Assembly: GCA_902779315.1 (NCBI GenBank)
Contig: CACZBC010000015.1
Span: 1-47,478, forward strand
Direction of reading: 5' to 3'
DNA length: 47,478 nt
From: an uncultured Bacteroidales bacterium
GTDB lineage: Bacteria > Bacteroidota > Bacteroidia > Bacteroidales > Bacteroidaceae
The notes beneath the pieces were generated by a model. The model saw only the letters and a list, made by a program, of their open reading frames with translations, was not told the origin of the DNA and did not search any database. Numbering within the stretch: position 1 is the stretch's first letter; each line of letters opens with the position of its first letter. This document shows, piece after piece, positions 1 through 47,478 of this stretch. The position numbers and the translations under genes were made by a program.

Positions 1-58
1 GAGCGCATTAAAGGTCGGCCACCCCGTCAGAGAGGCGGCTTCACCTCATTTGCGGGTG

Positions 59-89
59 CAAAGGTACGCTTTTTCCGCGAACTGGCAAA
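59..89 (-). promoter_or_regulatory. Bacteroidetes-type promoter reading leftward out of the window
   Basis: On the minus strand TTTG (89-86) is followed by exactly 19 nt and then TACCTTTG (66-59), which fits the Bacteroidetes consensus TTTG-N19-21-TAnnTTTG. Transcription would start near base 53 and run off the left edge. An ATG lies at 8-6 but only two further codons are visible, so the gene driven cannot be named. The interval 90-209 holds a run of T followed by a run of A (98-115) and an alternating TATA/GCGC stretch (140-160), but no gene. Confidence 0.6.
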
Positions 90-209
90 ACATTTCGAGT
101 TTTTTTTCAAAAAAAGATGCATTTTTGCCATCCATACATTATATATTATATATGCGCGCGATAAAAACAAAGCATCATTGTCAGCAAGCTGAAGAGTTTG
201 GTGAGTTTT

Positions 210-1178
210 CTAAACCATAAACTTACCAATAATATTTATTGCTGATTCTATATCTTTTTTTGAGCAGAGTTCATGAGGTGTGTGCATATATCTGCATGGT
301 ATTGAGACTACTGCTGTTTTTACACCATCTCTATAAAGTTGTATCACATTTGCATCTGTTCCTGTTGCGTATGGACTTGCCTCTACTTGATACATAATCT
401 TGTGCTTGATTGCCGTTTCTTCAAGACTCTCAAATAGTGCCGGATAGACATTGGGGCCTTTTGCCAAAACACATCCTTCACCCAACTTGATATCTCCATC
501 ACGAAAAACATTCATAGTGGGATAATCAGTGGCATGAGTAACGTCTACACAGATACAAATTTCAGGTTTTATCGAATGAGCCACAACAGAAGCGCCTCTC
601 ATACCGATCTCTTCATGATTTGAGGCAACAAAATACACATCCCATGGAATGTTTGCTTCACAAAATTGCTCTGCCAATTTTAGCAGCACATTCAGTCCTA
701 CTTGATTGTCAAAATAAGATCCTGTAATAAGGTCATTTGGCAGTTCCTCATAGTCTGCACAAAAGAAAGCATAATCTCCTTTGCTGACCATCTGTGATGC
801 TTCTGCCCGACTCTTTGCGCCTATATCTATCCACAGATTCTCATAAGCGACCTTGACATTCTGTTCTTCTCGTGTCAGATGAATTGGTTTTTTACCTATG
901 ATGCCAACAACTTCGTTATCCTTATGCCTTATTACAACTTTCCTTGCTTGGAGAATTAGAGTATCTATACAACCTGCAGGTTTTACATAAAGGAAACCAT
1001 TTTCATCAATATGAGTTATCATAAGACGCACCACATCATGGTGAGCAATTAACATGATTCTCTTTCCCATACCTGGCTTGTGGGCAACGATGTTACCTAA
1101 AACGTCATTATAAACTTCGCCCACGAAAGGATTAATCTTATCAGAAAAGTCTTTATAAGACATAAAAGTATTATTCAT
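210..1178 (-). CDS. M42-family metallopeptidase (aminopeptidase/endoglucanase M type), short N-terminus
   Basis: A cytoplasmic dinuclear-metal peptidase of the M42 fold. All expected ligands are visible: His46-x-Asp48 (AHHD), Asp157 (SYFDNQ), Glu189-Glu190 (NHEEIGMRGA), Asp212 (VDVTHA) and His299 (YMHTP). At 322 residues it is about 20-40 shorter than usual, because the helix that normally precedes the 'LGN' strand is largely missing. The start overlaps the stop of the upstream 112-residue gene by 4 nt, so the two are probably translationally coupled. It is the last visible gene of a minus-strand run: radical SAM maturase, small peptide, 112-residue protein, this gene. By inference it could trim a leader or degrade a modified peptide; M42 enzymes are otherwise general aminopeptidases. 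Family assignment is firm, role is inferred. Confidence 0.85.
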   Translation of the reverse strand: MNNTFMSYKDFSDKINPFVGEVYNDVLGNIVAHKPGMGKRIMLIAHHDVVRLMITHIDENGFLYVKPAGCIDTLILQARKVVIRHKDNEVVGIIGKKPIHLTREEQNVKVAYENLWIDIGAKSRAEASQMVSKGDYAFFCADYEELPNDLITGSYFDNQVGLNVLLKLAEQFCEANIPWDVYFVASNHEEIGMRGASVVAHSIKPEICICVDVTHATDYPTMNVFRDGDIKLGEGCVLAKGPNVYPALFESLEETAIKHKIMYQVEASPYATGTDANVIQLYRDGVKTAVVSIPCRYMHTPHELCSKKDIESAINIIGKFMV

Positions 1179-1513
1179 TTCTCCGGATATGTTTTGTCTG
1201 GTCCGTATTTATTTTGCTCAAAAGATTCTTTCCGGGAAATGTCCGCTGTCTCTGTCAGTTTGTTTTTACTGGCTTCTGCATTTAGAGCTCCATCAATGGC
1301 AAACAAATCTTCCACATTATTTGAGGTTAGCGAATGTTCTCTGCCATCATCACATACAATGGTACCGCTATCTTTTCCACAACGTTCTTTCAAGTTCATC
1401 TGCATTAACGGAATTAATGCTTTTTTCCTTTCATCTGTAGTTTTTCTACAGGAATACTCTGCCTTAAAATCGTCAAACTGCTTTTTCGATCTTCTAAACT
1501 CTTCTTTTCCCAT
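1175..1513 (-). CDS. hypothetical charged 112-residue protein in the RiPP-like cluster
   Basis: I do not recognise the family. The protein is strongly charged (Lys/Arg-rich N-terminal half, Asp/Glu-rich middle) and has no signal peptide or membrane segment. It has three cysteines, at about residues 22, 45 and 54. It lies about 65 nt downstream of the 34-residue peptide gene and overlaps the M42 peptidase start by 4 nt (ATGA), which supports real translation. An opposing plus-strand ORF of similar length covers the same bases but has no matching context. Its place between the peptide and the peptidase suggests an accessory role, such as binding the precursor or giving immunity; nothing in the sequence proves this. 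Confidence 0.6.
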   Translation of the reverse strand: MGKEEFRRSKKQFDDFKAEYSCRKTTDERKKALIPLMQMNLKERCGKDSGTIVCDDGREHSLTSNNVEDLFAIDGALNAEASKNKLTETADISRKESFEQNKYGPDKTYPEK

Positions 1514-1578
1514 AATGAAATTTCTATGTTAAAAATATAAAGCATAGGGAAGAAAATCTTCCCTATGCAGTCAAAAGG

Positions 1579-1683
1579 CTACAACAGACGGTACTGAATG
1601 CCGCAACTATACTCGTCCATTTGAGGGCATCCACTTGCAGTCATCACCTTAGAAGCTGCACTAACATTCAAATCTACTTTCAT
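1579..1683 (-). CDS. candidate RiPP precursor peptide, 34 residues, two cysteines
   Basis: A short ORF begins at the ATG at 1683-1681 and ends at TAG 1581-1579. It lies 48 nt downstream of the radical SAM/SPASM maturase stop. The N-terminal part (starting MKVDLNVSAASKVM) looks like a short leader. The C-terminal part, TASGCPQMDEYSCGIQYRLL, holds Cys19 and Cys27 seven residues apart among Gly, Ser, Asp, Gln and Tyr acceptors, as expected for a peptide cross-linked by a radical SAM enzyme. There is no strong Shine-Dalgarno, which is normal in this phylum. The call rests on position beside the maturase, small size and cysteine placement; chance cannot be excluded without homologues. Confidence 0.6.
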   Translation of the reverse strand: MKVDLNVSAASKVMTASGCPQMDEYSCGIQYRLL

Positions 1684-1731
1684 AGTTTTACATGTTTATT
1701 GGTTATAGTGATGTTTCTTGGGGAACCACAT

Positions 1732-3297
1732 TTACCCACCTACTTTCAATCTCGTATCGCTATAATCGTGTAGCGAACTTTCACGTTGTATTTTCATTGG
1801 AACGAAGTCTGGCAATTCATTCAGGCGCTCTCTCAAGGATTTTCCTTCTAAAGGGTCATACCCAGACATCATTTTCTGTGCCAATTCATATCTTGCTTTT
1901 GCCATGGAGCAATTCACTTCTCCTGCTTTCAGGGGAGTGCCATGCTCTATGAAGTTATTCCCTGGGCAGAGATTACAATAAGCACAGTAATCATGTCGCC
2001 CACAATCTTCATAGTCATTTAGGCTCAATCCCAGCCAATACTTTCGCTCTTTGCTATCATTTATTATTTCTATGATACCTTGTTCTTTCAGATTTCCGAA
2101 AAGCGTATGGAAAGCACAACAAGGGATGACGTTACCTTCAGGTGTAATACACAACGAATTGTCTCCTGCACCACAAGGATTTCTTGTCATCAATTTCTTT
2201 TGCCCTCCGTAATTTGGAGCTTCTTTTCCCACATACAAAGGCACATTATCATCTCTCAGAACAACCTCCATTTCTTCTGGCGTCATGCGAAGATATTTGC
2301 TGACACATCTGTCACCTTCTATGGAATCAGACAGATTTATTTCAAATTGAGGTACTACACCATATTGCTTAGCAATGTCTGCTACCATATAATATGACTT
2401 TACGTTCGGACGCATTACACAGCATTTCAAATTCATCGGAACTGCGAGGGAAGATAATTGTCGCACAACTGACATGGAACGTTCCCACGAACCTGGTATC
2501 CGTGTTATATAATCATGCACCTCTGGAAGTCCGCTATAAATGGAAACACCTACCAATCGAGGATAGTAATTGGCTAATCGCTCCACATCCTTTACAATAC
2601 GCTGTCCATTAGTGAACACATCGAAAGCTATACCTTTATTATGTAGGTAGTCTACAATGTCCCATGCAAAAGGCTTCGAGAATGGGTCTCCACCTGTCAG
2701 ACAGACTTTAATTAATCCCTGCTCATACAGTTCATCTATCAGCCTCTTATAATCCTCCCATTGCAACTCTTGCCTATCTCCACGAGTACTCTTCTCATTA
2801 TCATTTCGAGTCGCACCCTCGTTATAACAATGGATGCATTTCTCACTGCAATTGTAAGTCAATTCAAACATTGCGCTGGTAATGCCACCTGCTTTTTCTG
2901 TGTACATCATTTCGGCGTTTGAGACGGCATAAGGCAATTTCTCTTGAGTTGTCTTCTCTACAGTCAGCTCTTGCTGGCGATTATATTCACTGACTCTTTT
3001 ACGATAATCAAAAATGACTTCAGGCGTTGGAAATATAGATGAGACTATACCCATCTGCTCCAATTGCTTGAAAAATGGGATTAGACTTTCTAATGCGATA
3101 TTCAACTTAGATGCAATGGATTCCAGGATAAACTCTCCGTTTCTAGGAACCGTAAGTATTTCCCCAATAACCATTGCAGAATAACTTTCAAAGAAGTAAC
3201 TCATCCCTGCTATAAGATTATAGTAAATAGCAGATTGCGATTTCTCGTGGTATCTGCCACAAGTCCAAATGGGACGATAGTATTTGTGCTTACACAT
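1732..3297 (-). CDS. radical SAM/SPASM peptide maturase
   Basis: A 521-residue protein in three parts. Residues 20-95 form a helical, winged-helix-like region that may bind a leader peptide, as PqqD-like/RRE domains do. The radical SAM core follows, with Cys150-x3-Cys154-x2-Cys157 (NCSEKCIHC) and the SAM-binding 'TGGDPF'. A C-terminal SPASM domain carries auxiliary-cluster cysteines in NPCGAGDNSLC, PCC and a dense CGRHDYCAYCNLC motif. Such enzymes install thioether or C-C cross-links in ribosomal peptides (sactipeptides, ranthipeptides and others). It is the first recognisable gene of a minus-strand cluster, followed by a 34-residue Cys2 peptide, a small protein and an M42 peptidase. No transporter is visible, though the cluster may continue left of the window. 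The local sequence is AT-richer than the housekeeping genes nearby, which suggests transfer. Enzyme class is firm; the product is unknown. Confidence 0.88.
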   Translation of the reverse strand: MCKHKYYRPIWTCGRYHEKSQSAIYYNLIAGMSYFFESYSAMVIGEILTVPRNGEFILESIASKLNIALESLIPFFKQLEQMGIVSSIFPTPEVIFDYRKRVSEYNRQQELTVEKTTQEKLPYAVSNAEMMYTEKAGGITSAMFELTYNCSEKCIHCYNEGATRNDNEKSTRGDRQELQWEDYKRLIDELYEQGLIKVCLTGGDPFSKPFAWDIVDYLHNKGIAFDVFTNGQRIVKDVERLANYYPRLVGVSIYSGLPEVHDYITRIPGSWERSMSVVRQLSSLAVPMNLKCCVMRPNVKSYYMVADIAKQYGVVPQFEINLSDSIEGDRCVSKYLRMTPEEMEVVLRDDNVPLYVGKEAPNYGGQKKLMTRNPCGAGDNSLCITPEGNVIPCCAFHTLFGNLKEQGIIEIINDSKERKYWLGLSLNDYEDCGRHDYCAYCNLCPGNNFIEHGTPLKAGEVNCSMAKARYELAQKMMSGYDPLEGKSLRERLNELPDFVPMKIQRESSLHDYSDTRLKVGG

Positions 3298-3363
3298 AAG
3301 CTAATCTATTTCCTATGGCTCTTAGGGGAGATTTTATTAGTATGTTTCAGGCATACAAAGAAA

Positions 3364-3440
3364 GTGTGAGCCTACTTCGCTATCTCAATGGTAGGCTCTG
3401 GACTTGCCCTAGATGTAGATAAAGAAGAAACGACTCACAC
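3364..3440 (-). promoter_or_regulatory. nested hairpins upstream of the radical SAM maturase
   Basis: GAGCCTAC (3368-3375) pairs perfectly with GTAGGCTC (3391-3398) across a 15-nt loop. An outer pair, GTGTGAG (3364-3370) and CTCACAC (3434-3440), shares three bases with it, so the two folds would compete. On the minus strand this lies about 70 nt before the maturase start and overlaps the 3' end of the weak small ORF at 3409-3651. It could be an attenuator, a terminator between the two, or part of a regulatory leader. No T-run follows the inner stem on the minus strand. Confidence 0.35.
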
Positions 3441-3651
3441 CTAAGGCAGTATATGACAATATGCATATCCTACACTTAGGGAGAGCGTTTATACCCTTTC
3501 TTACATCATAAGGAGAATTGTCCAGATTCACCATTGAAGAAAAAGCGAAACGCTTTCCAAATATGTCTGCAATCTTAATGACTGCGTGACAAAGATAAGG
3601 AATCTTTCCGAAACAAACATCATCAACGATGATTTTTTTGAAAGATTTCAT
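3409..3651 (-). CDS. doubtful 80-residue ORF, possibly a second peptide substrate
   Basis: The ORF begins at the ATG at 3651; an in-frame ATG 42 nt upstream is less likely. AAAAAAGG immediately precedes the start. It encodes a basic peptide with four cysteines and a hydrophobic C-terminus rich in Phe/Ile. No family is recognised and codon use is unremarkable for AT-rich DNA. It is listed because it lies just upstream of the maturase on the same strand and fills an otherwise empty 480-nt stretch. It may well be chance. Confidence 0.22.
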   Translation of the reverse strand: MKSFKKIIVDDVCFGKIPYLCHAVIKIADIFGKRFAFSSMVNLDNSPYDVRKGINALPKCRICILSYTALGVSRFFFIYI

Positions 3652-3871
3652 CCTTTTTTGATTTCCATTTAATCTTTTAAATAAGAATGACACAAAATGA
3701 ATATACCTTTTTAGTCGATTTTAAGATTACATTGACACGTTTTTAAAATGACATAATATATAATAAGGAATATAACCGTTTAGTTACATCTCATAGAGAT
3801 GGCATTTATTGGATGTTTTTTCTTTGCAATCCAATAATATCTCGAAGAAAAAATCGAGCAAAATCAAAAAC

Positions 3872-4019
3872 ACTCGTCACTCGTCAGGTTTTGGGGTTAA
3901 TGCAAAGAATATCAACAACATAGAACATGACGAGTGCATGATGAGTCGTCAGGAACTCGTCAGGGTATTACTTGTTTGGTTATCAAGACTTTAGAACATG
4001 AACATGATGAGTGATGAGT
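3872..4019. repeat. inverted word-repeat element A (ACTCGTC words)
   Basis: The left arm 3872-3886 (ACTCGTCACTCGTCA, two copies of the word ACTCGTC) faces the right arm 4005-4019 (TGATGAGTGATGAGT). As RNA they pair over all 15 positions, with two G-U pairs. Between them, 3928-3957 carries further copies in both orientations (TGACGAGTG, GATGAGTCGTC, AACTCGTC). No ORF is credible here. Confidence 0.7.
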
Positions 4020-4041
4020 AAAATGCAAAACGAAATTGAAA

Positions 4042-4194
4042 CACTCTGCACTCTACACCAATGCCATTTAAGTCATTATATGCCAACCACATACATGGGT
4101 GTAGAGTTTGGTGTAGAGTGGTGAAGAGACTCTACACCCTCATTACTTGCTAGTATTCAATAGATTAAAGCAGGTTGGTGTAGAGTGTAGAGTG
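4042..4194. repeat. inverted word-repeat element B (ACTCTACACC words)
   Basis: The left arm 4042-4061 (CACTCTGCACTCTACACCAA) pairs with the right arm 4175-4194 (TTGGTGTAGAGTGTAGAGTG) over 20 positions with a single G-U. Inside, GGGTGTAGAGT (4097-4107) pairs perfectly with ACTCTACACCC (4129-4139), and another GGTGTAGAGTG lies in that loop. The architecture matches element A (3872-4019) and the element at 47193-47366, but the word differs. No ORF is present. Confidence 0.75.
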
Positions 4195-4208
4195 TTTCCC
4201 GACATTTC

Positions 4209-4253
4209 AGCATTTCAAATGCTTATATTCAGTCCTGTCGGATTTCAAATCCG
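4209..4253. repeat. pair of ATTTCAAAT-core palindromes
   Basis: Two short near-perfect palindromes share one core: AGCATTTCAAATGCT (4209-4223) and CGGATTTCAAATCCG (4239-4253). They lie between inverted element B and the first 22-bp array, adding to the repeat island at 3.85-4.40 kb. Confidence 0.6.
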
Positions 4254-4268
4254 CCAGAACAAGGCGAC

Positions 4269-4346
4269 AATCGCAATCGACACACTAGATAATCCCAAAC
4301 GTCACACTAGTTAATTGCAAACGTGGCACTAGATGATCGCAAACGT
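4269..4346 (+). repeat. 22-bp tandem repeat array 1
   Basis: Units begin at 4269, 4291, 4313 and (partial) 4335, in exact 22-bp phase. Each contains a version of GCAAWCGTCACACTAGT followed by five variable bases. This copy is more diverged than the others (GACACACTAG, GTGGCACTAG). It is the only one of the five main arrays not next to a visible stop codon; the nearest gene is the sulfatase, starting about 245 nt downstream. Confidence 0.85.
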
Positions 4347-4350
4347 AAAG

Positions 4351-4399
4351 CCCCTCTCTAACTCCCCCCAAAGGGGCGAGGACAAAGGGGAAGAGAGAA
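4351..4399. repeat. CCCCTCT...AACTCCCCC interspersed repeat, copy 1
   Basis: CCCCTCTCTAACTCCCCCC followed by AAAGGGGCGAGG and a second AAAGGGG, giving C-rich and G-rich complementary blocks. The same opening words occur on the minus strand inside the broken primase gene (45315-45400). Short elements of this kind are scattered through many Bacteroidetes genomes. Confidence 0.6.
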
Positions 4400-4470
4400 T
4401 TAACAAACCATAAAACACTTTTGCTCTGTATTCTGGGGGTCGTTTTTCGAGGCGCTTTTTTGCGTCTTCG

Positions 4471-4587
4471 TTGTGTATGTGGAAAAATTTTGTAACTTTG
4501 ACCTGCGGTCGAACTTACTCCCGCTCGGAAATAAAAAGAAAAACTCATGTTTTCCTTTTGTATTTCGCTCGCTTATTCGTAACTTTG
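4471..4587 (+). promoter_or_regulatory. two tandem promoters for the sulfatase operon
   Basis: Two matches to the Bacteroidetes promoter are present. Distal: TTG 4471-4473, 19 nt, TAACTTTG 4493-4500. Proximal: TTTG 4557-4560, 19 nt, TAACTTTG 4580-4587. The proximal -7 box ends only 4 nt before the ATG at 4592, so its transcript would be leaderless or nearly so, while the distal one gives a leader of roughly 85 nt. A CCGCTCGG-type short repeat lies between them. Confidence 0.65.
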
Positions 4588-4591
4588 CAAC

Positions 4592-6169
4592 ATGAAACGT
4601 ATTATTCATTTTGGCACGTTGGCTTCGGCCTTGCTGCCTGTCGTCCCTGTTGCTGCCAAGACGGTGAAGGGAAATGCGGCTGTCGATAATCGTGAGCAGC
4701 CGAATGTGATTGTTATCTTCGCCGATGACCTGGGTTATGGCGACTTGGAGTGCTTTGGTGCGAGCCGAGTTCAGACGCCGAACGTTAACGCGTTGGCACA
4801 GAGCGGCATACGACTGACGAATGTTCACGCGATTGCTGCCACGAGTACGCCTTCGCGCTATGGTCTTCTGACTGGCGAGTATGCTTTCCGCCATGCAGGA
4901 ACAGACATCGCCCGGGGTAATGCGGGCATGATTATCCGACCTGAACAGTTCACTATGGCCGATGCTTTCAAGAACGCGGGCTATGCTACGGCGGCCATCG
5001 GAAAGTGGCATCTGGGCTTGGGCGACAAGGACGGAGAGCAGGACTGGAACGCCCAACTGCCTATGCACCTGGGCGACATCGGGTTCGACTACCACTACAT
5101 CATGGCTGCGACGGCTGACCGTACACCCTGTGTCTTCATCGAGCAAGGCCATGTGGCGAACTACGACGAGACGGCTCCGATACATGTCAGCTACGAGGAG
5201 AACTTCCCTGGAGAGCCGACGGGAAAGGACAATCCGGAACTCCTCTACAACCTGAAGGCGAGTCACGGCCACAATCAGAGTATCGTGAACGGCATAGGCC
5301 GAATCGGCTACATGAAGGGTGGCGGCAAGGCTCTCTGGAAGGACGAGAACATTGCCGACAGCATAGCTGCCCACGCGATTGGCTTCATCCAGAAACACAG
5401 GCAGGAACCTTTCTTCATGTACCTGGCCACGAACGATGTGCATGTGCCCCGCTTCCCTCATGACCGCTTCAGGGGAAAGAATCCGATGGGCTTCAGGGGG
5501 GACGCGATTGCGCAGTTCGACTGGACGGTCGGGCAGGTACTGAGCGAGTTGGAGCGCTTGGGATTGAGGAAGAACACGCTCATCATCCTGAGCAGCGACA
5601 ACGGTCCTGTGGTGGATGACGGCTATCAGGACAGGGCTGTCGAGCTGCTTGGCGACCATCGGCCTGCAGGTCCGTATCGGGCAGGAAAGTACAGTACATT
5701 CGAGGGTGGCACGATAGTTCCGGCCATTGTGTCTTGGCCGAAAAGGATAGAGGCAGGTCAGGAGTCGGATGCTCTGGTTTCGCAGATTGACTGGCTGGCT
5801 TCGCTCTCAGCCCTGGTGGGAGCCCGCATTCCCAAAGGTGGCGCTACAGACAGCGAGAACCGCCTGGGCACACTGCTTGGAGAGAACAAGGAGGACCGCC
5901 CCTACGTCCTGGAACAAGCCGCCAACCACACCATCTCGGTTCGAACCAAAGCGTGGAAATACATTCCCCCAAGCCAAGGTCCGGCCATCATTTCTGGTCC
6001 GAACATGGAGAGCGGATACAGCCGCGAGCCTCAACTCTACGATATGAGTCAGCCCTACGAACAGAAGAATGTGGCTCTGGAGCAACCGCGAGTCGTGTTC
6101 GAGATGCAGTCGTACATAGAAAAGGAACGCGCGAAAGGAAGCACCTACAAGTCGCCAATCTCAAAATAA
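4592..6169 (+). CDS. secreted serine-type sulfatase (S1 family)
   Basis: A 525-residue sulfatase with an N-terminal signal peptide (about residues 1-22, ending VAA). Metal ligands sit in IFADDLGYGD (Asp45-Asp46). The formylglycine site is Ser85-Thr-Pro-Ser-Arg89, followed by GLLTG. Serine at this position means maturation by an anaerobic sulfatase-maturing radical SAM enzyme (anSME), which is not in the window. Other signature pieces are GKWHLG and SSDNGP. It hydrolyses sulfate esters in the periplasm. It is followed after 19 nt by a GH16 enzyme and then a D,D-dipeptidase on the same strand. The pairing with GH16 suggests a sulfated glycan, such as mucin O-glycans or an algal polymer; the sequence alone does not decide. 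Confidence 0.93.
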   Translation: MKRIIHFGTLASALLPVVPVAAKTVKGNAAVDNREQPNVIVIFADDLGYGDLECFGASRVQTPNVNALAQSGIRLTNVHAIAATSTPSRYGLLTGEYAFRHAGTDIARGNAGMIIRPEQFTMADAFKNAGYATAAIGKWHLGLGDKDGEQDWNAQLPMHLGDIGFDYHYIMAATADRTPCVFIEQGHVANYDETAPIHVSYEENFPGEPTGKDNPELLYNLKASHGHNQSIVNGIGRIGYMKGGGKALWKDENIADSIAAHAIGFIQKHRQEPFFMYLATNDVHVPRFPHDRFRGKNPMGFRGDAIAQFDWTVGQVLSELERLGLRKNTLIILSSDNGPVVDDGYQDRAVELLGDHRPAGPYRAGKYSTFEGGTIVPAIVSWPKRIEAGQESDALVSQIDWLASLSALVGARIPKGGATDSENRLGTLLGENKEDRPYVLEQAANHTISVRTKAWKYIPPSQGPAIISGPNMESGYSREPQLYDMSQPYEQKNVALEQPRVVFEMQSYIEKERAKGSTYKSPISK

Positions 6170-6188
6170 AAAATGCTTGAAGTAAAAA

Positions 6189-7064
6189 ATGGGAGTTAAA
6201 ATGGAAGTTAATTCGCTTCGCTCAAGGAAGTTAAAAAGGACAATACCATTCTCTCTGGTGGGCGTTGTCCTGATGCTTGTTGCCGTTTGCTTCGGCTCTG
6301 CCGACGTGATGGCGAAGGGTAAGAAGCGTGCCTCGATGGAACGCGAAGGCTGGCAGCTGGTTTGGCACGATGAGTTCGACGGGAAAAAGCTCTCCGACGA
6401 ATGGACGCGCATCCCTCGCTTCAAGAACCCGTCCGAGTGGGATAAGTTCATGAGCAGTCACGACAAACTCTACAAGGTGAAGGGCGGCGTGCTCACGCTC
6501 TACGGCCTTGTGAACGACTTTCTGCCGGAGGATACGGCCCACTTCCTGACTGGCGGCGTCTATACGAAAGGCAAGGTCTACTTCCAGCGGGGCAGGATAG
6601 ACATCCGGCTGAAGATGGACGATGCCTCGGGAGCCTGGCCCGCTGCTTGGCTCTTGCCAGACGGAAGATGGCCCCACGACGGGGAAATCGACATCATGGA
6701 AAGGCTGAACAGTGACGACTTTGCGCATCAGACCATTCATTCGGCCATTACCGAGTACGACCACGAAAAGCGAAAAACCCAAAACTGGCACCATACGGCA
6801 CCCATCCGGAAAGGCGATTGGAACGTCTATAGCGTGGAACTCTACGAAGACAGCGTCAGTTTCATCATCAACGACAAACTGACTTTCACCTATCGACGGG
6901 AGCCTGAACACGGACCGCAGCAGTTCCCCTACGACCGCCCAATGTACCTCCTGCTCGACATGCAGCTGGGAGGCGATTGGGTGGGACGCATCAACCCGGA
7001 AGAGTTGCCCTATCGCTATCAGATCGATTATGTGCGATTCTACAAAAAGAAGAGTGAAGAATGA
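6189..7064 (+). CDS. secreted GH16 family glycosidase
   Basis: A 291-residue beta-jelly-roll endo-glycosidase of family GH16. The catalytic signature ExDxxE is Glu166-Ile-Asp168-Ile-Met-Glu171 (GEIDIMERLN); Glu166 would be the nucleophile and Glu171 the acid/base. A hydrophobic signal segment covers about residues 18-42. The first 17 residues are encoded by spacer-like DNA in which GGAAGTTAA occurs twice around CGCTTCGCTC. Two ATGs are possible (6189 and 6201) and neither is clearly better. GH16 members cut beta-1,3/1,4-glucans, agars, carrageenans or mucin-type O-glycans; the partner sulfatase favours a sulfated substrate. The 3' end overlaps the next gene by 4 nt within a 14-bp tandem duplication. 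Confidence 0.9.
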   Translation: MGVKMEVNSLRSRKLKRTIPFSLVGVVLMLVAVCFGSADVMAKGKKRASMEREGWQLVWHDEFDGKKLSDEWTRIPRFKNPSEWDKFMSSHDKLYKVKGGVLTLYGLVNDFLPEDTAHFLTGGVYTKGKVYFQRGRIDIRLKMDDASGAWPAAWLLPDGRWPHDGEIDIMERLNSDDFAHQTIHSAITEYDHEKRKTQNWHHTAPIRKGDWNVYSVELYEDSVSFIINDKLTFTYRREPEHGPQQFPYDRPMYLLLDMQLGGDWVGRINPEELPYRYQIDYVRFYKKKSEE

Positions 7065-7076
7065 AGAGTGAAGAAT
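7049..7076 (+). repeat. 14-bp tandem duplication spanning a gene junction
   Basis: GAAGAGTGAAGAAT occurs at 7049-7062 and again at 7063-7076. The first copy encodes the GH16 C-terminus (KSEE) and supplies the ATGA overlap. The second encodes the start of the dipeptidase (MKSEEW). Both gene ends therefore share the same peptide words. Confidence 0.8.
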
Positions 7077-7747
7077 GGAGGAAGCTGATTGCTTCGCTGG
7101 CTTTGGCGCTGGTTTCGATGGGTTGCTTCGCCCAACCGAGCGCGACGGCCAAGCGGATGGCGCAGCAGGGATTGGTCGACATCCTGACTGTCGATAGCAC
7201 AATCCAGGTGAGCCTGATGTACAGCCGGGCAGACAACTTCACAGGCAAAGTGCTCTATACCGACCTTCGCGAAGCTTACCTTCATCCGAAAGCGGCAACC
7301 GCTCTGGCAAAGGCCCAAAAGGCTCTCAGGAAACTCAGGCCTTATCTCAGCCTGAAAATCTATGATGCGACCAGGCCGATGAGTGTCCAGCAGAAGATGT
7401 GGAACACAGTTGCGGGCACGAAACAGCAGAACTATGTGAGCAATCCGCGCAATGGCGGCGGCATGCACAACTATGGTCTGGCGGTCGACATCACACTTTG
7501 CGAGGCCGTTACGGGCGACACTCTCGATATGGGAACAAAGGTGGATTTCCTGGGTTCGTACGCTCATATCGACAACGAGGCAGGTCTCGTCAGCCAACAC
7601 ATCATCACGCCTAAGGCAAAGGAAAACAGAGAGTTACTGCGGAAAGTGATGACTGAGGCCGGATTCAAACCTTTGAGGACAGAGTGGTGGCATTTCAACC
7701 TCGTTTCCAGAGCTGAAGCTAAGGCACACTATAAAGCAGTCAAGTAG
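7061..7747 (+). CDS. VanX-like D-alanyl-D-alanine dipeptidase (M15D), exported
   Basis: A zinc D,D-dipeptidase of family M15. Visible residues are the substrate-binding Arg105 (DATRPMS), zinc ligands His136 and Asp143 (GMHNYGLAVD), and the catalytic Glu208 with zinc ligand His211 (EWWHFNL). Length (228) fits the family. Residues 8-24 form a signal sequence (cleavage near FAQ), so it acts in the periplasm. That suggests peptide or peptidoglycan salvage rather than vancomycin resistance, since no vanHA-like partner genes are present. It overlaps GH16 by 4 nt and ends at the edge of a 22-bp repeat array. The upstream GH16 and sulfatase genes make an operon likely. Confidence 0.88.
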   Translation: MKSEEWRKLIASLALALVSMGCFAQPSATAKRMAQQGLVDILTVDSTIQVSLMYSRADNFTGKVLYTDLREAYLHPKAATALAKAQKALRKLRPYLSLKIYDATRPMSVQQKMWNTVAGTKQQNYVSNPRNGGGMHNYGLAVDITLCEAVTGDTLDMGTKVDFLGSYAHIDNEAGLVSQHIITPKAKENRELLRKVMTEAGFKPLRTEWWHFNLVSRAEAKAHYKAVK

Positions 7748-7852
7748 AAAACGCGGCACTATACGATTGCAATCGTCACACTAGTAAAACGCAATCGTCA
7801 CACTAGTAAATCGCAAACGTCACGTTAGTCGTTTGCAATCGTCAAACGCGAC
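7748..7852 (+). repeat. 22-bp tandem repeat array 2
   Basis: Units start at 7765, 7787, 7809 and 7831, with a partial one from 7748. All are in exact 22-bp phase (core GCAATCGTCACACTAGT). The array fills the whole gap between two convergent genes: it begins at the base after the dipeptidase stop and reaches the EnvC-like gene's stop codon at 7856-7854. Confidence 0.9.
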
Positions 7853-7853
7853 A

Positions 7854-9176
7854 TTATCTTCCTATCCAAGCTTCGGGATTGAGTTTGGCTGTTTCCTTGC
7901 GCAATTGGAAATGCAGAGTGCAGTTTCCGCTGCCATCGTCGGCAACCGTTCCCAAGATGTCTTTCGCACGAACCTTCTGCCCTTTCTTGACGATAGTGCT
8001 GGAAAGGTTGCAATAGACGGAGATATAGCTGCCGTGACGGACAAGGACATTTCGGGTGCCGCCAAACTGGAAGACGCTCGTCACAACACCATCGAAGACG
8101 GCTCGAGCACGGGCTCCGGGCCTGCCCACATAGTTCGTTCCCTTATTGTCGAGCTGGACATTCTTCATGCCTGGCACGTTATAAAGTCCAAAACGGCTGC
8201 CCAACATATATTGGCCGGTAATGGGAACGGGCAAACGTCCCTTGTTCTGTTCGAAAGTTCCATTGAGTTGGCGGTCTTCCGCTGTGAGCCAATTCCCTGA
8301 TTTTGCCGGGGTTGAGGGCTTCGTGGTCTGTTTCGGAGCAGGAGTCTTCGGAGCAGCTTTGCCAGCCTTTTCCGCTTCCTTCTTCTTGCGAGCCGCTTCC
8401 TCGGCAGCCTTCTTGCGGGCCTCTTCCTCCGCCTTTTTGCGGGCCTGCTCTATTTCGTAGGCTATGACCTGCTCAATCTTCTTGTCGAGAGCCGCCAGTT
8501 GTTTCTGCTGTTCCGCCACTTTTCCCTGCAGTCCGCTCTCCTTCTTCTTCAGTCCCGCAACCTTCTGTCGCTCCTGAACTTGCTGGGCATTCAGGTCCTT
8601 GCGCTGCAACATGACTTCGTGCAGGACGCCATTCTTCTGGCTTTTGGCGGAAAGAAGAAGATTCTGCGCATCCAGGAGCTCTGCCTGTTTCTGAAGAATC
8701 TGCTCGCCTATGTTCTGCTGATAACGGGCATACTCGCGGGCAAAACGCGCCCTTCTGTACATCTGGCTGATGGTCTTCGCCGAAAGGACAAACACGATGG
8801 GGTCGTTGCTCTCGCGCTGAGTACGGGCATATCGGACGGCAGCCTTGAGGTGCTGACGGCGGCGGCGAACCTCTCCGTCGAGTTCCGTTATGTTCTTTTG
8901 CAAGCGAATGATGTCGGATTCGAGGTCGTCGAGCTCCTTTTCGAGCTGATGGATGCGAGTGAGTCGATTGCTCATCTGCACTCCCAGGAATTCCACATTC
9001 TGCTGTCCTGTCTTGACTTGTTTCCTCGTATTGTCAAGCTGCGTCTTGGATTTCTGCAGTTCGGTCTTCAGTCTCGACTGCTGCTGCTTCAAATCCTTCA
9101 CCTTCTTGCTGTTCTGAGCGGCAAGAGGCAAAGCCAGGATAAGACTGAAAAACAGGACAAAGAGCTTCTTCATCAT
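7854..9176 (-). CDS. EnvC-like murein hydrolase activator (coiled coil plus degenerate LytM/M23)
   Basis: About 440 residues: signal peptide (MMKKLF... LPLAAQ), a long coiled coil of roughly 220 residues, a Lys/Ala/Glu-rich then Pro/Lys-rich linker, and a C-terminal LytM domain. The zinc sites of active M23 enzymes are lost. The usual HxxxD position reads NKGTN and the final HxH reads TLH. This fits a regulator of amidases at the septum, as in EnvC, rather than a peptidase. I start at the ATGATG at 9176-9171, because a longer reading frame would begin inside the upstream gene and push the signal peptide inward. It is last in the glsA-to-envC operon, 14 nt after DUF4292, and its stop abuts a 22-bp repeat array. 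Confidence 0.87.
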   Translation of the reverse strand: MMKKLFVLFFSLILALPLAAQNSKKVKDLKQQQSRLKTELQKSKTQLDNTRKQVKTGQQNVEFLGVQMSNRLTRIHQLEKELDDLESDIIRLQKNITELDGEVRRRRQHLKAAVRYARTQRESNDPIVFVLSAKTISQMYRRARFAREYARYQQNIGEQILQKQAELLDAQNLLLSAKSQKNGVLHEVMLQRKDLNAQQVQERQKVAGLKKKESGLQGKVAEQQKQLAALDKKIEQVIAYEIEQARKKAEEEARKKAAEEAARKKKEAEKAGKAAPKTPAPKQTTKPSTPAKSGNWLTAEDRQLNGTFEQNKGRLPVPITGQYMLGSRFGLYNVPGMKNVQLDNKGTNYVGRPGARARAVFDGVVTSVFQFGGTRNVLVRHGSYISVYCNLSSTIVKKGQKVRAKDILGTVADDGSGNCTLHFQLRKETAKLNPEAWIGR

Positions 9177-9190
9177 ACTTGCGAAGGGGT

Positions 9191-9874
9191 TTATAACGTC
9201 AAATTCATAATGCGTGTCCAAAGCTCATCGACAGACACCTTCGAGTAGCGCGACGAGATTTGTGTCCGCTTCTCCCAATTCGAATCGGTATTGAGATTAG
9301 AGAGCGAGAGGTTTGCCTTAATGGTCTTGTTTCGGGCGGGAATCGTGATGAGATGCTTCGTGGGAAGGCTTCTGCCCCCGACAGTCACGAAGTTCGAGCG
9401 TTCCCAACCCGAGTAGTTGGAGGTTTGCTCGTTCCAGAAGTAGGATTGAATCGTATAGAAATCGACATCGGCATCCCTCAGGAATGACACATCATTGTAT
9501 GACGCTTTGACGTATTGCCTTCCCATCTTGTCGACGAGCAAGAAGTAGTCTGGCGTCATCTCGATGCGTGCCACCTCGAGTACGCCGAAAGTGACGAGGG
9601 AGAGCTGAATGACATCATTCCTCTTCATACGCAACATTCCGCCGACAGAAGTGCTTTTCCCATTCGAAGCGAGTTCCAGACGGACTTTTGCCGTAACGCA
9701 CGTCTCCTCCTGTTGCTTGGCATCGGCGGGTTGTTTGTTGCCTTGAGAGGGAGGTACGCCTATTGTCGTATTGTCTGACACAGTTGTCGTGGTGGAAACA
9801 ACCTCTTTCTTGCTTCTGCAAGACGCAAGCAGAATGCAGAGCATCAGCACGGAGAATCGTATGATTATTTTCAT
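9191..9874 (-). CDS. DUF4292 lipoprotein
   Basis: A 227-residue lipoprotein; the signal peptide ends in a lipobox LLASC with the acylated Cys at residue 19. The mature part carries a Ser/Thr-rich linker, then beta-strand-rich sequence of the kind annotated as DUF4292. That family is related in fold to LolA/LolB-like lipid-binding domains and is conserved in Bacteroidetes next to a TPR protein and an EnvC-like protein, as here. Probably attached to the outer membrane with a role in envelope assembly; the function is inferred. Gaps are 9 nt to the TPR gene and 14 nt to the EnvC-like gene. Confidence 0.8.
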   Translation of the reverse strand: MKIIIRFSVLMLCILLASCRSKKEVVSTTTTVSDNTTIGVPPSQGNKQPADAKQQEETCVTAKVRLELASNGKSTSVGGMLRMKRNDVIQLSLVTFGVLEVARIEMTPDYFLLVDKMGRQYVKASYNDVSFLRDADVDFYTIQSYFWNEQTSNYSGWERSNFVTVGGRSLPTKHLITIPARNKTIKANLSLSNLNTDSNWEKRTQISSRYSKVSVDELWTRIMNLTL

Positions 9875-9883
9875 AGGGTTGAC

Positions 9884-11599
9884 CTATTTGAAATACTTTT
9901 TTCGTTTAATCTTCTTACGAAGCAATGGTGTGCAGGTGTTGTCGTCCTTTTGTTTGGCAAGTTTCCAGAGCCGCAAAGCCGTTTCCTGTTCGCCGCAATT
10001 GGCATAGACATCTCCCGCATGCTCGATAAGATTGCCCAAAAGCCGCTCGTTGGAAAGCAGCTCCTCGTCAGTCAGTTTCGGATCGACAACCTTGTCCATA
10101 TACGTCCTTGCATGGGCATAATCGCCTTTCATGAAAAGAATCCAGGCATACGTGTCGAGGTAAGTGATGTTTTCCGGTTCCTGACGAATGGTGCGATAAC
10201 TCATCTCTTCAGCACGATCAAGCTGCTCGCCTTTCAAACTAAGGTAGTAGGCATAGTTGTTGAGGCACATGATATTGTCCTCCATATAGACGAGCGCCGA
10301 GTCGTAAGCCGCAAAGGCCTCCGTCTCTTTCCCTTGTTGGTAGTAAATGTCGCCAAGCACTCCGAACACATTCGACACCAGGCGCTCCGACACGAACTCA
10401 GTCCTGACGCGAAGTCCCTGCTGCAAAACGTCTGCAGCATCCGTGAGTTTCTTCTGCTCGGCAAGCGCCATACCCAGGTAATAGGCATAGGCTATCTCCT
10501 CGGGATGATAGTTAAGACCTCGCCGGCTGATGTCCTCAACACCCTTTTCATCGTTCTGTTCCGCATAGTATTGCAGCAGCTCGCGAAGGGCTGTTTCATT
10601 GCCCGGCTCCACTTCGAGCACTTGTCGCATCGTCTGGCAAAGAGCCTCTTGGGGTTGTTTGCTGTAAACCTGATAAGCCGCTTTCATGATAAGAACCTGG
10701 GCATCTTGTTGCGGACGGGCAAGCAAAGTGTCAAAAGCGGCAACAAGTCGAGGCGCATATGTCGAGTCGCGCTGTACATCGGAAATATACGACTGCAACA
10801 TGATTGTACGAAGTTGCGTAGGAGAATCGGGACAGAACAACAATGAGTCGCGCACCTTATTGTAGCGTTCGTCTTGTCCACTATCGCGATAATAGTCCAA
10901 CATGGCAAGCTGAAGACCGGTGTTGGCCGGTTCCTGCCGTCGCACCTCATCGTAGATTTCAAGGGCCTTGACTGTGTCGCCTGCCTGCATGTACTGGTTG
11001 CCCACAATGACACGCAAGTTCATGTCGTGAGGAGACTCTTCGCAAAGAGCCTGCAACTGCACGAAAGCCGAGTCTAACTGCCCTTTTTCTTTGTACAGCC
11101 TGAACTTCTCTACGGTCACCTGAGGACTGACGCCTTCGAGCAACTCAATGCGATTGAGGGCTCCGATAGCTTTGTCGCTATCACCCACAGTACTGTAAAG
11201 TGACGCCAACTGCGAAAGGATATCGCTGCGTCGCGACTGCAAAGACGCCATCTTCTCCAGCACAGGAATGGCTGATTCCGCATCACGCTTGTTGAGATAG
11301 AGTGCTGCGAGCGTCTCCAAATAGTAGGGATTGTTTGTATCCCTCTCGCATGCATGCCTTATGTAAGACGTTCCGATGCTGTCCGAACGCATATAAAGGT
11401 ACAACAAACCTATGTTATAGAGCGCCTCTGGAGCTTCCGGATTGATGTCAAGACAATGCCGATAGAGGTCCAACGCCGACGAATAGTCTTCTGCAAGGCG
11501 GCATTTCTCCGCTTCCAAATAGTAATAGTCGAAGTTGGCCTGCGCTTTAACTCCAAGCGTGCCGAACAGAAGGACAAGTATGAAAGAGAGGTGTCTCAC
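9884..11599 (-). CDS. exported tetratricopeptide-repeat protein
   Basis: A 571-residue protein with a short signal peptide (MRHLSFILVLLFGTLGVKAQ) and successive TPR helices throughout, for example ALYNIGLLY, LYLNKRDAESAI and AYYLSLKGEQLDRAEEM. TPR arrays hold partners together, here in the periplasm or at the outer membrane. It lies between dut and DUF4292 with 9-nt gaps on both sides, an order common in Bacteroidetes. No catalytic domain is seen. Confidence 0.85.
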   Translation of the reverse strand: MRHLSFILVLLFGTLGVKAQANFDYYYLEAEKCRLAEDYSSALDLYRHCLDINPEAPEALYNIGLLYLYMRSDSIGTSYIRHACERDTNNPYYLETLAALYLNKRDAESAIPVLEKMASLQSRRSDILSQLASLYSTVGDSDKAIGALNRIELLEGVSPQVTVEKFRLYKEKGQLDSAFVQLQALCEESPHDMNLRVIVGNQYMQAGDTVKALEIYDEVRRQEPANTGLQLAMLDYYRDSGQDERYNKVRDSLLFCPDSPTQLRTIMLQSYISDVQRDSTYAPRLVAAFDTLLARPQQDAQVLIMKAAYQVYSKQPQEALCQTMRQVLEVEPGNETALRELLQYYAEQNDEKGVEDISRRGLNYHPEEIAYAYYLGMALAEQKKLTDAADVLQQGLRVRTEFVSERLVSNVFGVLGDIYYQQGKETEAFAAYDSALVYMEDNIMCLNNYAYYLSLKGEQLDRAEEMSYRTIRQEPENITYLDTYAWILFMKGDYAHARTYMDKVVDPKLTDEELLSNERLLGNLIEHAGDVYANCGEQETALRLWKLAKQKDDNTCTPLLRKKIKRKKYFK

Positions 11600-11608
11600 T
11601 GGATTTTC

Positions 11609-12043
11609 CTACTTTGTTCCGCTATGTCCGAAGCCTCCAGCACCACGTTCCGTCTCGGAAAGAACCTCCACTTCCTGCCATTCTGCCTGTTCGTGACGTG
11701 CTATAACCATTTGCGCGATACGTTCTCCATCGGCAATAACAAAAGGTTCATCCGACAGATTAACAAGAATGACACACACCTCGCCACGATAATCTGCATC
11801 GATTGTGCCAGGAGTGTTGAGCACAGTAATGCCGTGCTTGATGGCCAAACCGCTTCGAGGACGAACCTGTGCCTCGTAACCTGGAGGCAAAGCCATAAAG
11901 ATACCTGTAGGCACAAGACGGCGTTCCATGGGCCGCAGCTCGATAGGAGCTTCAATATTGGCACGGAGATCAACTCCTGCAGACTGTGGCGTTGCATACT
12001 GAGGCAACGGATGATGACTACGATTGATTATTTGGACTTTCAT
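11609..12043 (-). CDS. dut: deoxyuridine 5'-triphosphate nucleotidohydrolase
   Basis: A trimeric dUTPase of 144 residues (normal length). It converts dUTP to dUMP and pyrophosphate, keeping uracil out of DNA and feeding dTMP synthesis. All five motifs are visible: [32 protein letters not shown] and the C-terminal glycine-rich [10 protein letters not shown]. It is co-transcribed after a dGTPase, so two nucleotide-pool enzymes are neighbours. It is followed after 9 nt by the TPR protein. Confidence 0.97.
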
Positions 12044-12089
12044 ATCTTTTGGTTTTATCGCGACTTTAATACTGTTATGGCTCTCCTGT

Positions 12090-13460
12090 TTATACGTCGG
12101 GCAGACTCATTCCATTGATCTTCCGGTAAAGATCGATTGCAAAGACATCGGTCATTCCCGAGATATAATCCAACACAGCCATGATTCTTTCATATAATGT
12201 AGGTGCCAGAATGTCGTATTGTGTGCTGACACGATTGATGAGTAGCTGCGAGAAAGCACGGTCGGAATGTGTTGCCGCCTGTACCATCAAGTCGGTAAGC
12301 GTAGTGATTACCTTGTAGCCGGCAATCTCTATGTCTACCACATCCTTGCAATGATAAATCTTCTTGTAGGCGATTCGCTCGCATTGTTCGTATGCTTTAC
12401 GCGGAAGTTCCTCCATATGCTCTATGAGAGAACCCTCGAAGGTGCCGCCCAGAATGGCGTTTTCGTTCTCTATGAAGACACGGACACACTGCTGTTCCAA
12501 ACAATTGATGACGCAGGAACGGAGGTAGACGACCTGCTCGTTGACATCATCCACAAGCTGATTCATGCGCTCCTTAATGTGCTTCTGCTGTTCTTTGGAG
12601 AAGTAAGCGAGAAAGAGCCGCTTTGTCTCTTCGGTCGTCAGGAGTTTGAGCTTGTGTGCATCCTCGATGTCCATCACTTCATAACAGATGTCGTCTGCAG
12701 CCTCAACAAGGTAGACGAGAGGATGGCGTGCGTAACAAATCGAACCTTTTGGAGAGGGACGCTTCAAGATGCCGAGTTCCTTGGCGATACGTTCATAGTC
12801 CTCCACTTCACTACGGAAGAAACCGAACTTGCGTTTGTCGCCTGCCAAATCGGACGAGAAGGGATACTTGACGATACTTGCCAACGTGCTGTAAGTCATC
12901 ACGAAACCGCCTTTGCGACGTCCCTTGAAATGGTGCGTAAGCAAACGAAACGCGTTGGCATTGCCCTCGAAGTGTATGATGTCCTCCCACTCTTGCGGCG
13001 AAAGTCCGTCACCTGTCTCAGGACATATGTAATCCTTCAGGAACTGTCCGTTCCCTTCACTAAAGTAAGTTCCTATCGCTTTCTCGCCGCTATGGCCGAA
13101 AGGAGGGTTTCCCAAGTCGTGAGCGAGGCAGGCTGCAGAGACGATATTGCCTAGTTCGGTAAAGTGTGTGCTGTAGAGTTCGGGGTGTTTTTGCAGGATA
13201 AGGCGACTGATGTCGTTGCCCAGACTTCGTCCCACACTACTCACCTCGAGGCTATGAGTGAGGCGGTTATGCACGAATATGCTGCCTGGCAGAGGGAAAA
13301 CCTGCGTTTTGTTTTGCAGCCGTCGGAAGGGAGCAGAGAAGATCAGACGGTCATAATCGCGCTGAAACTCTGTACGGTCGTCGCTTCTCTTTTGCATATC
13401 CTCTTGTCCGAGGCGTTTGCTCGAAAGCAACTTTTCCCATTTCATCATCTCTTCCATCAT
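12090..13460 (-). CDS. dgt: deoxyguanosinetriphosphate triphosphohydrolase (HD domain)
   Basis: A 456-residue HD-superfamily dNTP triphosphohydrolase that splits dGTP into deoxyguanosine and triphosphate. Typical pieces are the N-terminal [19 protein letters not shown], the HD motif HRLTHSLEV with [16 protein letters not shown], and the later [15 protein letters not shown]. Length fits the family. The start at 13460 lies 11 nt after glsB. Placement beside dut suggests shared control of nucleotide pools within an envelope-lipid operon. Confidence 0.93.
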
Positions 13461-13471
13461 GGTGAGTGCCT

Positions 13472-14482
13472 CTACTTGTCTGCAGGTTTATAGAAGATAC
13501 GATTGGCACCACTCGTTATTTTCACCAGTTCGGGATGCTCTGCGGCGAAGGTGTCGATGTGACGCATGCGTTTCTCCTGAAGGATTTCATCTACTGCGAT
13601 GAGTATTCCGGTTTCCTCCACATCGCCGAATCCATCGTTTATGGCGGTGCCGAAGAGTTTCATGGTGGGACTCAGCCCCATGTACGCGTTCACGAGAGGC
13701 GGTATGTTGTAACCCAAAGCACGCACTTCGTGATTGAGGATACGATAGTCCGCCTTGAAGTCATCCTCGGTGAAGAGTGTCTTGAACTGTTCCGGATCGT
13801 GCCAGAACTTGAGGGGCTTCATGGGATATATCAGGTTGTCGGGGTCGGGGAAGTGCTTGTTGAGGAAGTAGAGAATCATGTCTCGCGCCATTCGATCGTA
13901 GCTTGGATACATGGTGAACTTGCCGAAGAGGTATCGTATGGTTGGCTCTATGACGACAATTGCGCCGAGTCCGTCCCAAAGATTATCAAGTGCGAAGATG
14001 CCTTTCCTGCCTCGAAGTGTGCTTTGGTACTCGACTGTGACGAAGCTGCGGCCCAGTTCGATAGTCCAAGGAGCGTAGTCCTTCATGAAACGTTCCGAGA
14101 AGCGGAACATATGACTGGTAGCCAGGATGGGCTGGCCGTCAGGGGCTATCTTCCAGTCTTTGCCGAGAATGTAGCGGTAGCCGCCTACGATCTCCTCCGT
14201 TTCGGGGTCCCATACAAGGATTTGCTTATAGCAGTTGTCGCAGGTGTCGAACTCGTCGAGGTCAAAACTCTTTCCCGTTCCACCTCCTGCAGCCCGGAAT
14301 GCTATTTCGCGAAGACGTCCTATCTCGCGTACGACATGCGGGGCGTCGTGCCAAGTTACGACATAGACTTCGTTGCCGCTCTTGTTTGTCATGCGCAAAC
14401 GTTTGTCCAGCGTGAGCTCCGACTTCAGCACTTCTGCTGGGATTGGGGCTGCTATGGGCTCCATTTTCTTGTTTTCTTCCAT
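13472..14482 (-). CDS. glsB: glycine-lipid N-acyltransferase (GNAT fold)
   Basis: A 336-residue GNAT-like acyltransferase. GNAT features include GGYRYILGKDW and ELGRSFVTVEYQ. Neighbouring Bacteroides homologues (GlsB) join a 3-hydroxy fatty acid to glycine as the first step in glycine and serine-glycine lipid synthesis. The gene is 18 nt downstream of a PlsC-like partner, the same arrangement as the Bacteroides gls pair, and this order is the main support for the symbol. Acts at the inner face of the cytoplasmic membrane. Older annotation would call it a hemolysin or OlsB-like protein. Confidence 0.8.
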   Translation of the reverse strand: MEENKKMEPIAAPIPAEVLKSELTLDKRLRMTNKSGNEVYVVTWHDAPHVVREIGRLREIAFRAAGGGTGKSFDLDEFDTCDNCYKQILVWDPETEEIVGGYRYILGKDWKIAPDGQPILATSHMFRFSERFMKDYAPWTIELGRSFVTVEYQSTLRGRKGIFALDNLWDGLGAIVVIEPTIRYLFGKFTMYPSYDRMARDMILYFLNKHFPDPDNLIYPMKPLKFWHDPEQFKTLFTEDDFKADYRILNHEVRALGYNIPPLVNAYMGLSPTMKLFGTAINDGFGDVEETGILIAVDEILQEKRMRHIDTFAAEHPELVKITSGANRIFYKPADK

Positions 14483-14500
14483 TGACTTCCTTGTATTCCG

Positions 14501-15313
14501 TTAGATTTCATATACTCTGTCTTGTACCCATCTGCCCCATTCGATTGGTGTTTTCGACGAATCGAATGTTTGCCAGGGTATGGGTTTACCGATGCGAACG
14601 ACGTAGTGACTGCCTCGGCTTCGGTACATTTCGTCTGGCAGGAGGGCCATCGCGAAGTTGGGCAGATGCAGCCGTTTGCACCATCGTGCCACGTTGTAGA
14701 AGCGATTGCTGTTCTGTCCTTCGAAGTGGATGGGCACGATGTCGCGCTGGTGTTGCACGCTTTTCGTGACGAATGCCTTGTTCCAGGGCAGGTCGCGAAT
14801 GGTTCCGTCGTCTTGTTTCCTGCTGCAAAGTCCTGCGGGGAACATGATGACGTGGCAATCGCTGGCAAAGGTCTGCTCCACCATGGCTGGGAACGAACGT
14901 GCCTGCTTGCCTATCTTGTTAATGGGAACGCATAGTGGCGCCAGTCCCTCGAGGTTCATGAGGAGGTCGTTCACCAGGTATTTTATCTTGCCGTCGTAGT
15001 GTTCGCCGATGATCCAGCCGAGTGTGACGCCGTCGACTGCCCCAAGGGGATGGTTGCTGACGAAGGTGTATTTTCGTCCGTCATCGGGAAGGTTCTCCTT
15101 CCCTACAACGTCTACTTTGACGCCGACATAGTCGGGAACGCCTCGACAGAAGTCGACTCCCACCCTTCCTTGGCGCAGATAAGCGTTGATGAAGTCTTGG
15201 TGGATGACTCGCGCAAGCAACCTTGTGAGCCACTTTGGGATGTATTTGGCCCGTTTGCCTGCTCGTTCTCTGACGATCTGGTCAATGTCGATTTCCCTGA
15301 TTACCTTGTCCAT
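14501..15313 (-). CDS. glsA: glycine-lipid O-acyltransferase (PlsC-like)
   Basis: A 270-residue 1-acylglycerol-phosphate-acyltransferase fold protein. The acyltransferase motif reads SNHPLGAVDG (His followed by Asp six residues later, the form seen in this subfamily), and a second block is MFPAGLCSRK. In Bacteroides, GlsA adds a second fatty acid to N-acyl-glycine made by GlsB. Its start codon shares one base with the stop of the upstream exported protein (TGATG), so translation is coupled. Assignment rests on motif and pairing with glsB; a general lysophospholipid acyltransferase is the alternative. Confidence 0.78.
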   Translation of the reverse strand: MDKVIREIDIDQIVRERAGKRAKYIPKWLTRLLARVIHQDFINAYLRQGRVGVDFCRGVPDYVGVKVDVVGKENLPDDGRKYTFVSNHPLGAVDGVTLGWIIGEHYDGKIKYLVNDLLMNLEGLAPLCVPINKIGKQARSFPAMVEQTFASDCHVIMFPAGLCSRKQDDGTIRDLPWNKAFVTKSVQHQRDIVPIHFEGQNSNRFYNVARWCKRLHLPNFAMALLPDEMYRSRGSHYVVRIGKPIPWQTFDSSKTPIEWGRWVQDRVYEI

Positions 15314-15678
15314 CAGTTGATAGTTATCGGCCTGTTATTGATGAAGTAACGTCCTCGAGGCAGTCCTCCAAGCCAGTTCTTGCCTTTGTTGAGGCGTGCT
15401 GTGAGATAGAGAACGCCGTTCTGGTTGTAGATGGGCAAGAGCTGATTACGGTCGCTCTGTATCTGCACGACTCTTCCCGTAACGGTTATCTGTACGGGGA
15501 AGGCCGAGGTGCTCATCTTCCTGGAGGCACGCATTTCAGGTGAAGGGGTTGCCACCACCAGCGAATCCGGATTGCGGGAGAGCCTCACTTTGCGTTTCCG
15601 CATAGCTCCCTCGGCTGGCCAACACAAAGCGAGAGCCAGGGCAATCAAACATATTCGGCGTGATGTGATACTTCTCAT
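15313..15678 (-). CDS. small exported protein of unknown function
   Basis: 121 residues with a basic N-terminus and a hydrophobic signal (ICLIALALALCWPAEGA), so it is exported. The C-terminal half (LYLTARLNKGKNWLGGLPRGRYFINNRPITI) resembles the short beta-sandwich ends of small secreted Bacteroidales proteins, but I cannot name a family. It is the first gene of the operon leading through glsA/glsB to the EnvC-like gene and has a good promoter 26 nt upstream. Confidence 0.7.
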   Translation of the reverse strand: MRSITSRRICLIALALALCWPAEGAMRKRKVRLSRNPDSLVVATPSPEMRASRKMSTSAFPVQITVTGRVVQIQSDRNQLLPIYNQNGVLYLTARLNKGKNWLGGLPRGRYFINNRPITIN

Positions 15679-15703
15679 AAAAGCCTTTTCCTCTTACAAG
15701 CGA

Positions 15704-15735
15704 CAAAAGTACAAATTTTCAAGGAAAAGGACAAA
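15704..15735 (-). promoter_or_regulatory. promoter of the glsA-glsB-dgt-dut operon
   Basis: Minus strand: TTTG (15735-15732), 20 nt, TACTTTTG (15711-15704), a full match to the Bacteroidetes consensus. Eight genes follow on the same strand, with no gap over about 50 nt down to 7854. Confidence 0.7.
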
Positions 15736-15776
15736 TAATTGCAAAACATTTTTTCTCAAAATACGCAGGCAAGGAT

Positions 15777-15808
15777 GTTTACAAACTCTACCGGCCATGT
15801 TTGTAAAC
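15777..15808. promoter_or_regulatory. 10-bp perfect inverted repeat
   Basis: GTTTACAAAC (15777-15786) and GTTTGTAAAC (15799-15808) are separated by 12 bp. It lies between the glsA-operon promoter and the 22-bp array, with no T-run on either side. It could be an operator or a hairpin ending the thiL transcript. Confidence 0.45.
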
Positions 15809-15900
15809 GACTACAGTGACGATTGCAATCGTATAGTGTGACGTTTGCGATTTACTAGTGTGACGATTGCAATCGTATAGTGCCACGTTTGAGAACTAGG
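15805..15900 (-). repeat. 22-bp tandem repeat array 3
   Basis: Units start at 15805, 15827, 15849, 15871 and (partial) 15893, in exact 22-bp phase and on the opposite strand from the other arrays. Read on the minus strand, the core is again GCAAWCGTCACACTAGT, with variant ends ACTATAC. The array stops 5 bp from the thiL stop codon and continues in the sense direction from it. Confidence 0.9.
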
Positions 15901-15904
15901 CGTG

Positions 15905-16975
15905 CTACGATTTCAAGGGGTTCCAACCTTGAGCCTTGAGCTCATGTTCTCCACCGTCTCTCGAGATGAGGGCCTGGCCCTTCTCCGGCTCCGTAATATA
16001 GCCTATCACGCGAATGTCTTCGAGAGCCGAAACGGCATCGTTCATGGCGAGAGGAACTGTGAAAACCAACTCGTAGTCTTCTCCTCCGTTGAGGGCACAA
16101 GTGCTGACGTTCATGTTCAGCTCCTCGGCCATCGCGGCAGTCTGGTAGTCAAGGGGCAGTCTCTCCTCGTAGATGCGGCAACCAGTCTGGCTTTGCTTGC
16201 AGATATGCATCAGTTCGCTACTCAACCCGTCGCTGATGTCCATCATACTTGTAGGGTGAATTCCGGCCTTTTGGAGCGCCTCGATGATGTCCCCTCTTGC
16301 CTCAGGTTTGAGTTGTCGCTCCAGTATGTACTCCCTTCCGCTAAAGTCGGGCTGGGCTTCGCGCAGAAGTTCCATCTGTTCCTTGCTGCCACTCTTGCGG
16401 GCCTGCTCAACCTGGTCGTTATAGATGACCTTCTCCCTCTCCAAAAGTTGCAAGCCCATATAGGCCGCACCCAAGTTTCCGCTAACACAGATCAGGTCGG
16501 TCGGCTTCGCTCCACTACGGAGAACCAAGTCCTCGCTTCGAGCCTCGCCTATCGCCGTAATACTGATGGCGAGGCCAGTCAGGCTGGCAGTCGTGTCTCC
16601 ACCCACAATGTCAACACCCCACTTCTCACAAGCCAACCTCATTCCAGCATAGATTTCTTCGATATCTTCCACTTTGAACTTGCTCGAGATGGCGAGACTT
16701 ACGGTCAATTGTTTCGGCCTTGCATTCATCGCGAAGATGTCGCTGAGATTGACCATAACTGCCTTATAACCAAGGTGTCGCAAGGGAACATAGGTGAGGT
16801 CAAAGTGCACACCCTCCATCAGAAGGTCGGTCGTGACGACAGTTCGCATCCCCTCTGTCGGAGCGAGGATGGCACAATCGTCCCCTATGCCCTTGATGGT
16901 GGACTCGTTCTTCGTTTTTATGTCTTTTGCGAGGCGTTCGATAAGGCCGAATTCGCCCAGTTCCGATATCTCCAT
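15905..16975 (-). CDS. thiL: thiamine-monophosphate kinase
   Basis: 356 residues; phosphorylates thiamine monophosphate to the active diphosphate using ATP. The N-terminal signature includes GIGDDCAIL and TTDLLMEGVHFD. AMNARPKQLTVSLA, VGGDTTAS and the later MDISDGLSSEL are the usual ATP/Mg-binding blocks of the PurM-like fold. Last gene of the minus-strand run from the flippase-like gene; 33 nt separate it from the PNP gene. The stop is followed at once by a 22-bp repeat array. Confidence 0.95.
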   Translation of the reverse strand: MEISELGEFGLIERLAKDIKTKNESTIKGIGDDCAILAPTEGMRTVVTTDLLMEGVHFDLTYVPLRHLGYKAVMVNLSDIFAMNARPKQLTVSLAISSKFKVEDIEEIYAGMRLACEKWGVDIVGGDTTASLTGLAISITAIGEARSEDLVLRSGAKPTDLICVSGNLGAAYMGLQLLEREKVIYNDQVEQARKSGSKEQMELLREAQPDFSGREYILERQLKPEARGDIIEALQKAGIHPTSMMDISDGLSSELMHICKQSQTGCRIYEERLPLDYQTAAMAEELNMNVSTCALNGGEDYELVFTVPLAMNDAVSALEDIRVIGYITEPEKGQALISRDGGEHELKAQGWNPLKS

Positions 16976-17008
16976 AACCCTTCTTCTCCAAACTCTAAAC
17001 CTTTAACT

Positions 17009-17818
17009 CTAAACTGTCTTAACCATTTCCTCCATGATGGTTGCCATGAGAGGTTGGACGGCTTGAGCAGCCCTCTGCACCTCTTCGTGCGTGACTTTGA
17101 CAGGAACTGCCGTTCCGCCCAAATCGGTGATGATGCTCATACCAAAGACTTTGATACCACAATGATTGGCAACTATCACTTCAGGAACCGTACTCATACC
17201 TACTGCATCGGCTCCCCAACGCGCAAACATGCGGTATTCTGAAGGCGTTTCGTAGGTCGGACCTTGAGTTGCGAGATAGACACCATGCTGCACCTTGATG
17301 CCATGTTTAGCGGCAATCTCGTCGGCTTTGGCAATGAGTTCGTGACTGTAAGCCTCGCTCATATCGGGGAAACGCGGTCCTGTAGGGATGTTCTTGCCGT
17401 GCAAGGGATTCTCCGGCATGAAGTTGATTTGGTCGGTTATAATCATGAGATCGCCGATTTGGAAGTCCGGATTGGTTCCTCCGGCAGCATTGCTGACAAA
17501 GAGCGTCTTGATGCCCAACTCATACATGACTCGTATGGGAAAAGTCACTTGCTGCATCGTGTAGCCTTCATAGTAGTGGAAACGGCCTTCCATAGCCATC
17601 ACATCGACTCCTCCAAGACGCCCGAAGATGAGTTCTCCTGCGTGACCTTCAACGGTGGAAACGGGGAAATTGGGGATTTCCGCGTAGGGAATGGACAGGA
17701 GTCGCTCGATGCGTTGAGCAAGCTGGCCCAATCCTGTACCAAGAACGATTGCCGTCGTGGGAGCATTCGGCATCCTATTGCGGAGCCATTCTGCTGTTTC
17801 TTTTATTTTCTCGTACAT
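17009..17818 (-). CDS. punA: purine nucleoside phosphorylase (trimeric, class I)
   Basis: 269 residues; splits inosine, guanosine and their deoxy forms into base and sugar phosphate. Family blocks are ATAIVLGTGLG-like (TTAIVLGTGLGQL), GRFHYYEGYTMQQ, VSNAAGGTNPDFQIGDLM and VGMSTVPEVIVANHCG. The usual N-terminus (MYEKIKETA) fixes the start, so the gene really overlaps the 3' end of lpxK by 44 nt. The next gene is thiL. Confidence 0.95.
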   Translation of the reverse strand: MYEKIKETAEWLRNRMPNAPTTAIVLGTGLGQLAQRIERLLSIPYAEIPNFPVSTVEGHAGELIFGRLGGVDVMAMEGRFHYYEGYTMQQVTFPIRVMYELGIKTLFVSNAAGGTNPDFQIGDLMIITDQINFMPENPLHGKNIPTGPRFPDMSEAYSHELIAKADEIAAKHGIKVQHGVYLATQGPTYETPSEYRMFARWGADAVGMSTVPEVIVANHCGIKVFGMSIITDLGGTAVPVKVTHEEVQRAAQAVQPLMATIMEEMVKTV

Positions 17819-18878
17819 AGTCTTTGATTGTTTTATCTAACTTTTCCTTTTCATTCCGCATAATGCTTATCCCGATTGGGAGCACATAAGTACTCTGCTT
17901 CACTTCTTCCGTCAGACCTTGCAAGTGCAGAAGTCGGGCCGCATCCTTCTCCGTAGTGATGATGATATGCGGTTGCGGAAGGTCCTTCAATGCTTGATTG
18001 ATGGTCTCCACATCTCGCTGAGAGAAGTAATGATGGTCTGGAAAAGTGAGAGGAGAGATGTGTTGGACGTACCTTCTGACGTCCTGTTCCATCTGACGAG
18101 GGTTGCCTATTCCGGTCAGGAGGAGTACGTGGGTGTTGTCCTTCCTCAGCGTATCCGGTTCGAGCGAGCCGTCACCCCACAACTGATACATCGTCTCGTA
18201 AGTGAAGGTGCTGAAGAACAATTGCTGATAAGGCCTGATATTCAGCGACGAAAGGATGACTCGGAAACCCATCGCATTGATGTGCTGGGGGCATTTAGTG
18301 ACGATTATTGTCGAGGCACGATTGCTGGAAGAAGCCCTTTCGCGCAGTCTTCCTGCAGGAAGGAGGCAGTCGTCGGAAATGATGCGATGATAGTCGACGA
18401 GCAAGATGTTGTGTCCTGCCTTCACATATCTGTGCTGATAGGCGTCGTCGAGGAGTATGACCTCCACATCTTTCGTAGCCTCATCCTTCATCAGTCGCTC
18501 TATTCCCCGTCTTCTGTTGGCATCTACGGCAACATATATATCAGGGAACTTTTGCTTTATCTGCCAAGGTTCATCGCCTATTTCCTCCATTGTGGAAGCC
18601 TTTGTGGAAAGGATGTAGCCCTTCGTCCTGCGCTTGTAACCTCTGCTGAGGACTGCCACACGATATTGGCCGGCAAGCAGTCGGATGAGGTATTCCACTG
18701 TTGGGGTCTTTCCTGTGCCGCCTACAGTGATGTTTCCGACATTGATTATTGGAATGTCATACGACACAGAAGGCAGCACACCCATGTCGAAGAGGGCGTT
18801 TCTGGTGTCGACCCCCAGCCCGTAAAACCAGCTGAGGGGCTTCAGCCACCTGCGTATCTGTGTCATATCACCTTCCAT
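17775..18878 (-). CDS. lpxK: tetraacyldisaccharide 4'-kinase
   Basis: 367 residues; phosphorylates the lipid A disaccharide at the 4' position at the inner membrane. The P-loop is VGGTGKTPTVEYL, near residue 50, and DDAYQHRYV is the second family block. Length is normal. The last ~15 codons (RENKRNSRMAPQ) overlap the first codons of punA in another frame. It follows sppA by 16 nt. Confidence 0.95.
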   Translation of the reverse strand: MEGDMTQIRRWLKPLSWFYGLGVDTRNALFDMGVLPSVSYDIPIINVGNITVGGTGKTPTVEYLIRLLAGQYRVAVLSRGYKRRTKGYILSTKASTMEEIGDEPWQIKQKFPDIYVAVDANRRRGIERLMKDEATKDVEVILLDDAYQHRYVKAGHNILLVDYHRIISDDCLLPAGRLRERASSSNRASTIIVTKCPQHINAMGFRVILSSLNIRPYQQLFFSTFTYETMYQLWGDGSLEPDTLRKDNTHVLLLTGIGNPRQMEQDVRRYVQHISPLTFPDHHYFSQRDVETINQALKDLPQPHIIITTEKDAARLLHLQGLTEEVKQSTYVLPIGISIMRNEKEKLDKTIKDYVRENKRNSRMAPQ

Positions 18879-18894
18879 AGTTTTGCCGAGAAGC

Positions 18895-20664
18895 TTACTT
18901 TATGTTCGGATCAAACGGCATGCGAGCCTGAACTGGGTTCATCTTTCCAATTCGGCGAACGAGGGCAAAGGCGGGATAATACTCGCCAAGAGCGGCTCTG
19001 AGCTGTCCCTCGAGATAGTCGTTCTTACCCTTGTCGAGCAAAGATACATACCAAGGTTCTGGGCTTGGGTAGCGTCCAACAGTATAGTCCTTTAACTCTG
19101 CGAGTTCGGAAGCGGCTTTGATGGCGTCATCGAGGTTGCCCAACTGGTCGACAAGACCGATCTTCAAGGCCTGTTCACCAGTCCAAACACGACCTTCTGC
19201 AATGGCCTTCACGCTGTCCTGAGCCATTCCACGACCACCTGCAACTCTGCCTGTGAAGAGTTCGTAGCCGTTGTTGATGTAGTTCTGCATCTTGGCAGCT
19301 TCGTTTGCGTTAAAGGGACGAGTCAGCGATCCGAAGTCGCTCATAGCATTGGTTTTCACTACGTCGAAGGTAAGGCCAAGCTTTTGAGTGAGCAATTCAC
19401 TTGCATCAGGAATCATGCCGAAGATGCCGATACTGCCTGTTAAAGTCATAGGCTCGGCAAAGATCTTGTTGGCTCCGCAGCTGATGTAATAGCCTCCGCT
19501 TGCTGCCAAACCACCCATACTGATGACGACTGGTTTTTCTGCGCGCAAGAGTTGGATTTCGTGCCAGATCTGTTCGCTTGCGAAAGCTGAGCCGCCAGGG
19601 CTGTTAACTCGGATGACGACGGCTTTCACGTCCTTATCCTTGCGCAGTTTCTGCAGGTCGGTTATGGTTGCTTTCGTGGTGATTTGGTGTTCCTGACTGA
19701 ATCCGAAACCCTGGCTGTCATTGATTTCTCCATAAGCATAATAGACTGCAACCTCATCGTCGACCTTCTTTCCGAGGTCGTCTGCGGCAGCCACATCAGC
19801 GATGGTTGTGAAGTTCAGGTCGTCGTCTTCGCCAAGTTCGAGACGCGTCTTCAGGGCTTCTTTCACGTCGCTCAGGTAAGCGAGCTTGTCTGCAAGCTTG
19901 TTGTCGACGTAGGTTTTTGCCTCACAAAGAATGACTGTCGTATCTGCGAGGGCATTGAGGGCGTCCACTTCGAGCTTTCTACTCTTGGCAACATCCTTGA
20001 GCATATTGTTCCAGATGCTGCCCAGATAACTCATCACCTGCTCGCGATTCGCATCACTCATCTCTGTGTTGATGTAGGGTTCTACTGCGCTCTTGTAGGT
20101 TCCGACCTTGAAGACTTGCATCTTCACACCGAGTTTCTTCATCAGACCGGTGTAGAAGATGGGCTGGCTCGACATTCCGCTCCAGTCGATCGAGCCGATA
20201 GGATTGAGGTAGACCTCGTCTGCAACGGAGCACAGATAGTAGGCTGCGCGAGAATAATTGTCGCCATAAGCCACAATCCATTTGCCTGACTCCTTGAACT
20301 CGACAAGTGCACGACGCAGTTCCTGCAGGTCGGCAGGATAAGCGCCAAACGAGCCTGCTTCGAGGTAGATGCCCTTCACACGGTCGTTCTTAGCGGCTTT
20401 CTTCAAGGCGTCGAGAGCCTGATCGAGGCCGATAGTGAAGTCTTCGCCCTGACTGATGATGTCAAAAGGACTGCCTTCGCCAGCTCTGTCCACAACTTCG
20501 CCCTGCAGTTTGAAGCGGAGAACAGCGTTCTTGGGAACGGAACTGGTAGCTCCTTCGCTGGCAACCATACCTGCAAGGGAGACAATTGTAATGACTGTGA
20601 AGATGATGCTGGTCAGGATGATACCTACGATCGTGGCCAGAACGTACTTGAAAAACTCTTTCAT
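18895..20664 (-). CDS. sppA: signal peptide peptidase SppA, 67K type
   Basis: 589 residues with one N-terminal membrane segment (about 5-35) and two tandem Clp-like peptidase halves. It degrades leftover signal peptides and membrane protein fragments from the periplasmic side. The catalytic Lys lies in FKVGTYKSAVEP of the first half and the nucleophile Ser in GGLAASGGYYIS of the second, followed by the conserved LTGSIGIFG. It has its own promoter and heads the lpxK-punA-thiL run. Confidence 0.95.
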   Translation of the reverse strand: MKEFFKYVLATIVGIILTSIIFTVITIVSLAGMVASEGATSSVPKNAVLRFKLQGEVVDRAGEGSPFDIISQGEDFTIGLDQALDALKKAAKNDRVKGIYLEAGSFGAYPADLQELRRALVEFKESGKWIVAYGDNYSRAAYYLCSVADEVYLNPIGSIDWSGMSSQPIFYTGLMKKLGVKMQVFKVGTYKSAVEPYINTEMSDANREQVMSYLGSIWNNMLKDVAKSRKLEVDALNALADTTVILCEAKTYVDNKLADKLAYLSDVKEALKTRLELGEDDDLNFTTIADVAAADDLGKKVDDEVAVYYAYGEINDSQGFGFSQEHQITTKATITDLQKLRKDKDVKAVVIRVNSPGGSAFASEQIWHEIQLLRAEKPVVISMGGLAASGGYYISCGANKIFAEPMTLTGSIGIFGMIPDASELLTQKLGLTFDVVKTNAMSDFGSLTRPFNANEAAKMQNYINNGYELFTGRVAGGRGMAQDSVKAIAEGRVWTGEQALKIGLVDQLGNLDDAIKAASELAELKDYTVGRYPSPEPWYVSLLDKGKNDYLEGQLRAALGEYYPAFALVRRIGKMNPVQARMPFDPNIK

Positions 20665-20716
20665 TTTGTTATTGCAATTGGTTAATACTTTACCTATTTA
20701 ATATAATATCGGCAGG

Positions 20717-20748
20717 CAAAGTTAGCGATTCTTTGCAACATACACAAG
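20717..20748 (-). promoter_or_regulatory. promoter of sppA
   Basis: Minus strand CTTG (20748-20745), 20 nt, TAACTTTG (20724-20717). The -7 box is a perfect consensus. The leader is about 45 nt. It separates sppA from the flippase-like gene upstream. Confidence 0.6.
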
Positions 20749-20773
20749 GTTTTTGTAAAAAAAAGGCAGTTAC

Positions 20774-20898
20774 GATTCAAAACGTCACCAGTTGCGTTCC
20801 CAATCGTCGCACTATACGATTGCAATCATAACACTATACAAATGCAATCGTCACACTAGTAAATCGCAAACTTCACACTAGTCGTTTTAGAACGCTCC
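20774..20898 (+). repeat. 22-bp tandem repeat array 4
   Basis: Units start at 20774, 20796, 20818, 20840 and 20862, with a decayed sixth at 20884 running into the stop codon of the flippase-like gene (20901-20899). The phase is exactly 22 bp. Here the core reads toward the gene end, antisense to that gene, unlike the arrays after thiL and fbp. Confidence 0.9.
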
Positions 20899-21882
20899 CT
20901 AGCTGGTCCTGCTTTTCCTCAAGGCAAGGGCGACGGAAGACCACACTCCAAGCAGGGCTACAAGCAGGGTCTGGAGGGTATGGACGATGAGGACAAAGAG
21001 TGCGGCATCAGTCTGTCCCACTCCATAAAGCACCAAAACCGTCTTGACTGCAAAGTGCCAGGATCCAGCCCCGTTTGGTGTGGGAACCAATACGGCAAAG
21101 GTGCCGACCACGAAAGCCACGAGAGCGGCCAAAAGACCAAGTCCTGCTGTAAAGTCGAAACAGAAGAAAGTCAGGTAGAAGTGCAGGAAATAGCTCACCC
21201 AAATGCCTACCGAATAGACGATGAAGAGCAGCGGATTCTCCACCTCCCTAACAGAAAGCAAGCCGTTCTTCAAGTCCGAAAGCACAGATGTCGTTCTTGA
21301 AAGGATACGGAAACGCCTGGAAACCAAGACGATGCAGACAAGGGCCAGAAGTCCGCAAACTGCAGTCACAATCCAACCTGCCAAAGAGAACTGACCAAGC
21401 AAACCACCCATCGAAACCCCTGTCTGCTGGAAAAAGTCCAGGAAAACAGGTATTTGAGTCAGGAATGTCAAGAGGGAAAGCACCAATATAAGTAATGTGT
21501 CGATAATCCTCTCCGTCACAACAGTTCCAACCAGGCAAGTGAAATTCGTCCCCTCATAACGCTTCAAGACTCCACACCTCAGCACTTCCCCCACTCTTGG
21601 CACAACAAGACTGCTGGCGTAACTGAGGAAAACGGCATGAACGCAAGTGGAAAGTCGCGGCTTTTCCCCTGCTGGAGCCAAAACCTGACGCCATCTCACA
21701 GCTCGCAAAACCTGTGCCAGAATGCCGAATGGCAGGCTGAGAAGCATCCAAGTCCACGACATCTTCTGCGAAAGGGCGTCCACAAGCTCTTCCCAGCGAA
21801 TGCCACGATACATCCACCACAATATGCCTGCAGCCAAAACCAAAGGCACACCTATTTTGAGAAACTTTCTTACCCTTTGCAC
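20899..21882 (-). CDS. flippase-like integral membrane protein (UPF0104/LPG-synthase TM family)
   Basis: 327 residues with about seven to eight transmembrane segments and a PTPNGAGSWHF motif close to the 'P..GG.G' signature of the lysylphosphatidylglycerol-synthase-type membrane domain (UPF0104, YbhN-like). These proteins probably move lipids or lipid-linked sugars; no catalytic domain is attached. Divergent from rsmA. Its stop merges with a 22-bp array. Substrate unknown. Confidence 0.8.
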   Translation of the reverse strand: MQRVRKFLKIGVPLVLAAGILWWMYRGIRWEELVDALSQKMSWTWMLLSLPFGILAQVLRAVRWRQVLAPAGEKPRLSTCVHAVFLSYASSLVVPRVGEVLRCGVLKRYEGTNFTCLVGTVVTERIIDTLLILVLSLLTFLTQIPVFLDFFQQTGVSMGGLLGQFSLAGWIVTAVCGLLALVCIVLVSRRFRILSRTTSVLSDLKNGLLSVREVENPLLFIVYSVGIWVSYFLHFYLTFFCFDFTAGLGLLAALVAFVVGTFAVLVPTPNGAGSWHFAVKTVLVLYGVGQTDAALFVLIVHTLQTLLVALLGVWSSVALALRKSRTS

Positions 21883-21904
21883 GACTTAAATCAACTTTTT
21901 TTCT

Positions 21905-21940
21905 TATCTTTGCAGTGCAAAAGTACGAAGAATTAAGGAG
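21905..21940 (+). promoter_or_regulatory. rsmA -7 box and Shine-Dalgarno
   Basis: TATCTTTG (21905-21912) matches the -7 element, and AAGGAG (21935-21940) sits just before the ATG at 21942. A strong Shine-Dalgarno is uncommon here and decides the start: an upstream in-frame GTG at 21915 would lie at or before the likely transcription start. Confidence 0.6.
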
Positions 21941-21941
21941 A

Positions 21942-22757
21942 ATGAGAACTGTAAAGCCAAAAAAGTTCCTCGGACAGCACTTTTTGACCGATTTGAGCAT
22001 AGCTTCGCGCATTGCCGACACAGTCGATGCCTGCCCAGAACTGCCCATCTTGGAAGTCGGACCAGGCATGGGAGTGATGACTCAGTACCTTGTTCAGAAG
22101 CCGCGACTGGTCAAAGTGGTCGAGATAGACTATGAAAGCGTGGAATATCTCCGCAAAAACTATCCTGACCTCGAAGACAACATCATCGAAGACGACTTCC
22201 TGAAGATGCATCTCGAAAGGACTTTCCAAGGCTCGCCATTCGTCCTGACTGGCAACTACCCCTATAACATCTCCAGCCAAATCTTCTTCAAGATGCTCGA
22301 TTACAAGGATTTGATTCCCTGTTGCACAGGCATGATTCAGAAAGAAGTGGCGGAAAGAATGGCGGCAAAACCAGGCAACAAGACCTACGGCATACTGAGC
22401 GTCCTCATTCAAGCCTGGTATGATGTGGAATATCTCTTCACTGTGGAACCTGGCGTCTTCAATCCCCCGCCAAAAGTTCGTAGTGCAGTCATCCGGCTCA
22501 CCCGTAACAAAACGACCGACTTGGGCTGCGACGAAAAACTCTTCAAAAGGCTGGTCAAGACAACATTCAACCAAAGACGCAAGACCCTTCGCAACAACAT
22601 CAGGCCCCTTCTCGCACAAATCGAGAACGAAAGCGAGGTCAAACCAGATTTCACAGCACTCCTGGCCGACCCCATTATGACGCTAAGACCAGAACAGCTC
22701 AGCGTCGAAGACTTCATCGGCCTTACCCTTCGCATACAAAACGAAACAAGCAGATAG
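21942..22757 (+). CDS. rsmA: 16S rRNA (adenine1518-N6/adenine1519-N6)-dimethyltransferase
   Basis: 271 residues from the chosen ATG (MRTVKPKKFLGQHFL), the usual KsgA N-terminus. It dimethylates two adenines in helix 45 of 16S rRNA. The SAM site is LEVGPGMGVMTQYL, the acidic strand is VEIDYES, and the catalytic motif is GNYPYNISSQ. It is followed by a phosphate cotransporter (18 nt) and fbp on the same strand. Confidence 0.96.
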   Translation: MRTVKPKKFLGQHFLTDLSIASRIADTVDACPELPILEVGPGMGVMTQYLVQKPRLVKVVEIDYESVEYLRKNYPDLEDNIIEDDFLKMHLERTFQGSPFVLTGNYPYNISSQIFFKMLDYKDLIPCCTGMIQKEVAERMAAKPGNKTYGILSVLIQAWYDVEYLFTVEPGVFNPPPKVRSAVIRLTRNKTTDLGCDEKLFKRLVKTTFNQRRKTLRNNIRPLLAQIENESEVKPDFTALLADPIMTLRPEQLSVEDFIGLTLRIQNETSR

Positions 22758-22775
22758 CAACAAAAACACTTCATT

Positions 22776-24461
22776 ATGGAATTCTTGATACTGATTGGCT
22801 GCGTAGCTCTCCTGATGTATGGCATGAAAGTGATGAGCGAAGGACTGCAGAAAATGGCAGGCAGCAAGCTCTCCAACGTCTTGGGCACGATGACGACAAA
22901 CCGCTTCACAGGCCTTCTGACTGGTGCCTTCATCACAACCTCCATCCAGTCCTCGACGGCAACCACCGTCATGACGGTCAGCTTCGTCAGTGCTGGCTTG
23001 CTCACACTCTCGCAAGCCATCAGCGTCATTATGGGCGCAAACATCGGTACGACAGCAACTGCCTGGATTATGGTGCTGGGATCCTTCGACATGCGGCTCG
23101 TCGTTTATAGCGCCATCATTATTGCAATCGCCCTCATCTATACGAAGCGAAGCATCAATACAGGTGAGTTCCTGATGGGTTTGGCACTCATGCTCTTGGG
23201 CCTCAGCACATTGAAAACAAATGCCATCGAGATGGACTTGGGCCACAACGAACGCCTGCTGAACTTCCTTTCCGGCCTTTCAGGATGGGGATACGGCAGC
23301 TACTTCCTCTTCCTCTTCATTGGCGGACTCCTGACTTGCGCTGTCCAAAGCTCCGCAGCAATCATGGCGATAACGATGACGCTGTGTTCCACTGGCGCAC
23401 TTCCCATAGATATGGGCATTGCGCTGGTAATGGGCGAGAACATCGGTACGACCATAACGAGTAATGTTGTCGCTATGAGTGCAAGCGTTCAGGCACAAAG
23501 AGCGGCTCGCGCCCACCTCATTTTCAACCTTTTCGGCGTGATATGGGTGCTCTGCATCTACAAGTACTTTGTCGGCTTTGTATGTCAACTGGTAGGTTGC
23601 GACCCGCATGCCAAGCAACAAGACATGGTGACGCTCAACGCCGCCCTTGCCGCCTTCCACACAGCTTTCAACGTTTGTAATGTGCTCATCCTCATCTGGT
23701 TTATCAAACCCATGGAGAAAGTCGTATGTCTTCTAGTGCCTCAACGCGAAGGAGAACACGAGGACGACGAGATGAAGCTCAAGTATATTGGTGGAGGTCT
23801 GCTTTCGACAGCAGAACTTTCTATCCTCGAAGCCAGGAAAGAGGTTAATGTCTTCATTACACGTTTGCTGAGGATGTACGGAATGGTGCAAGACCTCTTG
23901 CATACCACAAAAGGCGAGGAATTCAACAAACTCTATTCGCGCATCGAGAAATACGAAAGCATAACGGACCGAATGGAGATAGAAATTGCCGATTATCTGA
24001 CGGAAGTAAGCGAAGGACGGCTTAGCGTGGAATCGAAGATGGACATCCAAAAGATGATGCGTGTCTGCTCCGAACTGGAAAGTATAGGCGACTCGTGCTT
24101 CAACATGGCTCGAACCATGAAAAACAAACGCCAGTATGCCAACGAAGATTTCACTGAAACACAATACCAACACATACATAATATGATGGGACTTGTCGGT
24201 GAAGCCCTTGCCGAAATGCAGGTTGCAGTCAATCTGGGCGAACATCGGCACATCGACCTCAACAAGAACTATAACACGGAGAACGAGATAAACAACTATC
24301 GCGACCAACTTAAATACCAGAACATCATCGATGTTAACAACAAGCTTTACGACTATCAGATAGGCGTCTTCTACATGGATCTCATTTCGGAATGCGAGAA
24401 ACTTGGCGACTTCATCATCAATGTTCTGGAAAGTTTCGGCTTGAAGGAGCGAAAGAATTGA
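22776..24461 (+). CDS. Na/phosphate cotransporter with PhoU-like tail
   Basis: 561 residues. The membrane part (1-320) carries two inverted copies of the Na/Pi-cotransporter repeat with the QSS motifs IQSSTATTVMTV and VQSSAAIMAITMTL. The C-terminal 200 residues are helical and PhoU-like (ITDRMEIEIADYL). It imports phosphate with sodium, or may export it in some bacteria. Lies between rsmA and fbp. Confidence 0.9.
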   Translation: MEFLILIGCVALLMYGMKVMSEGLQKMAGSKLSNVLGTMTTNRFTGLLTGAFITTSIQSSTATTVMTVSFVSAGLLTLSQAISVIMGANIGTTATAWIMVLGSFDMRLVVYSAIIIAIALIYTKRSINTGEFLMGLALMLLGLSTLKTNAIEMDLGHNERLLNFLSGLSGWGYGSYFLFLFIGGLLTCAVQSSAAIMAITMTLCSTGALPIDMGIALVMGENIGTTITSNVVAMSASVQAQRAARAHLIFNLFGVIWVLCIYKYFVGFVCQLVGCDPHAKQQDMVTLNAALAAFHTAFNVCNVLILIWFIKPMEKVVCLLVPQREGEHEDDEMKLKYIGGGLLSTAELSILEARKEVNVFITRLLRMYGMVQDLLHTTKGEEFNKLYSRIEKYESITDRMEIEIADYLTEVSEGRLSVESKMDIQKMMRVCSELESIGDSCFNMARTMKNKRQYANEDFTETQYQHIHNMMGLVGEALAEMQVAVNLGEHRHIDLNKNYNTENEINNYRDQLKYQNIIDVNNKLYDYQIGVFYMDLISECEKLGDFIINVLESFGLKERKN

Positions 24462-24468
24462 ACAGGAT

Positions 24469-26445
24469 ATGACAAACAATGCCGATATGCGTTTGCTGCA
24501 ACTCCTCGCCCAAACGTTTCCCAACAGCGAGAGTGCAAGCACGGAAATCATTAATCTTGAGGCAATCCTCAGTTTGCCGAAAGGTACAGAACACTTCGTC
24601 GCCGACATTCATGGCGAGCATGAAGCCTTTCTGCATATCCTCAGGAATGCCAGCGGAAACATCAAGAGAAAGGTTCACGACCTGTTCGACGGCACACTAC
24701 CAAAAGATGTGATGCACGATCTCTGCACCCTCATCTACTATCCTGAAAAGCGTCTCGAAATGATAGAGGAAAGCACAGACGAGGACTTGTCTGGCTTCTA
24801 TGCTCAAACACTCTTGCAGCTCATCCAGGTTTGTCAGTCCGTAAGCAGCAAGTACACTCGAAGCAAGGTCCGCAAAGCCCTTCCAAAACAGTTCGCCTAC
24901 ATCATCGAGGAGCTCCTTCACGAAAGCCCAAACGACGAAGACAAGGATGCCTATGTGCAGAGAATCATTGAGACAATCGTACAGATAGGGCAGGCTCGCA
25001 ACTTCATTGTCGCTATCTGTAATGTCATCCACAAGTTGAGCATCGACCAACTTCACATTCTTGGCGACATCTTTGACCGTGGTCCTGGAGCCCACATCAT
25101 TATGGATTATCTGCTCACTCGCGAGAACTTCGACCTGCAGTGGGGCAATCATGATGCACTTTGGATGGGTGCCGCTGCAGGTTGTGACGCTTGTATCGCC
25201 ATCGTTTTGCGTCTTTCGTTGCGTTTCGCAAACATGGCTACACTCGAGGAAGGCTACGGAATCAACCTCCTTCCGCTTGCCACATTTGCGATGGAAACCT
25301 ATGCCGACGATCCTTGCCTGCAGTTCCAACCTCTTGGAAGACCTGAAGACGGGAAGGTCGACGAGAAGCGACTTCGCCTCATAGCTCAGATGCACAAAGC
25401 GATTTCCGTCATTCAGTTCAAACTCGAAGGACAACTCATCAAGCAGCATCCTGAATGGAATATCGACAGACGAGGCACTCTCCAGAACATCGACCTTAGC
25501 AAAGGAACCTATCGTTTCGACGGAAAAGACTATCCTTTGCTCGACACCTTCTTCCCCACTCTTGACAAAAACGACCCATACAAACTGACTGCTGAGGAAG
25601 AGGAACTCGTCAAAAGGCTCCACCACTCCTTCCGTATTTCCGAAAAGCTTCAGAAACATATCCGACTACTCTTCAGTCATGGGTCGATGTATACTGTCTG
25701 CAACAGTAATCTCCTCTATCATGCTTCCGTTCCTCTCAATGCTGACGGGAGTTTGCGACAAGTCAAGATTGACGGAAAGGCGTATCAAGGTCGCGATTTG
25801 ATGCAGATAATCGAGCTGAAAATGCGTACTGCATTCCAGCACGACACACCTCGAGAGCAAAGACTCGAAGCGAGAGATTTCTTCTGGTATCTTTGGTGCG
25901 GACCAGACAGTCCACTCTTCGACAAGAGTCGTATGACGACATTCGAGCGATATTTCCTCGCCGATCCAGCCACACATCACGAAGAAAAAGGCGCCTACTA
26001 TCAGCTTCGAGAAGATCCTGCCGTTTGTACTCGCATCCTGGACAGTTTCGGAGTTGAAGGAGAGACCCGCCACATCATTAATGGTCATGTTCCTGTTCAT
26101 GCCAGTCAGGGTGAGAACCCCATCAAAGCAGACGGTATGCTGATGGTTATCGACGGGGGCTTTGCCAAGTCTTATCATCACACAACCGGTATTGCAGGCT
26201 ATACGCTCGTCTATCACAGCCGAGGTTTCCAACTCATTCAGCACGAGCCATTTACAAGCACGCAAGATGCCGTTGCAAAAGGAACAGACATTAAGAGCAG
26301 CACGCAAATCGTCGAGATGATGGGCAGACGCATTCGTGTTCGCGATACAGACAAAGGTCGTCAACTACAGGAACAGATTAAGGAACTGCGGCAATTGCTT
26401 CACGCTTACCGTCACGGCCTCATAAAGGAGAACGCGAAAAAGTAG
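24469..26445 (+). CDS. fbp: fructose-1,6-bisphosphatase class III
   Basis: 658 residues, the length of the class III enzyme known from Firmicutes and Bacteroides. It removes the 1-phosphate in gluconeogenesis. Metallophosphoesterase motifs are present in order: VADIHGEHEAF, GDIFDRGPGAH and WGNHDALWMGAAAG, then NGHVPVHASQGENP near the end. It starts 7 nt after the transporter stop. The gene ends 24 bp before a 22-bp repeat array. Confidence 0.96.
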   Translation: MTNNADMRLLQLLAQTFPNSESASTEIINLEAILSLPKGTEHFVADIHGEHEAFLHILRNASGNIKRKVHDLFDGTLPKDVMHDLCTLIYYPEKRLEMIEESTDEDLSGFYAQTLLQLIQVCQSVSSKYTRSKVRKALPKQFAYIIEELLHESPNDEDKDAYVQRIIETIVQIGQARNFIVAICNVIHKLSIDQLHILGDIFDRGPGAHIIMDYLLTRENFDLQWGNHDALWMGAAAGCDACIAIVLRLSLRFANMATLEEGYGINLLPLATFAMETYADDPCLQFQPLGRPEDGKVDEKRLRLIAQMHKAISVIQFKLEGQLIKQHPEWNIDRRGTLQNIDLSKGTYRFDGKDYPLLDTFFPTLDKNDPYKLTAEEEELVKRLHHSFRISEKLQKHIRLLFSHGSMYTVCNSNLLYHASVPLNADGSLRQVKIDGKAYQGRDLMQIIELKMRTAFQHDTPREQRLEARDFFWYLWCGPDSPLFDKSRMTTFERYFLADPATHHEEKGAYYQLREDPAVCTRILDSFGVEGETRHIINGHVPVHASQGENPIKADGMLMVIDGGFAKSYHHTTGIAGYTLVYHSRGFQLIQHEPFTSTQDAVAKGTDIKSSTQIVEMMGRRIRVRDTDKGRQLQEQIKELRQLLHAYRHGLIKENAKK

Positions 26446-26469
26446 AGGCTCCAAAAGTTCTGCAGTGAA

Positions 26470-26579
26470 GTTGCCAAACGTCACACTAGTAAATTGCAAT
26501 TGTCACACTAGTTAAACGCAAACGTCACACTAGTTAAACGCAATCGTCACACTAGTCATTTGCAAACGTCACTGGGGAC
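26470..26579 (+). repeat. 22-bp tandem repeat array 5 (best conserved)
   Basis: Five units start at 26470, 26492, 26514, 26536 and 26558, all 22 bp. The first four contain GTCACACTAGT unchanged except for TGTCACACTAGT in the second. The array fills the gap between convergent fbp and pssA, starting 24 bp after one stop and ending 10 bp before the other. Confidence 0.93.
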
Positions 26580-26589
26580 GTTTTCTTTT

Positions 26590-27291
26590 TTAACTTTTGA
26601 CGAACTTCGGAAAGGCAATCGAAACCACTACATACCATATTATAATAGCGGCGAGAGCCGAGGTTCCGAGCAATAACAGAGGCAAGCATCCAAGGAGGAA
26701 AACATAGCGCTCCTTGTTGTCCTGCCAGCTGAAGTTCTTGAATTTCAACGCCAACATCGGCACTTCGCAAACCAGAAGCATGCAGAAGAGCAGCATGAAG
26801 AGGAACAGGAAGACTGCGTTGAACTTCAGCGAGACGAGGAATGCGTGTTCTCCCAAAACGAGACTTCCCCAAAAGAGGGCATTTGCGGGAGTTGGAAGTC
26901 CGATGAATTGCTGGCTCTGACGTTCGTCAAGATTGAACTTTGCCAGTCTCAAAGCCGAAAATGCGGCCATCAGAAAGGCAGTATAAGGCAGCAGATTCTT
27001 TATCGGCATCAACATTTCGGGCATGTGCACTTCGTGGAAAAGATAGAAGATGATAGCGCTTGGAGCCACACCAAAGGTGACTACATCGGCCAACGAATCG
27101 AGCTCCTTCCCTATCGGAGACGACACGCCGAGGGCTCTTGCCACCATTCCATCGAAGAAATCAAACACGGCTCCGATGACAATCATCAACACGGCATACT
27201 GGTACTGTCCGTAGAAAGCACAACCTGTTGCCACGCAACCTGATATGAGATTGCAGCAAGTAAGGGAATTCGGAATGTGTCGTTTAATCAT
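26590..27291 (-). CDS. pssA: CDP-diacylglycerol-serine O-phosphatidyltransferase
   Basis: 233 residues, polytopic. The CDP-alcohol phosphotransferase signature D-G-x2-A-R-x8-G-x3-D-x3-D is complete ([20 protein letters not shown] then LADVV). It makes phosphatidylserine. It overlaps the psd gene upstream by 8 nt, so the two successive steps to phosphatidylethanolamine are coupled. Confidence 0.95.
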
Positions 27292-27991
27292 CTGGAGTGA
27301 GGTTTTTCAGTTTTGCAATCACGGTTTCGTTACCGACAGTCTTTTGGTTGAGCTTCACCAGAATCTCCGTTCCAAGAGGCAGATACAGGTCAACTCGAGA
27401 GCCGAACTTGATGAAGCCAAGATGTTCGTCCACATAACAGTCCTCTCCCACAGAGGGATAGGTGACGATGCGCCGAGCCATCGCTCCGGCTACCTGACGA
27501 AGCAGAATCTCCGTTCCGTCGGGTGTCTCGATGACGACGGTGCTCCTCTCGTTCTCTTCGCTTGCCTTCGGCAGCCAAGCCTTGTGGAAATTGCCGTCGT
27601 AATGCCTTACCTCCTTAACCGTTCCATCCACGGGAATCCAGTTGGCATGCACGTTGAACAGACTCATGAAGATGCTCACCATGATACGACGGTCGTGGAA
27701 ATACTCGTTTTCCTCCGTTTCTTCCACCACGACAACCTTTCCGTCTGCAGGAGCCACAACGATTCCCTCCGTCTCGTTCTCGAAGGTTCGGATGGGACAT
27801 TGGAAGAAGTTCAGCAGAATGCCATAAAGGATAGCGCTGATGGTTATGCAGATATCGAACGGAAGACGCGAGTCGAAGATGTGTAATATAGCGAAATTGA
27901 GTACCCCAAGCACGATTGCACTCCACAGAAGAGTGTTCTTTCCTTCGTGATGAAGACGTATCTTTTTCAGTTTTCTTAGCCTTTTGCCCAT
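27284..27991 (-). CDS. psd: phosphatidylserine decarboxylase
   Basis: 235 residues, the short proenzyme form. The self-cleavage site is Gly-Ser in [14 protein letters not shown], where the new alpha-chain N-terminus becomes the pyruvoyl group. Two hydrophobic segments near residues 18-55 anchor it to the membrane. It converts phosphatidylserine to phosphatidylethanolamine. First gene of the two-gene psd-pssA operon. Confidence 0.95.
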
Positions 27992-28013
27992 AGTTTTTTC
28001 ACATAGTGCGCCT

Positions 28014-28044
28014 CAAAGTTAGCAATAATTTTTGAAATGACAAG
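28014..28044 (-). promoter_or_regulatory. promoter of psd-pssA
   Basis: Minus strand CTTG (28044-28041), 19 nt, TAACTTTG (28021-28014), 22 nt before the psd start. Confidence 0.6.
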
Positions 28045-28094
28045 GGCAAAAGAGACGTTTTTCTTCACTTGTAAAGAAAAAAGATGTCATTCTC

Positions 28095-28125
28095 TTGTCC
28101 GATACAAAAAAAAGCACTAACTTCG
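28095..28125 (+). promoter_or_regulatory. possible dnaE promoter
   Basis: TTG (28095-28097), 20 nt, TAACTTCG (28118-28125), one mismatch to the -7 consensus. It gives a leader of roughly 20 nt before the ATG at 28152. Confidence 0.4.
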
Positions 28126-28151
28126 CCATCTCTTATATATTATTGATCATC

Positions 28152-31100
28152 ATGGAGGACTTCGTACACTTACACGTTCACTCGCAATATTCTTTGCTCG
28201 ACGGACAATCGTCCATCAAAGGCATGGTGGATAAGGCCGTTGCCGATGGAATGCGTGGTTTGGCACTAACCGATCACGGCAATATGTTCGGTGTGAAGGA
28301 ACTGTACGACTACTGCATGGATGTCAACAAGCAGAGGAAAAAGGACGGGCTGGAACCCTTCAAGCCCATCTTCGGCTGCGAAATGTATGTGGCCAGGAAC
28401 GGCGACAAGAGCATAAAGGAAGGCAAAGAGAATCAGTCGGGCTGGCATCTCATCGTCCTTGCCAAGAATCTGACGGGCTATCACAACCTCATCAAACTCG
28501 TTTCACGCTCTTGGGTGGACGGATTCTACATGCGACCCAGAACCGATCACAAGGACCTGGAACTGTTCCACGAAGGCCTCATCATCTGTTCAGCCTGCAT
28601 TGGCGGCGAAATTCCAAGGAAGATTCAGAACGGCGACCTCAAGGGTGCAGAGGAAGCAGTCAAGTGGTTCCACGACATTTGGGGCGACGACTACTACATC
28701 GAACTGCAGCGTCATGAAGTGACCAACCCTACACAAGAGGCCAATCGCGAAACCTACGAAGTGCAGAAACGCGTCAATCCCGTCCTCATCGACTTGGCAA
28801 AGAAGCACGGCATAAAGCTCATCTGCTCCAACGACTCGCACTTCCTCAACGAAGACGATGCGGAAGCCCACGACCTGCTCCTCTGCCTATCTACTGGAAG
28901 AGACCTCAACGACCCCAATCGCATGCGCTATAGCAAACAGGAATGGTTCAAGACGAAGGCAGAGATGAATGCCGTCTTCAGCGACATTCCTGAAGCATTG
29001 GCCAACACTTGCGAGATTCTGGACAAGGTGGAAACATACGACCTCGAGTCGAACCCCATCATGCCCTTCTTCCCCATCCCAGAAGATTTCGGCACCGAAG
29101 AACTTTGGAGACAAAAGTATACAAAGGAAGACCTCTTCAAGGAATTCACCTGCGACGAGAACGGCGAGAACCCCTTGCCAAAAGATGAGGCAGAAAAGAA
29201 GATTGAGAAGCTTGGCGGCATCGACAAACTCTACCGCATAAAGTTCGAGGCGGACTACCTTGCGAAACTCGCTTACGAAGGTGCCGCTCGTCTCTACGGA
29301 ACACCTCTTTCAAAGGAATTGGACGAGCGCATTCGCTTCGAGCTTCACATCATGAAGACGATGGGCTTCCCTGGTTACTTCCTCATCGTGCAGGACTTCA
29401 TCAATAGCGCAAGAAACGAGTTGGGCGTTTGGGTAGGACCTGGTCGAGGTTCGGCAGCCGGATCGGTCGTTGCATACTGCCTCGGCATCACACGTCTCGA
29501 CCCGCTCAAGTACGACCTCCTGTTCGAGCGTTTCCTCAATCCCGACCGTATCTCCCTACCCGATATTGATACCGACTTTGACGACGACGGCAGAGGAAAG
29601 GTCCTGCAATGGGTTATGGACAAATATGGAGCGGAGAATTGTGCCCACATCATCACTTATGGTGCGATGGCGGCCAAGAGTAGCATCAAGGACGTCGGCC
29701 GAGTTGAGAAGGTTCCCCTCTCTATAGTTAACGCTTGGTGCAAAGCTATGCCGGATCGACTGCCGGAAGGAAAGAAACCGACATTGGAGAATTATATCGA
29801 AGCGACTCCCGAACTGAGGGAAGCCAAATACTCGAAAGACCCAAAGGAAGCGGATACCATCAAGTACGCACTAAAGCTCGAGGGAACAGTTCGCAATACA
29901 GGCATCCATGCTTGCGGTTTCATCATTTGCCGTGACCCGATCAGCGACCACGTTCCTGTCTCGACAGCCGACGATCCGGATTTCCCCGACCGCAAGACCG
30001 CAGTTACCCAATACGATGGTCACGTCATCGAAAGCACAGGCCTCATCAAGATGGACTTCCTCGGCTTGAAGACTCTGTCGCAACTGAAGGAAGCGTGTCG
30101 AATCGTCAAAGAGGCTCACGGCATAGATATCGACATTGACAACATCCCCATCGACGACCCGCTTACATATAAATTATATCAGGAAGGCAGAACAGTCGGA
30201 ACATTCCAGTTCGAGTCTGCAGGCATGCGAAAGTACTTGAAGGAACTGCATCCCACAGTCTTCGAGGACCTCATCGCCATGAATGCCCTCTACAGACCCG
30301 GACCTATGGATTATATTCCGCAGTTCATCAGACGCAAGAACGGGTTGGAAGACATCACGTATGATCTCCCCGCTTGCGAAGAATACCTTCGCGACACTTA
30401 CGGCATCACGGTCTATCAGGAGCAAGTCATGTTGCTTGCTCGCAAGCTTGCCAATTTCACTAGAGGCGAGAGCGATGCCCTCCGTAAGGCAATGGGTAAG
30501 AAGAAGAAGGACATCGTGGACCAGATGAAGCCCAAGTTCATCGAAGGCGGCACCAAGAACGGACATGACCCGAAGGTGCTCGAAAAGATTTGGGCCGACT
30601 GGGAAAAGTTCGCTTCATACGCTTTCAACAAGTCTCATGCAGCTTGCTACTCGTGGGTTTCCTATCAGACCGCTTACATGAAAGCCCATTATCCTGCTGA
30701 GTTCATGGCTGCTTTGCTGACGCGAGGCAAAGATGATGTGAAGGAAGTAACCAAGTTGCTTGAAGAATGTCACGCAATGAAGATTGAAGTGCTGGGGCCG
30801 GATGTTAACGAGTCACACCTTGACTTTGGCGTCAACGACCGTCAGCAGATCCGTTATGGCTTGACCGCCATCAAAGGACTTGGCGAAGCTGCTGTGCAAG
30901 CCATCGTAGATGAGAGAGAGAAGAACGGACCCTTCAAGGACATCTTCAACTTTGCTGAACGCGTCAATCTCTCTGCCATCAAGCGCAACGGAATGGAATG
31001 TCTTGCCTTGAGCGGAGCTTTCGACACGATTGCAGGAGACATTCGTCGCGAACAAATTGTTGCTATGAATCAAAAGGGCGACGTCTTCACCGACCTGCTT

Positions 31101-31865
31101 ATGCGTTACGGACAACAATTCCAGCAAACTCAAAACGAAGCACAGTTCTCGCTCTTTGGGATGGATGACATCGAGTTGAAGAAGCCCGCGATACCAGAAG
31201 CAGAGGAATGGACTGCTTTGGAACGCCTCAACAAAGAGCGTTCGTTGGTGGGCATCTACCTCTCTGCTCATCCACTCGACGAATACTATGTGATCCTGCA
31301 GAATGTCTGCAATCTGAAGTTGGCACAGATGGATGACCTCACACCCTTTGCCGGTCAAAGCGTTCGACTGGGTGGCATCGTCACAGAGATTCGTTCTGGC
31401 ACATCGAAAAACGGAAAACCTTACGGCGTAGCAACCATCGAAGATTTCAGTGGTACTGGCGAAATCATTCTTTACGGCGACAATTGGGTGAAGTGGGGAA
31501 ATTATCTTTGCGTCGACCGTTCTGTTCTCATCAGCGGCACCGTCGAGAAGCATCTATTCCGCGATGGCGAGTATGAACTTCGCATCGGCCACATCGATTG
31601 GCTTGCCGACGCTAGTGACAAAGTGATAGAGCAGATTACAGTCACCGTTAACATTGACGCTTTGAGCAAAGACGATGTGGAGATGCTTTCTGCTTATGCA
31701 AGGGAGAACAATGGTAACACAGCTTTACGACTGGTCTTCGTCGATGCCACCAATCCTCACAACAAACTTCGCATGAAATCACGCAAGTACTGCATCAAGG
31801 TAACGCGGCAATTCTTGAACGACATTGAAACCAGCCCTGCGCTTTCATATTCGATTAACCAATAA
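28152..31865 (+). CDS. dnaE: DNA polymerase III alpha subunit
   Basis: 1237 residues from MEDFVHLHVHSQYSLLDG, where the PHP domain normally begins; the reading frame is open 57 nt further upstream, but that extension overlaps the promoter. Order: PHP domain (HLHVHSQYS), polymerase palm with PDIDTDFDDDGRGKV, thumb and fingers (NKSHAACYSWVSYQTAYMKA), helix-hairpin-helix region, and a C-terminal OB fold (VRLGGIVTEIRSGTSKNGKP). Chief replicative polymerase. It is followed after 13 nt by thioredoxin. Confidence 0.97.
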   Translation: MEDFVHLHVHSQYSLLDGQSSIKGMVDKAVADGMRGLALTDHGNMFGVKELYDYCMDVNKQRKKDGLEPFKPIFGCEMYVARNGDKSIKEGKENQSGWHLIVLAKNLTGYHNLIKLVSRSWVDGFYMRPRTDHKDLELFHEGLIICSACIGGEIPRKIQNGDLKGAEEAVKWFHDIWGDDYYIELQRHEVTNPTQEANRETYEVQKRVNPVLIDLAKKHGIKLICSNDSHFLNEDDAEAHDLLLCLSTGRDLNDPNRMRYSKQEWFKTKAEMNAVFSDIPEALANTCEILDKVETYDLESNPIMPFFPIPEDFGTEELWRQKYTKEDLFKEFTCDENGENPLPKDEAEKKIEKLGGIDKLYRIKFEADYLAKLAYEGAARLYGTPLSKELDERIRFELHIMKTMGFPGYFLIVQDFINSARNELGVWVGPGRGSAAGSVVAYCLGITRLDPLKYDLLFERFLNPDRISLPDIDTDFDDDGRGKVLQWVMDKYGAENCAHIITYGAMAAKSSIKDVGRVEKVPLSIVNAWCKAMPDRLPEGKKPTLENYIEATPELREAKYSKDPKEADTIKYALKLEGTVRNTGIHACGFIICRDPISDHVPVSTADDPDFPDRKTAVTQYDGHVIESTGLIKMDFLGLKTLSQLKEACRIVKEAHGIDIDIDNIPIDDPLTYKLYQEGRTVGTFQFESAGMRKYLKELHPTVFEDLIAMNALYRPGPMDYIPQFIRRKNGLEDITYDLPACEEYLRDTYGITVYQEQVMLLARKLANFTRGESDALRKAMGKKKKDIVDQMKPKFIEGGTKNGHDPKVLEKIWADWEKFASYAFNKSHAACYSWVSYQTAYMKAHYPAEFMAALLTRGKDDVKEVTKLLEECHAMKIEVLGPDVNESHLDFGVNDRQQIRYGLTAIKGLGEAAVQAIVDEREKNGPFKDIFNFAERVNLSAIKRNGMECLALSGAFDTIAGDIRREQIVAMNQKGDVFTDLLMRYGQQFQQTQNEAQFSLFGMDDIELKKPAIPEAEEWTALERLNKERSLVGIYLSAHPLDEYYVILQNVCNLKLAQMDDLTPFAGQSVRLGGIVTEIRSGTSKNGKPYGVATIEDFSGTGEIILYGDNWVKWGNYLCVDRSVLISGTVEKHLFRDGEYELRIGHIDWLADASDKVIEQITVTVNIDALSKDDVEMLSAYARENNGNTALRLVFVDATNPHNKLRMKSRKYCIKVTRQFLNDIETSPALSYSINQ

Positions 31866-31878
31866 TAATATAAAAATT

Positions 31879-32193
31879 ATGGCACAAGTAATCAACACAA
31901 ACAATTTCGAGGCTTTAGTTGCAACAGGCAAGCCTCTCGTATTGGATTTTTGGGCAACCTGGTGCGGCCCTTGCAAGCGTCTTGCCCCCGTTATTGAAGA
32001 ATTAGCAAAAGACTACGATGGCATTGCCATCATTGGCAAATGCGATGTAGAAGAGGACGAAGATCTGGCTATGCGTTTCGGCGTTCGCAACATCCCTACC
32101 GTTGTCTTCATCAAGGACGGCAAGGAAGTGGACCGCAGCGTAGGTCTTGTACCTAAGCCCGCTCTCGAAGAGAAGATAAAAGCAATGCTCTAA
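31879..32193 (+). CDS. trxA: thioredoxin
   Basis: 104 residues from MAQVINTNNFE, with the active site WATWCGPCK and the cis-proline block NIPTVVFIKDG. Normal length. A longer frame would start inside dnaE and add an unlike N-terminus, so I reject it. General cytoplasmic dithiol reductant. Confidence 0.96.
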   Translation: MAQVINTNNFEALVATGKPLVLDFWATWCGPCKRLAPVIEELAKDYDGIAIIGKCDVEEDEDLAMRFGVRNIPTVVFIKDGKEVDRSVGLVPKPALEEKIKAML

Positions 32194-32219
32194 ACGCTAA
32201 CCACTAATCTATATGCATT

Positions 32220-32543
32220 ATGGGAAGCTTTGAAGAAGACCTTCTCCTCGATGCTGAGGACGACCGCAAAACAGTCGAATACATACAGAACTACTTGCCA
32301 CAAGAACTCAAGGACAAGTTCACGGAAGAAGAACTCTACTATTTTATTGATGTGATTGGCGAATATTATGTTGACCTCCTCGACAAGCACAGTGGCGACG
32401 AGGACATTGACATTGATGTAGAGGAAGTGGCCAAGTACGTTGCCAAGCAAGCCAAAAAGGATAAAATGGGCGAATTCGACCCCGAAGACCTCCGCTGGGT
32501 TGTGGATGGCGAACTGGAGTACGGAGAGTCAATTGAAAGTTGA
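32220..32543 (+). CDS. conserved acidic hypothetical protein
   Basis: 107 residues, very acidic (runs such as DEDIDIDVEEV), with no signal or membrane segment. It begins 26 nt after thioredoxin, and a spacer of AATTGAAAAT-type words leads into cysS. I know similar proteins only as uncharacterised Bacteroidales neighbours of trx/dnaE. Probably cytoplasmic and helical. Confidence 0.75.
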   Translation: MGSFEEDLLLDAEDDRKTVEYIQNYLPQELKDKFTEEELYYFIDVIGEYYVDLLDKHSGDEDIDIDVEEVAKYVAKQAKKDKMGEFDPEDLRWVVDGELEYGESIES

Positions 32544-32563
32544 AAATTGATAATTGAACATTA

Positions 32564-34063
32564 ATGGAACAACCACTCCTTATTTATAATACCCTGAGCC
32601 GGCAGAAAGAACTCTTCAAACCGCTCAATCCGGGACGCGTAGGCATGTACGTCTGCGGCCCGACAGTCTATGGTGACGCACACCTCGGACACGCCAGACC
32701 TGCCATCACCTTCGACCTCCTCTTCCGCTACTTGCAGCATATTGGCTACAAGGTCCGTTATGTGCGAAACATCACGGATGTCGGTCATTTGGAACACGAT
32801 GCAGATGAGGGCGAGGACAAGATTGCCAAGAAGGCACGGCTGGAACAACTCGAGCCGATGGAAGTAGCGCAATACTACACGAATCGCTTTCACGAGGCGA
32901 TGGACGCACTTGGTTGCCTACCACCGAGCATCGAGCCACATGCCACGGGTCACATCATCGAGCAGCAGCAGCTCGTCAAGCAAATCCTCGACAACGGCTA
33001 CGCTTACGAGAGCAATGGTAGCATCTACTTCGATATTGAGAAGTACAACAAGTACCACCACTGGGGCATTCTTTCGGGACGTGACCTTGAGAACATCAAG
33101 GACGCAAGCCGCGAACTGGCCGGAGTCGGCGAGAAGCACAACCAGGCGGACTTTGCCCTTTGGAAGGCCGCACAGCCCGAACACATCATGCGCTGGCCGT
33201 CGCCTTGGAGCGATGGCTTCCCCGGATGGCACTGCGAGTGCACGGCAATGGGACGTAAGTACTTGGGTGATCACTTCGACATCCACGGCGGAGGCATGGA
33301 CCTCATCTTCCCGCACCACGAATGCGAGATAGCTCAAGCCGTCGCCAGTCAGGGCAGCCAGATGGTCCACTATTGGATGCACAACAACATGATCACGATT
33401 GACGGCAAGAAGATGGGTAAGTCGTACAACAACTTCATCACCCTGCCACAGTTCTTCACGGGCGACCATCCGCTGCTCAGTCAGGCTTACACGCCGATGA
33501 CCATCCGCTTCTTCATCTTGCAAGCCCACTATCGTTCGACGGTGGACTTCGGCAACGAGGCACTTCAAGCTGCAGAGAAGGGACTGGCCCGACTGATGGA
33601 CGGACTGAAGAACCTGCGCCGCCTTCAGGAGGGACAGAAGGTAAAGGGACAGCCGCAGGTCGAGATGAAGTACGTCGAGGAACTCCGCGAGAAACTCTAC
33701 GACGCGATGAACGATGACCTGAACTCGCCCATCGTCATCAGCCACCTGTTCGATGCTTGCCGCATCATCAACACACTGACGGACAAGAAGGCTAGCATCA
33801 CTGCCGAAGTGGCACAAGCACTGCTCCAACTCATGGAGACGTTCACAACCGACATCCTCGGTCTCAAGCAGGACACTGGCGTGAGCAACAAGGCACGCGA
33901 AGAGGCTTACGGAGCTGTCGTGAACATGCTCCTCGAGCAACGTCAGGCAGCAAAAGCCGAGAAGAACTGGGCCTTGAGCGACAAGATACGCGATGACCTC
34001 GCCGCCCTCGGCTTTGAGGTGAAGGACACGAAGGACGGCTTCTCCTGGACCCTCAACAAATGA
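32564..34063 (+). CDS. cysS: cysteinyl-tRNA synthetase
   Basis: 499 residues, class I synthetase. The zinc and HIGH region reads [16 protein letters not shown], the insertion has [10 protein letters not shown], the zinc ligands include HHECEIAQ, and the KMSKS loop is KKMGKSYNN. It charges tRNA-Cys. It converges on the GH2 gene with an 11-nt gap. A long minus-strand ORF over the same bases is a codon-pattern shadow. Confidence 0.97.
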
Positions 34064-34074
34064 TTTAATACCCC

Positions 34075-36798
34075 CTAGTTGCCCTTCGTCTTGCCTTTGA
34101 GCTCGTCGGGGGCATCCTTCGTAAACATGTTCACCGGGGGTGCTTCGCATTCAAAGAGGTGACGAATGATTTCCAACTCAACCTTCGTGTTGGGTTGGAA
34201 ATCTTTACTTGTCATATATTTCAAGATAGAGTATCGCAATTGACGGCATACGGGAGTGTCTCGACCGATGGGCAACGTGGTCAGCAGCAGGCGCCCCTTC
34301 AGCACTTTCACCTCAAGCAGCATTCCCAACTTGCGCGATACATGCCATGTGTCGATAGGCTGCACAATGGGCTGAAACTCTGCAGGGAACTCCTTTAGGT
34401 TGATGACCTGTGTGCGGTTGACCAGTTCCCACCAGTTCAGATTCTGCCAATCGTCGGTGGGAAACTCGCGGAACACGGGATGACTGCTTTGTATGTAGGC
34501 TCCTGTGGTGTGCGGCGGACGCATCTTGAACCACGACGTGTTCCAAAAGACAGGCAAAAAACTGTGGACAACATCATTACCATAGCGAATCTTTCCAGCT
34601 GCTGTCAGCAGTACATCGCCGCCCTGCTTCAACACTTGCAGCGCCTTGGCATCCAGTGTGTCGGTTTCGTAGAAAGAAGTCTGAGCGCTAAGGGCGGAGA
34701 GCTCAGGCAGTTGCTTGGGATAGACCCAGAAGTCCCAATGGTTTCTTACCTTGTCCGAGAGGCTGACCGTCAGCGTCAACTTGGTAGGTTTCGTGTATTG
34801 TGTCAAGGGAAACTCTACGGTGCCCAACTCGGTGTTCTTGCCGATGGGGATGGTTGTTGCGGGCAGCGAGCCGGAGGCCTCGGCGATGTACCAGACAGCC
34901 TTGGCATCCGCGATTGCTCTCTCTGATGCATTATAGACCTCGATGGGAACGCGCAGTGTCTCGTCGCTGGTAAAGACAAAGCGAGGGAACTTGGCCAGAG
35001 GGACGATGGGCGAGCAGAACTCCGTCCAATCCCCCTTGTTGCAATAACCCTTCTCGCGCCAATGCACATTCAGCGGCCCCACGAGTGCCGTCCCCTGTCC
35101 GCTGTAGTCGTTCAGTCCGAGCAACTGGAAGCCGCTGTAGTCCTTGGTACGCAGGTTGCGTTCTATATCATACTTGTAGCAAAGCACCTGCAGATGTCCG
35201 CTGGCCATGAGGAAGCGCTCTGCCTGCGCGGCCATGCCATTGTCGCGCAGCAGGTCCTGGAAAATCTCGAAGTTGCGGGCTTTGTAGACGCCCGTGTACT
35301 GCGGCATCTCTTTGAAGTCAGGGAAGACGCACCATTGTCCCACTTCATGAGCCACGACCGGGTCTGTGTTGGGTTCCTCCTTCTTGTAGTTGACGGGATA
35401 CTGCAGCAGCTGATAGTAGTCGTCGTCGCTGTGCGGCGCTCGCTTATCCCAGTCCAGACCTCTTGCTCCAGACTTGACATGATAGTCCGACCCCTCTTCC
35501 CAAGCCCAGCCACCGCCCACGCAGGCAGCACAGTAGATGCGGTTGGAGTCGTACTCCCGCATCGTCTTCACCCAGTTCTGGCAGTACGGCATCCAGTCTC
35601 CGGCAGGTTCGTTGCCTGCCGCCATCATGCAAAACGACGGATGATTTCCGTAGGCATCGATGATTCTCAATCCTTCGTCCAAAAGATACTGGTCGATGGG
35701 CATCCCTCTGCGCAGCCTCACACCGTGGTTAGGCCAGGATGGACCTTCAGGCTGTAGGTAGATACCCAGCCGGTCGGCCACGCAGAAAGCCGCTTCCGGC
35801 GGGCAATAGGAATGGAAGCGAATATGGTTGAGCCCGTACTCCTTGCACTTGCGGAGCACCCTCTCCCACGACGCTTCGTCTGTAGGCGGATAGCCCGTCT
35901 CGGGGAACGTGCAGTTGCCCACCGTACCACGCAGGAAGAGCGGACGTCCGTTGATGTAGAGTTGCTGTCCCCGGGCACGTATCTCACGCAGTCCGAAAGT
36001 CACGCTGACGGGTACGCCCTGGTAGGTGACCGTCCGCGTGTAGAGTTGCGGGTGAAACTCGTCCCAGCGCAGGGTGTCCTCACCTAAGGCGAGGCGGTAG
36101 GTGGAGTCGTTGATGATGATGTCTATCGTGCCATCCTCGAGGTGGGGAAGCACGCGCTTGCGCCAGATGGCTGGCCCCGCCTGCAGCTCTATCCTGCCAA
36201 CGATACCGTTCCAGTTGCCTTGCGTCTGGTCCGTCACGGAGTGGGAGTCCTGTCCCACACTGACATTCTCAATACCGTTGTACACTTTGATGCTCAACGT
36301 GTTCTGGGCGCCATATTTTATATAAGGTGTGAGGTCGAATTGATGCGGTACGGAGAGCGACATCTGGTGCCCCACCTCATGTCCGTTGACCGCTACTGTC
36401 GTCTCGATATGTGGGCGTTCAAGGTAAAGTGTCACAGGCCGACCGGTCCACGACGCAGGAACGTCCACCGTACGCTCGTACCAGGCATTGCCTACGTAGT
36501 GGCGCTCGGGAGTCAGGAAGAAAGGGTACTTCATCTTCCCCTCCACGCGGTATTTCTCCATGTATGGATTGAAGAAGAAGCTGGAGTCGTAGAGCGAGCA
36601 GGTCCATCGCGTGTTGACGCTCAGAGGGTCGCCCTTGCCGTTGGTCAGCATAGAGCCAGGCAGCGTCACCGTGCCTTGCTCGCGTTCGGAACGGAACTTC
36701 CATTTACCGCTCAAGTTGATGGTCTGGGATGATATCTGCGTAATGCCGACGATTGAGAGCACCCACGTCAGCAGGATGATAGCCTTTGTCTTCTTCAT
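34075..36798 (-). CDS. secreted GH2 glycosidase (beta-galactosidase type)
   Basis: 907 residues with a signal peptide (about 1-25). Sugar-binding, Ig-like and TIM-barrel GH2 domains come in that order. The acid/base is Glu in MMAAGNEPAGDW and the probable nucleophile is Glu in VVAHEVGQW. The C-terminal 300 residues are extra beta-rich domains. It begins 6 nt after GH28 and so belongs to the GH105/GH106-GH28-GH2 set. In pectin systems GH2 enzymes remove galactose or related sugars from rhamnogalacturonan side chains; the exact sugar cannot be read from sequence. Confidence 0.9.
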   Translation of the reverse strand: MKKTKAIILLTWVLSIVGITQISSQTINLSGKWKFRSEREQGTVTLPGSMLTNGKGDPLSVNTRWTCSLYDSSFFFNPYMEKYRVEGKMKYPFFLTPERHYVGNAWYERTVDVPASWTGRPVTLYLERPHIETTVAVNGHEVGHQMSLSVPHQFDLTPYIKYGAQNTLSIKVYNGIENVSVGQDSHSVTDQTQGNWNGIVGRIELQAGPAIWRKRVLPHLEDGTIDIIINDSTYRLALGEDTLRWDEFHPQLYTRTVTYQGVPVSVTFGLREIRARGQQLYINGRPLFLRGTVGNCTFPETGYPPTDEASWERVLRKCKEYGLNHIRFHSYCPPEAAFCVADRLGIYLQPEGPSWPNHGVRLRRGMPIDQYLLDEGLRIIDAYGNHPSFCMMAAGNEPAGDWMPYCQNWVKTMREYDSNRIYCAACVGGGWAWEEGSDYHVKSGARGLDWDKRAPHSDDDYYQLLQYPVNYKKEEPNTDPVVAHEVGQWCVFPDFKEMPQYTGVYKARNFEIFQDLLRDNGMAAQAERFLMASGHLQVLCYKYDIERNLRTKDYSGFQLLGLNDYSGQGTALVGPLNVHWREKGYCNKGDWTEFCSPIVPLAKFPRFVFTSDETLRVPIEVYNASERAIADAKAVWYIAEASGSLPATTIPIGKNTELGTVEFPLTQYTKPTKLTLTVSLSDKVRNHWDFWVYPKQLPELSALSAQTSFYETDTLDAKALQVLKQGGDVLLTAAGKIRYGNDVVHSFLPVFWNTSWFKMRPPHTTGAYIQSSHPVFREFPTDDWQNLNWWELVNRTQVINLKEFPAEFQPIVQPIDTWHVSRKLGMLLEVKVLKGRLLLTTLPIGRDTPVCRQLRYSILKYMTSKDFQPNTKVELEIIRHLFECEAPPVNMFTKDAPDELKGKTKGN

Positions 36799-36804
36799 GG
36801 TTCG

Positions 36805-38208
36805 TTACTTTTCTACTCCGTTGATATATAATTTCCTGGTCACGCAGCCTTCTATCATCGTCGGGTCGAACGACTGCTTCTTGTCGCGCACCTTACAATT
36901 GTCGAAGGTGAAGTTCAGGAGTTTGTATTTGTCCGATGTTCCTACGTCGAAGAAATCCTGTGTGTCGACAACGATGTCCTTGAATGTGATGTTGTTGCAC
37001 ATGGAGAGCGGCATGTCTTCCCGGTCACCTGGCTGGAAGAACTGCGTCCAGGGGCGTACCACGAGGAAGGAGGAGCACGAGCCCGTGACGTTCTCTATGC
37101 GTATTTTCTCGTAGTGCTGGGGCGTGTCAGGACGCATCTTCAGCCAAAGCACACGGTTAACACCTCTGACCGTTATGTCGGAGAGCACGATGTTCCAGTC
37201 GTGTACCGACTCCGAGCCGAGCGTCAGACATCCGTGCGCCTTTCCGTAGCGACACTGCTTCACCAGCACATTATACACGGGACCATTTTCTGGGGCCTTG
37301 TCTGCCCACGTACCTTTGCCGCCCTTTATCACCACGGCATCGTCGTTCACCTGCATGTAGCAGCCGTGCACCAATACATCGTGGCACACATCGAGGTCGA
37401 TGGCATCGCTCGATGGGGCACCGTGCTGCTTGGTGTCGTCGGGCGGGATGACACCTTTCGTTGGTGCGTAGATGAAGTTGTCGAGGTAGCGGACTCGCTC
37501 GCAACGGTAGAGGTGGTTGGTCCAGAAGGGCGAGTTGATGAGGTTGACGTCCTGAACCGTTACGTTCTTGCAGTTCGACAGATACACAAGCCTGGGGCGC
37601 ATGGCCTCGAGGTTGGTGCAGGCCTTGTTGTACATCCGCCTCAGCCAGAACTCCTCCCAGTACATGAAGCCATTGCCATCGATGCAACTCTGCTGCGAAG
37701 TGAAGCCCAGTTCGTTCGGTGTCTCCGCCCAGTCGGTCTTCGCTCCGTCGCCTGTGATGCAGAAGCCGTCCAGTCCGTCGGCATTGATGAGGGCAGCAAA
37801 GTACTGCAACGTCTGCCCTTCCATACGCGTCTCAAGCAGTCGGAAATCGCGTATGCGGTCCGAACCTTTCAGCCTTCCCTTGACGTAAAGATGGGTGCCT
37901 TGCTTGAAGAAGAGCGACCCGGAAAGGAACGTTCCATCGGGAATCACGATTACACCGCCGCCCTCACTGGCGCATAGATCTATCACGGCCTGTATAGCTT
38001 TTGTCTGCACGAGCGTTGAGTCCTTCTTTACGCCGTAGTCTGTTATCACGTATTGCTTGCCAAGCGCCTCAACGTCCACTTTCTTTGTATCCTGGAAGAA
38101 AGCGTCCATCTGACTACCGTCAGGCCATAAAACCTGCTGTCTTTTGGGCTTTGCATTATTAGCTAAGGCAAATGTCAATATGAACAACAGAATAAATATC
38201 CTTTTCAT
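36805..38208 (-). CDS. secreted GH28 polygalacturonase-like enzyme
   Basis: 467 residues from MKRIFILLFILTFALANNAKP, a clear signal peptide. The frame is open for 81 more codons upstream but those lie inside the preceding gene, and the ATG chosen overlaps its stop as ATGA. Parallel beta-helix family with the expected acidic residues in SSDAIDLD and VNDDAVVIKGG, the His in AHGCLTLGSES, and a basic residue in LWLKMRPD. It cleaves galacturonic acid linkages in pectin or rhamnogalacturonan. Confidence 0.92.
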   Translation of the reverse strand: MKRIFILLFILTFALANNAKPKRQQVLWPDGSQMDAFFQDTKKVDVEALGKQYVITDYGVKKDSTLVQTKAIQAVIDLCASEGGGVIVIPDGTFLSGSLFFKQGTHLYVKGRLKGSDRIRDFRLLETRMEGQTLQYFAALINADGLDGFCITGDGAKTDWAETPNELGFTSQQSCIDGNGFMYWEEFWLRRMYNKACTNLEAMRPRLVYLSNCKNVTVQDVNLINSPFWTNHLYRCERVRYLDNFIYAPTKGVIPPDDTKQHGAPSSDAIDLDVCHDVLVHGCYMQVNDDAVVIKGGKGTWADKAPENGPVYNVLVKQCRYGKAHGCLTLGSESVHDWNIVLSDITVRGVNRVLWLKMRPDTPQHYEKIRIENVTGSCSSFLVVRPWTQFFQPGDREDMPLSMCNNITFKDIVVDTQDFFDVGTSDKYKLLNFTFDNCKVRDKKQSFDPTMIEGCVTRKLYINGVEK

Positions 38209-41200
38209 GGTTTCAATGTGTATATTCTCACATACGAGTTCAGACCCGATGGCATAGGTATCCAGCCTGCGTAGGTGGTACGTTTGTAGTTGATGTCCAC
38301 CACATTTATCTCGTTGAATTTGCGCCACTTGATGCCCTGTCGGTCGTACTCCGCGATGCGGTTGGCGGGAAGGTTCGTCACCTCGATGCGGATGGAGTTC
38401 TCGCCCTCGCGGAGCAAGCCGTCGAAGTCCAGCGTGAACGGCACGCACCAAGCACAGCCCACATAGGTGCCGTTGATATAGACGCGTGCTGACTCTCTCA
38501 CATCACCTAGATCAAGTTGGTAGCTCCCCTTCGCGACATCGGCGGCAGAGAGGCTGAACGTTGTTTCGTAAACACCCGTGCCCATGAGTGTGCTTAGGCT
38601 ATCATAGGGCAAAGCCTCCCACGTCTTGAGCCCGTCGAGGGTTATTTCTTCATCAAAGGTAGGCTGCGACTCTATGAAACGGAGCGACCACTTGTTGCCC
38701 GTCAGGTCAGCAAGGAGCGCTGCCTCTCTCCTTTCTGTTCGCCCACGACCGGGCTGCAACTCACCGGCCGGATAAGCCACCGTGGCTTTACCGTCAAGCA
38801 AAGCATCGATGAAGCAACTCTCCCCACTACGGAGCGAGACGCTGACTTTGCTGCCTGTCGCAGCAAGAGCTACCTCTCTCTCTACATCATTTGGCGTAAG
38901 GTTCGACACAAAATAGCGATAGCCGTCGCCTACCCTGCGGCGTATCATTTTCATGTGGAGCGCAGTTCGCAGTTCTTCTGCCTTTGCATATTTTGCCAGT
39001 TCATGCTCTTCAATATTATATATAATGTGTGCACCCTGATGCTTCAACCGCTCCAAATGCTTCTGCGCGGCCTTGCTGAGGATGCAGCCCGGCGGAAGGA
39101 TGAGTGCAGCGTAACGTGTCCCAGCCGCCGTCTCGAGTTTGCCGTCACGGAAGAATGTGCTGAGCAGATAATTCTCAGAGATATAGTCGCAGTCGTAACC
39201 CAGGGAGTCAATCTTCATTATCGAAGCGATGAACTCGGGTGCCTTCTTGTCCATTGAGTTTATCTCGAACAGCATCAGCCTATTCTTGAGGTTCGTCCGC
39301 CACATGTTCCTCACGGGCAACAGCACGATGAAATCATTGTCGGGCTCTCCTTCTTGCAGACGTTGCTGACAATAATCGATATAGCCGGTCAGCATCGATG
39401 CGTCGCGCCAGATGGAGTTGGTGGGCGACATATCGACCGAAGCATAGAAGCGCCAGCCTGGCCACGGGTCGTCTTTCGGAGAATAGCACGCACCATGAAA
39501 GAACATCCTGTTCACACCGGCACAGAACATCAGGTCGAGGTCGGGCTTCATCTGCGAGAGGGAGGTGCGGAAGTGCTCCGTCAACCATGTGAACGTCTCG
39601 CTCGACACTAACCTCTTGCCTGTAATGTGGGCAGCGGAAGAGGCATACTTCAGCATCGAGAGGTCGGAGAAGTTCTTGCGCGTCATACCTGGGTCGGTGC
39701 GCAAGCCCTTGATACCGAAGTCGGAAAGGCCAAAGCCTTCTATCTCCGGAATGTCAACTGCAGCATAAATGTCGATGAGGTTTGCTGGCGAACCGTGCGC
39801 CTGGTTCCGCACCTTCACACCGCGCTCGTGACTCCACCTCACCCATTGCTCTGTGAAGTTCTTCAGCAGAAGGTCGGAGAGCGTCTCGCGATAGTCGCTG
39901 ATGACTTGAGCGTCGCCATCGACAAACTCCTGCAACTTGTCCTCCAGCCTGTAGCCTCGACGAGCATGGAACTCGCTGAGCAGCGTTGGCGTCCAATCCG
40001 CACCGAACACCTCGTAGGAATCATTGAAGAAAGTGGCCGGCAGAGATGCGCCGGAGGCCTTGAAGGCTCGGTCAAAGCGCGCCAGATAATGAGCCACAGC
40101 TACCGAGTCGAAGTGGTCTATGACGTATCCCTCACCACCTGGAGCAGCCCTTTTCACTTTTTGCCGTGTGCGGCTTTCATAGAGGGCGATGACTCTGCGC
40201 TTGCCTTTCACCTTACTCTTATAGTCCTTTTGCACTATCAGGCGGGCGTATGGTTGCTCTTTCTTTGGAGCAAGCAAGACGATGCTTTTGGCTTGTTTGC
40301 TGTCAACGAGCGTATCGACTACCACGAGCTTGCAGGCCGCTTCGGAGAGAGGCGTTTCTGGAGAACCGAAAGGCCACCCTGTTCCGAGGTTCATGTCTAT
40401 CTGTATGCCTTGTCGTTTGCCTTCGCGGATGGTAAAGTCCAGCATCTTCATCCACTTTGGAGAAAGGAAGGGGATGTTGTTGGCGTCGTTGCCTTGTACG
40501 CCATACAGAGGCGTTATCTCCAGGGTTCGGATGCCGTGAGATGCCATCTGTTGCATCTGCCAACGCAGTCCCGGCTCTGTGACAGCCGAACCCAGCCACC
40601 ACCATCGAGCACCTGCCTGCGAAGTGTTCTCCTTTATCAATTTATAGTACTCCACAGCGGCCAGCAACACGCAACCCGCTCCGTAGTCCTCAAAGTCGGG
40701 AACCTTGGTGTATGTCACAGGTTGCCCGTCCTTCGGCTCCTTACCTGTGCCTTGTATGAAACCGATGAAGCCGTTCGGATGTATTGCATTAGTGGCGATA
40801 GCGTTCCATGCTTTGTCGATGGCTGGACGATATTCGTCCGTCGGCAGCAAGCCGTTCCTTACGCCCCAAGCCATTCCCATCAGGAAGAGGGCTGTGCCAG
40901 ACGTTTCAGGACCGCCGAATGTGACTGGTGACTTCAGACTGACGTTCCAGAAGCCATCCTCGCGCTGACACTTCAGCAGGGCTTTCATCATCGCCAGATA
41001 GTCTGCCTTCAGCTCTTTGCAGAAAGCATAAACCTCCTGATTCTCGCTGTAGCCCGTGGTCTTCTCTATGTCCTCGATGGTCTTGACATAAGCCGCCACC
41101 ACCCATCCGTTGCCTCGGCTCCAATAGCAGTTCTGCCCGTCGCTCTCCTTGTAGGGAGGCACGAAGTTGGCGTCGCGCCACCACAGACCTTCCTTTCCAT

Positions 41201-41768
41201 TCCAAAGTCCACCACCACAGATGTTGCGCGACCATTCGTAGCAATCGCGGGCAAAGAGGATGTAACGCGAGTCGCCAGTGATGCTGTACATCTTTGAGTA
41301 CGCCGGCATAGCCATCTGTATGGCATCTATCCACGTCCAGTAGTCGCACCGATGCTGGGCCATCTGCTTTTCCATGTTTGCCTGACAACTGTCCAGCATT
41401 TTCTTCTCGCCAGTCATTTCATAGCGGTCAAGGTAGGTCTGCATGCAGCATTGGTCGTCGGCATTCGTAGTCCGAGTTCCGTTTCGCGGTGTCCAATGAT
41501 GGTAATTGCCCCATTCATCGACATACCTGATATAATCCGGCTGATAGTCTATGCTGCAGAGCGCCATCAGTCCCTCGTAGTACACACCACGCGTCCAGAG
41601 CGAGCTGGGACGTTTTCTGCCCACAAAGGTGTCTTTGGTTGGGTCAGGCCACTTCGACATAAAATAGCTGTTCACGCGCCGAGCCGCCTCGAGCACATCG
41701 TCGGCTTGCTGAGCTGCGGCTGGCGAAGCGCAAAAGAGAAGAAAGACAAACAGCAGCCTGTACATCAT
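38205..41768 (-). CDS. GH105-GH106 fusion: unsaturated rhamnogalacturonyl hydrolase plus alpha-L-rhamnosidase
   Basis: 1187 residues with a signal peptide (to about 20). Residues 20-390 are a GH105 (alpha/alpha)6 barrel: WTRGVYYEGLMAL, WIDAIQMAMP, YWSRGNGWVVAA and a late GAGCVLLAAVEYYKL. Residues 400-1187 match GH106: the opening ARWWWLGSAVTEPGLRWQM, NLGTGWPFG, FNDSYEVFGADW and SSETFTWL, ending in a beta-sandwich with VYINGTYVG. GH105 removes the unsaturated galacturonate left by lyases and GH106 then removes the exposed rhamnose, so one chain could do two successive steps. It shares one base with the DUF4294 stop and overlaps GH28 by 4 nt. Confidence 0.88.
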   Translation of the reverse strand: MMYRLLFVFLLFCASPAAAQQADDVLEAARRVNSYFMSKWPDPTKDTFVGRKRPSSLWTRGVYYEGLMALCSIDYQPDYIRYVDEWGNYHHWTPRNGTRTTNADDQCCMQTYLDRYEMTGEKKMLDSCQANMEKQMAQHRCDYWTWIDAIQMAMPAYSKMYSITGDSRYILFARDCYEWSRNICGGGLWNGKEGLWWRDANFVPPYKESDGQNCYWSRGNGWVVAAYVKTIEDIEKTTGYSENQEVYAFCKELKADYLAMMKALLKCQREDGFWNVSLKSPVTFGGPETSGTALFLMGMAWGVRNGLLPTDEYRPAIDKAWNAIATNAIHPNGFIGFIQGTGKEPKDGQPVTYTKVPDFEDYGAGCVLLAAVEYYKLIKENTSQAGARWWWLGSAVTEPGLRWQMQQMASHGIRTLEITPLYGVQGNDANNIPFLSPKWMKMLDFTIREGKRQGIQIDMNLGTGWPFGSPETPLSEAACKLVVVDTLVDSKQAKSIVLLAPKKEQPYARLIVQKDYKSKVKGKRRVIALYESRTRQKVKRAAPGGEGYVIDHFDSVAVAHYLARFDRAFKASGASLPATFFNDSYEVFGADWTPTLLSEFHARRGYRLEDKLQEFVDGDAQVISDYRETLSDLLLKNFTEQWVRWSHERGVKVRNQAHGSPANLIDIYAAVDIPEIEGFGLSDFGIKGLRTDPGMTRKNFSDLSMLKYASSAAHITGKRLVSSETFTWLTEHFRTSLSQMKPDLDLMFCAGVNRMFFHGACYSPKDDPWPGWRFYASVDMSPTNSIWRDASMLTGYIDYCQQRLQEGEPDNDFIVLLPVRNMWRTNLKNRLMLFEINSMDKKAPEFIASIMKIDSLGYDCDYISENYLLSTFFRDGKLETAAGTRYAALILPPGCILSKAAQKHLERLKHQGAHIIYNIEEHELAKYAKAEELRTALHMKMIRRRVGDGYRYFVSNLTPNDVEREVALAATGSKVSVSLRSGESCFIDALLDGKATVAYPAGELQPGRGRTERREAALLADLTGNKWSLRFIESQPTFDEEITLDGLKTWEALPYDSLSTLMGTGVYETTFSLSAADVAKGSYQLDLGDVRESARVYINGTYVGCAWCVPFTLDFDGLLREGENSIRIEVTNLPANRIAEYDRQGIKWRKFNEINVVDINYKRTTYAGWIPMPSGLNSYVRIYTLKP

Positions 41769-42403
41769 TATATCTGTCCCGTTTCTACTTGGCGAACTAC
41801 ACGCTCTATGAGTTTGTCCTCTTCTTCAGGACGATACTCTTTCTTCAAGCTGGCCCGGAAAGTCCACGCAAACACTTGGTAGAAAGCAGCCCTGGCCGGG
41901 CCGAGAAATGCCTGCACGATTTCGTAGGAAGACTGATTGCATTCACGATCCACCAGTTTGATGAGGAGTTTGCCTTGCGAATAGGTGAGTTTCTTCATCC
42001 GAGGCGTGTACATCTCCTTTATTTCCTTTTCCACAGCACTGATATGGGCACTCTTCTCCTTTTTGGTTGGGAGAGCCTCCAGCGCTTGGTAGGTCTCAGC
42101 AATCAGAGCGTTGGCCTCTTGAGCGATGGGCAACACCTTTTTCACGTTTGCTACGAGCCGATTGTAGGCCTTTCGTTGCTTTTCGCTCTTGAACTTGAGC
42201 GGCGGATAGACCCAAAGCTCAGGCAAAAGGTAGCACCAAACCGTATCGCCATTCTCGATGATAGGCTTCACATAGCGGAATCGCTGCAGCTTGAGCTTGT
42301 AGTGGACAGGCTCTTGTGGCAGCAGCTCGTCTTCCTCCTCCTGAGCAAAGACAAAGGGGCTCAGGAGCAAAGCAAAAGTCATTATGATAGCCCGACGTAT
42401 CAT
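41768..42403 (-). CDS. DUF4294 exported protein
   Basis: 211 residues from MIRRAIIMTFALLLSPFVFAQ, a signal peptide. An earlier ATG (42442) is rejected because the -7 promoter box lies between the two. The body has a beta-rich part (KLQRFRYVKPIIENGDTVWC) and a helical tail (AKKVLPIAQEANALIAETYQALEAL-like), as in DUF4294, a conserved Bacteroidetes family of unknown function. Its stop shares a base with the GH105-GH106 start (TAATG), so the CAZyme genes may be read from its promoter. Confidence 0.8.
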   Translation of the reverse strand: MIRRAIIMTFALLLSPFVFAQEEEDELLPQEPVHYKLKLQRFRYVKPIIENGDTVWCYLLPELWVYPPLKFKSEKQRKAYNRLVANVKKVLPIAQEANALIAETYQALEALPTKKEKSAHISAVEKEIKEMYTPRMKKLTYSQGKLLIKLVDRECNQSSYEIVQAFLGPARAAFYQVFAWTFRASLKKEYRPEEEDKLIERVVRQVETGQI

Positions 42404-42411
42404 TTCTGCTG

Positions 42412-42419
42412 CAAAAGTA
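42412..42419 (-). promoter_or_regulatory. -7 box of the DUF4294/CAZyme operon
   Basis: Minus strand TACTTTTG at 42419-42412, 8 nt before the ATG at 42403, implying an almost leaderless transcript. No clear TTTG at 19-20 nt upstream. Confidence 0.5.
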
Positions 42420-42422
42420 CGA

Positions 42423-42558
42423 TTTTTTAATTCATAATTCATAATTCATAATTCATAATTATGTTTTTTTAATTCTTTGCCCATAGCATTCAATTTTTAA
42501 TTTTTCATTTTTATTTTTTAATTTTCAATTTTCAATTCTCAATTTTGAATTTATAAAT
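42423..42558. repeat. AT-rich short direct repeats between divergent promoters
   Basis: ATTCATA is repeated four times in phase (42430-42460 region), then AATTTTTAATTTTT and TTTTCAATTTTCAATT words. Low complexity; the stretch lies between the DUF4294 and radical SAM promoters. No ORF. Confidence 0.6.
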
Positions 42559-42589
42559 TTTGAATTTTGAATTATAACTTGTACCTTTG
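42559..42589 (+). promoter_or_regulatory. promoter of the radical SAM gene
   Basis: TTTG (42559-42562), 19 nt, TACCTTTG (42582-42589). The ATG is at 42598, so the transcript would have a leader of only a few bases or none. Confidence 0.7.
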
Positions 42590-42597
42590 CACAAGTT

Positions 42598-43374
42598 ATG
42601 AGTACAGTCATCTACGATTCCCCCATTTTCGGCCCCATTCACAGCCGTCGATTGGGCATATCTCTCGGCATCAATCTCCTGCCGAAAGGCGGTAAAGTGT
42701 GCAGCTTCGACTGCATCTATTGCGAATGCGGCTTGAACAAAGAACGCCGCACAAAGAACCCTCTGCCCACCGTCGAAGAAGTGGTCAGGGGACTGGAAAG
42801 CAAACTCATTGAACTTCAAAAGGATGGGATTGTTCCAGACGTCTTGACCTTTGCCGGGAACGGAGAGCCGACCCTTCATCCTGACTTCCCCGAGATAGTC
42901 GGCAAAGTGCGGGAGGTCCGGGACCGAGAATGCCCTTCCGCCAAGATGAGCATCCTATCGAACGCCACACAGATTCGCCGTCCTGAGATTCGCGAAGCGC
43001 TTCTGCACTTCGACAACAACATCCTGAAGCTCGACACAGTCAACCCCGATTATATCGCTACTGTAGACCGGCCTGGAGGGCACTACGATGTCGAAGAGCA
43101 AATCGCATGCCTCGAACTCTTCCAGGGCCATTGCATCATCCAGACGATGCTCATGAAGGGGACCTACAAAGGCCTCGACCTCGACAATACCAGAGAAGAG
43201 TATATCGCCCCCTACCTCGAGGCGCTGGCTCGCATCAAACCCCATTCAGTCATGCTCTACACCCTTGACCGTGAGACGCCTGTAACAGGTCTGGAGAAGG
43301 CAGACTGCGAAGTGATGCAATCCATCGCAAATCGCATTCGAGCGCTCGGCATCGAGGTCAGTGTGAGCTGCTGA
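42598..43374 (+). CDS. radical SAM protein (COG0731-type Fe-S oxidoreductase)
   Basis: 258 residues. The cluster motif is Cys-x3-Cys-x2-Cys in CSFDCIYCECG; FAGNGEPTLHPDF is the SAM-binding block. It resembles the short Wyosine-synthase-like COG0731 proteins of anaerobes, whose substrate is generally unknown; there is no SPASM domain and no peptide partner nearby. Single gene with its own promoter, divergent from DUF4294. Confidence 0.85.
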   Translation: MSTVIYDSPIFGPIHSRRLGISLGINLLPKGGKVCSFDCIYCECGLNKERRTKNPLPTVEEVVRGLESKLIELQKDGIVPDVLTFAGNGEPTLHPDFPEIVGKVREVRDRECPSAKMSILSNATQIRRPEIREALLHFDNNILKLDTVNPDYIATVDRPGGHYDVEEQIACLELFQGHCIIQTMLMKGTYKGLDLDNTREEYIAPYLEALARIKPHSVMLYTLDRETPVTGLEKADCEVMQSIANRIRALGIEVSVSC

Positions 43375-43480
43375 AAAGCGATTCAAAGTCGTACGTGTTA
43401 TCCGTTTGCAGAAATACGAATAACTTCGCTTATTTTCACTTAATCAGGATTAAGAGAAAGAGATTCCCTTAAAAGAGAAC

Positions 43481-43568
43481 CTCTCTCAAATCGGCTTGTT
43501 AACTTCGTTGACATTGCTACTGCTCGGCAATATCCAAACAAGCTTTGATATTGCTCTCTCTCAAATCG
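43481..43568. repeat. spacer with 13-bp direct repeat and a GCTCGG-type interspersed element
   Basis: CTCTCTCAAATCG occurs at 43481-43493 and 43556-43568. Between them lies ACTTCGTTGACATTGCTACT followed by GCTCGGCAATAT, related to elements at 44649-44700 and 44876-44934. This is the left edge of the mobile-type module; no gene is seen in 43375-43594. Confidence 0.5.
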
Positions 43569-43594
43569 CAATGTTGCTTTTGTTGCTTTTTGCT

Positions 43595-43717
43595 TTACAT
43601 AGGCAGCGAGACTGGCCCCATGCCCATACAACTTGTCGTTGTGATGGCGGTCAGGGCTGCAGTGATGGCAGCCACAATGACCTTCAGGATTAGTTCCCAG
43701 ATGTTCTTGTTTTTCAT
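43595..43717 (-). CDS. smalltalk protein
   Basis: A 40-residue peptide from the ATG at 43717: MKNKNIWELILKVIVAAITA followed by a second hydrophobic half ending TSCMG. The pattern Lys/Asn start, one membrane helix, then a Thr-Ser-Cys is that of the Bacteroidetes 'smalltalk' family, always found beside amidase/HU-type modules. The Cys could be a lipid or disulfide site. It starts 14 nt after the P5-like gene. It may act as a small holin-like or spanin-like partner to that enzyme; this is inferred. Confidence 0.75.
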   Translation of the reverse strand: MKNKNIWELILKVIVAAITAALTAITTTSCMGMGPVSLPM

Positions 43718-43731
43718 GACATTTTTAGTGG

Positions 43732-44127
43732 TTATCGGTTCAACAATTCTTTTGCCGCAGCAATAGTTTCGTCGGATATCAAAAGGCGGCTTTCGATGAC
43801 GGCCATTGCTTTTATGAGCGCGGGCCACTCTTTTTCGGTGAGCCTTTCGTTCCCGCCAAAGCTCGTGAGCCTGCACACCGCGGCGATGTAGTCGTCTGTC
43901 TTGTTTTCTGTTGGAGGTGCCCATCGTGTTATGATTTCTTTGATGCTGGTTGCTGCGTACTTGTCTCTATAGGTTCTCAGGAGTTTCAAAGCAGCGCGAA
44001 TGCCCCATTCCATCGTTTCAAACTGAACGAAAGCATGGTCTGTCTGCTCTGCCCGCTGACCTTTCCAAGTAGTACCTGCAACCCGCCGAATATTCAGCGG
44101 ATTGCAGTTGAGTTCTCCACGAGTCAT
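43732..44127 (-). CDS. phage structural protein P5-like / lysozyme-type protein
   Basis: 131 residues. The N-terminus TRGELNCNPLNIRR and the later EWGIRAALKLLRTY and IITRWAPPTENKTDDYI follow the P5/lysozyme-like family found in phage and prophage-like islands, thought to cut or bind peptidoglycan. In similar modules this place is usually taken by an N-acetylmuramoyl-alanine amidase, so it may be a functional replacement. It is upstream of the smalltalk gene and downstream of the HU-like gene. Confidence 0.72.
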   Translation of the reverse strand: MTRGELNCNPLNIRRVAGTTWKGQRAEQTDHAFVQFETMEWGIRAALKLLRTYRDKYAATSIKEIITRWAPPTENKTDDYIAAVCRLTSFGGNERLTEKEWPALIKAMAVIESRLLISDETIAAAKELLNR

Positions 44128-44164
44128 AACTATGAATTATGAACTATGCACTATGAACTATGCA

Positions 44165-44476
44165 CTACTCGAGCCCCTGAATAGTCTCCTCGTTCCTGAT
44201 CACTTCGATGGCGTCGGCCTGGGCCTTTCGGCTGGGTACGAGGTTGAACTCGGCGACGCTGCGGAGGTTCTTGAACTCCAGTCCGGGCTCAGTCAGAATG
44301 CCCTTCACGGTACCCTTGGAGAAGGGCGAGTTGTGGTCTGCAATGTGCTTGCAGAAAGCGTCCAGATCAAGGACTTCGTGAATCTGAGCCGTTCCGTATG
44401 CCTTGGTGGAATAGGTCTGCTCGGTCTTCTTCGTGCCAGGCTTGCACGACATGATTGCAATAGAATAATTGATCAT
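44165..44476 (-). CDS. HU-like DNA-binding protein, shortened
   Basis: 103 residues starting MINYSIAIMSCKPGTKK. The first half (AYGTAQIHEVLDLDAFCKHIADH, SPFSKGTVKGIL) and the last part (FKNLRSVAEFNLVPSRKAQ) match the Bacteroidetes HU/IHF-like family of this module. The piece between, normally the strand-arm region with a GQxVxLGDLG-type motif, is absent: GILTE runs straight into PGLEF. An in-frame deletion of roughly 40-60 residues is inferred. Such a protein may no longer bend DNA. Confidence 0.7.
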   Translation of the reverse strand: MINYSIAIMSCKPGTKKTEQTYSTKAYGTAQIHEVLDLDAFCKHIADHNSPFSKGTVKGILTEPGLEFKNLRSVAEFNLVPSRKAQADAIEVIRNEETIQGLE

Positions 44477-44521
44477 AGCATTAGATTTTTAAGGTTAAAA
44501 TTTTAATTTGTTATCCCTAGT

Positions 44522-44586
44522 GAAGTTTCAAACATCGCGTTTGAAGTTGGCCAACATCACGTTTGAAGTTTGCAAACATCACGTGT
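44522..44586. repeat. divergent 22-bp tandem array (array 6)
   Basis: Units GAAGTTTCAAACATCGCGTTT (44522-44542, 21 bp), then 22-bp units at 44543-44564 and 44565-44586. The inner words GCAAACATCACG resemble the GCAAACGTCAC half of the main 22-bp family. It lies 46 bp upstream of the HU-like gene. Confidence 0.65.
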
Positions 44587-44648
44587 GAAAATCCGAGTTT
44601 ACCCTGCAGTAGTTCCCTCATCTTTCACGTTGACAAGTCTGCGTTTTA

Positions 44649-44934
44649 GCGAGAGGAGAGCCAAATCCGGATTTGAGCTATCCCGAGCGTGAGCAGACTC
44701 GTGGTGGATTGTTGAGCATCAGCTCATGCAGCGGAAACGGGCCCTGTTTTCGATGCCTTGAACCTCTGTTCTAAATCCACCACAAAGTTACGAAATTATC
44801 GTGAATTATGCAAGTTTTTTGTCAAATATTTTCGCACAAAAACGAAGTTTTTTTGGAGTCTCATTTTTCAATCTTGACTTCGTCGAGACTGCTCTCGCTC
44901 GGCATAGCTCAAACCCGTTTGGCTCTGCTCTCAC
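44649..44934. repeat. inverted pair of ~50-bp GCTCGG elements
   Basis: Plus-strand element at 44876-44934 (GACTTCGTCGAGACTGCTCT, GCTCGGCATAGCTCAAA, TTTGGCTCTGCTCTC). A near copy in reverse lies at 44649-44700 (GAGAGGAGAGCCAAAT, TTTGAGCTATCCCGAGC). They frame about 175 bp that hold the promoter and dyad at 44701-44790. Related words occur at 43502-43547 and 4513-4530. The whole interval 44477-44947 has no convincing gene. Confidence 0.6.
44701..44790 (-). promoter_or_regulatory. promoter with 10-bp dyad upstream of the HU-like gene
   Basis: Minus strand TAACTTTG (44790-44783) is a good -7 box for the HU/P5/smalltalk genes, giving a leader of about 300 nt. GTGGTGGATT (44701-44710) and AATCCACCAC (44774-44783) are perfect inverted repeats 63 bp apart, the second touching the -7 box. 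This could be a looped operator or the closing stem of a leader RNA. Confidence 0.5.
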
Positions 44935-44947
44935 TTAATCGCAGCCT

Positions 44948-45421
44948 TCAATTTTTAATTTTTAATTTCAGATAGTAATCTGAGTAGTCTTTGCAGTCTG
45001 GAGGCAGCTGGTGGTGCTCCAGGCCCGGCAGGATTTCCCTGAGCTGGAGGAAGAGGCGTTCGCCTGGAGTGTCGCGGTCGGGGTACATGTGGAGATTCAA
45101 CCTTAACGTTAACGATAACCTTAACAACTGCTCCGCGTCTTTCTTCTTCAGAAGGGTGGCTGAGGGGATGGCGATGGCTTTCTGGCCGGCGGAGAGGAGG
45201 GCCCAGCAGTCGGAGCATCCTTCGGTAATGTAGAGCGGTTCGCCTGGCTTCAGGAGGTTCAGGATGGGCAGGTTATAGATGCCGCACTCGGAGCCAGCAG
45301 GGAACTTGAAACGGGGAAGAGACCCACCCCATCCCTCCCTGTGAGGGAGGGGGCTTTTGTTCTCTGTCGTTCTCCCCCTTAAGGGGGAGTTAGAGGGGAT
45401 CTGTAGATTCCTATTCTGCAC
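44948..45421 (-). pseudogene. Toprim half of a broken primase
   Basis: Toprim-like part of a CHC2 primase: EPLYITEGCSDCWALLSAGQ (the acidic Toprim motif), AIAIPSATLL and YPDRDTPGERL (the Asp-x-Asp motif). The same frame stays open upstream to about 45540, reading RWCRLTSWRDKQG and WLQIPYYN, so the true junction with the N-terminal half is near 45525, where the frame changes. The listed ATG is only the first available one. The coding region also contains a CCCCTCT-type interspersed repeat in frame. Confidence 0.7.
45315..45400 (-). repeat. CCCCTCT...AACTCCCCC interspersed repeat, copy 2, inside the primase
   Basis: Minus strand reads CCCCTCTAACTCCCCCTTAA and on through two hairpins, CTCCCCCTTAAGGGGGAG (45372-45389) and CCCTCCCTGTGAGGGAGGG (45332-45350). 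It shares its opening with the repeat at 4351-4399. It keeps the Toprim frame open and adds about 25-28 residues rich in Pro, Arg and Gly. Confidence 0.65.
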
Positions 45422-45443
45422 GCCGACGAGCTTGCCTTCCTTA

Positions 45444-45854
45444 TTATAATAAGGTATCTGGAGCCAGGGGATGCCTTGCTTGTCGCGCCACGAGGTGAGG
45501 CGGCACCAGCGGATGCTCGAAGTAGCGAGAGTAGCGCGAGGAGTCGAACGGCTTTTGTGGCTTCGTTTCCTTCGGCTTGTATTCCGTCAGGATGACGTTG
45601 TGCTCGTTCGCGAGCCACTTGCAGGCCTCCAAGAAGGGAGAGCCAAGCATCTTCTCTGCCAGGTCGATTGTCCCACCATGTGCCCCGCAGGCCCAGCAGC
45701 GGAACGTGTTCCTCGAGACGGAGAACGTCAGACTTGGGTGCTGGTCGTCGTGGAAAGGGCAGAGGCTTTTGTGCCTCTCAACACGGAGTCCGAGTCGCTC
45801 TGCGACCCCCTCAATCGGGAGGTCGCGGAGCTTTTGAAGTTCAAACTTATCCAT
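45444..45854 (-). CDS. CHC2 zinc-finger primase, N-terminal fragment
   Basis: 136 residues. The CHC2 zinc finger is Cys32-x2-His35 and Cys53-x2-Cys56 (LCPFHDDQHP, FRCWACGAHGG), followed by LAEKMLGSPFLEACKWL. After RYSRYFEHP the frame diverges from the family and stops about 20 codons later. The Toprim half continues in another frame (44948-45540). A deletion that is not a multiple of three near 45525 explains both. It overlaps the DUF3987 stop by 8 nt. Probably inactive, unless the zinc finger alone has a role. Confidence 0.75.
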   Translation of the reverse strand: MDKFELQKLRDLPIEGVAERLGLRVERHKSLCPFHDDQHPSLTFSVSRNTFRCWACGAHGGTIDLAEKMLGSPFLEACKWLANEHNVILTEYKPKETKPQKPFDSSRYSRYFEHPLVPPHLVARQARHPLAPDTLL

Positions 45855-47151
45855 TTCCTTTCAAATATGTTTCCGTTTTCGTGTACAGTCCAGTCTGCTC
45901 GGAATAGGTGATGAAGCCGCGGTATTTCCAACAGCTGAGCAGATGCCTTGTGCCTTCCTTGCTTTTACCAAGGCTCTCACGCAAGGCCACAAGTTGCTGC
46001 TCGTTGAAAACATCGTCTAGGCTATCGAGCATATTTTGTGGGCCTTTCTTTGTCTCATCTGCCGGAGTGTCGGTACCCTTGAACATATCGCCAAAGACCT
46101 TGACTTTCGACCAAAGGTCGTAGTAGCAGAACCACCTCATGAACTCGCCGATGGAGCGCGTCCACGTCTGGTCGTTCAGAATCCAAAGCGTGGCAGCCTT
46201 CTTCCAAGCGGCAAAGATGCTTCTGTGCGAGAGTTCGAAGAGCACATCATCATCCGCAAGGTCAGCCAGGCTGGCCATTTCTTCCGCTAACTGGTCGGCC
46301 ATCTTGTTCATGGGTTTCACCACGAAATGACCTTTGCAAGCAGACAGGCGCATGATGTACTGGTCGAGTTTCTGGAGGAACTCTTCGTCGTAATTCCCCT
46401 GACGAGGAATCTTGCCCTGACGCTCTCCACGCCCCTTGTAAACGAAGGGAATGCGGCTAAAGAATCCGTTTGTCATGTCCTTCCTGTAAAACGAACGAGC
46501 AGCCTCGGGAGTGGAGCTGAACGTCATGTTCACTCGGAGAATCGGATTTCCAGTTACACCATCAGCTGTAGCGCGAAGAGCACCTGCACGCTGGCGGTCG
46601 TAAATGTTACGGATGGTCTGGCTCACCTGCTTGTGGCCTCCGCACATACGGTCAGCCATTTCAATCTCAGGAAGGTTCAGGTACTGCGTCCTTCCACCCA
46701 ACTTCTCCAGCGCCATGGCATTCTGGATAAAAGCAGGATTTGTGAGGTCGGCTGGCGGAAACCAAAAACTTACGTCAGGTCGCTCGGGCTTCTCCTTGTT
46801 GGCGCCACGAGTCTTCACTTGTCTTTGCCAGTTGGCAAGTTTCTCGAACTCCTTCTCGTCGTGTTCGCGGAACAGTCTCATGATTGCCTCCAGAAGATGC
46901 GTCAGTTGAGCCTTGCCTATACCCGAAGGACCAATCAAATGCCCCATTTGGCCGCAAAGTTCATAGTATTTGTTGTCCGAATACATAAACTTTACGTCGG
47001 ACAAATGTGCAGCAAGAGCAGGGATAGCCATCGGAACAAGCGTCTCACGCATGTCTTTTGAGGCCTGAGAGAGGAGTAATTTGCAGATTTCTGTGCCCTT
47101 GGAAGGGCTGGGCATCGCCGGAGCGACGCTGTCAAAGATATTATAATTCAT
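45847..47151 (-). CDS. DUF3987 P-loop protein (primase/helicase-associated)
   Basis: 434 residues. Walker A is GPSGIGKA at about 74-81, and an acidic strand LNLPEIEMADR follows near 170. This DUF3987/VirE-associated family is found in Bacteroidetes integrated elements together with CHC2 primase, HU-like, lysis and smalltalk genes. It is believed to take part in element replication, but its activity is not established. Intact here, unlike the primase. It is preceded by an AT-rich region with inverted repeated words that could be its operator or an origin. Confidence 0.82.
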   Translation of the reverse strand: MNYNIFDSVAPAMPSPSKGTEICKLLLSQASKDMRETLVPMAIPALAAHLSDVKFMYSDNKYYELCGQMGHLIGPSGIGKAQLTHLLEAIMRLFREHDEKEFEKLANWQRQVKTRGANKEKPERPDVSFWFPPADLTNPAFIQNAMALEKLGGRTQYLNLPEIEMADRMCGGHKQVSQTIRNIYDRQRAGALRATADGVTGNPILRVNMTFSSTPEAARSFYRKDMTNGFFSRIPFVYKGRGERQGKIPRQGNYDEEFLQKLDQYIMRLSACKGHFVVKPMNKMADQLAEEMASLADLADDDVLFELSHRSIFAAWKKAATLWILNDQTWTRSIGEFMRWFCYYDLWSKVKVFGDMFKGTDTPADETKKGPQNMLDSLDDVFNEQQLVALRESLGKSKEGTRHLLSCWKYRGFITYSEQTGLYTKTETYLKGNG

Positions 47152-47192
47152 TGCTTTTTAAGGAGTTAAATAGTTTGTTAATACTGTCTGCT

Positions 47193-47366
47193 ATCACAAT
47201 CACAGTATCACAGTAGTTTTTTAAGAGGTATCTACATCCCTCACTTATATATATTATATTATAATTAATTAATTATTAATAAGTTATAAGTATAATAAGA
47301 AGGGATTTCGATGTAGAAGGTTTCTTTTTTTTTTTACTGTGATACTGTGATACTGTGATTTGTGAT
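47193..47366. repeat. inverted word-repeat element C (ACTGTGAT words), AT-rich centre
   Basis: Left arm 47193-47215 (ATCACAATCACAGTATCACAGTA). Right side ACTGTGAT x3 at 47336-47359, followed by TTGTGATTG. The arms pair over 17 + 6 positions with one bulge. A nested pair CTACATCCCT (from 47230) / AGGGATTTCGATGTAG (47301-47316) and an almost pure A/T core (47243-47300) lie inside. It is directly upstream of DUF3987; candidate origin or operator. No gene in 47152-47372. Confidence 0.7.
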
Positions 47367-47372
47367 TGATAA

Positions 47373-47478
47373 TCATTCTTCATTCTCTAAGAGGCTTACT
47401 ACCAGGAGGAGTTCCTCGGCAGCCTCGCGGCAAAAGTCCTTGAAGGTGTAATACCTTGTGTACTGAGGCTGGCGGAAA
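47373..47478 (-). CDS. 3' end of an unknown gene (partial)
   Basis: The last 34 codons of a frame entering from the right edge, ending at TGA 47375-47373. The visible residues (TFKDFCREAAEELLLVV...) are helical and acidic at the end. Family not recognised. Confidence 0.45.
   Translation of the reverse strand, partial: FRQPQYTRYYTFKDFCREAAEELLLVVSLLENEE

Follow-up and report, generated by a model that had tools for sequence, protein, structure and literature searches.

The known SPASM peptide maturases CteB, SkfB, SuiB and PapB are encoded next to the gene of their precursor peptide. The mycofactocin cluster carries a creatininase homologue, MftE (PMC10885120), the chryseobasin (chr) cluster encodes ChrP, which is an M42 peptidase, and has the short core CPACGMG (PMC10214503), and characterised class I bacteriocins (RiPPs) of Bacteroidales are called elusive (PMC10352776). 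Here we describe a Bacteroidales cluster that probably represents a RiPP family; a literature search, mostly outside subscription journals, found no description of it and no described family with its core. The cluster lies in the window, that is, the whole 47,478-nucleotide stretch of DNA analysed here.

The locus and its maturase

The four genes of the cluster (Table 1) share one strand, and the cluster is richer in AT than its neighbourhood, both as the sequence-only reading had stated; GC content is 39.8% in the first 3 kb against 47–56% in the other fourteen 3-kb bins, which leave out the last 2.5 kb. That reading's radical SAM/SPASM protein was confirmed together with the 34-codon ORF, bearing Cys19 and Cys27, that lies 48 nt beyond it, as was the coupling of the 112-residue and M42 ORFs, the start of the latter overlapping the end of the former by 4 nt. 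The host of the cluster is a gut bacterium. An Rfam search of window positions 1–5000 gave no match at E ≤ 1.

Table 1. Coordinates of the cluster features in the window
Feature	Position (nt)	Strand	Length	Evidence or remark
Radical SAM/SPASM maturase gene	1732–3297	−	521 aa	Pfam, 13-sequence alignment, AlphaFold2, Foldseek
Precursor peptide ORF	1579–1683	−	34 aa	Matching ORF in 30/32 loci
Cys19 codon	1627–1629	−		Flanks the variable loop
Variable loop, codons 20–26	1606–1626	−		Pro20 and Glu/Gln24 mostly kept
Cys27 codon	1603–1605	−		Flanks the variable loop
Small protein ORF	1175–1513	−	112 aa	No function by annotation; variable small-gene slot
M42 (TET-type) aminopeptidase gene	210–1178	−	322 aa	Pfam, PDB relatives, motifs

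The maturase matched the Pfam models Radical_SAM (E = 1.2e-18) and SPASM (E = 3.3e-9), both above cut-off. It has the CxxxCxxC motif (CSEKCIHC, residues 150–157) and the Cys-rich SPASM domain that mark a SPASM maturase, with cysteines 375, 383, 393, 432, 438, 441, 444 and 463 of the SPASM region invariant in all 13 aligned sequences. Its scores fell far below the cut-off of every NCBIfam family among the 25 listed of 57, so that its reaction cannot be read from its family. The best of these scores, 87 bits against a cut-off of 265 for the mycofactocin maturase MftC, and the 40 bits against 340 for PapB place it outside both the mycofactocin and the PapB-type ranthipeptide families. A Foldseek search with the AlphaFold2 model (mean pLDDT 75.8) returned SuiB, PqqE (second) and CteB at the top, SkfB in ninth place and EpeE from rank 39.

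The N-terminal domain (about residues 1–110) was confidently modelled as strands and helices and is perhaps a winged-helix domain. No RRE or PqqD model matched it in the ten members scanned; some of these matched Pfam models weakly, most often Rrf2 (4 of 10) and in several cases models of regulator-type families, and the window's own domain gave no match. The only PADLOC matches of the maturase were of pVip type (best E = 4.6e-12); they cover just a part of its radical SAM domain and were rejected. On plasmids, 225 records matched the maturase, none of them over 80% of its length and all below 60% identity; two sets of these enzymes examined more closely, from E. coli and Salmonella plasmids, are 24% identical to it, and the ORFs listed downstream of their genes include no peptide that resembles the precursor. 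Viral contigs yielded no confirmed relative, either of the maturase or of the partner family described below.

A precursor peptide with a fast-changing loop

The window peptide, MKVDLNVSAASKVMTASGCPQMDEYSCGIQYRLL, has 34 residues, with a conserved leader beginning MKVDLNVSAASK and a core of the form CP-x6-CGIxYR. It matched no Pfam or NCBIfam model. The sequence-only reading had proposed a search for short ORFs beside maturase homologues across Bacteroidales, and this bore the peptide out: a matching ORF lies 3′ of the maturase gene in all 21 loci of the first set and, with the window and further genomes added, in the same slot in 30 of 32 distinct loci, a pairing of short precursor gene and peptide-modifying enzyme characteristic of RiPPs. 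Dropped before counting were L030–L034 and L045 (copies of the window, L009, L020, L022 and L016), L035–L044 (shorter cuts of L046–L055) and L056–L059 (cuts of the same genomes); the tree leaves out L028 and L048, in which the maturase is incomplete or broken, and the copy L045. The Cys-x7-Cys-Gly...Arg core is present in 28 of the 30 ORFs, mostly in the form CP-x6-CGIxYR. The other two peptides, those of L053 and L055, are without the core motif, that of L053 keeping the start of the leader ahead of a divergent core with one Cys, and no recognisable peptide was found at L049 (maturase 35% identical) or at the broken L048. When 585,139 bases were searched in all six frames, a pattern drawn from the same 28 peptides that it recovers had 28 matches, all of them in the precursor slot. 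The short ORF is thus real, and its co-occurrence with the maturase is beyond chance.

Ser11, Cys19, Cys27, Gly28 and Arg32 are invariant in the 28 canonical peptides, whereas position 31 is Tyr in 26, position 20 Pro in 23 and position 24 Glu in 21 and Gln in 6. Pairwise, residues differ by 71% in the loop (20–26), 49% in the leader (1–18) and 22% in the tail (27–32), the best conserved part of the peptide; a conserved leader and a more variable core are what RiPP gene clusters are expected to have. In six of seven hand-picked pairs the loop had changed more than the maturase, the leader and the tail (p < 0.05; the p values are uncorrected, and pairs share loci). Between the window and L009, 9 of 21 loop bases differ, against 8.1% in the maturase gene and 1 of 57 bases in codons 1–19; between L020 and L022 the loop again differs at 9 of 21 bases, and the maturase gene by 2.8%. 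The kilobase 3′ of the peptide also differs by 11.6% in the latter pair, so that sequence beyond the loop changes fast there too, and L011/L013 showed no loop excess (p = 0.8). Judged from these alignments, the residues between the cysteines evolve faster than the rest of the peptide or the maturase in most of the pairs tested.

Partner genes and proposed maturation

The peptidase is an M42 aminopeptidase by its Pfam match (Peptidase_M42, E = 4.4e-81), its PDB relatives (MJ0555, E = 2.2e-60; lysyl aminopeptidase 4x8i) and its motifs AH-x-D (45–48), D157, EE (189–190), D212 and H299, kept in all 11 cluster M42s and taken by us, also from the alignment, to be the active-site residues. The 112-residue protein matched no Pfam or NCBIfam model; it is present in 5 of the 32 loci and by a weak match in a sixth, with homologues at L009, L017, L020 and L022 and a weak one at L051 that the profile search missed. 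Seventeen loci have in the place of M42 a family of about 280 residues, one of them having it beside M42; the partner gene has switched repeatedly between loci. The idea of a single fixed system made up of the peptide, the 112-residue protein and M42 was therefore not supported: the core of the cluster is maturase and peptide, and the other genes vary.

This variability bears on the possibility, which we regard as doubtful, that the M42 enzyme and the 112-residue protein form a metabolic pair without relation to the peptide and lie downstream by chance. M42 is absent from 21 of the 32 loci, a full-length copy occurs in four family genomes that gave no maturase match, and identity between the window and L009 is 99.1% over the first kilobase beyond the peptide against 91.9% over the maturase gene, so that parts of the cluster can have separate histories. 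However, the 11 loci that have M42 come from unplaced Bacteroidales as well as from Prevotellaceae and Bacteroidaceae, and all carry it downstream on the same strand; apart from this, full-length M42 is scarce (5 of 151 family genomes, the window's included), the cluster copy being the sole M42 found in the window's 84% complete genome; and no M42 relative was found in any of 11 carriers of other types, in a search that returned no match at all.

The alternative partner is perhaps kinase-like. Three members scanned had no Pfam match, and one member used as query had none on plasmids; the similarity of the family to kinases and SelO is weak but in register. A PDB profile search gave four matches (E = 0.46–1.4), three of them named kinases, and the AlphaFold2 model (pLDDT 47) was too poor for a fold search. 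Against 13 SelO proteins the family profile scored 26.1 (E = 0.016), with the N-lobe in register, compared with best shuffle scores of 22.9 (of 30) and 25.0 (of 100), 12–20 for profiles of six other neighbour families and 27.0 for a kinase family; E. coli SelO alone gave E = 0.52. With this E value and no PF02696 match, the family was not assigned to SelO, which is retained as a lead.

Of the possible readings, a RiPP cluster fits the locus best by a wide margin, because the short ORF encodes a conserved leader-plus-core peptide tied to the maturase, and in this the sequence-only reading was upheld. The maturase very probably ties the peptide chemically into shape, and the fuller account, in which it links Cys19 and Cys27 to conserved neighbours and M42 trims the leader, is probable. 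From the genes, their linkage, conservation and variability, which are directly established, we infer that the peptide is cross-linked and where, that its leader is bound and trimmed, and what role it has, as follows. The maturase would hold the leader MKVDLNVSAASK and cross-link the core with the help of its radical SAM cluster and its auxiliary Fe-S clusters. The likeliest bonds would be thioethers from Cys19 and Cys27 to Glu/Gln24, Ile/Val29 or Tyr31, since other positions are too variable for linkage sites. These cross-links would keep the loop C-P-x6-C, which is short and changes fast, in a fixed position. Where M42 is part of the cluster, the aminopeptidase could then trim the leader from the N terminus, halting at the ring; such trimming would not be general, because the 21 other loci are without M42. 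Because the loop diversifies, the product would more likely serve recognition (as a signal, antagonist or specificity tag) than act as a redox cofactor.

It is unlikely that the maturase performs another modification (epimerisation or a C–C link) and the cysteines form a disulfide only. SuiB, the best Foldseek match, makes a C–C link, the matches include the epimerase EpeE, and Cys-x7-Cys would fit a disulfide-held loop. A disulfide, however, needs export or an oxidising place, and the flanks offer no recurring export or oxidation gene: no exporter recurs among 122 flanking proteins, and there is one DsbD-type match. Quite improbable is a cofactor precursor as in PQQ or mycofactocin, its C-terminal tyrosine region modified and the rest digested by a peptidase, for which speak the leading score of the mycofactocin model, the second place of PqqE, the conservation of stretch 27–32 and a core CG-I/V-x-Y that we take to resemble the end of the mycofactocin precursor MftA, but against which stand the wide shortfall of that score, loop diversification in most pairs, a sparse distribution (9 of 399 family genomes), the lack of a recurring redox partner among the flank families listed except Proton_antipo_M (2 of 74), and residues beyond position 31 in all 28 canonical peptides. 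We also give a small chance to a modular system, in which the tied peptide with its diversifying loop would be an exchangeable specificity part and the adjoining gene the effector: a self-compartmentalised aminopeptidase in one form, a kinase-fold, SelO-like, HRD-less nucleotide-transferring enzyme in the other. With the kinase-fold enzyme, the peptide would stay in the cell and either direct the enzyme or be its substrate, with no export step.

Comparison with known systems

As a RiPP family, the cluster would give the Bacteroidales a further radical SAM peptide family, whose roughly 30 precursors are ready for chemistry. Its natural loop variants offer a ready test of which residues the maturase needs, and its two natural forms, with M42 or with the possibly kinase-like partner, let the contribution of the second enzyme be compared. 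That partner family, absent from the window, has a weak N-lobe profile match to SelO and is shorter (about 280 residues against 478); presumably its HRD-type Asp is replaced, with Asn and a DFE-type Asp kept.

With CteB, SkfB, SuiB and PapB the maturase shares CxxxCxxC, the SPASM region, an extra N-terminal domain and an adjoining precursor gene, and by Foldseek its model has the overall fold of CteB, SkfB and SuiB; it is, however, only 13–18% identical to the structures of these three, and the precursor sequence differs. Mycofactocin supplies the best-scoring maturase model and a similar core (Cys-Gly-Val/Ile and Tyr), but the score is far under cut-off, the loop here is variable and M42 stands here where mycofactocin has the creatininase homologue MftE (PMC10885120). 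The sequence-only reading did not recognise an M42 peptidase beside a RiPP from any described system; the chr cluster has one in ChrP, with a DUF692 enzyme (PMC10214503). Like that cluster, the one described here would join M42 to a RiPP with a Cys-Pro...Cys-Gly core, whereas the chr cluster has a DUF692 iron enzyme, other accessory genes and CPxC spacing, in place of radical SAM and CPx6C (PMC10214503).

The maturase and its precursor peptide

The sequence-only reading had proposed a RiPP cluster of a radical SAM/SPASM maturase and a 34-residue precursor, with a 112-residue protein and an M42 peptidase as accessory parts. The block of four successive minus-strand ORFs near the start of the 47-kb contig stands as described, as does its AT-richness, the first 3 kb of the window having a GC content of 39.8% versus 47–56% in fourteen other bins. 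The source genome is a draft of 107 contigs (84% complete). Window positions 1–161 are 99% identical to the end of another contig (C66), and the window contig seems to be broken at a repeat right after the M42 gene; the contig of the related locus L009 likewise ends, 117 nt past its M42 ORF. Upstream of the maturase lies a dispersed intergenic repeat (3859–4000, in some copies reaching about 4260) that matched 11 further places in the genome over at least 100 bp at 75–95% identity, plus three short ones.

Coordinates of the cluster genes in the window and of a protein encoded after M42 in related loci
Feature	Location	Strand
Radical SAM/SPASM protein, 521 aa	1732-3297	minus
Short ORF, 34 aa	1579-1683	minus
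112-aa ORF	1175-1513	minus
M42 peptidase	210-1178	minus
~320-aa cysteine-containing protein	L011:12830-13795
~320-aa cysteine-containing protein	L013:12959-13912
~320-aa cysteine-containing protein	L014:12769-13728
~320-aa cysteine-containing protein	L017:9717-10682

When genomes were searched for maturase relatives, with each species represented once, 21 loci were found, all with a matching short ORF 3′ of the maturase gene; adding the window and ten further distinct loci that whole-genome searches supplied brought the total to 32. The suggested comparison of short ORFs beside maturase homologues across Bacteroidales thus returned a conserved peptide in 30 of 32 loci, 28 of which carry the canonical core (usually CP-x6-CGIxYR). 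Scanning 585,139 bases in all six frames with the canonical pattern, itself derived from these same peptides, gave 28 matches, each in the slot beside the maturase. The peptides of L053 and L055 retained the MK-type leader and not the core, and no recognisable peptide was found in L048, where the maturase match stops at residue 396 and contains one internal stop, or in L049, where the maturase is 35% identical. In 23 of the 30 loci a gap of 47–53 nt separates the end of the maturase from the start of the peptide, the exceptions being 64 nt (L054), 83–100 nt (L050, L051, L053 and L055), 190 nt (L013) and an overlap (L019); for L046–L055 the gap was measured from where the protein match ends rather than from the stop codon. 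Together, these results support well the core of the proposal, a RiPP cluster of maturase and short precursor.

The CxxxCxxC motif and eight SPASM-region cysteines were invariant in all 13 aligned maturases. A structure model of the maturase (mean pLDDT 75.8, with block averages over 90 across residues 11–100) gave SuiB (E 5.8e-11), PqqE and CteB as best structural matches, with SkfB ranking ninth. Some of ten N-terminal domains gave weak Pfam matches, most commonly to Rrf2 (4/10), otherwise to several helix-turn-helix families or unrelated ones, a pattern compatible with, but no proof of, a winged-helix fold like that of an RRE. All 25 NCBIfam scores listed, of 57, were far below cut-off, the best of them being mycofactocin (87 versus 265 bits). 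Maturases of this kind are sparsely distributed: counting the source genome each time, they were found in 9 of 399 genomes of the family (E ≤ 1e-60), 7 of 393 of the order (E ≤ 1e-50) and 1 of 395 of the phylum (E ≤ 1e-45). Two enterobacterial conjugative plasmids encode a radical SAM protein of 478 aa (L061:4572-6008 and L062:2974-4410) that shares 24% identity with the window maturase.

No recurrent exporter family was detected by Pfam among 122 flanking proteins; these were drawn from 140 ORFs listed for L009–L029 and the window, less those of the window itself and some that were very long or far away, and the ten later loci lay outside the scan. The membrane families listed were Proton_antipo_M (two members) and singles such as ABC_tran, MlaE and permeases; families were ordered by member number, so any unlisted family has at most one member.

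Conserved positions and a fast-changing loop

Ser11, Cys19, Cys27, Gly28 and Arg32 are invariant in the 28 canonical peptides and Tyr31 is kept in 26; position 20 is Pro in 23 and Ser in 5, position 24 Glu in 21 and Gln in 6, and position 29 Ile in 23 and Val in 4. Should each Cys be joined by the enzyme to one constant residue, positions 24, 29 and 31 would be candidate partners, since they are conserved whereas 22, 23, 25, 26 and 30 vary freely. PapB has a Cys-x3-acceptor spacing, which Cys27-x3-Tyr31 would share. The abstract on PapB names Cys-Asp and Cys-Glu thioethers.

Across all pairs of canonical peptides, codon positions 1, 2 and 3 differed by 24, 15 and 59% in the tail (residues 27–32), 38, 30 and 56% in the leader (1–18), and 57, 53 and 64% in the loop (20–26). 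The third-position excess expected of a protein under purifying selection is shown by tail and leader and hardly by the loop. In six of seven hand-chosen pairs, some sharing loci, the loop was more divergent than maturase, leader and tail combined at p < 0.05 (uncorrected p = 1.9e-5, 8.7e-9, 0.022, 0.029, 0.0015 and 0.00077), the pair L011/L013 showing no excess (p = 0.8). In the strongest pair, L020/L022, the maturase gene differs by 2.8% versus 9 of 21 loop bases; divergence reaches 11.6% in the kilobase 3′ of the peptide, so in this pair change extends beyond the loop.

Exchangeable partner genes

The further proposal of one fixed system was not borne out: of the 32 loci, 11 have M42 3′ of the peptide and five encode the 112-residue protein (the window, with homologues in L009, L017, L020 and L022), with a weak match in L051 (E 2e-5, small set) that the profile search across loci missed. 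Among 171 family genomes this protein occurred in its own genome only, and elsewhere its slot holds different small, mechanically called ORFs, some weakly interrelated, or none visible; it is possibly an accessory or immunity part. Between the window and L009 the first kilobase 3′ of the peptide is 99.1% identical versus 91.9% for the maturase gene, so parts of the cluster may have separate histories.

In the partner slot, 17 of 32 loci carry c1, a family of ~280 aa; L025 has both M42 and c1, and five loci have neither (L047, L048, L049, L053 and L055, the L055 contig ending soon after). Partner labels require 8 changes on the maturase tree versus a shuffled mean of 11.1, a number equally low in just 6 of 200 shuffles, so the labels are also clustered on the tree. 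Its well-supported branches (13 of 27 inner branches, 13 being open) alone force at least three changes for M42 and at least four for c1.

Judged by its PDB relatives, the window M42 is a predicted TET-type aminopeptidase, and the motif residues are retained in all 11 cluster members. It is the sole M42 found in the draft source genome. The Pfam M42 model matched 20 of 151 family genomes at E ≤ 0.001, 10 above its cut-off and 5, including the window's, near full length; the other four, 31–45% identical to the window M42, had no maturase match, so M42 also occurs outside the cluster. All 11 carriers without a cluster M42 lacked a relative at E ≤ 0.001, in a search that gave no match anywhere. 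TET2 is described as degrading peptides within its chamber (PMC8993905), which by analogy makes the 34-residue precursor a plausible substrate and a putative cross-linked ring a plausible stop point. ChrP is the M42 peptidase of one described RiPP cluster (PMC10214503), and the term M42 is absent from the text of a review of RiPP leader proteases (PMC10885120). In four Prevotellaceae loci M42 is followed by a ~320-aa cysteine-containing protein, of which the L011 copy had no Pfam match.

Four of 393 order genomes have c1, and each belongs to the six genomes in that sample, besides the source genome, that carry the maturase, which ties c1 to the maturase. No match was found to Pfam (three members scanned) or NCBIfam (one member). 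As single comparisons, the c1 profile scored 27.0 over the catalytic loop of a neighbourhood Ser/Thr kinase family (best of 60 shuffles 22.0; E 0.011) and 26.1 over the N-lobe of 13 SelO proteins (best of 100 shuffles 25.0; E 0.016), both in register with the kinase fold; E. coli SelO alone gave E 0.52, and the AlphaFold model of c1 (pLDDT 47) was too poor to decide the question. Eleven of the 32 loci encode a Ser/Thr kinase and a ~185-aa protein as a pair no more than about 7 kb from the maturase, upstream in L011, L012, L014, L016, L017, L018, L024 and L029 and on the other strand in L050, L051 and L053; the ~185-aa protein had no Pfam match (L011 copy) and, searched from L029, none in the source genome. 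Polaromonas plasmid pE3SP1 (L073) encodes a divergent member of the SelO family, sharing 28.6% identity with E. coli SelO, whose gene adjoins those for a NifU protein and a dehydrogenase of the SagB/ThcOx type.

Overall, the cluster represents a new family within a known kind, the radical SAM/SPASM RiPPs, with a chemistry and role that we infer, and its added interest lies in the diversifying loop and exchangeable partner gene. In SelO the HRD Asp is missing and the metal-binding Asn and Asp are kept; likewise, in the catalytic-loop region of c1 (LHNAI..QN...ELLDFE), the catalytic Asp seems to be absent and Asn and Asp of the metal-binding type appear to be retained.
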